The position numbers and the translations under genes were made by a program. From assembly GCA_022565635.1 (NCBI GenBank), contig JAIUMH010000012.1, positions 1 to 38,114 of the forward strand: a stretch of DNA of 38,114 nt. The letters run 5' to 3'. The notes below the pieces were generated by a model. The model was given only the letters and a program-made list of their open reading frames with translations, was not told where the DNA came from and made no database searches. Positions 1 to 38,114 of this stretch are shown here, piece after piece; within the stretch, counting starts at the first letter, position 1; each line of letters opens with the position of its first letter. Source of the DNA: Flavobacteriaceae bacterium (GTDB lineage: Bacteria; Bacteroidota; Bacteroidia; Flavobacteriales; Flavobacteriaceae).

Positions 1-629
1 CAAAAATAGAGGATTCTGAGGGCTTTTAAAAATTCGACTTTCGGATGCTAGTGACAGTTTTTAAGTGGATCAAAGTAAATTAATACAACAACTTTATACA
101 AAACTCTTTATTCCTAATAAAATAAGGAGAATTCATTTCATTTGTTGAGCCATTTTGTTTTATCATCTTTTTTTTCTAAAGTCACAAACAGATTGAAACA
201 TTATAGAGTTCTGTTGTAGTGATGCTTATACTGGAAATTTTATTTCATTACTTACAAACCTGAGTTCGACTATTCTCACTTTGTCAACCTACCTGCGTGC
301 GCTTGTCAGGCAGGAACTGTTTTAAATAGTAAAACACGAACTTTTTTATGAGGCAATATTTGGATATTGCGGACTAAAAAAGTAAAATAGATTACTGTTT
401 AAAACTGATTAATCTATTTTGTTCAATAAGAACATCCATTTACTGCGTTAATTTTTATCACGATAGCCTTGGCTATCCTTCAAAAAATTGCCTTGTAACT
501 GAATTTCCTTATTGATTTTGACTTTGTGATTATAATCAAACTCAGGTTACAAAAATAGCTTTTTAATTGAAAACATGATGTGAGTTGGAAAATGCTTAAA
601 TGTAAAAGCTCTTTGTTTATTTTGAACGT
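1..629. other. Gene-free left flank
   Basis: No open reading frame with coding character is visible on either strand. The stretch holds a dispersed GC-rich repeat (about 259-327), a hairpin GCAATAT/ATATTGC with a 4-base loop (353-370), and a near-perfect palindrome GATAGCC/GGCTATC with a 2-base loop (462-477). Neither hairpin is followed by a convincing T-run, so neither is called a terminator. The structured RNA candidate begins at the right edge of this stretch. Confidence 0.6.
259..327. repeat. Dispersed GC-rich repeat, copy A
   Basis: This copy closely matches 29133-29197. Both share the block TTCTCACTTTGTCAACCT, followed by an imperfect inverted repeat (ACCTGC ... GTCAGGCAGG) and then GTTTTAAA. 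The GC-rich arms stand out against very AT-rich surroundings. Related but more diverged palindromes occur at 25953-25983 and 37966-38034. All four copies lie between genes. It resembles a REP-like or small mobile palindromic element; the family assignment is inference. Confidence 0.7.
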
Positions 630-789
630 GAACCCCTAGCCCTGATGGAGGTGGCATCCCCAAATAAAAAAGCCATTAGATTTTTAAGTGGAAAAAAGCG
701 ACCGGGAGGAAGCTCTTTTTACGCCTAAAAATCTTGGCTTTTGAGTTTGGGATAGAGCCGAGAGCAGGTTCCCGGCTCCTGATTTTTTT
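630..789 (+). ncRNA. Candidate structured small RNA, rod-like (6S-type?) with terminator
   Basis: The sequence folds into a long rod. A closing helix pairs 630-634 (GAACC) with 767-771 (GGTTC), and a large internal loop follows. A second helix pairs 653-664 with 746-759 around small bulges. A third pairs 670-675 with 735-740 and 678-686 with 726-734. An apical hairpin pairs about 692-699 with 712-720. Near the end, GAGCCG (755-760) can alternatively pair with CGGCTC (773-778), followed by seven T at 783-789, which would act as an intrinsic terminator. A weak -7-like box (TTATTTTG, 617-624) would place the start near 631. The terminator overlaps the stop of the convergent peptidase gene. The rod shape with a big internal loop resembles 6S RNA, and Flavobacteria have lineage-specific RNA families of this kind. 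The family name is inference; the fold is visible. Confidence 0.6.
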
Positions 790-2953
790 AGTTTTTACCA
801 AAAATCCACCAACCTTTTTTCTTCTTTTTTTCAACTTCTTGTTCAGTTGAGTTGGCTTTTGGGTGTACTAAATTCATTTCTTCTATTAAATGACCCGCAT
901 TTCCAAATTTATCAATGATAAACAGGATGTAGCGGGCATCTACCATGATGTTTCTACAGATTTCTGGGTCGTAATATAAATCTGACATGGTACCTTCCCA
1001 AACGCGGTCAAAATTGAGTCCGATTAGATTTCCGTGGGCGTCTATAGCGGGACTTCCAGAATTTCCACCAGTGGTTTGATTAGTGCCAATAAAACCTATA
1101 GGCATTTTTCCGTTGGCATCTGCATAAGCTCCAAAGTCCTTATTTTCTTGTAACTCAATTAATTTTTGTGGCACATCAAATTCATAATCGCCCGGCACGT
1201 ATTTTTCCAAAACTCCTTCTAAGTAGGTAACGTGGTTGTAATATACGGCATCTCTGGGTTGGTAGCCGTTAACTTGGCCGTAGGTTACGCGTAAAGTAGA
1301 ATTGGCATCAGGAAAATATCTTTCTTCTGGCAAGACCTCCATCATGGCCGTCATGTAGATTTTTTGAGTTTCTGCAATTTCTGATTGTATGCGTTGGTAA
1401 TTGGGGTTGAGAATTTGGTAAAACTCTGTAATGTAGTCTTCGGCAAATTGATATAATGGATCTGTTTCAATAGCTTTTACTACTTTATCTACATCTCCAC
1501 TTAAAGCTTCTATTGCCATTTTTTGATTAGTGAAAATTGTGTTTTTGTATAGTTTTTCAATTTGTTTTGTGCTTACTTGTTCATCATACAAAGGGAAAAT
1601 ATTTTCTGCTACTTTTTGATCTACGTATGCATTAAAGTTTTTGTAAACACGCTCTAACATTGGGATAATATTAGCTTGGGCTTGTTGAAATTGATTTTCT
1701 CCTTGATTTGCACTTTGCTTGAGTTGGTAAAGCCTAAAAGAAATTTGAAGCAACTCTGTATTGGTAAAAAAGACTTCTAAAAAGTTAGAGCGTTTCACTG
1801 CAAAGGGTTCAAATTCTTGGTATTGTGCTTCAAAAATAGAAAGCAAATTACCGTAGGCTTCTTGCTTTCCTTGCGCTTTAACGGCTTGCATAAAGCGTTT
1901 TTCAAAATCTTTTTTGGTTTGAATAGCACCACTTTTTTCAATGCCTAAATTTTCTCCTTTCCACTTTTTCCAATAATTAGCAATTCTTGCTTGCTTAGAG
2001 GCATATTGAATTCTAATTTGGTCATCTTGTTGCATAAATGCATCAATCTGTTCTAATGCTTTCTCTCTAATTTCTATATTGCTTGGATTAATTTTTTGGG
2101 TGATTTGCTCTACAGCAACCGCAGGTAAATACTGGTTAGTTCTTCCTGGAAATCCAAAAACAAGGGTAAAATCATCTTCTTCTACGCCATCTAAGGATAT
2201 TGGAAGGGAGTGTTTAGGTTGATAAGGAACGTTATCTTCACTGTATTTGGCTGGCTTATTGTCTTTATCGGCATAAATTCTAAACACTGCAAAATCACCT
2301 GTATGTCTTGGCCATACCCAGTTATCTGTATCTGAACCAAATTTACCAATGCTTGAAGGAGGCGCACCAACCAATCTTACATCTTCGTATTTTTCAGTAA
2401 TGAATAGGAAATACTGATTTCCTGCGTAGAAGGATTTTACGTTGGCTTCTTGCCAAAGTTCTTTATCAGCTTGATTGATTAATTCGGCTTGTTTTTGGTC
2501 TAAAGCCGCTTGTTTTTCTCTTAAGTCCATGTCCTCAGAAATAACTGAAAGCATTTCTTCAGTTACCTCTTCAATGCGAATAATGAATCGGGCATAGAGA
2601 TTTTCATTGGGTAATTCTTCTTCTAAAGACATGGCCCAAAATCCGTTTTTTAGGTAGTCGTTTTCTAAGCTAGAATGCGATTGTATTTGTCCGAAGCCAC
2701 AGTGATGATTGGTAAGTAGAAGGCCTTGGTCTGAAATAACTTCTCCAGTACAACCACCGTTAAAATGCACAATGGCGTCTTTTAGGCTAGAATTATTAGC
2801 ATCATAAATATCTTGTGCAGTAATTTTAGCACCAAGATTTTTCATTTCAGTTTCATTTTGTCCTTCTAAAAGCGAAGGAACCCACATTCCTCCTTGCTGA
2901 GCAAAAATGGGAAATGCAATGAAGAGTAGTAAAAATTTTATGTTTTTAATCAT
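788..2953 (-). CDS. dpp11: S46 family dipeptidyl peptidase, DPP11-type
   Basis: This is an exported serine dipeptidyl peptidase of family S46 (DPP7/DPP11), which removes dipeptides from the N-termini of peptides in the periplasm. A signal peptide covers residues 1-18, ending FAQQ. The triad fits the family spacing: His84 in TNHHCG, Asp220 in WPRHTGDF, and Ser632 in GGNSGSP. Arg650 lies in NFDRVW, 18 residues after the catalytic Ser. In Porphyromonas DPP11 the equivalent Arg673 gives specificity for Asp/Glu at P1, whereas DPP7 has Gly there, so acidic specificity is inferred. The length of 721 residues is normal. The C-terminus carries a run of five lysines followed by GWW. It lies 43 bases downstream of purD on the same strand, and no separate promoter is obvious. 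Confidence 0.93.
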   Translation of the reverse strand: MIKNIKFLLLFIAFPIFAQQGGMWVPSLLEGQNETEMKNLGAKITAQDIYDANNSSLKDAIVHFNGGCTGEVISDQGLLLTNHHCGFGQIQSHSSLENDYLKNGFWAMSLEEELPNENLYARFIIRIEEVTEEMLSVISEDMDLREKQAALDQKQAELINQADKELWQEANVKSFYAGNQYFLFITEKYEDVRLVGAPPSSIGKFGSDTDNWVWPRHTGDFAVFRIYADKDNKPAKYSEDNVPYQPKHSLPISLDGVEEDDFTLVFGFPGRTNQYLPAVAVEQITQKINPSNIEIREKALEQIDAFMQQDDQIRIQYASKQARIANYWKKWKGENLGIEKSGAIQTKKDFEKRFMQAVKAQGKQEAYGNLLSIFEAQYQEFEPFAVKRSNFLEVFFTNTELLQISFRLYQLKQSANQGENQFQQAQANIIPMLERVYKNFNAYVDQKVAENIFPLYDEQVSTKQIEKLYKNTIFTNQKMAIEALSGDVDKVVKAIETDPLYQFAEDYITEFYQILNPNYQRIQSEIAETQKIYMTAMMEVLPEERYFPDANSTLRVTYGQVNGYQPRDAVYYNHVTYLEGVLEKYVPGDYEFDVPQKLIELQENKDFGAYADANGKMPIGFIGTNQTTGGNSGSPAIDAHGNLIGLNFDRVWEGTMSDLYYDPEICRNIMVDARYILFIIDKFGNAGHLIEEMNLVHPKANSTEQEVEKKKKKGWWIFGKN

Positions 2954-2996
2954 TTTATTGAATTTAATAGAGTTTTATAAAGCTATTATTTTTGAA

Positions 2997-4286
2997 TTAA
3001 TTGATGAATTCTTCAAGGTCTTTGCCTAAGTCAGTTCGGTAATATTTTCCTTCAAAGTCAATTATTTTTCCGTATTTATAACTGATTTTGAGCGCATCTT
3101 TAAAGTCATTTCCAACAGCTGTTATGGCCAAAACTCTTCCACCGTTGGTTAAAATTTGATTTCCATCAGCTTTAGTTCCTGCATGAAAAACAATAGCGTC
3201 ATTGCCCACTTGGTCTAGGCCGGTAATATTTTTACCTTTTTCATAAGCTTCAGGATAGCCTCCAGAAACCAGCATTAATGTTGTTGCTGAAGAGGGGCTA
3301 ATCTGAAGATTAATTTGATTGAGTTTTTGTTCTTTAAGAGCGCTTAATGCTTCTAATAAATCAGATTCAATTCTAGGTAGAACAACTTCTGTTTCTGGGT
3401 CGCCCATACGTACATTATACTCAATTACTTTAGCTTTATCTCCAACCTTCATAAGTCCAATAAAAACAAAGCCTTTATAGTTGATGTTTTCTTTTTGAAG
3501 TCCATGTATTGTGGGTTGAACAATATCTTCTTCCACGTGTTTCATGAAATTTTCATCGGCAAAAGGTACGGGTGAAATAGCTCCCATTCCTCCGGTATTT
3601 AAACCTGTATCGCCTTCACCAATACGCTTATAATCTTTGGCGTTAGGTAGAATTTTATAGTTTTTACCGTCGGTTAGCACAAAAACACTTAATTCTATTC
3701 CATCTAAAAATTCTTCGATCACTACTTTAGAAGAAGCTTCTCCAAATTTTTGTTGGGTAAGCATTTCATCTAATGCATTTTCAGCTTCTTTTAAATCTTC
3801 TATAATTAAAACACCTTTTCCTGCGGCTAAACCATCCGCTTTTAAAACGTAGGGAGGTTTAAGTTGCGTTAAAAATTTTTTAGCTTCATTTACCTGAGAT
3901 GCATTAAAACTTTGATAAGCGGCTGTTGGTATTTGATGATTTTGCATAAATTCTTTAGCGCGTTCTTTACTGCCTTCTAATCTAGCTCCTTCTTTAGATG
4001 GTCCAATTAAATGAACATGTTGAAGTGCTTTGTCACTGGCAAAAAAATCTTGAATCCCATTTACAAGTGGATCTTCTGGGCCAACAATTAACATTTCAAT
4101 TTGGTGAGTTATAACTAAATCTTTTACTTGGTCAAAATCATTAGGGTTAACAGTGAGATTGGTAGCTAAATTGGCTGTGCCTGCATTTCCAGGAGCAACA
4201 AATAGTTTTTTACATTGTTTACTTTGTGCAATTTTATATGCTAAGGCGTGTTCTCTGCCGCCGCTTCCTAAAATTAAAATATTCAT
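2997..4286 (-). CDS. purD: Phosphoribosylamine--glycine ligase (GAR synthetase)
   Basis: This cytoplasmic enzyme joins glycine to 5-phosphoribosylamine using ATP, the second step of de novo purine synthesis. The N-terminus GSGGREHALA is the classic PurD opening. The ATP-grasp part is recognised by VLKADGLAAGKGV (about residue 150) and by the metal-binding segment EYNVRMGDPETEVVLPR. The length of 429 residues matches the family. The start has a candidate -7 box at 4310-4317 on the minus strand. The gene is divergent from the adenylate-forming enzyme at 4358. The dpp11 gene follows after 43 bases and may be co-transcribed. Confidence 0.97.
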   Translation of the reverse strand: MNILILGSGGREHALAYKIAQSKQCKKLFVAPGNAGTANLATNLTVNPNDFDQVKDLVITHQIEMLIVGPEDPLVNGIQDFFASDKALQHVHLIGPSKEGARLEGSKERAKEFMQNHQIPTAAYQSFNASQVNEAKKFLTQLKPPYVLKADGLAAGKGVLIIEDLKEAENALDEMLTQQKFGEASSKVVIEEFLDGIELSVFVLTDGKNYKILPNAKDYKRIGEGDTGLNTGGMGAISPVPFADENFMKHVEEDIVQPTIHGLQKENINYKGFVFIGLMKVGDKAKVIEYNVRMGDPETEVVLPRIESDLLEALSALKEQKLNQINLQISPSSATTLMLVSGGYPEAYEKGKNITGLDQVGNDAIVFHAGTKADGNQILTNGGRVLAITAVGNDFKDALKISYKYGKIIDFEGKYYRTDLGKDLEEFIN

Positions 4287-4309
4287 TTCTAAAGTGTTTT
4301 TTGATGCTT

Positions 4310-4317
4310 CAAAAATA
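4310..4317 (-). promoter_or_regulatory. -7 box for purD
   Basis: On the minus strand this reads TATTTTTG, matching the Bacteroidota -7 consensus TAnnTTTG. It predicts a start near 4303, giving a leader of about 17 bases before the purD ATG at 4286. The -33 TTG is not clear: CAA at 4343 is 25 bases away. Confidence 0.5.
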
Positions 4318-4357
4318 ATTGTTTGTAAATTGCTACCCTAATCAAAATGAAATTAAA

Positions 4358-5677
4358 TTGAATACCTTTGAGCAAGTTTTGAAATGGAAAAAATTTCCCA
4401 TAGATCAAGCTAAAATTGATTACCGTCAAATTTTTTCAAATTTCCTCTCTAATCCTGCTAAGTACAGAGAAAAATCGCGCTGGGAGATTTTTAAATACCA
4501 TTGTCAAAACACAGAATTTTATCAAGATTTTTTACCAAAGGAAGCGTTTTCTTCTTGGGAAAATATTCCGGTAATGACTAAGTTTGATTTACAAACTCCT
4601 TTAGAAAAGCGAATTTCATCTAACTTTTTAATGAAGGATTTGTTTGTGAATAAGACATCCGGATCTAGTGGACACCCATTTATTTTTGCCAAAGACAAAT
4701 ACGCACATGCCTTAACTTGGGCTCATATTATTCAGTTGTATAGGGGATTGGATATTGTTATAGGTAAATCTCTTGAAGCTCGATTTTATGGGATTCCTAA
4801 AGATTTTATGGGTTTTCAGAAAGAACGATTAAAAGATAAATTTGCCAGGCGTTATAGATTTGATATTTTTGATTTATCTGAGGATAATTTATATAGTTTT
4901 TTGAAATTATTTCAAACCAAAAAATTTGAAATCATTTATGGTTATACAAGTTCTATTGTTCGTTTTGCTAAGTTTTTAAAACGAAAAAATATTGTTTTGA
5001 AAACTATTTGTCCAAGCTTAAAGGTTGCAATTACCACAAGTGAAATGCTATTTCCTGAAGATTTTGTTTTACTAAAAAATCAATTTGGAGTGCCTATAAT
5101 TAACGAATATGGTGCAAGCGAATTAGGGGTTATTGCTTTTGCTGATTCCACTGGAAAAATGTGGCTTAATGAATCAACTTTATACACTGAAGCAGTAGAT
5201 GAAAAAGGAAAACCTTTACCCTCCGGTGAAGCTGGTCAACTCTTAGTTACTTCCTTACATAATAAAGCACATCCTTTTATCCGTTATAAAATTGGAGATA
5301 TTGGTAGCATAGAAATAGATGCTAAAACAGGTCGACGTTTTTTAGCTGAGTTAGTGGGAAGGACTAATCAATTTGCACAATTACCAAGCGGAAAAACAAT
5401 ACCTGCGCTTAGTTTTTACTATGTTACTAAATCGGTTATTGAAGATGATGGAAAGGTTCAGGAAATTAAAGTGACCCAAGAAAAAATAAATAGTTTTACA
5501 ATAGAATATGTAAGTGAACAGGAACTGGATGAACATCAAAAAAATCAAATTTCTAAGGCTATTAATCAGTACTTAGAGCCAGGGTTGAACTTGGCTTTTG
5601 TTCGAAAAACTGAATTGGAGAGAAGCAAAAGTGGTAAATTAAAGCAGTTTGTAAGCAAAGTAGGGAGTGTGAATTAA
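4358..5677 (+). CDS. Phenylacetate-CoA ligase-like adenylate-forming enzyme
   Basis: The protein belongs to the PaaK/CapK group of AMP-binding enzymes, which activate a carboxylate with ATP; the substrate is unknown. Motifs in order are TSGSSGHPF (the phosphate-binding loop), NEYGASELG (the core A5-type motif), RYKIGDIG (the A7/A8 region), ELVGRTNQF, and a C-terminal RSKSGKLKQF with the A10-type lysine. No in-frame ATG exists before VMTKFDLQ, over 80 residues in. The chosen start is TTG at 4358, giving MNTFEQVLKW, because this opening resembles relatives, which begin just before a K..FPI..AK segment. TTG at 4319 or 4379 are alternatives. A TAnnTTTG sequence at 4363-4370 could support the last. 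The gene is divergent from purD. It has 439 residues from 4358. Confidence 0.85.
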   Translation: MNTFEQVLKWKKFPIDQAKIDYRQIFSNFLSNPAKYREKSRWEIFKYHCQNTEFYQDFLPKEAFSSWENIPVMTKFDLQTPLEKRISSNFLMKDLFVNKTSGSSGHPFIFAKDKYAHALTWAHIIQLYRGLDIVIGKSLEARFYGIPKDFMGFQKERLKDKFARRYRFDIFDLSEDNLYSFLKLFQTKKFEIIYGYTSSIVRFAKFLKRKNIVLKTICPSLKVAITTSEMLFPEDFVLLKNQFGVPIINEYGASELGVIAFADSTGKMWLNESTLYTEAVDEKGKPLPSGEAGQLLVTSLHNKAHPFIRYKIGDIGSIEIDAKTGRRFLAELVGRTNQFAQLPSGKTIPALSFYYVTKSVIEDDGKVQEIKVTQEKINSFTIEYVSEQELDEHQKNQISKAINQYLEPGLNLAFVRKTELERSKSGKLKQFVSKVGSVN

Positions 5678-5769
5678 GCCTGTGCCAATTCAAAGCGCAC
5701 AATTTATCACTGTTTATACCAGTAATTTCAATTGTTAAATGGTATTATTTAAGTTCTTGTAATTGAAAG

Positions 5770-5805
5770 AAACCCTGTTATCTAAGTGAAGATAACAGGG
5801 TTTTT
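5770..5805. terminator. Bidirectional terminator
   Basis: A perfect 14-bp stem (AAACCCTGTTATCT at 5770-5783, AGATAACAGGGTTT at 5790-5803) encloses a 6-base loop, with a T-run on the plus strand and an A-rich left flank. It sits between the convergent ligase-like gene and the S8 protease and probably stops both. Confidence 0.88.
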
Positions 5806-5830
5806 AAGTTACAGAAAGAATACTGTTTTT

Positions 5831-7504
5831 TTAGTATTCCTTTGCTAAAATTAATGCGTTATATAAGTTTGCGAATTTTCCAGAAACAGAAAGACTTTTA
5901 AAAGGTCTTTTATCTGAAGCGTCTCCACCAACAATTACATCACCGTTATACGTTAATCCACTTTCCATAATGATCTCTTTTACTTGAGCTGCAGAAAGTT
6001 TTGGATAGTATGAACGAATTAAAGCAGCAATACCAGCAACACTTGGAGCGGCCATTGAAGTTCCTTGCAAGAATTCATATTCGTTTAAAGGCGTAGAAGA
6101 ATAAATTTGAGATCCAGGGGCAAATATGTCAACCGATTTTTTTCCGTAGTTAGAAAAACTAGAAACCATTTTTTCTCCGTAATTAGGAGTAATTGAGCCT
6201 ACATTTAAGAAGTTGCTTACAATTTCTTCTGGGTTCTCTGGTGTTTGATCATTTGGATAAACACGTACCTCATCTAAGTCTAAAGCGTCATTACCTGCTG
6301 CGTTTACAATTAACACATCATTTTGGTCTGCATAACGCAACGCATCTTCAACAACTTCTGGATACGGAGAGAAATATTTCCCAAAACTTGTATTGATTAC
6401 TTTAGCGCCGTTGTCAACAGCATAACGTAATGCATTAGCAATATCTTTGTCATACTCATCACCATCTGGCACTGCTCTAACCGACATGATTTCAGCATTA
6501 TGCGCAATTCCTCTTAGCCCAATGTCATTGTAACGGTCTGCAGCTATAATTCCAGCCACGTGAGTTCCGTGTTTGGCATCTTCTTTTTTAGGGTCTGGTC
6601 CAGCTACTTGGTTGTTTCCGTAAACAGTAATTGAAAAATCATTTTCATCATCACCTAATTTTTCTGCTCTTGCATTTAAGTCAACATTAAAATGAGAATC
6701 AATTCTTCCTCCAAAGTAATTGATAGCCTCTCCTAATTGACTTTCAACATCATCTAAGTCATCTCCAACATTATCCATGAAGTTAAGTAAAAAAGCTTTT
6801 TGTTCTTTTAATTCATCTGTTTCAGATTTAAAGCTTCTTAACTCTGCTTTGGTAAATTGATCCATCCCCATTGCCTCTGCAAGGTTAGCTCTGGTTTGTT
6901 GAATATTATTAAGCATATTTTCATAACCCATTTTTTGGGCATTAGATTTGCCTTTTTCTTGTTGCAATTCTTCTTTGGCCTTTACATATAAATCAAACCA
7001 TTTTAGGTCTTCTTCTGCAACATCAGCTCTTTCAATATTATCAAATTGATCTTTGTAATCGCGATAAATACGCGTGTACTCCATGTTCTCTTCAACAATA
7101 TCGCCTAAAAAGTTCCACCCATAAATGTCATCAACGTAGCCGTTTCCGTCATCGTCTTTTCCGTTTTCTGTTTCTTTAGGATTTACCCACATCACAGAAG
7201 CTAAATCTTCATGTTCGTTATCAATACCACTATCAACAACAGCAACAATAACTTTTTTTCCTTCTTGATCGCGAATAATTTCCTGGTAAGCACGGTCAAC
7301 ACTCATGCCAGGAATGGTGTCTGTAAGTAAATCTGCAGAAGACCAATGCTTAAGTTGTTCCTCTTCAACTTTAGCTTTTTTCTTCAAGCTAGAATCTGCT
7401 TTAATGGGGTTAGCATCAAATTTTAATTTAGGGCTACAACTAGCCAAAATTAATCCACTTACTGCTAAAATTGATAATTTTTTTAATGCTCTGTTTTCTT
7501 TCAT
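5831..7504 (-). CDS. S8 (subtilisin-like) serine protease, lipoprotein
   Basis: This is a membrane-anchored subtilase. Residues 1-23 are a lipoprotein signal ending in the lipobox LASC, with Cys23 as the lipidation site. The triad is Asp91 (VAVVDSGID), His312 (HGTHVAG) and Ser483 (GTSMAAPS). The oxyanion region NAAGND lies between the last two. The distance from Asp to His is about 220 residues, while typical subtilisins have about 30-40. The extra stretch (about 140-300) is highly charged and predicted mostly helical, including QQEKGKSNAQKMG and ELRSFKSETDELKEQK. Such insertions occur in Bacteroidota S8 lipoproteins, but the role here is unknown. There is no C-terminal secretion domain. It lies 77 bases downstream of the MBL hydrolase gene and has its own candidate -7 box. 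Confidence 0.94.
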   Translation of the reverse strand: MKENRALKKLSILAVSGLILASCSPKLKFDANPIKADSSLKKKAKVEEEQLKHWSSADLLTDTIPGMSVDRAYQEIIRDQEGKKVIVAVVDSGIDNEHEDLASVMWVNPKETENGKDDDGNGYVDDIYGWNFLGDIVEENMEYTRIYRDYKDQFDNIERADVAEEDLKWFDLYVKAKEELQQEKGKSNAQKMGYENMLNNIQQTRANLAEAMGMDQFTKAELRSFKSETDELKEQKAFLLNFMDNVGDDLDDVESQLGEAINYFGGRIDSHFNVDLNARAEKLGDDENDFSITVYGNNQVAGPDPKKEDAKHGTHVAGIIAADRYNDIGLRGIAHNAEIMSVRAVPDGDEYDKDIANALRYAVDNGAKVINTSFGKYFSPYPEVVEDALRYADQNDVLIVNAAGNDALDLDEVRVYPNDQTPENPEEIVSNFLNVGSITPNYGEKMVSSFSNYGKKSVDIFAPGSQIYSSTPLNEYEFLQGTSMAAPSVAGIAALIRSYYPKLSAAQVKEIIMESGLTYNGDVIVGGDASDKRPFKSLSVSGKFANLYNALILAKEY

Positions 7505-7541
7505 CTGTTTATTATATTAATTGTAGTCATTTTTGGAGTTT

Positions 7542-7549
7542 CAAACCTA
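7542..7549 (-). promoter_or_regulatory. -7 box for the S8 protease gene
   Basis: The minus strand reads TAGGTTTG, matching TAnnTTTG. The inferred start is near 7535, 30 bases before the ATG. No clear -33 element is seen. Confidence 0.4.
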
Positions 7550-7581
7550 TTTCAGTTCAAACCCTTTTCTTAAATATTTAT

Positions 7582-8442
7582 TTACTCATTAAAGAGCTCG
7601 TCAAAAGTATAAACTTTATTTAATCTTGGGCCTTTTTCTGTCATCTTTAAATCAATAACTTCATTGTGTGCATCATGTTCTAAAAATAGATAATACTTCT
7701 CGTTCACTGCCTCGTTTAAAAAATTCTTTTTTTCATCAAGGGTCAACAAAGGCCTTGTGTCGTAGCCCATTACATAAGGCAAAGGAATATGCCCAGCAGT
7801 AGGGAGTAAATCAGCTGCAAAAACTAATTTTTTGCCTTGATAAGTAATTATAGGAATCATCTGTTTATCGGTGTGTCCATCCACAAAAAGGACTTCAAAA
7901 TTAAGTTCATCATAAAACTCTCTTTTTCCATTTCTTTCTAAAAAGCTTAGCTGCCCAGATTCTTGCATAGGAATTAAATTTTCCTTTAAAAATGAAGCTT
8001 TTTCTCTAGCATTAGGTTTTGTAGCCCAATCCCAATGTTCTTTATTGGTCCAGAATTTTGCATTTTTAAAAGCGGGTTCATAGCCTGTTTTATCTTTATT
8101 CCATTGAATACTTCCTCCGCAATGGTCAAAATGAAGGTGGGTCATAAAAACATCTGTTATATCGTCTGGATGAAAACCTTTATTTTTTAGAGATTTTTCT
8201 AAGCTATGATTTCCCCATCGGTGGTAGTGGCTAAAAAACTTATCACTTTGTTTATTGCCTAAGCCTGTGTCAATTAAAATCAATTTATTTCCATCTTCAA
8301 TGAGCAAACTTGTTGCGGCCATGTCAATTAAATTGTTATGATCAGCTGGGTTGGTTCTTTGCCAAAGGCTTTTAGGAACCACGCCAAACATAGCGCCCCC
8401 GTCTAATTTAAAATTTCCAGTCTCAATGCTGTGTAATTTCAT
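7582..8442 (-). CDS. MBL-fold metallo-hydrolase
   Basis: This is a metallo-beta-lactamase-fold hydrolase with a probable dinuclear zinc site. The signature THLHFDHCGG gives His102, His104, Asp106 and His107, counted from the start used here. Later ligands are likely His in VDGHTDKQM and in LEHDAHNEV. The layout is closest to the lactonase/methyl-parathion-hydrolase-like branch; the substrate cannot be told. The reading frame continues upstream to 8478, but the start at 8442 (MKLHSIETGNF) is preferred, because a -7 box at 8476-8483 would place transcription near 8469, inside the longer version. It has 286 residues and no signal peptide. It is divergent from the broken antiporter. Confidence 0.9.
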   Translation of the reverse strand: MKLHSIETGNFKLDGGAMFGVVPKSLWQRTNPADHNNLIDMAATSLLIEDGNKLILIDTGLGNKQSDKFFSHYHRWGNHSLEKSLKNKGFHPDDITDVFMTHLHFDHCGGSIQWNKDKTGYEPAFKNAKFWTNKEHWDWATKPNAREKASFLKENLIPMQESGQLSFLERNGKREFYDELNFEVLFVDGHTDKQMIPIITYQGKKLVFAADLLPTAGHIPLPYVMGYDTRPLLTLDEKKNFLNEAVNEKYYLFLEHDAHNEVIDLKMTEKGPRLNKVYTFDELFNE

Positions 8443-8475
8443 AGGTGTTGTTTTTTTGATTTTATAATCTAAGCC

Positions 8476-8483
8476 CAAATTTA
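8476..8483 (-). promoter_or_regulatory. -7 box for the MBL hydrolase gene
   Basis: The minus strand reads TAAATTTG, a full match to TAnnTTTG. It implies a start near 8469 and so supports translation from 8442 rather than 8478. The -33 element is unclear. Confidence 0.45.
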
Positions 8484-8613
8484 TCCAAAATAAGCAACAA
8501 AATTGGTGTCATCTGTCTAAAATTTAATATTAATGCAAATTATAAAAGAATATGATGTAATGTTTTACAATTGCTTTAATTGTAGTATTTTTAACAACAG
8601 AAGATAAAAATAA

Positions 8614-10437
8614 ATGCTTGAACTAGCTGGAATAATTATATTAGGAATTACCGCTCAAAAGTACCTGCAATTTTACCCTTGATTATCATTGGTTTATTAA
8701 TTGGTCCAATTGCCACATTATACACCGAAGGCGGAGAAAAACTAATAGAGCCCTTATGGGATGGGGAGAAAGGTCTTTTTCCGGGAGAAAGTCTTTATTA
8801 CTTTGTTTCTTTGGCTATTAGCATTATTTTGTTTGAAGGTGGGTTAACTTTAAGGCGCAGTGAAATATTGAATATAGGTCCCGTTATTGTGAAATTAATT
8901 TCTGTGGTTGTAATTATTACTTTTGTTGGCGCGGGAGTTGCTGCTCATTTTATTTTAGGTTTAAGCTGGCAGATTTCACTATTATTCTCTTCGTTAATTA
9001 TTGTAACTGGACCTACGGTAATTTCTCCAATTTTACGCAATATCCCTCTTCGTAGAGATGTTGCCTCTATTTTAAAATGGGAAGGGATTTTGATAGACCC
9101 CGTAGGAGCACTTGTAGCCGTTTTGGTTTTTGAGTTTATCTCTGCTGGAGGCGGAGAAACATATACAACACAAGCTTTAATTGAATTTGGAAAAATTGTC
9201 CTTTTTGGATTTACCTTTGGATTTACCTTTGCACACGGGCTAGCTTTTTTAATCAAGAAAAAAGTAATCCCTAATTATTTAATGAACGTTGTTACCCTAG
9301 CCACCGTTTTAGGGGTTTTTGTTCTAGCTGATAATTTTGCTCATGAAAGTGGACTATTGGCTGTTGTAGTGATGGGAATAATTATGGGGAATACAGATTT
9401 GCCAAATTTTAAAGACTTGCTTTATTTTAAAGAATCATTAAGTGTTTTGCTAATCTCAATATTGTTCATTTTACTTTCAGCTAATATAAACATTGAAGAT
9501 TTAATGTTGGTTATGAATTGGCAAAGCTTAATTTTATTTGCTGTTGTTGTCTTTGTTGTTCGTCCATTAGGTGTGTTTTTAAGCAGTATAAATTCAAATT
9601 TAAACGTTCGAGAAAAATTATTCATAAGTTGGTTGGGCCCAGAGGAATTGTAGCTGCAGGTATAGCTTCTTTATTTGGTTTAGAGTTAATGAAACAAGGG
9701 GTTAAAAGTGCCGAGTTAATTACTCCTTTGGTTTTTATGATTGTTTTAGGTACAGTGCTTTTAAATGCTACAACTGCGCGTCCTTTTGCTAAATTAGTAG
9801 GGGTGTTTCAACAAGACCTGAAAGGAGTTCTTATTATTGGCTCTTCTTCATTTTCTAGAATAGTAGCTAAGTATCTCAAAGAAAATCAAAGAGAAGTGGT
9901 GATTGTAGATAATAACCCCAGCAATGTTAAATTAGCTAAACAAATGGGTATTCAGGCCATTAATGCTAATATTTATTCAGATGATTTATCTGAAAATTTA
10001 GAGCTTTCAGACATGGGTTATTTGATGGCTTTAACCGGTAATGCTTCTGTTAACCAAAAAGCAATAGAAAATTTTAGTGGTCAATTTGGAGAAAAAGGAA
10101 CTTATCGTATCATTTTTCTGAAGAGATGAGAGATCCAAAATTAAATTCTGAACAAGCTTTATTTTCACATACAGATGATTATATAAAATTAGTTAACTTG
10201 GCTAGAAAGCATCCTGAAATTAACGAATTAACCGTTAAAGACACCAACGATTTCCTTCATCAACTATCCACATTAAATGCATCCGAAAATTCTGTACCAT
10301 TATTTGTAAAAATCTTAGCTAATGATATTCAAATTTTGCCTGCAGACCCTACGCAAATTTCTATTTCAGGAAATGAAAAAATTGTTTATCTTGGTCAAAA
10401 ATTAAATGTGCTTTCATCCGAAGCTTCACAAGACTAA
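8614..10437 (+). pseudogene. Sodium/proton antiporter with TrkA-N domain, three frameshifts
   Basis: Three consecutive frames together encode one CPA-family cation/proton antiporter (NhaP/KefB-like) followed by a TrkA-N nucleotide-binding domain. It opens MLELAGIIILGI at 8614 and the frame breaks near 8657: about 19 bases seem lost, because the expected segment before KVPAILPLIIIGLL is missing. The membrane domain then runs to LFISWLGP, where one base is lost near 9641 and GRGIVAAGIASLF-type sequence resumes in another frame. The TrkA-N part (GVLIIGSSSFSRIVAKYL, then VVIVDNN) runs to about 10114, where one T is lost from a T-run before SEEMRDPKLNSEQAL. Reading continues to the stop at 10437. 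The other genes here are intact, so decay is likelier than general poor sequence, but the two 1-base events could be errors. dprA follows after 23 bases. Confidence 0.85.
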
Positions 10438-10460
10438 GAACTTTAAATTTTTTTGTTGGA

Positions 10461-11564
10461 ATGAATAAACAGGAACTAATCTACCTAATAGCATTACAAA
10501 AACTGCCACACATTGGTGATACCACTATTAAAAAACTTATTGATAGACTTGGGTCTGCTGAAGCTGTCTATACAGAGAAAAAGTCTAACTTACTCAAAAT
10601 TGATGGTATTGGTTTACACAAAATTAAAGAAATAGGAAGCGCTTCTTTTCTGGATATAGCGCAACGAGAAATAGCTTTTCTTGAAAAGGAAAATATCCAG
10701 GCTTTAGATTATAAACACGCTGATTATCCTTCTTTGTTAAAACACTGTATAGATGGTCCAAGTGTTTTGTTTACACGTGGAAATATTGATTTAAAAAACA
10801 AAAAAATCATTAGTATTGTTGGTACAAGAAAGATTACAACACAAGGTATTGCTTTTTGTGAAGAACTGATTGAGGAACTCACCGTTTTAAACCCCGTTAT
10901 TGTTTCTGGCTTTGCTTATGGAACGGATATTTGTGCACATAAAGCAGCGCTTAAAAACAACTTGCAAACCATAGCTTGTTTAGCTCACGGTCTCAATCAA
11001 ATCTATCCTAAACCTCACGCCAAATACATGAAAGGTGTTGAAGCTAATGGAGGTTTTGTTACCGATTTTTTGACTACATCAGATTTTGATCGGAATAATT
11101 TCTTGAAAAGAAACCGTATTATTGCTGGTATGAGTGAAGCTACAATTGTAATAGAAAGCGCTACAAAAGGTGGTTCTCTTGTAACTGCCGATATTGCTAA
11201 TTCTTATAACAGAGAAGTTTTTTCTGTGCCAGGAAGACCGTCAGACAAAATGAGCGAGGGCTGTATTAATCTTCTCAAAAGAAATCAAGCAAGACCCATT
11301 ACAAGCGCTGCTGACTTGATTTTTCATTTGGGATGGGATTTGGAAAAGGAAAACGAAAAATCAGTTCAAACCCAACTTTTTATTGATTTATCTGAGGATG
11401 AACAAAGCATAATAGATGCTTTACAAAAGGAAAATAAACAACATATTGATGATTTAGCCTTAAACACTTCTATACCTACTTATAAGTTAGCTTCCTTATT
11501 ATTAGAAATTGAAATGAAAGGTTTAATTAGGCCTTTGCCAGGAAAATTATTTGAAGTCATATAA
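10461..11564 (+). CDS. dprA: DNA-processing protein DprA
   Basis: DprA (Smf) binds incoming single-stranded DNA during natural transformation and loads RecA. It has an N-terminal helix-hairpin-helix/SAM-like part (LPHIGDTTIKKLIDRLGS and IDGIGLHKIKEIG). A Rossmann-like core follows, with SIVGTRKITTQG, SGFAYGTDICAHKAAL, LAHGLNQIYPKPH, LKRNRIIAGMS and ATKGGSLVTADIA. It ends in a C-terminal winged-helix segment from about 310. The length of 367 residues is typical. ATG at 10461 is the natural start. It lies directly behind the broken antiporter and ends at a strong bidirectional terminator. Confidence 0.96.
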   Translation: MNKQELIYLIALQKLPHIGDTTIKKLIDRLGSAEAVYTEKKSNLLKIDGIGLHKIKEIGSASFLDIAQREIAFLEKENIQALDYKHADYPSLLKHCIDGPSVLFTRGNIDLKNKKIISIVGTRKITTQGIAFCEELIEELTVLNPVIVSGFAYGTDICAHKAALKNNLQTIACLAHGLNQIYPKPHAKYMKGVEANGGFVTDFLTTSDFDRNNFLKRNRIIAGMSEATIVIESATKGGSLVTADIANSYNREVFSVPGRPSDKMSEGCINLLKRNQARPITSAADLIFHLGWDLEKENEKSVQTQLFIDLSEDEQSIIDALQKENKQHIDDLALNTSIPTYKLASLLLEIEMKGLIRPLPGKLFEVI

Positions 11565-11594
11565 AAAGGCTGTCTTAATAAAAGACAGCCTTTT
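11564..11594. terminator. Bidirectional terminator after dprA
   Basis: A perfect 13-bp stem (AAAAGGCTGTCTT at 11564-11576, AAGACAGCCTTTT at 11582-11594) encloses a 5-base loop, with A-run and T-run ends. It lies between the convergent dprA and OmpW-like genes. Confidence 0.9.
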
Positions 11595-11632
11595 CTGTTT
11601 AAAAAGCATAAGTAAATTGCTATTATCATCGT

Positions 11633-12256
11633 TTAAAAACGCATGCCTACACCAAATCCAAATAAAAATGGATTAATAGTAACATCTGCAGGAACAATAA
11701 CACCATCTCCAGCATTAACTTCTACATCTGTATTCATAAAGATTTTCTTTACGTCTAAATTTACAAAAAAGCGTTCGTTTAGAAAATAGTCAACACCTAC
11801 TTGTGCAGCAAAACCTATTGAGTTTTCATAGCTTATTCCTTCAAAGCCAGCGGCATCCTCATTATAAAAAATGGTATAGTTAACACCAGCCCCCATATAG
11901 GGTTTAAAATTCCCCATGGGAATATGATATTGTGCAGTAAGCGTTGGAGGAAGCAAGTACACGTTACCAAGGTCTAAATCGCCTAAAGTTGTTCCTGTGG
12001 CTTTAACATCATGTTTTGCCGTACCAAGAATTAATTCAACCGCCCAATTTTCATTAAAAAAGTAAGTAATGTCTAACTCTGGAACAACTGCCGATGAAAT
12101 ATTTACATCACCATTAATCAATCCAATTTTAGCAGTTTCAACAGGTTGTACAAGTAAACCTCTAACTCTAATTTGCCATTTGCTCTCAGGATCAATTTGG
12201 CTAAAAGAAGGTAAAGTTACAAGAGAAAGGGTAAGGAGTAAAAAAAACTTTTTCAT
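11633..12256 (-). CDS. OmpW-family outer-membrane beta-barrel protein
   Basis: This is a small outer-membrane barrel. A signal peptide covers about residues 1-19, ending PSFSQ. The mature part has alternating hydrophobic strands and OmpW-like signatures: WQIRVRGLLVQP at the first strand, YFFNENWAVELILGTAKHDV, LPPTLTAQYH, and FKPYMGAGVNYT. A terminal strand FLFGFGVGMRF ends in Phe, as required for outer-membrane insertion. The length of 207 residues fits. OmpW proteins form narrow hydrophobic channels; the substrate here is unknown. A -7 box is at 12311-12318. Confidence 0.93.
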   Translation of the reverse strand: MKKFFLLLTLSLVTLPSFSQIDPESKWQIRVRGLLVQPVETAKIGLINGDVNISSAVVPELDITYFFNENWAVELILGTAKHDVKATGTTLGDLDLGNVYLLPPTLTAQYHIPMGNFKPYMGAGVNYTIFYNEDAAGFEGISYENSIGFAAQVGVDYFLNERFFVNLDVKKIFMNTDVEVNAGDGVIVPADVTINPFLFGFGVGMRF

Positions 12257-12310
12257 ATCTAATTAAATTTAAAATTTGTTCTAAAAGTCCTCTAATACAG
12301 AAAGACTAAA

Positions 12311-12318
12311 CAAAAATA
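12311..12318 (-). promoter_or_regulatory. -7 box for the OmpW-like gene
   Basis: The minus strand reads TATTTTTG, matching TAnnTTTG. It predicts a start near 12304 and a leader of about 48 bases. Confidence 0.45.
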
Positions 12319-12348
12319 TTTTAAATTTAATTAGTAAAAAATGACCAG

Positions 12349-12382
12349 AATCATCAAACTAACACTTGTTAGTTTGATGATT
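12349..12382 (-). terminator. Long stem-loop downstream of pbp1A
   Basis: A perfect 16-bp inverted repeat (AATCATCAAACTAACA, 12349-12364, against 12367-12382) encloses a 2-base gap. On the minus strand it is followed a few bases later by six T. It probably ends the ricT-gldH-pbp1A transcript, although the T-run is offset. An operator role for the OmpW-like gene is possible but less likely. Confidence 0.6.
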
Positions 12383-12430
12383 AAACTTTAAAAAAAACAT
12401 AGTAAAAATTAAAGAATAAAAACTTTGCTT

Positions 12431-14749
12431 TTAGAATTCTGAATTAAACTGAGGAACTTCAATTTTATCCTCTTCGTCTTCTTCTTCAAAACCATCACAA
12501 TCAATTTGAATACTTAAATAATCTGGTTTGTCAAAAGCCTCATCAGAAACCTCAACATCTTCATCTTCATAAAGTGATTTCATATACATACCAAATATGG
12601 GTAATGCTAATGTTGCTCCTTGACCGTAAGTAATTGTTGGAAACCTTACAGACCGATCTTCTCCACCTACCCATACGCCAGTTACCAAATCGGGTACCAT
12701 GCCTATAAACCAACCATCACTTTGATTTTGTGTAGTTCCTGTTTTACCTGCAATAGGATTTTGTAAATTGAAAGGATACCCAGTTACTGCGCGTTGATAA
12801 TGAGGTAAATTTTTAATGTATTCAGAATTTGTTTTTAATCTTCTACCGGATCCAAATTTAGTTACGCCCTCTAATAAATTTACAGTAACATAAGCGGTTT
12901 CCTCACTCACTACATCTCTTGTTTCTGGCAAATGCTGGTAGATTATACTTCCGTTTTTATCTTCAATGCGTTCAACAAAATAGGGCTTGGTATAAACTCC
13001 TTTATTGGCAAAAGTAGAATAAGCAGAAACCATTTCATAAACACTTAAATCTGGGGTTCCTAATGCAATGGAAGGAAAAGCGTCAATATTTCGTGTATCC
13101 ACTCCTAAATTGTCTATCAAATCAACAACGCGTTTGGGGCCAGTTTTGTCTATTAAACGTGCGGTAATGGTGTTAATTGATTTAGCTAAAGCCTCTTTTA
13201 GCGTTTTGCTTCCACCGTACTCATTTCCAGAATTAGATGGAGTCCAATCATCAATCAAGCCATGTCTTCCTTTTGGAATAGTGTATAAAGTGTTTGGTAA
13301 TTCATAACAAGGTGAGTAATGCAACTGATCTATAGCGGCGGCGTAAACAAAAGGCTTAAAAGTAGAACCTACTTGCCTTTTAGCTTGTTTTACGTGTTCG
13401 TATTTAAAATACTTGTAATTAATTCCTCCTACCCAAGACTTTACTGCTCCAGTTTGTGGATTCATAGACATCATACCTGTATTTAAAAATGATTTATAGT
13501 AGCGTATGGAGTCTTTAGGTGTCATAAGGGTATCTATATTACCTTCCCAAGAAAACAGTTGCATTTCTTGTTTTTCATTAAATGCAGTTTCTATTTCTTC
13601 ATCAGACGCGCCTCTTTTTTTCATGCGTCTGTAACGGTCTGAATTCCGCATTTCTCGGTTTAAAATTCGGTCTATTTCAGCATCAGATACTCCTCTAAAA
13701 GGAGCTTTTGAATTTTTTTTATTTTGACGATTAAATTCTTTTTGAAGATTTGCTAAATGTCTATTTACCGCATCTTCTGCATACAGTTGCATTCGCGAAT
13801 CTAAAGTTACATATACTTTTAAACCATCACTGTATATGCTGTAAGAAGACCCATCTGCTTTTTTGTTGTCTTTTGCCCAATCTTTTAAAAACCCCTTAAG
13901 GTGTTCTCTAAAGTAAGTAGCAGTTCCATCATCATGTTGCTCTGGAGTAAAATTAAGCTTTAATGGAAGTTTTTGTAAGGAGTCTTTTTCTTGTGCACTT
14001 ATAAATTCATTTTTTTCCATTTGCTTCAAAACCTGATTTCTTCTGTTAATAGAGTTTTGTTTGAAGCGTTCTGGATAAGGATTATAAAGCACAGGGTTTT
14101 TAAACATAGCAACTAAAGTTGCTGCTTCTTCAGTTTTTAAATCAATAGGTTCTTTGCCAAAATACACCCTTGAGGCCGATCGTATTCCGTGAGCTCCTCG
14201 TGTAAAGTCAAAGATATTAAAATACATGGTTAGTATTTCATCTTTAGTATATTGACGTTCTAAACGAATGGCAATTACCCATTCTTTAATTTTTTGTTGT
14301 AAACGATTTAAAATACCTACTTCATTAGGGTCTGTAAATAATTGTTTAGAAAGTTGTTGCGTAATTGTGCTTGCGCCTCCTTTTTTTCCTAGAAAAATAG
14401 CTGCTCTTAAGGTGCCACGAGCATCTATTCCTGCATGATTATAGAAGCGTTCGTCTTCAGTAGCCACAAGTGCTTGAATAAGGTTTTGTGGAAGTTCTTT
14501 AAAATTAACTGGGCTTCTGTTTTCATGAAAAAACTTACCAATAGTTTCTCCATCAGAACTAATTACTTCGGTTGCTAAATTGGTTTCAGGGTTTTCTAGC
14601 TCTTCAAATGAGGGCATTTTTCCTAAAAATCCCCAATCGGCTAGCATGAAAACTAAAATAATACCTACTATACAACTTATAAATAAAAGCCAGAAATAAA
14701 GTATATATTTCCAAACGCTTTTTGTTTTTTCTGGTGTTTTTTTTGCCAT
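12431..14749 (-). CDS. pbp1A: Penicillin-binding protein 1A (bifunctional)
   Basis: This is a bifunctional peptidoglycan synthase: glycosyltransferase 51 followed by transpeptidase. A cytoplasmic stub and one membrane segment (about residues 13-37) come first. The GT51 domain shows ATEDERFYNHAG with its catalytic Glu, and GGASTITQQLSKQL. The transpeptidase domain has the SxxK motif in GSTFKPF, SxN in KSINTI and KTG in GKTGTTQ. The tail after about 745 is acidic (GFEEEDEEDKIEV). The length of 772 residues is normal. Its ATG overlaps the gldH stop by one base (TAATG), so translation is probably coupled. Confidence 0.96.
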   Translation of the reverse strand: MAKKTPEKTKSVWKYILYFWLLFISCIVGIILVFMLADWGFLGKMPSFEELENPETNLATEVISSDGETIGKFFHENRSPVNFKELPQNLIQALVATEDERFYNHAGIDARGTLRAAIFLGKKGGASTITQQLSKQLFTDPNEVGILNRLQQKIKEWVIAIRLERQYTKDEILTMYFNIFDFTRGAHGIRSASRVYFGKEPIDLKTEEAATLVAMFKNPVLYNPYPERFKQNSINRRNQVLKQMEKNEFISAQEKDSLQKLPLKLNFTPEQHDDGTATYFREHLKGFLKDWAKDNKKADGSSYSIYSDGLKVYVTLDSRMQLYAEDAVNRHLANLQKEFNRQNKKNSKAPFRGVSDAEIDRILNREMRNSDRYRRMKKRGASDEEIETAFNEKQEMQLFSWEGNIDTLMTPKDSIRYYKSFLNTGMMSMNPQTGAVKSWVGGINYKYFKYEHVKQAKRQVGSTFKPFVYAAAIDQLHYSPCYELPNTLYTIPKGRHGLIDDWTPSNSGNEYGGSKTLKEALAKSINTITARLIDKTGPKRVVDLIDNLGVDTRNIDAFPSIALGTPDLSVYEMVSAYSTFANKGVYTKPYFVERIEDKNGSIIYQHLPETRDVVSEETAYVTVNLLEGVTKFGSGRRLKTNSEYIKNLPHYQRAVTGYPFNLQNPIAGKTGTTQNQSDGWFIGMVPDLVTGVWVGGEDRSVRFPTITYGQGATLALPIFGMYMKSLYEDEDVEVSDEAFDKPDYLSIQIDCDGFEEEDEEDKIEVPQFNSEF

Positions 14750-15240
14750 TATTCCGGACTATTTCTTTCTATTTCTAAACCTATACTGTAAACGCCTTTT
14801 AATTTTTTTACGCCTTCTATTTCTTCTGACTTGCGCATGGCATGTTGTATGGAAAAGCGATAATTTCCTTCTTCAAAAAAAGTTACATTTTCTTTAAAAA
14901 GCAACCTGTTTTCTTTCATGTTATTGCCTTGCCCAAGCATTCTCCCATCTGGATATGCCATATTGTATTCTAGGGTGTCAGCAATAATTCTACCGCTAGG
15001 AAATTCCATCTTAGTAATCAATAATAAATTATTGAATGGATAGCTTTGGTCATTTCTTGTATACACAATTAGGTTATAAGTTCCTAAAGTGTCATTGGGT
15101 GAAAAATGAAACTCTTGAATAGAGTCTTTATGCCAATAGCCTGTGGTTTCTTGATAATTTGTATAAACAAGTTGATCATTTCTTTGACAAGAAGAACAAA
15201 CAATCATGCAAAACACTATGAGAGCAAATTTTTTAATCAT
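14749..15240 (-). CDS. gldH: Gliding motility lipoprotein GldH
   Basis: GldH is a lipoprotein needed for gliding motility in Flavobacterium johnsoniae. The start at 15240 gives MIKKFALIVFCMIVCSSCQRND, with a lipobox ending SSC and the lipidated Cys at 18. The body (163 residues) contains YHKDSIQEFHF-type strands and QHAMRKSEEIEGVKKLKGVYSIGLEI, typical of GldH. The same frame stays open upstream to 15459, but that part merely overlaps the ricT tail in another frame and lacks the signal peptide, so it is not used. The gene overlaps the ricT end by 8 bases and the pbp1A start by one. Confidence 0.92.
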   Translation of the reverse strand: MIKKFALIVFCMIVCSSCQRNDQLVYTNYQETTGYWHKDSIQEFHFSPNDTLGTYNLIVYTRNDQSYPFNNLLLITKMEFPSGRIIADTLEYNMAYPDGRMLGQGNNMKENRLLFKENVTFFEEGNYRFSIQHAMRKSEEIEGVKKLKGVYSIGLEIERNSPE

Positions 15241-16543
15241 CTTTTTTCTTTGGTGGTCTAGGTTTCTTGTTTTTAGGCTTTTTGGGCTTATTTGAAGGAG
15301 CCGTATTTGCTTCTTTTTGTTCAGTTTTCTTCTTAGGTCCTCTGTTTGGTTTTCGGTGAGAAGGTTTTTTGGACTTAGTATTTGTATTACTTGCGTTAGG
15401 ATTAGCTTTAGGCTTCCTTTTGTTTGGTTTTCTTTTTTTCTTTCTTTTTGGTTGGTCAAATCTAGTTAAGCTATCTTGTCCTACAACATTCTCATAGTTT
15501 ACGTCTACTTGATCTGAGAGCGGCTCAACCTTAAACTCCTCTAAGCTGGCGGCCGGTTTTCCTTGCTTTTGTTGTTCAATAATTTCAAGCACGCTGTCTA
15601 AATCTAATTCATGCCAATTGCTTGCCTCATTTTCATAAGCGTACCAGAGCTTTTTTTGAAAGATATCTACTTTTTGACAAACAGCAAATCCTTTTTGAGT
15701 TTGTATTTTGTCTTCAAATTTAGGAAATTGTTTTACCGCATCTAAATAGGAGTCTAACTCGTAATTTAAACAGCATTTTAGTTTACCGCATTGTCCTGCT
15801 AACTTTTGTGGATTAAGAGAGAGTTGCTGGTATCTTGCGGCTGAAGTCTTCACAGAACGGAAATCGGTTAGCCAAGTAGAACAGCATAACTCTCTGCCAC
15901 AAGAACCAATTCCACCTAATCGTGCAGCTTCTTGACGGTAGCCAATTTGTTTCATTTCTATTCGCGTTTTAAATTCATAGGCATACTCTTTAATCAATTG
16001 CCTAAAATCTACGCGTTCATCAGCCGTATAGTAGAAAATCACTTTAGATGCATCACCTTGAAATTCTACATCACTAATCTTCATTTTTAAACCTAAACGA
16101 ATAGCTATTTCTCTAGAGCGCTTTTTTACAGCTTCTTCACGATCTCTAACTCCTTGCCAAACATCAATGTCTTTTTGGGAGGCTTTTCGGTAAATTTTTG
16201 GAAGATGGTCTCCGTAAGGATCTTCGTTTTTCTTTTTCATTTGCACTTTAACCAGTTCGCCCGTTAAGGTAACCATACCCACATCATGCCCGGGTGAAGC
16301 TTCGGTAGCAACTACATCTCCTATACTTAAGCTTAATTCTTCAGTGTTTTTAAAAAACTCTTTGCGGCTATTTTTAAAACGGACTTCAACTACGTCAAAT
16401 CCTTTTGCTCCTGATGGAAGTTCCATGTTGGAAAGCCAATCAAAAACCGTTAATTTATTACAACTATCGGTACCACAAGTACCGTTATTTTTACACCCTT
16501 TAGGTAGTCCGTCTTTTCCATTCGAACAACTTGCACACGCCAT
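15233..16543 (-). CDS. ricT: PSP1-domain protein RicT/YaaT
   Basis: This is a PSP1-domain (YaaT/RicT) protein. In Bacillus it is part of an iron-sulfur RicAFT complex affecting RNase Y and development; the flavobacterial role is less known. The N-terminus is Cys-rich (ACASCSNGKDGLPKGCKNNG). The PSP1 core carries GSCGRELCCSTWLTDFRSVK and AGQCGKLKCCLNYELDSY, a conserved cysteine set likely to bind a cluster. After about residue 360 the protein becomes a Lys/Pro/Asn-rich low-complexity tail (KRKKKRKPNKRKPKANPN), ending PRPPKKKDD, probably disordered and able to bind nucleic acid. It leads the overlapping gldH-pbp1A operon. Confidence 0.93.
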   Translation of the reverse strand: MACASCSNGKDGLPKGCKNNGTCGTDSCNKLTVFDWLSNMELPSGAKGFDVVEVRFKNSRKEFFKNTEELSLSIGDVVATEASPGHDVGMVTLTGELVKVQMKKKNEDPYGDHLPKIYRKASQKDIDVWQGVRDREEAVKKRSREIAIRLGLKMKISDVEFQGDASKVIFYYTADERVDFRQLIKEYAYEFKTRIEMKQIGYRQEAARLGGIGSCGRELCCSTWLTDFRSVKTSAARYQQLSLNPQKLAGQCGKLKCCLNYELDSYLDAVKQFPKFEDKIQTQKGFAVCQKVDIFQKKLWYAYENEASNWHELDLDSVLEIIEQQKQGKPAASLEEFKVEPLSDQVDVNYENVVGQDSLTRFDQPKRKKKRKPNKRKPKANPNASNTNTKSKKPSHRKPNRGPKKKTEQKEANTAPSNKPKKPKNKKPRPPKKKDD

Positions 16544-16670
16544 ACTGACTTCTATATATAATGAAGTGAATTACTAAAACTAGTAAATCACTGATGATTT
16601 TTATTCTATTAAAACGTAAATATATCAAAATATTACTAGCTTCTCCAAAATTCAACAAAAGAAGCTTGAG

Positions 16671-18341
16671 TTATCCTTTCCAAGTATCTCTTAAAGTTAC
16701 AGTTCTATTAAATACTTGAAGATTTGATGTAGTGTCTTGATCTACACAAAAATAGCCCTTTCTTTGAAACTGAAACTGATCTCCTGGCTTTGCTGTTGCT
16801 AGGCTAGGTTCAACATAGGCTTCAATTACTTCAAGTGAATCTGGGTTGATAAAGTTCATAAAGTCTTTTTCTTTGTCTGCGTCTGGGTCTTCAACCCTAA
16901 ATAAACGATCATACAAACGTACTTCAACTTTTTTAGCATGAGGTACAGAAACCCAATGCAAAGTTCCTTTTACTTTTCGTTTAGAAGCTTCGGTACCGCT
17001 TCCGCTTTTGCTTTCTTCATCATACGTGCAATGTACTTCTATAATATTTCCTTCATCATCTTTTATAGCCTTTTCAGCTTTGATGATATAGGCATTTTTT
17101 AAGCGTACTTCCTTGCCTAGTTTTAAACGGAAAAACTTTCTGTTAGCTTCTTCTCTAAAATCTTCTTTTTCAATGTATATTTCTCTTGAAAAAGGGACTT
17201 CACGATTTCCTCCATTTTCATCTTCTGGATTGTTTTCTGCAGTAAGCCATTCTTCTTTTCCTTCTGGGTAATTGGTAATCACCACTTTTAAAGGATCCAA
17301 AACACCCATAACACGTGGAGCTGTTTTGTTTAAATCTTCTCTAGCGCAAAATTCTAAATGAGCTACATCAATTCTATTTTCACGTTTTCCAATGCCTATT
17401 GAATCAGCAAAATTTCGAATGGAAGTGGGTGTATAACCTCTTCTTCGTAAACCAGAAATAGTTGGCATTCTGGGGTCATCCCAAGATTCTACAACGCCTT
17501 CTTCTACCAATTTAAGTAATTTTCTTTTGCTTACCACCGTGTGGCTTAGGTTTCTTCTTGCAAATTCTCGTTGTTTTGGAGGAAATTCTCCTTTTTTACA
17601 AACTTTAGAGATAAACCAATTGTAAAGTTCACGATGTGGTAAAAATTCTAAAGTACAAAAGGAATGAGATACCTGCTCAATAAAATCTGATTCACCATGC
17701 GCCCAATCGTACATAGGATATATATTCCAGTCATTATTGGTGCGGTGATGTGCTTTATGTAAGCACCTATACATAACAGGGTCACGCATTAACATATTGG
17801 GAGAAGCCATGTCAATTTTAGCTCTTAAAACATGCTCTTTTTCTTTTGTTTCACCATTTTTCATAGCTTCAAAAAGCGATAGATTTTCTTCTACACTACG
17901 GTTTCTGTACGGGCTTTCTTTTCCAGCTTCATTTGGAGTTCCTTTTTGTAGTGCTATGGTTTCAGAGTCTTGGCTATCTACATAAGCATCTCCGTTTTTT
18001 ATCATTTCTACTGCCCATTCATAGAGTTGTTGAAAATAATCTGATGCATAACATTCTTCAGCCCATTCAAAACCTAACCATTTTACATCTTCTTTAATGG
18101 CCTCTACATACCTGCTTTCTTCTTTTATAGGATTGGTGTCATCAAACCTTAAATTAACAGGTGCGTTGTATTTGAGGCCTAATCCAAAATTTAAACAGAT
18201 GGAGGAGGCGTGACCAATGTGTAAATATCCATTAGGCTCTGGCGGAAATCTAAATTTTAGCTGCTCCTTTGTATAATTGTTCTTTAAATCTTCTTCTATA
18301 ATTTGCTCAATAAAATTGAGTGATTTTTTCTCTTCTTGCAT
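16671..18341 (-). CDS. glnS: Glutamine--tRNA ligase
   Basis: This class I aminoacyl-tRNA synthetase charges tRNA-Gln with glutamine. The HIGH motif appears in PPEPNGYLHIGHAS and the KMSKS-type loop in HTVVSKRKLLKLV. NRFDDTNP-type (LRFDDTNPIKEE) and PMYDWAHGESDFIE segments follow the family. The C-terminal anticodon-binding barrels run from about residue 335 to the end. The frame is open from 18362, but ATG at 18341 (MQEEKKSLNFIEQI) is preferred: a -7 box at 18360-18367 places transcription near 18353. It has 556 residues. It stands alone upstream of ricT. Confidence 0.96.
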   Translation of the reverse strand: MQEEKKSLNFIEQIIEEDLKNNYTKEQLKFRFPPEPNGYLHIGHASSICLNFGLGLKYNAPVNLRFDDTNPIKEESRYVEAIKEDVKWLGFEWAEECYASDYFQQLYEWAVEMIKNGDAYVDSQDSETIALQKGTPNEAGKESPYRNRSVEENLSLFEAMKNGETKEKEHVLRAKIDMASPNMLMRDPVMYRCLHKAHHRTNNDWNIYPMYDWAHGESDFIEQVSHSFCTLEFLPHRELYNWFISKVCKKGEFPPKQREFARRNLSHTVVSKRKLLKLVEEGVVESWDDPRMPTISGLRRRGYTPTSIRNFADSIGIGKRENRIDVAHLEFCAREDLNKTAPRVMGVLDPLKVVITNYPEGKEEWLTAENNPEDENGGNREVPFSREIYIEKEDFREEANRKFFRLKLGKEVRLKNAYIIKAEKAIKDDEGNIIEVHCTYDEESKSGSGTEASKRKVKGTLHWVSVPHAKKVEVRLYDRLFRVEDPDADKEKDFMNFINPDSLEVIEAYVEPSLATAKPGDQFQFQRKGYFCVDQDTTSNLQVFNRTVTLRDTWKG

Positions 18342-18359
18342 TTGCTTATATTTCTGATG

Positions 18360-18367
18360 CAAAAATA
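18360..18367 (-). promoter_or_regulatory. -7 box for glnS
   Basis: The minus strand reads TATTTTTG, a full match to TAnnTTTG. It implies transcription from about 18353 and a 12-base leader to the ATG at 18341, which decides the start. Confidence 0.5.
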
Positions 18368-18540
18368 CACATTAGAATCTATTCGCGCATAGATTTTTCA
18401 ATTGCTATTAAAAGTTGTTTGTAGGAAATGATTATAACGTATGTCAGCCTTCTCTAATTAATGTTTTCTTTAAAAGAATTTCAGTTATTTTATTTCGAAA
18501 AAAATATCCTCCATTCAAACTTAAATTTACAAAAACCAAG

Positions 18541-18548
18541 TATATTTG
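18541..18548 (+). promoter_or_regulatory. -7 box for the small lipoprotein gene
   Basis: TATATTTG matches TAnnTTTG, giving a start near 18555 and a leader of about 20 bases before ATG 18576. It rules against starting translation at 18546. Confidence 0.5.
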
Positions 18549-18575
18549 CTCTTTAATTTTAAAAACACACATACC

Positions 18576-19073
18576 ATGAAAAAAATAATTGCTTTGGTAA
18601 TAGTAATGACTTTAGGTTTTAGTTTTCAATCTTGTCAAGAAGAAGCTAAAAAGGATGATAAGGAAAAAGTAAGCAAAGAGTCTTCTTCTAATGAAGTAGA
18701 AGCTTTGCAAAAGGAGTTTAATACTTTAATGAAAGAGAGTGTTAAGGCGCACGATGAGGTGATGCCAAAAATGGGAACTATTAATGAGCATATAGCCAAG
18801 TTAGAAGAACTTCAAAATGAAGTTGATGAGGAAAAAATAGAAGTAGTGGTAGAAGACTTGAAAAAAGGTCATGATATGATGATGAGCTGGATGAAAGGTT
18901 TTGGAAATGACTTTTCTAGAGAAGAGATTAACCAAGGTATTCAAGAAAACGACCTAACAGTTTTAAAGTCTAAGGTAGATTTGGTTGAAAAACATCATCA
19001 ATCTGCTTTAGAAATGAAACAGCAAATCAAAAATAGTTTAGAGGCCTCAGAACAACTATTAAGTAATTACTAG
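18576..19073 (+). CDS. Small coiled-coil lipoprotein
   Basis: A lipoprotein of 165 residues with signal MKKIIALVIVMTLGFSFQSC and Cys20 lipidated. The mature part is highly charged (EEAKKDDKEKVSKESSS) and then almost entirely helical, with VKAHDEVMPKMGTINEHIAK and LKKGHDMMMSWMKGFG. HDEVM.KMG segments occur in a family of flavobacterial lipoproteins sometimes labelled 'viral A-type inclusion protein' because of their coiled coils; no biochemical function is known. The frame is open from 18546, but ATG 18576 gives the lipoprotein signal. A strong terminator follows. Confidence 0.8.
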   Translation: MKKIIALVIVMTLGFSFQSCQEEAKKDDKEKVSKESSSNEVEALQKEFNTLMKESVKAHDEVMPKMGTINEHIAKLEELQNEVDEEKIEVVVEDLKKGHDMMMSWMKGFGNDFSREEINQGIQENDLTVLKSKVDLVEKHHQSALEMKQQIKNSLEASEQLLSNY

Positions 19074-19090
19074 TTTGTTGAATGATGTTT

Positions 19091-19126
19091 AAAAAGCTCA
19101 AAACATGAAAAGTTTTGAGCTTTTTT
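19091..19126 (+). terminator. Terminator after the small lipoprotein gene
   Basis: A 14-bp stem (AAAAAGCTCAAAAC at 19091-19104, GTTTTGAGCTTTTT at 19112-19125) encloses a 7-base loop and ends in six T. The A-run on the left would let it work on both strands. Confidence 0.88.
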
Positions 19127-19400
19127 AATTTTTATACCAATTTAACTACCAAATGACGCTATTTTGCCCATCCATTTTTTTTATGTTTTCTAGCACAAAA
19201 TTTCTTCCTCAATAGCTATCTGGAGTACATTTTAAGTCGCTACATATGCTATGTGCTCACCGCTCAATTTGAATTATATTTTCTTTTTGCAATGAAATAA
19301 AAAGGAAACTTGACTCGACCGTAGGATGGAAATATAGTTTTGTTGTGGTTGTTTCAGGTAAGCAAGGCTAGCGTTTTAGAAACCGATTTATTTTGTTTGT
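19127..19400. other. Intergenic spacer upstream of prfC
   Basis: About 270 bases with no open reading frame, repeat or strong hairpin that I can see. Nothing recognisable is present before the prfC promoter. Confidence 0.5.
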
Positions 19401-19434
19401 TTTGAGGTTAAATTATCATTAAATACTACATTTG
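19401..19434 (+). promoter_or_regulatory. prfC promoter giving a leaderless mRNA
   Basis: TTTG at 19401-19404 and TACATTTG at 19427-19434 are separated by 22 bases and fit the Bacteroidota -33/-7 pattern. Transcription should begin about 6-7 bases after the -7 box, which is the ATG itself at 19440, so the mRNA would have essentially no 5' leader. Confidence 0.6.
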
Positions 19435-19439
19435 CAAAC

Positions 19440-21026
19440 ATGAAATTGAATCAAGAAATCAACCGTAGAAGAACCTTTGGCATTATATCTCACCCAGATG
19501 CCGGTAAAACAACACTTACAGAAAAACTCCTTTTGTTTGGTGGAGCTATTCAAGAGGCTGGTGCTGTAAAAAACAACAAAATAAAAAAAGGCGCTACTAG
19601 TGACTTTATGGAAATAGAGCGCCAGCGGGGTATTTCTGTTGCTACCTCAGTGCTTGGTTTTGAGTACAAAGAAATTAAAATTAATATTTTAGATACACCT
19701 GGGCATAAGGATTTTGCAGAAGACACCTTTAGAACCCTAACTGCCGTTGATAGCGTGATTGTAGTTATTGATGTGGCAAAAGGGGTAGAGGAGCAAACAG
19801 AAAAACTGGTGGAGGTTTGTAGAATGCGAAAAATACCTATGATTGTTTTTATCAATAAACTTGACCGTGAAGGAAAAGATGCATTTGAGTTGCTTGATGA
19901 AATTGAACAAAAACTCAATCTTCATGTTACTCCTTTAAGCTTTCCAATTGGCATGGGGTACGATTTTAAAGGGATTTATAATATATGGGAGAAAAACGTT
20001 AATCTATTTACAGGAGACCCTAGAAAAGATATTGAAGAAACCATAGAAATAAGTAACTTAGAAAGTGAAGAATTAGACGAATTAATTGGAAGCAATGCTG
20101 CTGATACATTACGTGAAGAGTTAGAATTAGCTCAAGGTGTATATCCAGATTTTAACCGAGAGCATTACGTTAATGGGGATTTACAACCTGTCTTTTTTGG
20201 TTCTGCTTTAAATAATTTTGGGGTAAGAGAATTACTAGACTGTTTTGTGGAAATAGCACCTTCGCCACTTCCAAAAATGAGTGATACGCGTGAGGTTAAA
20301 CCAACCGAAGATGAGTTTACAGGTTTTGTGTTTAAAATTCACGCCAATATGGATCCAAAACATAGAGACCGATTGGCTTTTGTAAAAATTGTTTCTGGTA
20401 AATTTGAAAGAAATAAACCTTACCTGCATGTTAGGCATGGAAAAAATCTCAAGTTTTCTAGTCCAAATGCATTTTTTGCAGAGAAAAAACAAATTGTAGA
20501 TGAAATGTTTCCTGGAGATATTGTTGGTTTACACGACACAGGAAACTTTAAAATTGGTGATACTTTAACGCAAGGCGAAGAGTTAAATTACCGAGGTATA
20601 CCTAATTTTTCTCCAGAACATTTTAGGTATATCAACAACGCAGACCCAATGAAATCTAAACAGCTCAACAAAGGAATTTCTCAATTAATGGATGAAGGGG
20701 TTGCTCAGCTTTTTACCCTGGACCTTAACGGGAGAAAGATTATAGGAACGGTTGGAGCTTTACAGTACGAAGTAATTCAATATCGATTAGAACATGAATA
20801 TGGTGCCAAATGTTCATACGAAAACATCAATGTACATAAAGCTTGCTGGATTGAAGCTGAAGATGAGAAAAATGAAGAATTTAAAGAATTTAAACGTGTA
20901 AAAGCTAAATATTTAGCCAGAGATAAACAAAATCAAATGGTTTTTCTTGCTGATTCACCTTTTTCATTGCAAATGACACAACAAAAGTATCCAAGTATTA
21001 AGTTTCATTTTACTTCAGAATTTTAG
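19440..21026 (+). CDS. prfC: Peptide chain release factor 3
   Basis: RF3 is a translational GTPase that removes RF1/RF2 from the ribosome after peptide release. The G domain is at the N-terminus: G1 in SHPDAGKTTLTEKLL, G3 in DTPGHKDF and G4 in NKLDREG. The switch segment GATSDFMEIERQRGISVATS is typical of RF3. The C-terminal domains contain GFVFKIHANMDPKHRDR and VGALQYEVIQYRLEHEYG. The length of 528 residues matches the family. ATG at 19440 lies almost on the predicted transcription start. A terminator follows at 21052. Confidence 0.97.
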   Translation: MKLNQEINRRRTFGIISHPDAGKTTLTEKLLLFGGAIQEAGAVKNNKIKKGATSDFMEIERQRGISVATSVLGFEYKEIKINILDTPGHKDFAEDTFRTLTAVDSVIVVIDVAKGVEEQTEKLVEVCRMRKIPMIVFINKLDREGKDAFELLDEIEQKLNLHVTPLSFPIGMGYDFKGIYNIWEKNVNLFTGDPRKDIEETIEISNLESEELDELIGSNAADTLREELELAQGVYPDFNREHYVNGDLQPVFFGSALNNFGVRELLDCFVEIAPSPLPKMSDTREVKPTEDEFTGFVFKIHANMDPKHRDRLAFVKIVSGKFERNKPYLHVRHGKNLKFSSPNAFFAEKKQIVDEMFPGDIVGLHDTGNFKIGDTLTQGEELNYRGIPNFSPEHFRYINNADPMKSKQLNKGISQLMDEGVAQLFTLDLNGRKIIGTVGALQYEVIQYRLEHEYGAKCSYENINVHKACWIEAEDEKNEEFKEFKRVKAKYLARDKQNQMVFLADSPFSLQMTQQKYPSIKFHFTSEF

Positions 21027-21051
21027 TTTTAAACAATTTTGAAAATATAAA

Positions 21052-21083
21052 AATAGCCGTTTCAGAAGTATGAAACGGCTATT
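21052..21083. terminator. Terminator between prfC and the CBS gene
   Basis: A perfect 12-bp stem (AATAGCCGTTTC at 21052-21063, GAAACGGCTATT at 21072-21083) encloses an 8-base loop between convergent genes. The T-run on the plus strand is short (ATTGTATTT); on the minus strand TTTTTATATTTTC follows. Confidence 0.75.
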
Positions 21084-21113
21084 GTATTTGGATTAAGTAA
21101 ATTTCTTTACTGA

Positions 21114-21533
21114 TTAATATTGGCTAACCAAATACTTAATGATATCTGTAGTGGTTACAATCCCCACTAATTTATTGTCTTCAACAACGGGTAAAGCGTG
21201 AAATTCTGCTGAGGTAAAAATTTCAGCCACATCTTTAATATTGTCTTCAGCATCTACAGTCTTTACATTACTTGTCATCACTTGCTCAAGTGTAAACATA
21301 TCATAAACCGTAGTTTCAACACTATCGCCACTTTCATCCGTAGCATCTGCAAATGAAATTCGAAGCAAATCCGTATAACTTAACATTCCCACAATTTTAT
21401 CCCCAGAAACTACTGGTAAATGTCTAATTTTGTGTTTCTTAAAAAGTGATTCAGCTTTAGTTAAACTGTCATTCAAATTCAACTTCACTAAGTTGTCGGT
21501 CATTATTTTGGAAACTGCTACTCGTTGCTTCAT
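21114..21533 (-). CDS. Two-CBS-domain protein
   Basis: A 139-residue protein that is simply a pair of CBS motifs, a module that binds adenosine nucleotides and usually regulates a partner. The first repeat includes VSKIMTDNLVKLN and IRHLPVVSGDKIVGMLSYTDLL. The second includes VMTSNVKTVDAEDNI and FHALPVVEDNKLVGIVTTTDIIKYL. There is no catalytic or membrane part. It is convergent with prfC and divergent from mvaS. The partner is unknown. Confidence 0.92.
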   Translation of the reverse strand: MKQRVAVSKIMTDNLVKLNLNDSLTKAESLFKKHKIRHLPVVSGDKIVGMLSYTDLLRISFADATDESGDSVETTVYDMFTLEQVMTSNVKTVDAEDNIKDVAEIFTSAEFHALPVVEDNKLVGIVTTTDIIKYLVSQY

Positions 21534-21706
21534 GATATTTATGTTTTAAATTATACAACAAAGATGAACATACAAGAAGGATAATAAAATGACATCTATC
21601 AGATTATCAGTACATGGTATTTGTTTTTTGTTTATTGTTAAATTCAGTCGTTTTTATTGCGAATAAAATAAAAATTATTATTTATGTTAATATTATAATT
21701 ATATTA

Positions 21707-21738
21707 TTGGGTAGATAGCTGAATATTTTTCAAATTTG
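21707..21738 (+). promoter_or_regulatory. Candidate mvaS promoter
   Basis: TTG at 21707-21709 and CAAATTTG at 21731-21738 are 21 bases apart. The -7 box has one mismatch to TAnnTTTG (C for T). The predicted start near 21745 leaves a leader of about 7 bases before ATG 21752. Confidence 0.4.
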
Positions 21739-21751
21739 CTTAAAAAAGCTT

Positions 21752-23101
21752 ATGAAAGTAGGAATATCTAGTATTCATTTTGATGTCCCAAAAATTTATC
21801 TCCCCATTGAAGAGTTGGCTCAACATAGAAATATTGAATCAGCCAAGCTTAATAAAGGTCTTGGTTTAGAACGAATGACTTTTCCAGATGTTCATCAAGA
21901 TATAATTTGCTTTGCCGCTAATGCTGTAATTCAATTGTTAGAAACCGAAGGACTAGAACCTTCAATGATTGATCGAATTTATTTTGGTACAGAAAGCGCT
22001 TTAGATAGTTCAAAACCTATGGCAAGTTACCTGTTGCCTATTTTAGCACAGCATTTTAATAATCAAAATCCCAATTGTGATGTGGTAGATTTTACTTTTG
22101 CTTGTATAGGAGGGGTAGATGCTTTTCAAAATTGTTTAGATTATGTGCGTTTACGTCCAGAAAAAAAATGCATTGTAGTTTGTTCTGATTTTGCGAAGTA
22201 TGATTTATCTTCTCCTGGCGAATATACCCAAGGGGCTGGAGCCATAGCTATGCTTATTGAAGCACAGCCAAAACTTTTAAGTTTTTCTCTTGAAACTGGA
22301 ATTTCAAGTCGAGGGGTATTTGATTTTTTTAAACCTAAGCGAAGTTTTCAAAAGCGTCAAATTCTAAATTCAAATGTAGAAGCAGACCATTTCAGTCACT
22401 ATGAAGAAGAACTTTTAATTGCTCGAGAACAACCTGTTTTTGATGGTCAATACTCCAATCAGTCTTACCTAGAACGTGTTCAAGAAGCTTATTTCGATTT
22501 CAAAAAGCAAAAGGAAACGGACTCCCCATGTTATGCTAAATGGGAGCTTATCTTGATGCATTTGCCTTATTGCTTCCAGGCTAGGCGCATGTTTTGGCAG
22601 ATCATTGCTTCAGAAGAACCAGATTTAAAATCTTCCTTTGAAGGAGCTTCGGATGCTGAAAAATGGAAAGCCTTTAGCAAGTCTGATGCTTATAAAAAAA
22701 TAGTTCAACAAAAAATATATCCTTCTGAAGTGGCTTCTGGAAAAGTAGGTAATATTTATACGGGGTCTATCTTTTTAGGATTGCTTTCTGCATTGTATTA
22801 TTCAGCAAAAGAAAATAGCGATTTAACAGCTAAGACTTTAGGATTTATGGCTTATGGAAGTGGCGCAAAAGCTAAAGTTTTTGAGGCTGAAGTTCAAGCT
22901 GAATGGAAAGAGCAAATTCTAAAATCAAAACTTTTTGAAACTTTAGATCAAGCTCAGCCTATTTCTTTTGAAACCTATGAAAAACTGTATTTGAAGAAGC
23001 AATTAAATTCAGTAGTATCACCCAAAAATGAAATTCAACTTCAACGTGTTGAAAAGGAAAAACCTGAAAGCTATGGGGCAAGGTATTATAAGTGGGTTTA
23101 G
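21752..23101 (+). CDS. mvaS: Hydroxymethylglutaryl-CoA synthase
   Basis: It condenses acetyl-CoA with acetoacetyl-CoA to HMG-CoA, the committed entry to the mevalonate route to isoprenoids. Catalytic residues are Glu81 (YFGTESALD), Cys118 (FTFACIGGVDAF) and His270 (LMHLPYC). SGKVGNIYTGSIFLGLLSAL and FMAYGSGAKAKVFE are the conserved C-terminal segments. It has 449 residues, longer than the roughly 390 of Gram-positive MvaS and like other Bacteroidota forms. It is convergent with the gene for GGGP synthase, another isoprenoid enzyme. Confidence 0.95.
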   Translation: MKVGISSIHFDVPKIYLPIEELAQHRNIESAKLNKGLGLERMTFPDVHQDIICFAANAVIQLLETEGLEPSMIDRIYFGTESALDSSKPMASYLLPILAQHFNNQNPNCDVVDFTFACIGGVDAFQNCLDYVRLRPEKKCIVVCSDFAKYDLSSPGEYTQGAGAIAMLIEAQPKLLSFSLETGISSRGVFDFFKPKRSFQKRQILNSNVEADHFSHYEEELLIAREQPVFDGQYSNQSYLERVQEAYFDFKKQKETDSPCYAKWELILMHLPYCFQARRMFWQIIASEEPDLKSSFEGASDAEKWKAFSKSDAYKKIVQQKIYPSEVASGKVGNIYTGSIFLGLLSALYYSAKENSDLTAKTLGFMAYGSGAKAKVFEAEVQAEWKEQILKSKLFETLDQAQPISFETYEKLYLKKQLNSVVSPKNEIQLQRVEKEKPESYGARYYKWV

Positions 23102-23160
23102 AGTAAAAATCAAGATTTGAATAAGGATAAAAAAGCCGACTCTAATATTGTGATGGCTTG

Positions 23161-23886
23161 CTAAGGTCTTATAAAAAATTCCTTTTTCTCTAAAGCATTT
23201 CCTATAACAAGCATTTTTGCACCGGCATGAAAGGCTTGTTGCATGGCTTTTGAATTTTTTATGCCACCACCTACTATAATTGGAATATCTAAGTGATTGG
23301 CTAAAGTAGTGATGATTTTTTCAGAAACAGGTAGTTTTGCACCGCTTCCAGCTTCTAAATAAACACACTGATGGCCCAGGTATTGACTAGCCAATGCAGT
23401 ATGTAGAATTAACTCCAAATCATTGGGATTTAATGCCTTGGTTTGACTTGTTTTTTCAACAGAAGTTGTTTTGCCGCCATCAATCAAAATATAGCCTACA
23501 GGAATAATTTCTAAAGTTGTATTTTTTAAATACGGCACTGCTTTTATTTGTTGCTTAATTAAGTATTCTGGATTATCCCCTGAAATTAGTTGTAAAAACA
23601 ATAATGCATCAGCTTCTGAACAGATTTGTGAATAATCGCCTGGAAATAATACAATGGGTAATTGGGTATATAATTTAAGTTGCCTCACTAATTTTTGAGT
23701 AGCTCCTTTTTTTACCTGGCTTCCACCAACAAAAATGCTTGAAGCATGAAATGGAAGTTTTGCTAGAAAACTTTCAGTTTCTCTTAAATCAAAACAGTCT
23801 GGGTCTATTAAAACAGATGTTAGTGGGCTACTATTGCTGGTAAGCAAGCTTGTGAATTTTGTTTTATTGGTGGTTTCTTTTTTCAT
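23161..23886 (-). CDS. Geranylgeranylglyceryl phosphate synthase (GGGP synthase)
   Basis: This TIM-barrel prenyltransferase of the PcrB/GGGPS family attaches a long prenyl group to sn-glycerol-1-phosphate, forming an ether bond as in archaeal lipids. Recognisable parts are LIDPDCFD (phosphate/magnesium site), FVGGSQVKKGAT, PVGYILIDGG, YLEAGSGAKLPV and PIIVGGGIKNS. Several Bacteroidota carry such enzymes, but the lipid made is not well defined. ATG at 23886 (MKKETTNKTKF, 241 residues) is preferred; an in-frame start at 23919 would deepen the overlap with the upstream phosphopantetheinyl transferase gene. The overlap is 23 bases as annotated. Confidence 0.9.
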   Translation of the reverse strand: MKKETTNKTKFTSLLTSNSSPLTSVLIDPDCFDLRETESFLAKLPFHASSIFVGGSQVKKGATQKLVRQLKLYTQLPIVLFPGDYSQICSEADALLFLQLISGDNPEYLIKQQIKAVPYLKNTTLEIIPVGYILIDGGKTTSVEKTSQTKALNPNDLELILHTALASQYLGHQCVYLEAGSGAKLPVSEKIITTLANHLDIPIIVGGGIKNSKAMQQAFHAGAKMLVIGNALEKKEFFIRP

Positions 23887-24508
23887 TTTCAGTGGCATAA
23901 ACGCAGATGTAATTTTCAAACTCCAAAAAACTTAAGTCGTAAAAACTTTTGCTTCCTTGGCTAGTAACACTTGCAGTTGTAGTGTTTTCAGAAAGATTAA
24001 AATCGGTAACAAATATATCATGCAAAAACAAAAGCCCCTGTTTTCCATAAAGTTTATAAAGTGATTCTTTGGCTCCCCAAACAATAGTCAATTTTTTGAT
24101 TAAATCATTGCCTTCTAATGCGGTATATTCTTCAATAGGTGTAAATTTAGGAGCAATCTTCATAATTTTATCACGCTGTTTTTCAATATCAATACCCACT
24201 TTAACATTGCTTACAATTACAGCTGTAAATTCAAACGAATGGGTGATAGAAATTTCTGTGCCATCTTTTAAATGGGGTTTTCCGTGTTCGTTGTAGTAGA
24301 GGTCATGATCTTTATAGCCCAAGTGCTTCAGTAGGTGACGGATGCTTAGGAAACCTTTCTGGTGTACTTCAGATTTCATTTTTGCTAAGCGTTCTGCAGA
24401 ATTTTGGTTTAATTCAACTCCTTCAGAAAGCGTGGCCACTGATTCTTCTATTTTCCAAATCAGCACTTTAGTATGTTGGTCAATTGTTATCTTTTTATAA
24501 ACAGGCAT
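23864..24508 (-). CDS. 4'-phosphopantetheinyl transferase, Sfp type
   Basis: It moves 4'-phosphopantetheine from CoA to a serine of acyl or peptidyl carrier proteins. The two signature motifs are present: VGIDIEKQRDKI (the magnesium-binding Asp and Glu) and WGAKESLYKLYG. GKPHLKDGTEISITHSFEF is the family's substrate-binding segment. The length of 214 residues is normal for the Sfp/Gsp group. Its 3' end overlaps the GGGP synthase gene, so they are co-transcribed. It is divergent from ahcY, with a promoter at 24547-24554. Confidence 0.93.
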   Translation of the reverse strand: MPVYKKITIDQHTKVLIWKIEESVATLSEGVELNQNSAERLAKMKSEVHQKGFLSIRHLLKHLGYKDHDLYYNEHGKPHLKDGTEISITHSFEFTAVIVSNVKVGIDIEKQRDKIMKIAPKFTPIEEYTALEGNDLIKKLTIVWGAKESLYKLYGKQGLLFLHDIFVTDFNLSENTTTASVTSQGSKSFYDLSFLEFENYICVYATENEKRNHQ

Positions 24509-24528
24509 TCCATTTTTGCTAATATGAT

Positions 24529-24536
24529 TACTTTTG
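24529..24536 (+). promoter_or_regulatory. -7 box for ahcY
   Basis: TACTTTTG matches TAnnTTTG. It implies a start near 24543 and a 19-base leader before ATG 24562. It lies within 20 bases of the opposing -7 box at 24547, so the two divergent promoters overlap. Confidence 0.45.
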
Positions 24537-24546
24537 CATTTTTAAA

Positions 24547-24554
24547 CAAATATA
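24547..24554 (-). promoter_or_regulatory. -7 box for the phosphopantetheinyl transferase operon
   Basis: The minus strand reads TATATTTG, a full match to TAnnTTTG, with a second match (TAGATTTG) directly upstream at 24555-24562. The inferred start near 24540 leaves about 32 bases before the ATG at 24508. Confidence 0.45.
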
Positions 24555-24561
24555 CAAATCT

Positions 24562-25878
24562 ATGAGTAAAGAGACAGTACCTTACGTTCCATATAAAGTA
24601 AAAGATATCACTTTAGCGGAGTGGGGGCGAAGAGAAATAGAGTTAGCCGAGCACGAAATGCCAGGATTAATGGCTTTAAGAGAAGAGTACGGAAAACAAA
24701 AACCCTTAAAAGGAGCTAGAATTGCAGGTTGTTTGCATATGACTATTCAAACGGCTGTCCTTATTGAAACTTTAGTTGAATTAGGAGCTGAGGTAACTTG
24801 GAGTTCATGTAATATATTTTCTACTCAAGACCATGCAGCCGCTGCTATTGCAGCAACAGGAGTTCCTGTTTATGCATGGAAAGGAATGACCGAAGAAGAG
24901 TTTAATTGGTGTATTGAACAAACCTTGTTTTTTGGCGAAGATAGAAAACCATTAAACATGATTTTAGATGATGGAGGCGATTTAACCAACATGGTTTTTG
25001 ATGAGTATCCAGAATTGGCTTCAGGTATTAAAGGGCTTTCTGAAGAAACTACTACGGGTGTTCACCGCTTGTATGAACGAATGAAAAATGGAACTTTAGT
25101 GATGCCGGCAATCAACGTAAATGATTCGGTGACAAAATCAAAATTTGATAATAAATACGGCTGTAGAGAAAGTGCTGTAGATGCCATAAGAAGAGCTACA
25201 GATACCATGTTGGCAGGAAAACAAGTAGTGGTTTGTGGTTATGGTGATGTTGGAAAAGGAACAGCCGCTTCATTTAGAGGAGCAGGGTCTATTGTAACCG
25301 TTACAGAAATTGACCCAATTTGTGCTTTGCAAGCTGCAATGGATGGTTTTGAGGTGAAGCGCCTAGAAACCGTACTTCATAAAGCGGATATTGTGATTAC
25401 AACCACAGGAAATAAAGATATTGTGCGTGGTGAACATTTTGAAGCCATGAAAGACAAAACTATTGTTTGTAATATTGGTCATTTTGACAACGAAATTGAT
25501 GTAGCTTGGTTAAAAAACAATCATGGAAGCACCCGTGTAGAAATCAAAGCTCAAGTAGATAAATACACCATTAATGGTAAAGATATTATTTTACTTGCTG
25601 AAGGAAGGTTAGTGAATTTAGGTTGTGCAACTGGCCACCCAAGTTTTGTGATGAGTAATTCATTTACCAATCAAACCTTAGCGCAAATGGAACTTTGGAA
25701 CAATACAGATCAATATAAAAATGAAGTGTATATGCTTCCTAAACATTTGGACGAAAAAGTAGCTGAGTTACATTTAAGTAGAGTAGGTGCTGAATTGACA
25801 AAACTGAAAAAAGATCAAGCCGATTATATTGGCGTTGAAGTAGAAGGACCATTTAAACCAGAATACTACAGATACTAG
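24562..25878 (+). CDS. ahcY: Adenosylhomocysteinase
   Basis: This cytoplasmic NAD-dependent enzyme splits S-adenosylhomocysteine into adenosine and homocysteine, keeping the methylation cycle running. Typical parts are [43 protein letters not shown], the NAD-binding [25 protein letters not shown] and [16 protein letters not shown]. It ends with the family C-terminus FKPEYYRY, which reaches into the neighbouring subunit. The length of 438 residues is standard. A terminator lies 25 bases downstream. Confidence 0.98.
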
Positions 25879-25903
25879 TAAGTTGTTTTATCGCAATTAA
25901 TTC

Positions 25904-25939
25904 AACCGTTTTCAAGTCACATTGAAAGCGGTTTTTTTT
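25904..25939 (+). terminator. Terminator after ahcY
   Basis: A 12-bp stem with one mismatch (AACCGTTTTCAA at 25904-25915, TTGAAAGCGGTT at 25922-25933) encloses a 6-base loop and ends in a run of eight T. Confidence 0.88.
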
Positions 25940-25952
25940 GGCGTATTCCGGG

Positions 25953-25983
25953 GCCTGCCTGCCCAAGTGTTTATCAGGCAGGC
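25953..25983. repeat. GC-rich palindrome, related to the dispersed repeat (copy C)
   Basis: GCCTGCCTG (25953-25961) and CAGGCAGGC (25975-25983) form a perfect 9-bp inverted repeat with a 13-base loop. The arms match the CCTGCC / CAGGCAG arms of copies A and B, but the flanks do not. Confidence 0.65.
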
Positions 25984-26194
25984 TTTCCGTTTCAATTCCT
26001 CAAAACTCAAGTGTATTTTCTAATGTTTTAGCAAGAGCTTCCTGCCGGTCGCTTTACCAAAACAAGAAAATATCTACTTCCCTTTTTCCAGGATTTCCAC
26101 TTCAATCCCTAACGCATGAAAAGAACAGTTATAAAATTGAATGTTGAATATCAAATAACGAATACTGAATAGCGAATAGCGAATACCGAAGTTA

Positions 26195-26260
26195 GAATTG
26201 AGTACAAAGAATTAAGTACAAAGAATTAAGTACAAAGAATTAAGTACAAAGAATTAAGTA
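26195..26260. repeat. 14-base tandem direct repeat, 4.7 copies
   Basis: The unit GAATTAAGTACAAA is repeated at 26195, 26209, 26223 and 26237, with a partial copy at 26251. The first unit has one change (GAATTG). The units are contiguous with no spacers, so it is a slippage-prone array and not a CRISPR. Confidence 0.92.
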
Positions 26261-26497
26261 GTAATGCTTAGGGCTGAGAAATTTGAAATAGCAAATATGA
26301 AATTTGAAATAAACACAAGTCACGGTTCACGGTTCACAAATCACGAATAACGAATAACGAGCTTCCCTAAATAGCGTTGACCGTTTTGGGGAATTTTTAG
26401 TTAGCAAAGCCTTAAAATCTCCTTTTATTCTTTGTATTAAAGTCTTTTTAAAAAATTAAAACCAGATATAGATGATTAATTTCTCAAATAAATTGAC

Positions 26498-26505
26498 TAT
26501 TTTTG
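26498..26505 (+). promoter_or_regulatory. -7 box for the HTH-Fic gene
   Basis: TATTTTTG matches TAnnTTTG and predicts transcription from about 26512, 14 bases before ATG 26526. Its last five bases lie inside the palindrome at 26501-26516, so a protein bound there would block the promoter. No good -33 element is seen. Confidence 0.55.
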
Positions 26506-26516
26506 TCATGACAAAA
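26501..26516. promoter_or_regulatory. Perfect 16-base palindrome, probable operator
   Basis: TTTTGTCATGACAAAA is its own reverse complement over all 16 bases. It spans the end of the -7 box and the predicted transcription start of the HTH-Fic gene. A dimeric helix-turn-helix protein is the natural reader, and the gene's own product carries an HTH domain, so autorepression is the simplest inference. Confidence 0.6.
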
Positions 26517-26525
26517 TATTTCATT

Positions 26526-27590
26526 ATGAAATTAATTAGCACCAAACAAAAAAACTTAGGCTTAAAGGTTAATGAATTGGCGCAGTTAGTGGGTGTAGAT
26601 TCAAGTTTAATGAGTAGGATTATTTCAGGAAAGCGTCGCCCAACTATGCCCCAATTGAAGAAGCTAAGTGAAGTTTTAGATTTAGATTACAACCAATTAC
26701 TTAAAGAATTTTTAAGTCTTCAAGTAATGGAATTATTAGCTCCATATCCAGCCATTGCAGAAGAGGTAATTCAAGTTGCAGAAGAGCGTATAGCTTATCT
26801 TAAAGGAGAAGAGAAATTTACAGTTATACAGCTGAATCAACAAGTGTTAGATCTGCTCAAACAAGCTGAGCAATTACAAGTGCAATGGAGTAATCAAAAA
26901 CCACTAAATAGTTTGCAGGTTAACAAAATGAAAGAATACTTTCATACCGCTTATACCTATGAGAGCAATCGGATTGAGGGAAATACACTTACCTTAAGTG
27001 AAACTCACTTAGTAATTAATGAGGGTATAACCATTGGCGGTAAAAGTATGCGCGAACATTTAGAGTTGATTAATCATAAAGATGCTATTGATTTAATTTT
27101 TGATTTGGTTCAAGACAAGGTTCATTTTAATGCATTTTATTTAAAACAAATTCATCAATTAGTCTTAAAAGGGATAGACCAGAAAAATGCAGGCGTGTAT
27201 CGTTCTGTTCCTGTGCGTATTTCAGGAAGTGCACATTTGCCTCCAGCGCCTTATCTCATAGATCAATTAATGGAAGAATATTTTTTGTTTTATGAAATGC
27301 AAAAAAATGTTTTACATCCTGTTATACTTGCCGCAGAAATGCATGAACGCTTAGTTTCTATACATCCTTTTATAGATGGAAATGGAAGAACATCGCGTTT
27401 GGTTATGAACTTGATTTTGTTACAACATGGTTACACTTTGGTTAATTTAAAAGGAGATCCTAGCCAAAAACTAGCTTATTTTAAAGCTTTAGAAGCTGTT
27501 CAAGTCAATCATGAAAATTCGCATTTTCACAGGTTAATTGCTGAGCATGCCATAGAATCTTTGCAAGAGCATTTAGAGTTAGCTGGGTAA
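26526..27590 (+). CDS. Fic-domain protein with N-terminal HTH
   Basis: Fic proteins usually transfer AMP from ATP to a hydroxyl on a target protein. An XRE-type helix-turn-helix covers about residues 1-60 (VNELAQLVGVDSSLMSRIISGKRRP). The Fic core has the complete active motif HPFIDGNGRTSR (280-291), with catalytic His280. The inhibitory motif SNRIEG (147-152) fits the class II (S/T)xxxE(G/N) pattern, so the enzyme is probably self-inhibited by Glu151. The start at 26526 (MKLISTKQKN, 354 residues) is chosen because upstream in-frame starts at 26472 and 26508 precede the predicted transcription start. No separate antitoxin gene is visible. A palindrome over the promoter suggests self-regulation. 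The target is unknown. Confidence 0.93.
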   Translation: MKLISTKQKNLGLKVNELAQLVGVDSSLMSRIISGKRRPTMPQLKKLSEVLDLDYNQLLKEFLSLQVMELLAPYPAIAEEVIQVAEERIAYLKGEEKFTVIQLNQQVLDLLKQAEQLQVQWSNQKPLNSLQVNKMKEYFHTAYTYESNRIEGNTLTLSETHLVINEGITIGGKSMREHLELINHKDAIDLIFDLVQDKVHFNAFYLKQIHQLVLKGIDQKNAGVYRSVPVRISGSAHLPPAPYLIDQLMEEYFLFYEMQKNVLHPVILAAEMHERLVSIHPFIDGNGRTSRLVMNLILLQHGYTLVNLKGDPSQKLAYFKALEAVQVNHENSHFHRLIAEHAIESLQEHLELAG

Positions 27591-27592
27591 AA

Positions 27593-27626
27593 AAAAAGCT
27601 GTTTCATTTTACAGAAACAGCTTTTT
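27593..27626. terminator. Terminator after the Fic gene
   Basis: A perfect 13-bp stem (AAAAAGCTGTTTC at 27593-27605, GAAACAGCTTTTT at 27614-27626) encloses an 8-base loop, with A- and T-runs at the ends, directly after the stop codon. Confidence 0.9.
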
Positions 27627-27761
27627 GTTTTCATCAAAATACATGATTTAGAGGTTATGAATGCTAAGGAGTAAATTCATTTCTGACTTCAATATTTTTT
27701 ATTTTTTTTGGTTAATGAGCTGAATTTTAAACTTTTTCATTAATTTTAAAAAATTTTTGAT

Positions 27762-29114
27762 ATGCCACATCGCGCAATTGATACTTGGGTCATTAATCCA
27801 TTAAACCGATTTATGAGAAAATCCACCTCTAGTGGAATCCTCCTTTTTTTCATGGCTTTTCTTTCGCTAATTATTGCTAACAGTCCTTTACACGAAGCAT
27901 TTGACTCATTTTGGCAAACACGTGTTTCGTTTAATTTTGGTAGTTTCAGCGTAGATAACTCTTTGCTTCATTGGGTAGATGATGGTTTGATGTCCTTGTT
28001 CTTCTTTGTAGTTGGTTTGGAGTTAAAGCGGGAGCTAGTAGCTGGCGAATTAGCTCGACCTAAAGATGCCTTGATGTCAATTGTAGCCGCTATTGGTGGA
28101 ATGCTTTTGCCTGCCTTAATTTTTTATCTTTTTAATAAAGACGCATCCATAGATGCGCTAAACGGTTGGGGAATTCCTATGGCTACCGATATTGCTTTTG
28201 CCTTAGGAGTGATTTTCCTTTTGGGGGACAAAGTGCCAACTACCTTAAAAGTGTTTCTCACCGCTTTAGCTATTATTGATGATGTAGGTGCAGTTTCTGT
28301 GATTGCTTTTTTCTATACTGAAAGCCTTTCTTTTGTGAGCTTGATGTTGGGTGGCTTTTTTCTTAGTATCATGCTTTTATCTAATAGATTGGGCATAAGA
28401 AGTCCGTTGTTTTACGGTATTATTGGTATTGGAGGCGTTTGGCTGGCTTTTTTAATGAGTGGTGTACATGCAACAATCGCCGCTGTTTTAGCTGCTTTTA
28501 CTATACCCGCTAGTGTTGAAATTCACAAAGAAAGTTATTTAAAGAAAATCGGTTCTTTCACCAATCAACTTAAAAAGACCAAATCCTCTGCTCATGAAGC
28601 TATTCTTACCCCCAACGAAGAACAGGTTTATAATCAAATTAATTTGACCACAGAAGAAGCTATTTCACCTCTTCAGCGTTTAGAACATAAAATGCATCCT
28701 TTAGTGGCTTTTGTGGTTATGCCTATTTTTGCTTTGGCTAATGCTGGAGTTAGAATTGAAGAAAATTTTTTAGAAGTTCTGTCGGGAAGTGTGGCTATGG
28801 GAGTAGCCTTTGGACTTATCATAGGAAAAGTTGTTGGTATTGTAGGATTTGTGTATTTGTTTAGTAAATTGAAGCTATTTGATATACCAAAAAGTTTGAA
28901 TTTCAAGATGATTGTAGGTGTTTCTTTTTTAGCGGCTATTGGGTTTACTATGAGTTTATTTATAACTTCACTTGCTTTTGAAAACCCTGAATATGCCAAA
29001 CAAGCTAAATTAGGCGTAATTGCTGCTTCTTTTGTTGCAGGAACTATTGGCTTTTTTATTTTAAAATCAGCCTTGAAAAACCATGAGGGTAAGCCAGAGC
29101 TTAATCAAGGTTAA
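27762..29114 (+). CDS. nhaA: Na+/H+ antiporter NhaA
   Basis: This inner-membrane antiporter exports sodium in exchange for protons, important at alkaline pH and in saline habitats. Key segments are MATDIAFALGVIFLLG, carrying the Asp corresponding to E. coli Asp133, and ALAIIDDVGAVSVIAFFYT, carrying the paired Asp163/Asp164 of the ion site. FFVVGLELKRELVAGEL is the typical N-terminal region. The protein has 450 residues against 388 in E. coli. The extra length is a hydrophilic loop around residues 255-308 (HKESYLKKIGSFTNQLK and following), common in Bacteroidota NhaA. The gene has the most obvious link to the broken antiporter at 8614: both handle sodium or protons. Confidence 0.96.
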   Translation: MPHRAIDTWVINPLNRFMRKSTSSGILLFFMAFLSLIIANSPLHEAFDSFWQTRVSFNFGSFSVDNSLLHWVDDGLMSLFFFVVGLELKRELVAGELARPKDALMSIVAAIGGMLLPALIFYLFNKDASIDALNGWGIPMATDIAFALGVIFLLGDKVPTTLKVFLTALAIIDDVGAVSVIAFFYTESLSFVSLMLGGFFLSIMLLSNRLGIRSPLFYGIIGIGGVWLAFLMSGVHATIAAVLAAFTIPASVEIHKESYLKKIGSFTNQLKKTKSSAHEAILTPNEEQVYNQINLTTEEAISPLQRLEHKMHPLVAFVVMPIFALANAGVRIEENFLEVLSGSVAMGVAFGLIIGKVVGIVGFVYLFSKLKLFDIPKSLNFKMIVGVSFLAAIGFTMSLFITSLAFENPEYAKQAKLGVIAASFVAGTIGFFILKSALKNHEGKPELNQG

Positions 29115-29453
29115 GAAGTATAATTTATATTTACCTGAGTTCCATTATTCTCACTTTGTCAACCTGCCTTTGCTGTCAGGCAGAAATAGTTTTAAACCTA
29201 CTTAATTTTCACAAAGCTAATCACAAGGAAAATATTTCAGTATTTTTTAGAATTCAATTTTCGAATGAATCTTTTTAATAACAAAACTTTCTACCTACAA
29301 AATTAAGCTTGCAAAACTTACAAGAGGAGTTCACAGGTTTTCTTTCGTTTCAATAATTTTCTAGAATTGCATCATGCGAAGCTAATTGTTCACGGGTGGT
29401 GATTCCAACTCCGCATGGCACATAAATTTTGTTTTTTATAGCAACAATAGTTC
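29115..29453. other. Intergenic region between nhaA and hemL
   Basis: About 340 bases between convergent genes. It contains repeat copy B at 29133-29197. No gene and no strong terminator stem are seen in the rest. Confidence 0.6.
29133..29197. repeat. Dispersed GC-rich repeat, copy B
   Basis: It aligns with 259-327: CTGAGTTC, then TATTCTCACTTTGTCAACCT, then an inverted repeat core CTGCC ... GTCAGGCAG (a few bases shorter than in copy A), then AGTTTTAAA. The two copies are 29 kb apart and in the same orientation. Confidence 0.72.
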
Positions 29454-30746
29454 TTAAGCTTTCAACGCTGGAGCTAAATCGTTTAATGCTTGGATAGTAA
29501 TATCTAAATCTTCATAGCTCAATGCATCGTTTAAGAAATAACTTTCAAAAGCACTTGGCGGAAGATAAACTCCTCGCTCTAACATACCATGAAAATATTT
29601 TTTAAAGGTTTCGTTATTGGCTTTTGCCGCCGATTCAAAATCTACAACAGGCTCATGGTTAAAATGCACAGACATCATTGAACCTAAACGATTGATGGTA
29701 TGTGGAATTTCATGTTCCGTCAGCACTTTGGCTATGCCTTCGTGCAAATATTTGGTTTTATCGGCCAAGCTGGTAAAAATTTTATCTCTATCATTTAAAG
29801 ATTGAAGCATGGCTAAACCTGCTGCCATAGCTAACGGATTACCACTTAATGTTCCCGCTTGATACACTGGACCTTCTGGGGCTAAATGACTCATGATTTC
29901 TTTTCTAGCGGCAAAAGCTCCTACAGGCAAGCCACCACCAACAACTTTTCCAAAAGTTACAATGTCTGCTTGTACGCCTAATAATTCTTGAACCCCACCT
30001 TTAGCCAGTCTAAAGCCTGTCATTACTTCGTCAAAAATCAATAAAATTCCATGTTGGTCACAAAGACTTCTTAAGCCTTCAAGGAAACCTTTTTCAGGAA
30101 TAATACAGCCCATGTTCCCAGGGACTGGTTCAATGATGATGCAGGCAATTTCACCTTGGTTAGCTTCAACTAATTTTTCAACTCCTTGCAAGTCGTTGTA
30201 GTTAGCAAGTAAAGTATCTTTTGCTGTTCCTTTGGTTACCCCCGGGCTATTAGGTGCGCCAAAAGTAACTGCTCCACTTCCTGCTTGAATCAAAAACGAA
30301 TCTGAATGACCGTGATAACAACCAGCAAATTTGATGATTTTATCCTTTCCTGTGTAACCTCTAGCTAATCTTACCGCACTCATACAAGCTTCAGTTCCGC
30401 TATTTACAAATCTGATTTTGTCTATGCCGGGAACCATTTCAACTGCTAACTTAGCTATTTGTGTTTCTATTTCTGTGGGAATACCGTAAGAAGTCCCTTT
30501 TTTGGTTTTTTCAATAACAGCATCAACTACGGGTGGATAAGCGTGGCCTAAAATCATAGGACCCCAAGACGCAATATAATCAATAAGTCGGTTGCCATCT
30601 TCGTCATATAAATAAGCGCCTTTTGCTTCTTTCACATAAATGGGTTCTCCGCCCACTGCGCTAAAAGCTCTAACGGGTGAATTTACTCCTCCGGGTATAT
30701 ATTTTTGTGCTTCTTTAAAAAGCGCACTACTTCTTTTATAAATCAT
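29454..30746 (-). CDS. hemL: Glutamate-1-semialdehyde 2,1-aminomutase
   Basis: This PLP enzyme of the C5 pathway turns glutamate-1-semialdehyde into 5-aminolevulinate for haem synthesis. It opens with [19 protein letters not shown], typical of HemL. The PLP lysine is in [30 protein letters not shown] and FDEVMTGFR bind the cofactor. The length of 430 residues is standard. It lies 6 bases behind the glucosaminidase gene, in an apparent three-gene operon with the ACC deaminase-like gene. Confidence 0.97.
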
Positions 30747-30752
30747 AAAAAA

Positions 30753-31628
30753 TTATTTCTTAGTTTTTAAAATCAGTTCTTGACCTATGCTCAAATTATC
30801 AGAGCGCAACGCATTCATGCGCTTTAATTCTTCAACAGTAAGGTTGTATTTAGAAGCTATTTTGTATAATGTTTCGCCTTTTTGAACCACATGAACGTTT
30901 TGTTGGTAATCTACTCGAGTTTTTGGTTTAGGAAAGTTGGGTGGGGGTGTGCCATCTTTTACTTCGCGATCTAATTCATGTAAATTGTAACGCTCAATCA
31001 AACTGATGAGTTTTTCAGGATATTTTTTATCGGTAGCATAACCCGCCCTTCTTAATCCCTTTGCCCAAGCTTTGTAATCGGTGATTTCATAATCAAATAA
31101 AAAGGCATATCGTGGACGTTCATACAAAAAAAGCGAGTGATCTCTAAACGAATATTTAGGATCTACATATTTCCTAAAACATTCTTGCAATTCGTCATCG
31201 TCATGATAAACACGTTCCCCTTCCCAATTGGAACATTTAATGCCAAAGTGATTGTTAGAACGCTGCGCTAAGTCGCCATTAGCCGAACCCGATTCTAAAA
31301 TTCCTTGCGCCATTTTGATGCTTGCAGGAATACCATATAACTTCATTTCTTCCTGTGCAACACCAGCGTATTTCCAAATGTATGCCTCAACAGGATTGTT
31401 GAAATTAGGCTTTTCTTCTGTTGTTTCTATCTGTTGAGTTTGGTTGTTAGAAGCATCAGGAACTGATTTTTTTTGTTCCCCTACTTTTGGCGACTCACCT
31501 ACCTGAGTTTTTACCTCTTGCTCTTTTGTAGTTGGGCTTGGTGAAGCTTCAAAAACACGTTTCTTGCTACCGCAGGAAAACATAAAAAACAGCATGCAGA
31601 CAAGACTTATTTGTTTGTATATTTTCAT
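30753..31628 (-). CDS. Glucosaminidase lipoprotein with LysM domain
   Basis: A cell-wall hydrolase: an FlgJ/LytG-type glucosaminidase followed by a LysM peptidoglycan-binding domain. The N-terminus has a lipoprotein signal ending MFSCGSKK. A Thr/Lys/Gln-rich linker follows. The catalytic domain contains KMAQGILESGSANGDLA (catalytic Glu), SNNHFGIKCSNWEG and FRDHSLFLYERPRY. The LysM (VQKGETLYKIASKYNLTVEEL) lies at the C-terminus. ATG at 31628 gives a clean signal peptide; the frame's TTG at 31637 is less likely. It has 291 residues and begins one base after the preceding stop. Confidence 0.93.
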   Translation of the reverse strand: MKIYKQISLVCMLFFMFSCGSKKRVFEASPSPTTKEQEVKTQVGESPKVGEQKKSVPDASNNQTQQIETTEEKPNFNNPVEAYIWKYAGVAQEEMKLYGIPASIKMAQGILESGSANGDLAQRSNNHFGIKCSNWEGERVYHDDDELQECFRKYVDPKYSFRDHSLFLYERPRYAFLFDYEITDYKAWAKGLRRAGYATDKKYPEKLISLIERYNLHELDREVKDGTPPPNFPKPKTRVDYQQNVHVVQKGETLYKIASKYNLTVEELKRMNALRSDNLSIGQELILKTKK

Positions 31629-31629
31629 T

Positions 31630-32568
31630 TCAATCAATTAATGCTAAACCTTTTTTTAATCGAATTTTATTGACGCCTTCAATGCCTTGAAGTCCGCCCG
31701 TATGAACCGCTAAAATACGAGTATTTTTTGGAAAAAAAGAGTTTTTAATCAGGTCTTCTATGCCAAACATCATTTTTGCTGTATAAATGGGGTCCAGTTG
31801 AATTTTTGTTTTTTGGTAAAAATCATTCATCCATTTCACTAAGTGGTCATTTACTTTTGCATATCCACCAAAATGATAATCTGTAACCAATTTCCAATTG
31901 TTTTTAGATGTATAATTTTTTATTTCTTGCTGAAGGAAATCACCTTTTAAAGCCGGGAAACCCAGCAGTTGTTGATGGTTTTCTGAAGCTTCAATAAGTC
32001 CCGCTAAAGTACCTCCCGTTCCGCAAGGCGAAGTAACGAAATCAAACTCTTTATCTTCTTCCGAAAGTATTTCTTCACATCCTTTTACAGCCCATTGATT
32101 TGTCCCTCCTTCAGGAATAAAAAAAGCTTTTGGATGTTTGGTTTTCCACTTCAACTGAAGCTTTTCTTTATCTCTGTATAACTCTCGACTTACAAATTTA
32201 AATTTCATTCCGCATTGGTGCGCAAAACTTAGTGTGGGATTTGATGAGAAATCTTCTACCGCTAATTTCTCTAATTCTTCACCACGAATAATGCCAGTGA
32301 CTGGTAAGTTAAGTATTCGGCAAGCCTCAGCCGTAGCTGAAATGTGGTTGGAGTAGGCGCCTCCAAAAGTGATTATTTCATTACAACCACTACCAATTGC
32401 AAATTTTAAATTGTACTTGAGTTTTCTGAATTTATTTCCAGAAACAATGGGATGTAATAAATCTTCACGCTTCATGTAAAGTTCAACTTCTTCTTCCGCA
32501 TAGTAGTTGATCAATTGGTTTTCTGTGGTGACTTTTTGCTGAAATAATAAATCGAATTTTGAAGGCAT
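31630..32568 (-). CDS. 1-aminocyclopropane-1-carboxylate deaminase/D-cysteine desulfhydrase family
   Basis: A PLP-dependent fold-type II enzyme. The PLP lysine is in SGNKFRKLKYNL (about residue 49 from this start), and the serine/Asn loop GGAYSNHISATAEACR holds the substrate. The glycine-rich phosphate loop is SPCGTGGTLAGLIE. The family covers ACC deaminases and D-cysteine desulfhydrases; bacterial members of this length (312 residues) outside plant-associated strains more often act on D-cysteine, so true ACC deaminase activity is not assured. ATG 32568 (MPSKFDLLF) is preferred over TTG 32583. Possible operator half-sites lie upstream at 32611-32670. Confidence 0.88.
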   Translation of the reverse strand: MPSKFDLLFQQKVTTENQLINYYAEEEVELYMKREDLLHPIVSGNKFRKLKYNLKFAIGSGCNEIITFGGAYSNHISATAEACRILNLPVTGIIRGEELEKLAVEDFSSNPTLSFAHQCGMKFKFVSRELYRDKEKLQLKWKTKHPKAFFIPEGGTNQWAVKGCEEILSEEDKEFDFVTSPCGTGGTLAGLIEASENHQQLLGFPALKGDFLQQEIKNYTSKNNWKLVTDYHFGGYAKVNDHLVKWMNDFYQKTKIQLDPIYTAKMMFGIEDLIKNSFFPKNTRILAVHTGGLQGIEGVNKIRLKKGLALID

Positions 32569-32610
32569 TCTTGTTTTGATCAAAAAGTTAAGCTATAAGA
32601 AGTGTTTTTA

Positions 32611-32670
32611 AACTGAACTCAGTTGTAATTTAGACATCGTTAATAATTACGATATATATGCAAATATCGT
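32611..32670. promoter_or_regulatory. Cluster of short palindromes upstream of the ACC deaminase-like gene
   Basis: AACTGA/TCAGTT (32611-32624) forms a palindrome around AC. ATCGT at 32636, its inverse ACGAT at 32649 and ATCGT again at 32666 form repeated half-sites. Their place in the 271-base spacer suggests a regulator-binding region. No recognised family of site is matched. Confidence 0.3.
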
Positions 32671-32839
32671 TTATTTAGATGATATGATAAAACATGGGTA
32701 AAGAGATGATAATTTTTTACACATTAAAAGGTATGCTTTTTTGAATGTTTATAGATCTCAGTTTCTGCAATTAAATATTAAGGTTGCGCGTTTTATTAGC
32801 GATTAAAATTCAATTTCAAAACTCCTTTACAGCTATTCA

Positions 32840-34144
32840 TCAGTTTGATTTCCCCATCACAAAAGTAGCAATAATATTTTCTGAATTCCCTAAAATTTGT
32901 AATCCAAATAAAGCTTCTTCAAGGGTCTTCACCGATTTCATCCTTAGTTTTTGTAGTGGACTTACGGCAGGATCAATAATATTAAAATCAGCTTCCATTC
33001 CGGGTTCTAATTTTCCTATTTGATCTTCTAAACTTAAAGCTTTTGCTCCCCCTAAAGTGGCTAAATAAAATGCTTTTAATGGGGAGAGTGACTTTTGATT
33101 ATCTTCAGGAAATAAACCTTTTCTTAACTGAGTCACTTTATAGGCTTCATTTAAAGTGTTAAGCATGTTGAAGCTTGTGCCTGCGCCTACATCAGTTCCC
33201 ATCCCTACATGAATGTTCAACTCTTCTGCTTTTTCTAAGTTGAATAGTCCACTGCCTAAAAATAAATTGGAAGTTGGACAAAAAGCAATACTGCAATTGT
33301 GATTTGCTAAGTCTTTCCATTCTTCGTTTTCCAAATGAATGCAATGAGCAAAAACTGATTTTTTTGTAAGTAAATTAGCTTGTTTGTAAACGCCTAAGTA
33401 ATTTTTAGCTTCAGGAAAAAGCTCCTTAGTGAATGCTATTTCATTTTGGTTTTCAGAAAGATGTGTATGTAGATAAACATCAGGATACTCTAGGAGTAAT
33501 TGGCCTGCTTTTTCTAATTGCTTCTGTGTAGAAGTAATGGCAAATCGAGGGGTTACGGCATAGCTCAATCGCCCTTTATTGTGCCATTTTTCAATAAGTT
33601 CTTTGCTTTCTTTGTAGCTAGATTCGGGCGTATCAACTAAATATTCTGGCGCATTTCTGTCCATCATTACCTTACCACAAATCATTCTTAAATTACGTTG
33701 TTCAGCTTCTTCAAAAAAGGCTTCAACAGAGTTTTTATGTACGCTTCCAAAAACCAAGGCGGTGGTAGTTCCATTTTTCAGTAATTCATTCAAAAAAAAA
33801 CTCGAAATCTCTTTCGCGTAAGCGTAATCTTCAAATTTTCTTTCAGTAGGGAAGGTGTATTTTTCTAACCATTCTAACAAAGCTTCGCCATAGGCGCCAA
33901 TCATTTCAGTTTGTGGATAGTGAATATGCGTATCAATAAACCCAGGTACAATCCATTGGTCTTTAAAATTGTACCATTGATAGTTGGATTTTTCGGTAGC
34001 GCTTACTTCTGTATAGGCTTTCACTTTTTCAATAATTCCGTTATTGGTGAATAAAACGTGGTTAGGTAAATGAACCAGCGCATCATCAGTTTGGTTGGGG
34101 TCTGCTTTGAAATAAAGTAAAGTTCCGTGAAAAGCTTTCTGCAT
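32840..34144 (-). CDS. guaD: Guanine deaminase
   Basis: This amidohydrolase deaminates guanine to xanthine in purine salvage and breakdown. It shows PGFIDTHIHYPQTEMIGAYG with the zinc ligands HxH, EKYTFPTERKF, which is specific for guanine deaminases, then YLHTHLSENQNE (another ligand), FAHCIHLENEEW, and GMGTDVGAGTSFNML (the metal-binding Asp). The length of 434 residues is normal. ATG 34144 has a -7 box upstream at 34164-34171. It is divergent from the small Cys-rich gene and hutU. Confidence 0.95.
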   Translation of the reverse strand: MQKAFHGTLLYFKADPNQTDDALVHLPNHVLFTNNGIIEKVKAYTEVSATEKSNYQWYNFKDQWIVPGFIDTHIHYPQTEMIGAYGEALLEWLEKYTFPTERKFEDYAYAKEISSFFLNELLKNGTTTALVFGSVHKNSVEAFFEEAEQRNLRMICGKVMMDRNAPEYLVDTPESSYKESKELIEKWHNKGRLSYAVTPRFAITSTQKQLEKAGQLLLEYPDVYLHTHLSENQNEIAFTKELFPEAKNYLGVYKQANLLTKKSVFAHCIHLENEEWKDLANHNCSIAFCPTSNLFLGSGLFNLEKAEELNIHVGMGTDVGAGTSFNMLNTLNEAYKVTQLRKGLFPEDNQKSLSPLKAFYLATLGGAKALSLEDQIGKLEPGMEADFNIIDPAVSPLQKLRMKSVKTLEEALFGLQILGNSENIIATFVMGKSN

Positions 34145-34163
34145 AAAAAATAATTTTAAAGTG

Positions 34164-34171
34164 CAAAGGTA
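34164..34171 (-). promoter_or_regulatory. -7 box for guaD
   Basis: The minus strand reads TACCTTTG, matching TAnnTTTG, with an inferred start near 34157 and a leader of about 13 bases. Confidence 0.45.
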
Positions 34172-34315
34172 AGTGTTTTACTGCTATGCTTCTTTAGCTT
34201 TGAAATGAAGGCGAGTTTTAAATTAGGTTTGTAGGCAAAAAAGAGAAAAGCCTACTACCTTCATAATTTATACTCAACATTCATTAAATAGCTTTTTACT
34301 TATTTCAACTTTGCG

Positions 34316-34323
34316 TAAATTTG
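34316..34323 (+). promoter_or_regulatory. -7 box for the Cys-rich gene and hutU
   Basis: TAAATTTG matches TAnnTTTG. Transcription would begin near 34330, 10 bases before the GTG at 34340, so the small gene is the first of the operon. Confidence 0.5.
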
Positions 34324-34339
34324 TGTAAAATTTTTTACA

Positions 34340-34492
34340 GTGAAAAAGAGAATCCCTATAGAAAAAGGTGATTACTATTTAACTCCCGAAGGCTACAAAT
34401 GCTTTACCGAACAATACCATCTTAAACGCGGTTATTGTTGTAAAAGCGGTTGCCGGCATTGTCCTTACGGGTATAATAAAAAACAAGAATAA
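34340..34492 (+). CDS. Small Cys-rich protein, DUF5522-like
   Basis: A 50-residue protein starting at GTG. It reads VKKRIPIEKGDYYLTPEGYK and continues with Cys21, then a cluster CCKSGCRHCPYGY (Cys33, 34, 38, 41). The GDYYL.PEGY and CC..GCRHCPYG pattern matches the DUF5522 family, short proteins of Bacteroidota and other phyla with no known function; the cysteine spacing suggests metal or cluster binding. Its TAA is directly followed by the hutU ATG with no gap, so it is translated from the same mRNA. A -7 box 17 bases before the GTG supports the start. Confidence 0.85.
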   Translation: MKKRIPIEKGDYYLTPEGYKCFTEQYHLKRGYCCKSGCRHCPYGYNKKQE

Positions 34493-36529
34493 ATGGAAAC
34501 AACGCTTACATTTGCCCAAGAAATTAAACAAGGAATTCCCGCTGAATTACCAGCACCAAAAGCTTACGATGAGCGTGTGAATCACGCACCCATTAGAAAG
34601 CAGATTTTAAATAAGGAAGAGAAAAAATTAGCCTTAAGAAATGCCTTGAGGTATTTTGAACCCAAGCATCACGCCACATTAATTCCGGAGTTTAAAGCTG
34701 AATTGGATACTTATGGTAGAATTTACATGCATAGGTTTAGACCAGATTATAAAATTTATGCGCGTCCAATTCATGAATATCCTGGAAATAGTTTAGAAGC
34801 TAAGGCCATTATGTTGATGATTCAGAATAACCTTGATCACGCCGTGGCACAACATCCACACGAATTGATTACTTACGGAGGTAACGGAGGTGTTTTTCAA
34901 AATTGGGCGCAGTATTTATTAACGATGCAGTACTTGTCTGAAATGACTGATGAGCAAACTTTAGTGATGTATTCTGGTCATCCTATGGGGCTTTTTCCAT
35001 CGCATAAAAATGCACCAAGAGTAGTGGTTACTAACGGAATGGTGATTCCTAATTATTCAAAACCCGATGATTGGGAGAAATTTAATGCTTTAGGTGTTTC
35101 TCAATTTGGACAAATGACGGCTGGAAGTTATATGTATATTGGTCCGCAAGGAATTGTGCATGGAACTACCATCACTGTGCTTAACGGCTTTAGAAAAATG
35201 AATAAATCACCAGAAGGTGGTTTGTTTGTTACCGCCGGACTTGGAGGAATGAGTGGTGCGCAACCCAAAGCAGGAAACATTGCTGGTTGTATTACAGTTT
35301 GTGCAGAAGTGAATCCAAAAGCGACTCAAACAAGGCATAGTCAAGGATGGGTAGACGAAGTGATAAGCGATTTAGATCAGCTTGCTCATCGCGTTAAAGA
35401 AGCTATGGCCAACAAAGAAGTCGTTTCTATTGCTTATGGTGGTAATGTAGTTGATGTTTGGGAGAAGTTTTTAGAAGAAGATATTCAAATTGATTTAGGA
35501 AGTGATCAGACTTCCTTACATAATCCATGGGCAGGGGGCTATTATCCAGCAGGATATTCCTACGAAGAAGCCAATCAAATGATGGCAGAAGATCCTGAGC
35601 AGTTTAAACAAGTGGTTAGAGAAAGTTTAATAAGACACGCAGATGCGGTCAACGCACATACAGCTAAAGGAACTTACTTTTTTGATTACGGAAATGCTTT
35701 TCTTTTGGAAGCATCAAGAGCAGGAGCTAAAATTTATAAAGATGAAAAAGGGAAGTTAGTAAATCAGCAAGAATTAGGAAATCCAGGTGCTCCTTTTGCT
35801 TATCCTAGTTATGTGCAAGACATTATGGGACCGATGTGTTTTGATTATGGATTTGGTCCTTTTAGATGGGTTTGTGCTTCTGGAAATCCACAGGATTTAG
35901 CCAAAACCGATGAAATTGCTACGGAAGTCTTAGAACATCTTAAGCAAGATGCGCCAGAGGAAATTCAGCAACAAATGGCGGATAATATTAAATGGATAAA
36001 AGGTGCGCAAGAAAATAAATTAGTGGTGGGGTCGAAAGCCCGAATTCTTTATGCTGATGCTTTAGGGAGAATGAAAATAGCAGAAGCTTTTAACAAGGCT
36101 ATTGAAGCTGGAATTATAGGCCCTGTTATTTTGGGGAGAGATCACCACGATGTATCTGGAACCGATTCGCCTTACCGTGAAACTTCCAATATTTATGATG
36201 GAAGTAAATTTACTGCAGACATGGCTATTCAAAATGTGATTGGAGATAGCTTTAGAGGTGCAACTTGGGTGAGTATTCACAACGGCGGTGGTGTTGGTTG
36301 GGGAGAAGTAATTAACGGCGGATTTGGTATGCTTCTTGATGGTAGTATTAATGCAAACGAAAAGTTGCATTCAATGCTACATTGGGATGTAAATAACGGT
36401 ATTGCTCGCCGTTCATGGGCTAGAAATGACGAAGCTATTTTTGCCATTCAACGCGCCATGGAAGCGGAGCCAAAACTAAAAGTAAGTATCCCCAATCAAG
36501 TAGATGATGCGCTTTTAGAAAACGTATAA
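34493..36529 (+). CDS. hutU: Urocanate hydratase
   Basis: The second step of histidine degradation, turning urocanate into imidazolonepropionate with a tightly bound NAD. HELITYGGNGGVFQNWAQY and MYSGHPMGLFPSH are the N-terminal family segments. TAGLGGMSGAQPKAG binds NAD, and FRWVCASGNPQDL contains the catalytic-site Cys. NGGGVGWGEVINGGFGM lies near the end. With 678 residues it is longer than the roughly 555 of Pseudomonas HutU, as in other Bacteroidota. No other hut gene is in the window. Confidence 0.97.
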   Translation: METTLTFAQEIKQGIPAELPAPKAYDERVNHAPIRKQILNKEEKKLALRNALRYFEPKHHATLIPEFKAELDTYGRIYMHRFRPDYKIYARPIHEYPGNSLEAKAIMLMIQNNLDHAVAQHPHELITYGGNGGVFQNWAQYLLTMQYLSEMTDEQTLVMYSGHPMGLFPSHKNAPRVVVTNGMVIPNYSKPDDWEKFNALGVSQFGQMTAGSYMYIGPQGIVHGTTITVLNGFRKMNKSPEGGLFVTAGLGGMSGAQPKAGNIAGCITVCAEVNPKATQTRHSQGWVDEVISDLDQLAHRVKEAMANKEVVSIAYGGNVVDVWEKFLEEDIQIDLGSDQTSLHNPWAGGYYPAGYSYEEANQMMAEDPEQFKQVVRESLIRHADAVNAHTAKGTYFFDYGNAFLLEASRAGAKIYKDEKGKLVNQQELGNPGAPFAYPSYVQDIMGPMCFDYGFGPFRWVCASGNPQDLAKTDEIATEVLEHLKQDAPEEIQQQMADNIKWIKGAQENKLVVGSKARILYADALGRMKIAEAFNKAIEAGIIGPVILGRDHHDVSGTDSPYRETSNIYDGSKFTADMAIQNVIGDSFRGATWVSIHNGGGVGWGEVINGGFGMLLDGSINANEKLHSMLHWDVNNGIARRSWARNDEAIFAIQRAMEAEPKLKVSIPNQVDDALLENV

Positions 36530-36531
36530 AA

Positions 36532-37059
36532 ATGAGAGCGGTAGTAGTGTTTTTAGGATTGATGCTGAGCTTGAGTACCCTAACCTCATGTTCAAGTATA
36601 AGTGTAGCTTCAGATTATGATCGTGAAATTGATTTTTCACAATACAAAACTTTTGCCTTTTATAAACCAGGTATTGACGAAGTGGAGATCTCTGATTTAG
36701 ATAAGCGCCGAATTCTCCGAGCTATAGACCGCGAGCTAACAAATAAAGGCATGCTGAAATCACCTGATCCTGATTTGTTAATCAACATTTTTACGGAAGA
36801 GCATGATTATGTGAATGTTTGGAACGACTTTGGCTGGGGAATGGGCTGGGGTTGGGGCTGGGGTATGGGTATGCCCATGCACAGTGTACACCGAACTACC
36901 GAAGGAACACTATACATTGATTTAATAGACAAAAAAAGAAATCAGCTGGTTTGGCAAGGTATGGGCGAAGGAATTTTATCTCAACGCATGGATAAAAAAG
37001 AAGCTTTTATCAATGAGATTGTCACCAAAATTTTAAATCGCTATCCGCCTAAAAAGTAA
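36532..37059 (+). CDS. DUF4136 lipoprotein
   Basis: A lipoprotein of 175 residues that starts two bases after the hutU stop. The signal ends LTSCSS, with Cys20 as the lipidation site. The body matches DUF4136: SDYDREIDFSQYKTFAFYKPG at the start, then RRILRAIDRELTNKGM, LLINIFTEEHDYVNV, GTLYIDLIDKKRNQLVWQGMG and an end with ILNRYPPKK. A Gly/Trp/Met-rich loop (WGMGWGWGWGMGMPMH, about 101-118) is inserted before VHRTTEGTLYID, a feature shared by many members. Function unknown, probably at the outer membrane. Confidence 0.92.
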   Translation: MRAVVVFLGLMLSLSTLTSCSSISVASDYDREIDFSQYKTFAFYKPGIDEVEISDLDKRRILRAIDRELTNKGMLKSPDPDLLINIFTEEHDYVNVWNDFGWGMGWGWGWGMGMPMHSVHRTTEGTLYIDLIDKKRNQLVWQGMGEGILSQRMDKKEAFINEIVTKILNRYPPKK

Positions 37060-37065
37060 AATTTT

Positions 37066-37104
37066 AAAAAAAGCTGTTATGAAATTTTATAACAGCTTTT
37101 TTTT
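37066..37104. terminator. Terminator after the DUF4136 gene
   Basis: A 15-bp stem (37066-37080: seven A then GCTGTTAT; 37089-37103: ATAACAGC then T-run) encloses an 8-base loop, ending in eight T. Confidence 0.9.
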
Positions 37105-37354
37105 ATGATTCGGTTTTAAATCATATTTTTCAACTTTAGTAAATTGGTGTTGAAGCTACTTCATGATTTTTTTGAATTTGACAAGGAATACTTATTATTG
37201 TAGAGTTTTTAACCAATAGACAAATACAATACTTGCATATAAGTTTTCGTTTTTAGTGAAGTAATAAGATATTTAGATGGCGGTTGGATTTGTTAATGAG
37301 TTGGCAGTAATTCGAGAAATCCCGTTTTGAAATTAAAAATTAAGTAAAAAATTG
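37105..37354. other. Intergenic spacer before the toxin-antitoxin pair
   Basis: About 250 AT-rich bases with no gene, repeat or convincing hairpin. The promoter of the toxin-antitoxin pair lies at its right end. Confidence 0.5.
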
Positions 37355-37362
37355 TATTTTTG
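37355..37362 (+). promoter_or_regulatory. -7 box for the toxin-antitoxin operon
   Basis: TATTTTTG matches TAnnTTTG, with TTTG at 37326-37329 a possible -33 element at a slightly long spacing of 25. The predicted start near 37369 leaves about 11 bases before ATG 37380. Confidence 0.5.
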
Positions 37363-37379
37363 GAAGAAATAAATAGAAA

Positions 37380-37616
37380 ATGGATTTACAAACAAGAAAA
37401 CTCAACTTGATAACTTATTTAGCTCAAATTAAGGACGAAATATTTTTCGATAAGCTAGAAAATTATATTCTAAAAAGAGAAGTTGAGCGTAACCCTGACT
37501 TAACTCCATTTACTGTTGCTGAGTTAATTAAACGAATTGAAAAGTCCGAACTAGATTTTGAAAATGGAAATTTTAAAAGTCAAGAAGATTTAGAGAAAAT
37601 ATCGGAAAATTGGTAG
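37380..37616 (+). CDS. Probable antitoxin of a ParE-type pair
   Basis: A 78-residue acidic protein located 2 bases before a ParE-like toxin. It has no recognised DNA-binding motif. The C-terminal part FTVAELIKRIEKSELDFENG followed by NFKSQEDLEKI resembles toxin-binding tails of Bacteroidota antitoxins, which commonly read ...R...E.D..NG.....EEL. The N-terminus MDLQTRKLNLITYLAQIKDE may form helices for dimerisation. The antitoxin call rests mainly on position and the tail. Confidence 0.75.
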   Translation: MDLQTRKLNLITYLAQIKDEIFFDKLENYILKREVERNPDLTPFTVAELIKRIEKSELDFENGNFKSQEDLEKISENW

Positions 37617-37618
37617 GA

Positions 37619-37936
37619 ATGAAAATAGTTTGGACTGATTTTGCAATTAGAAATTTAAAAGAAATATTTGACTTTTATTGTTCTAAAGCTAATATAAAAG
37701 TAGCCCATAAAATTAGAAGACAAATTCTTAACACGTCTAAACAATTAAAAAATAATCCATATTCTGGTCAAGTTGAACTAAACCTAACAAGATTAAAGAA
37801 AAATCATAGATATTTAGTAAGTGGACATTATAAACTAATTTACAGAGTCTTAGATAATCAAGTCATAATTAATGATGTTTTTGACACAAGACAAAACCCA
37901 TCTAAAATGAATGACGAAAAACGAATATCGGAATAG
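37619..37936 (+). CDS. RelE/ParE-superfamily toxin
   Basis: A 105-residue RelE/ParE-fold protein. It opens MKIVWTDFAIRNLKEIFDFY, the usual ParE start, followed by NPYSGQVELNL, LKKNHRYLVSGHYKLIYRVLDN and VIINDVFDTRQNP, which form the conserved beta sheet and the C-terminal Arg region. ParE toxins inhibit gyrase, RelE toxins cut mRNA; this one is nearer ParE. ATG 37619 is used; a TTG at 37610 would overlap the antitoxin. Type II pairs stabilise DNA or act in stress and phage defence. Confidence 0.88.
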   Translation: MKIVWTDFAIRNLKEIFDFYCSKANIKVAHKIRRQILNTSKQLKNNPYSGQVELNLTRLKKNHRYLVSGHYKLIYRVLDNQVIINDVFDTRQNPSKMNDEKRISE

Positions 37937-37965
37937 AGCACTGCTACCAACAGCACATATCAAAA

Positions 37966-38034
37966 ACCTGCCTTTGCTGGCGAGCAGGTAGAGAGATTTG
38001 TGCTACACCTGCCTGCTAAACGCAGTCAGATAGG
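37966..38034. repeat. GC-rich palindromes at the right end (copy D)
   Basis: ACCTGC/GCAGGT arms (37966-37971 and 37984-37989) surround CTTTGCTGG, which matches the CCTGCCTTTGCTG core of copy B. A second, degenerate palindrome (ACCTGCCTG ... CAGTCAGATAGG) follows at about 38007-38034. These are diverged relatives of the dispersed repeat. No gene is visible from 37937 to the end of the window. Confidence 0.55.
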
Positions 38035-38114
38035 ACGAGAGTTTTGTGTATATGTAGGAATTGAATTTTAAACTGGAAAAAAGTGTATTTTAAGTTTCTA
38101 TTTATGGTATGTGC

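Follow-up and report, generated by a model that had tools for sequence, protein, structure and literature searches.

The window analysed here is a 38,114-nt stretch of a Psychroflexus contig (Flavobacteriaceae), and near its start a segment at positions 630-789 of the plus strand is predicted to fold into a long rod that ends against a convergent peptidase gene. What kind of element is this rod, and in which form is it read: as a transcript of its own, as part of a neighboring transcript, or as folded DNA? An earlier note had described it as a rod-shaped structured RNA with its own promoter and terminator, and had likened it to 6S RNA or, alternatively, to another Flavobacteria-type RNA family. 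The predicted fold had a free energy of -58 kcal/mol, compared with -42.0 +/- 4.0 kcal/mol for shuffled sequences (z -3.96), and none of 200 shuffles was as stable. The rod-shaped element itself was thus real, with better boundaries at 633-783, a core at 637-777 and a length of about 150 nt (Table 1).

Table 1. Coordinates of the element, its parts and associated features in the window.
Feature	Position	Strand	Basis
Whole element	633..783	+	Match to covariance model R1, 135.1 bits, model positions 1-150 of 150 (this copy is a training row of R1)
5' end domain UAGCCCUGAUGGAGGUGGCAUCC; resembles Flavo-1 and has G.A-type internal loops	637..659	+	Flavo-1 alignment, alignment of copies
Long rod, 5' arm	659..697	+	Fold and covariation
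Conserved tip GCGACCGGGAGGAAGC (GC / G.A-A.A loop / CC-GG / GGGA loop)	698..713	+	Alignments of copies
Long rod, 3' arm	714..750	+	Fold and covariation
3' end domain GAUAGAGCCGAGAGCAGGUUCCCGGCU	751..777	+	Flavo-1 alignment, alignment of copies
Alternative hairpin GAGCCG...CGGCUC, terminator-like in the window copy	755..778	+	Fold
T-run 3' of the hairpin	783..789	+	Sequence, tail check
Convergent S46 peptidase gene (dpp11 of the earlier note), stop codon 788-790	788..2953	-	PF10459
Second long-form copy, other end type (GCGUUAGGGAU...GCCUG)	25970..26115	-	R1 match, 55.1 bits; fold z -3.03

The element was a multicopy repeat. Blast matches numbered at least 13 in its own genome (G000), at least 10 in G002 and at least 13 in G018, the last two being sister species. 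The covariance model R1, built from ten complete copies of which the window copy was one, had at least 32 matches in G000, at least 24 in G018 and at least 23 in G002 (E<=0.001, short forms included). At the same threshold, and again counting short forms, at least 25 of the 27 genomes of the genus contained R1 matches. The copies were intergenic and occurred in both orientations; the second copy in the window lay between ahcY and a Fic/HTH gene. Seventeen of 27 rows from the own genome shared at least one flank, mostly the downstream flank, with an element locus in a sister species, so present-day mobility would be slow at best.

Base pairing of the rod was conserved among the copies. In a first alignment of ten sequences, 26 of the 43 pairs were doubly changed in at least one row. 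A second alignment (A2) held 63 copies from three species: 56 matches, the second copy in the window, a second match in locus L246, and loci L257-L261, which were partial or decayed and came from loci obtained for other reasons. The 56 matches were taken from 57 listed of at least 79 in G000, G018 and G002, with a contig-end copy (G000:C146) excluded. Standard pairs filled 87.5% of the pair cells of A2 (66.7% when shuffled). The earlier note had made its case hinge on compensatory changes in homologues, and these were present at 38 of the 43 pairs over the 63 copies (555 cells, compared with 173 shuffled). Covariation was 0.516 in A2 and 0.164 in its shuffled counterpart, and it fell to 0.08-0.11 when the partners were slid by 1-3 columns. 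Thinning to 45 copies with less than 80% mutual identity, in which L257-L261 were dropped first, left 87.7% of cells paired and 37 pairs doubly changed (440 cells versus 133). A third alignment (A3) contained 26 rows from other genera and families, among them three tipless loci (L356, L357, and L365) and a weak antisense row (L294 plus), and had a covariation of 0.757, compared with 0.199 shuffled and at most 0.196 with partners slid.

Copies at matched sites in different species gave a similar picture. Across 21 such pairs, hand-picked from the top of the list and including three-way comparisons of one site, there were 109 pair-keeping double changes, compared with 11-18 when the partners were slid, and 33 pair-keeping single changes. 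Another 101 single and 33 double changes left just one of the two copies paired. Several of the 21 pairs shared only the downstream flank, and some may represent replaced rather than orthologous copies. Judged from these alignments, evolution has clearly preserved the fold, and selection is shown to act on a folded strand.

The identity of that strand was suggested by mismatches rather than by pairs. At four positions near the ends, G.A or A.G mismatches were kept in 55 of 56, 52 of 57, 46 of 56 and 54 of 58 copies; C.U was never seen there, and three A.G to G.A swaps were found. A folded plus strand would be expected to keep G.A mismatches, whereas its complement would not, and conserved mismatches argue against mere hairpin-templated mutation. 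We infer that selection acts on the plus strand in its folded state, be it RNA or single-stranded DNA (ssDNA). Counts of G-U against A-C pairs, taken across alignments and cuts, were mixed: 106:37 in one count of element copies; 122:59 for all pairs of another, in-register count and 97:55 for pairs that were at least half Watson-Crick; 79:49 at a stricter 60% cut and 39:38 at the strictest (70%); and 212:209 in a poorer MAFFT-only alignment with many false pairs. By minimum free energy the plus strand was the more stable one in 42 of the 58 copies compared, with a mean difference of -3.7 kcal/mol, and this strand test was set aside because control DNA from the flanks had a similar bias (34 of 56, mean -5.2).

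At the gathering cut-off, no Rfam family matched within the window. In a relaxed scan the best match was Flavo-1 (RF01705) at 634-775, with 24.1 bits (E 0.0067) against a cut-off of 42 bits. The window copy aligned over the full Flavo-1 model (1-76) with nearly all pairs kept, and carried an insert of 85 nt at a place where the consensus is printed with 17. The score is sub-threshold because the short loop gives way to a long rod whose tip, GCGAC...GGAAGC, is fixed; this tip was highly conserved among copies. Ten other long copies scanned in the same relaxed way all matched Flavo-1, at 30.2-41.2 bits and thus each below 42. At the gathering cut-off, 20 long-copy loci, including six of those ten, had no Flavo-1 match. 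The Rfam check proposed in the earlier note thus returned Flavo-1 only in relaxed form, and the guess of a Flavobacteria-type RNA family was borne out by the shared ends.

The element and Flavo-1 have in common an end domain (UAGCCCYGAUNGNAG...GCRGG), the same helices, G.A-type loops and their occurrence in Bacteroidetes, the taxon to which the host genus Psychroflexus belongs. By eye, GGCU of the 3' end domain can also pair with UAGC at 637-640, a pair absent from the model. The two differ in that Flavo-1 has a 76-position consensus with a short variable loop, whereas the element spans 142 nt and has a long paired rod with a conserved tip. The window copy thus has the end helices of Flavo-1, falls below its gathering score and lacks its short apical loop. 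In the reverse comparison, 30 RF01705 loci from the genus were considered, and R1 recovered 18 of them. The gathering cut-off was passed by three longer RF01705 matches (139-146 nt) in G014, one of which (C15:35653-35791) was also matched by R1 at 73 bits, so the families overlap. At least two RF01705 matches were listed in the own genome, both below cut-off. We would call the element a long-rod variant of Flavo-1 that is not a member by Rfam's own test.

R1 matches extended beyond the genus. Among the genomes listed, they occurred in 37 of 119 in the family-level search, where many were short forms of 75-105 nt, and in 16 of 197 in the class-level search at E<=1e-7. The loci examined for the tip were a non-random choice among the listed matches, made mostly for length near 150 nt, and the fractions found among them are not frequencies. 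By eye, 11 of 20 family-level loci had the tip, all 11 in G154 and G079; the other nine had Flavo-1 ends around unrelated inserts. At class level the tip was again present in 11 of 20 loci (at most one mismatch; eight exact), from families f1, f20, f39, and f51. The carriers included GC-rich genomes, in which the rod letters were wholly different. The remaining nine comprised short forms, long rods with another or a decayed tip (L356-L358, L365), and other palindromic inserts. In total, at least four families of the class had the long form; rod sequences differed among them, whereas the pairs were the same and the length was similar. The distance from the tip to the 3' anchor had a median of 48 nt in Psychroflexus (IQR 48-49, range 42-70; unmeasurable in 10 of 53, the anchors being located by pattern) and 49 nt in other genera and families (47-57, range 45-77; unmeasurable in 1 of 22). 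As far as these comparisons reach, the ends, the tip and the approximate rod length are kept across families.

The reading that we favor, with about as much belief as doubt, is that this long-rod variant of Flavo-1 is a structured, REP-like repeat, dispersed between genes and probably read in trans. The sequence of the rod drifts while its pairs are kept, and the spacing between the tip and the 3' end varies little. On this reading the plus strand would be selected in folded form (RNA or ssDNA), and a trans-acting protein would recognize the tip and the G.A-lined end loops over a fixed distance. The protein is a guess, and no binding protein was found. REP/BIME repeats of RAYT systems, as characterized in the available part of PMC2817692, are likewise multicopy, intergenic and imperfect hairpins. 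The element differs from them in being longer (about 150 nt), in its similar rod length throughout, in its conserved tip and in having no RAYT association that we could find. Words beginning with Bacteroid- or Flavobacteri- do not appear in that part of PMC2817692; a REP survey (available part of PMC12306157) includes two Flavobacterium genomes.

Mobilization by RAYT in the manner of REP sequences was tried as a candidate and rejected, since Y1_Tnp neither tracks nor flanks the element. PF01797 (RAYT/Y1_Tnp) was absent from genomes with at least 23 (G002, 90% complete), at least nine (G011) and at least three (G022) R1 matches. With strict motifs, none of 30 Y1_Tnp loci had both the 5' and 3' element motifs, and 13 had at least one single motif. 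Integron attC sites carry paired R boxes and stand in tandem cassettes with an integrase. The ends of the element seemed unlike R boxes when compared by eye.

The best of the alternatives, although we consider it rather unlikely, is that the copies are genes for trans-acting sRNAs. The members of such a family would be transcribed independently, each from a promoter of its own lying upstream, and would stop near the 3' end of the element. The G.A loops, which favor a folded plus strand, would suit such RNAs, and so would the arrangement of the copies: of 18 symmetric contexts, 17 (including 9 of 9 from the own genome) had a gene closer to the 3' end than to the 5' end. These contexts came from copies with two called neighbors in G000, G018 and G002, and some sites were counted in more than one species. 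This polarity is unaccounted for by a REP-like reading, and the extra room on the 5' side might be explained by an sRNA with an upstream promoter.

The promoters expected of such a family were not apparent. Promoters of the Bacteroidota type have a box with the consensus TAnnTTTG. The promoter-like box of the earlier note found no backing: a sigma70 scan listed no promoter just upstream of the window copy, and TAnnTTTG was not enriched upstream of copies (10 of 55 on the element strand versus 14 of 55 on the opposite strand). Eight partial or IS-cut loci were dropped from both the promoter and the polarity counts. In 17 matched-site pairs the 700 nt upstream aligned well in four, weakly in two and not in 11, and the downstream side aligned in all 17, although pairs were chosen mostly by that side. 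The second copy in the window had the reverse pattern of flank alignment when compared with G018.

Tails and orientations bear on the same question. The window copy has a plausible terminator, namely the hairpin 755-760/773-778 followed by T783-789, as the earlier note had pointed out. It was unlisted by a consensus terminator scan; its loop is longer than the scan allows. The GAGCCG...CGGCUC hairpin was confined to a few of the copies examined. T-rich tails followed 13 of 57 copies and A-rich tails 19 of 57, and since so few tails were T-rich, a terminator does not appear to be a feature of the family. The contexts of copies were 28 codirectional, 8 convergent and 11 divergent, compared with 14, 5 and 9 in a control of 28 element-free gaps of at least 250 nt, so neither an orientation preference nor a gene-3'-end preference was seen among the copies counted (ten of the 63 A2 rows, at contig edges, were omitted). 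Taken across copies, these counts of promoters, orientations and tails leave the independent transcript of the earlier note unsupported. Rfam types Flavo-1 as "Gene; sRNA", and Table 1 of Weinberg et al. (2010; PMC2864571, in the part available) lists it as a likely RNA (y) that is not cis-regulatory (n). Against this, the Flavo-1 matches of F. psychrophilum lay sense or antisense to transcribed regions and many lay in none, according to the available part of PMC9723704.

An unlikely reading, too, is that the rod, folded as ssDNA, is a site on which a recombinase or transposase acts (in principle like attC or REP) and serves as a substrate for mobility or recombination. An empty site was found in which a G018 locus without the element corresponded to an occupied one in G000, with homology resuming 2 nt past the 3' edge of the element; there, about 340 nt upstream of the element were also unmatched, so the difference was not the element alone. 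In G000 (L312), two direct copies bracketed a block of about 6 kb. In G002 the outer flanks of this block were about 2.6 kb apart, with the block absent and another element copy between them. Synteny with G018 and G002 broke at several element sites (L311, L312, L313 and 23000-31000 of the window), and in three G018 copies an IS110-type flank set in at one and the same position.

The empty site and the bracketed block are suggestive of insertion or recombination at elements, but homologous recombination of the ordinary kind, between repeats, could account for them as well. Other gaps broke as well, and the first element of L313, one tested site of the own genome, was collinear in G018. No recombinase could be tied to the element, no target duplication was established, and many sites were old. 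Unlikely, too, is the broader version of this idea, in which the rod would be a folded single-strand site of ancient origin and nearly fixed length, perhaps ssDNA rather than RNA, whose tip and ends are read by a protein of this class of bacteria that moves or recombines the site. If it were true, what has been filed as an sRNA family since 2010 would be a site of recombination or mobility, with genomes rearranging around it.

It is quite improbable that the element acts in cis on neighboring transcripts, as a terminator, an mRNA 3' stabilizer or a 5' leader. The case for this comes from the dpp11 side. The T-run overlaps the stop codon of the convergent gene, just as the earlier note had stated; the gene encodes an S46 peptidase that fell below the cut-off of the NCBIfam Dpp7 model, and the label dpp11 is that of the earlier note. 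Downstream of the same gene, G018 and G002 keep roughly the final 30 nt of the element as a hairpin, with a perfect stem in G018. R1 fitted the full stretch downstream of the gene at 22 and 39 bits in G018 and G002, fits that we read as mostly the shared 3' part. On the REP-like reading that we favor, the 3' hairpin may have been co-opted beside the dpp11 stop codon, because the two sister species keep little beyond this part. Among copies in general, a T-run was not conserved, a preference for gene 3' ends was lacking, and both orientations and 11 divergent sites occurred. The copy beside dpp11 is best read as one site of the family and not as a dedicated dpp11 regulator.

The competition between terminator and rod that the earlier note had noticed was real in the window copy and a few near relatives, and was not family-wide. 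Positions 757-759 can pair either in a rod helix or in the hairpin stem, and the fold energy was -57.9 when free and -49.5 with the lower rod enforced. The outer-rod and terminator-like folds are mutually exclusive in the window copy, so a switch is structurally possible there.

The likeness to 6S RNA, and with it a role in binding RNA polymerase, came down to a rod shape in Bacteroidetes and is scarcely credible, as the 6S-Flavo RNA (RF01685) of the own genome was found elsewhere (G000:C88:7192-7300, 98.3 bits, above cut-off), the element region had no 6S match at E<=10, and the element is present in at least 32 copies.

In the long form Flavo-1 has a second, larger architecture, whose conserved tip recurs, on a rod of similar length, across several bacterial families. 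No function is known for Flavo-1, which was first described in 2010: the available part of PMC9723704, the one transcriptome paper found, saw no pattern and gives no clue to function, that of PMC9029176 lists Flavo-1 without a function, and our literature search found no paper that describes the long form or gives Flavo-1 a function. The Rfam model mostly misses the long form at its own threshold in the copies sampled (the three long matches in G014 pass). Several handles are available: a tip and end loops that could be mutated or used as bait, dozens of copies in each genome, and compensatory changes at matched sites.

Some further observations concern single loci. A copy was kept at the same place beside a gene of about 417 aa in all three species (L203, L245 and L257), and the 3' ends of these copies closely resembled the 3' end of the dpp11 copy, as though gene conversion had taken place. 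In G018, the same flank began at the same point inside three rod elements (L232, L235, and L238). The L232 flank encoded a transposase of the IS110 family (PF01548, PF02371; just that protein was scanned), suggesting that an IS110 element may target the rod. Positions 257-548 of the window were occupied by a 292-bp MITE-like repeat whose inverted ends are 13 bp long and, by eye, agree at 12 of the 13 positions. G018 had copies of it with about 92% identity at L227, L237 and L257, the last of which interrupted a rod element, and partial copies occurred in L239, elsewhere in L257 and at 29133-29196 of the window. TPP riboswitches lay near two matched element sites (L209, 5888-5983; L242, 5690-5789).
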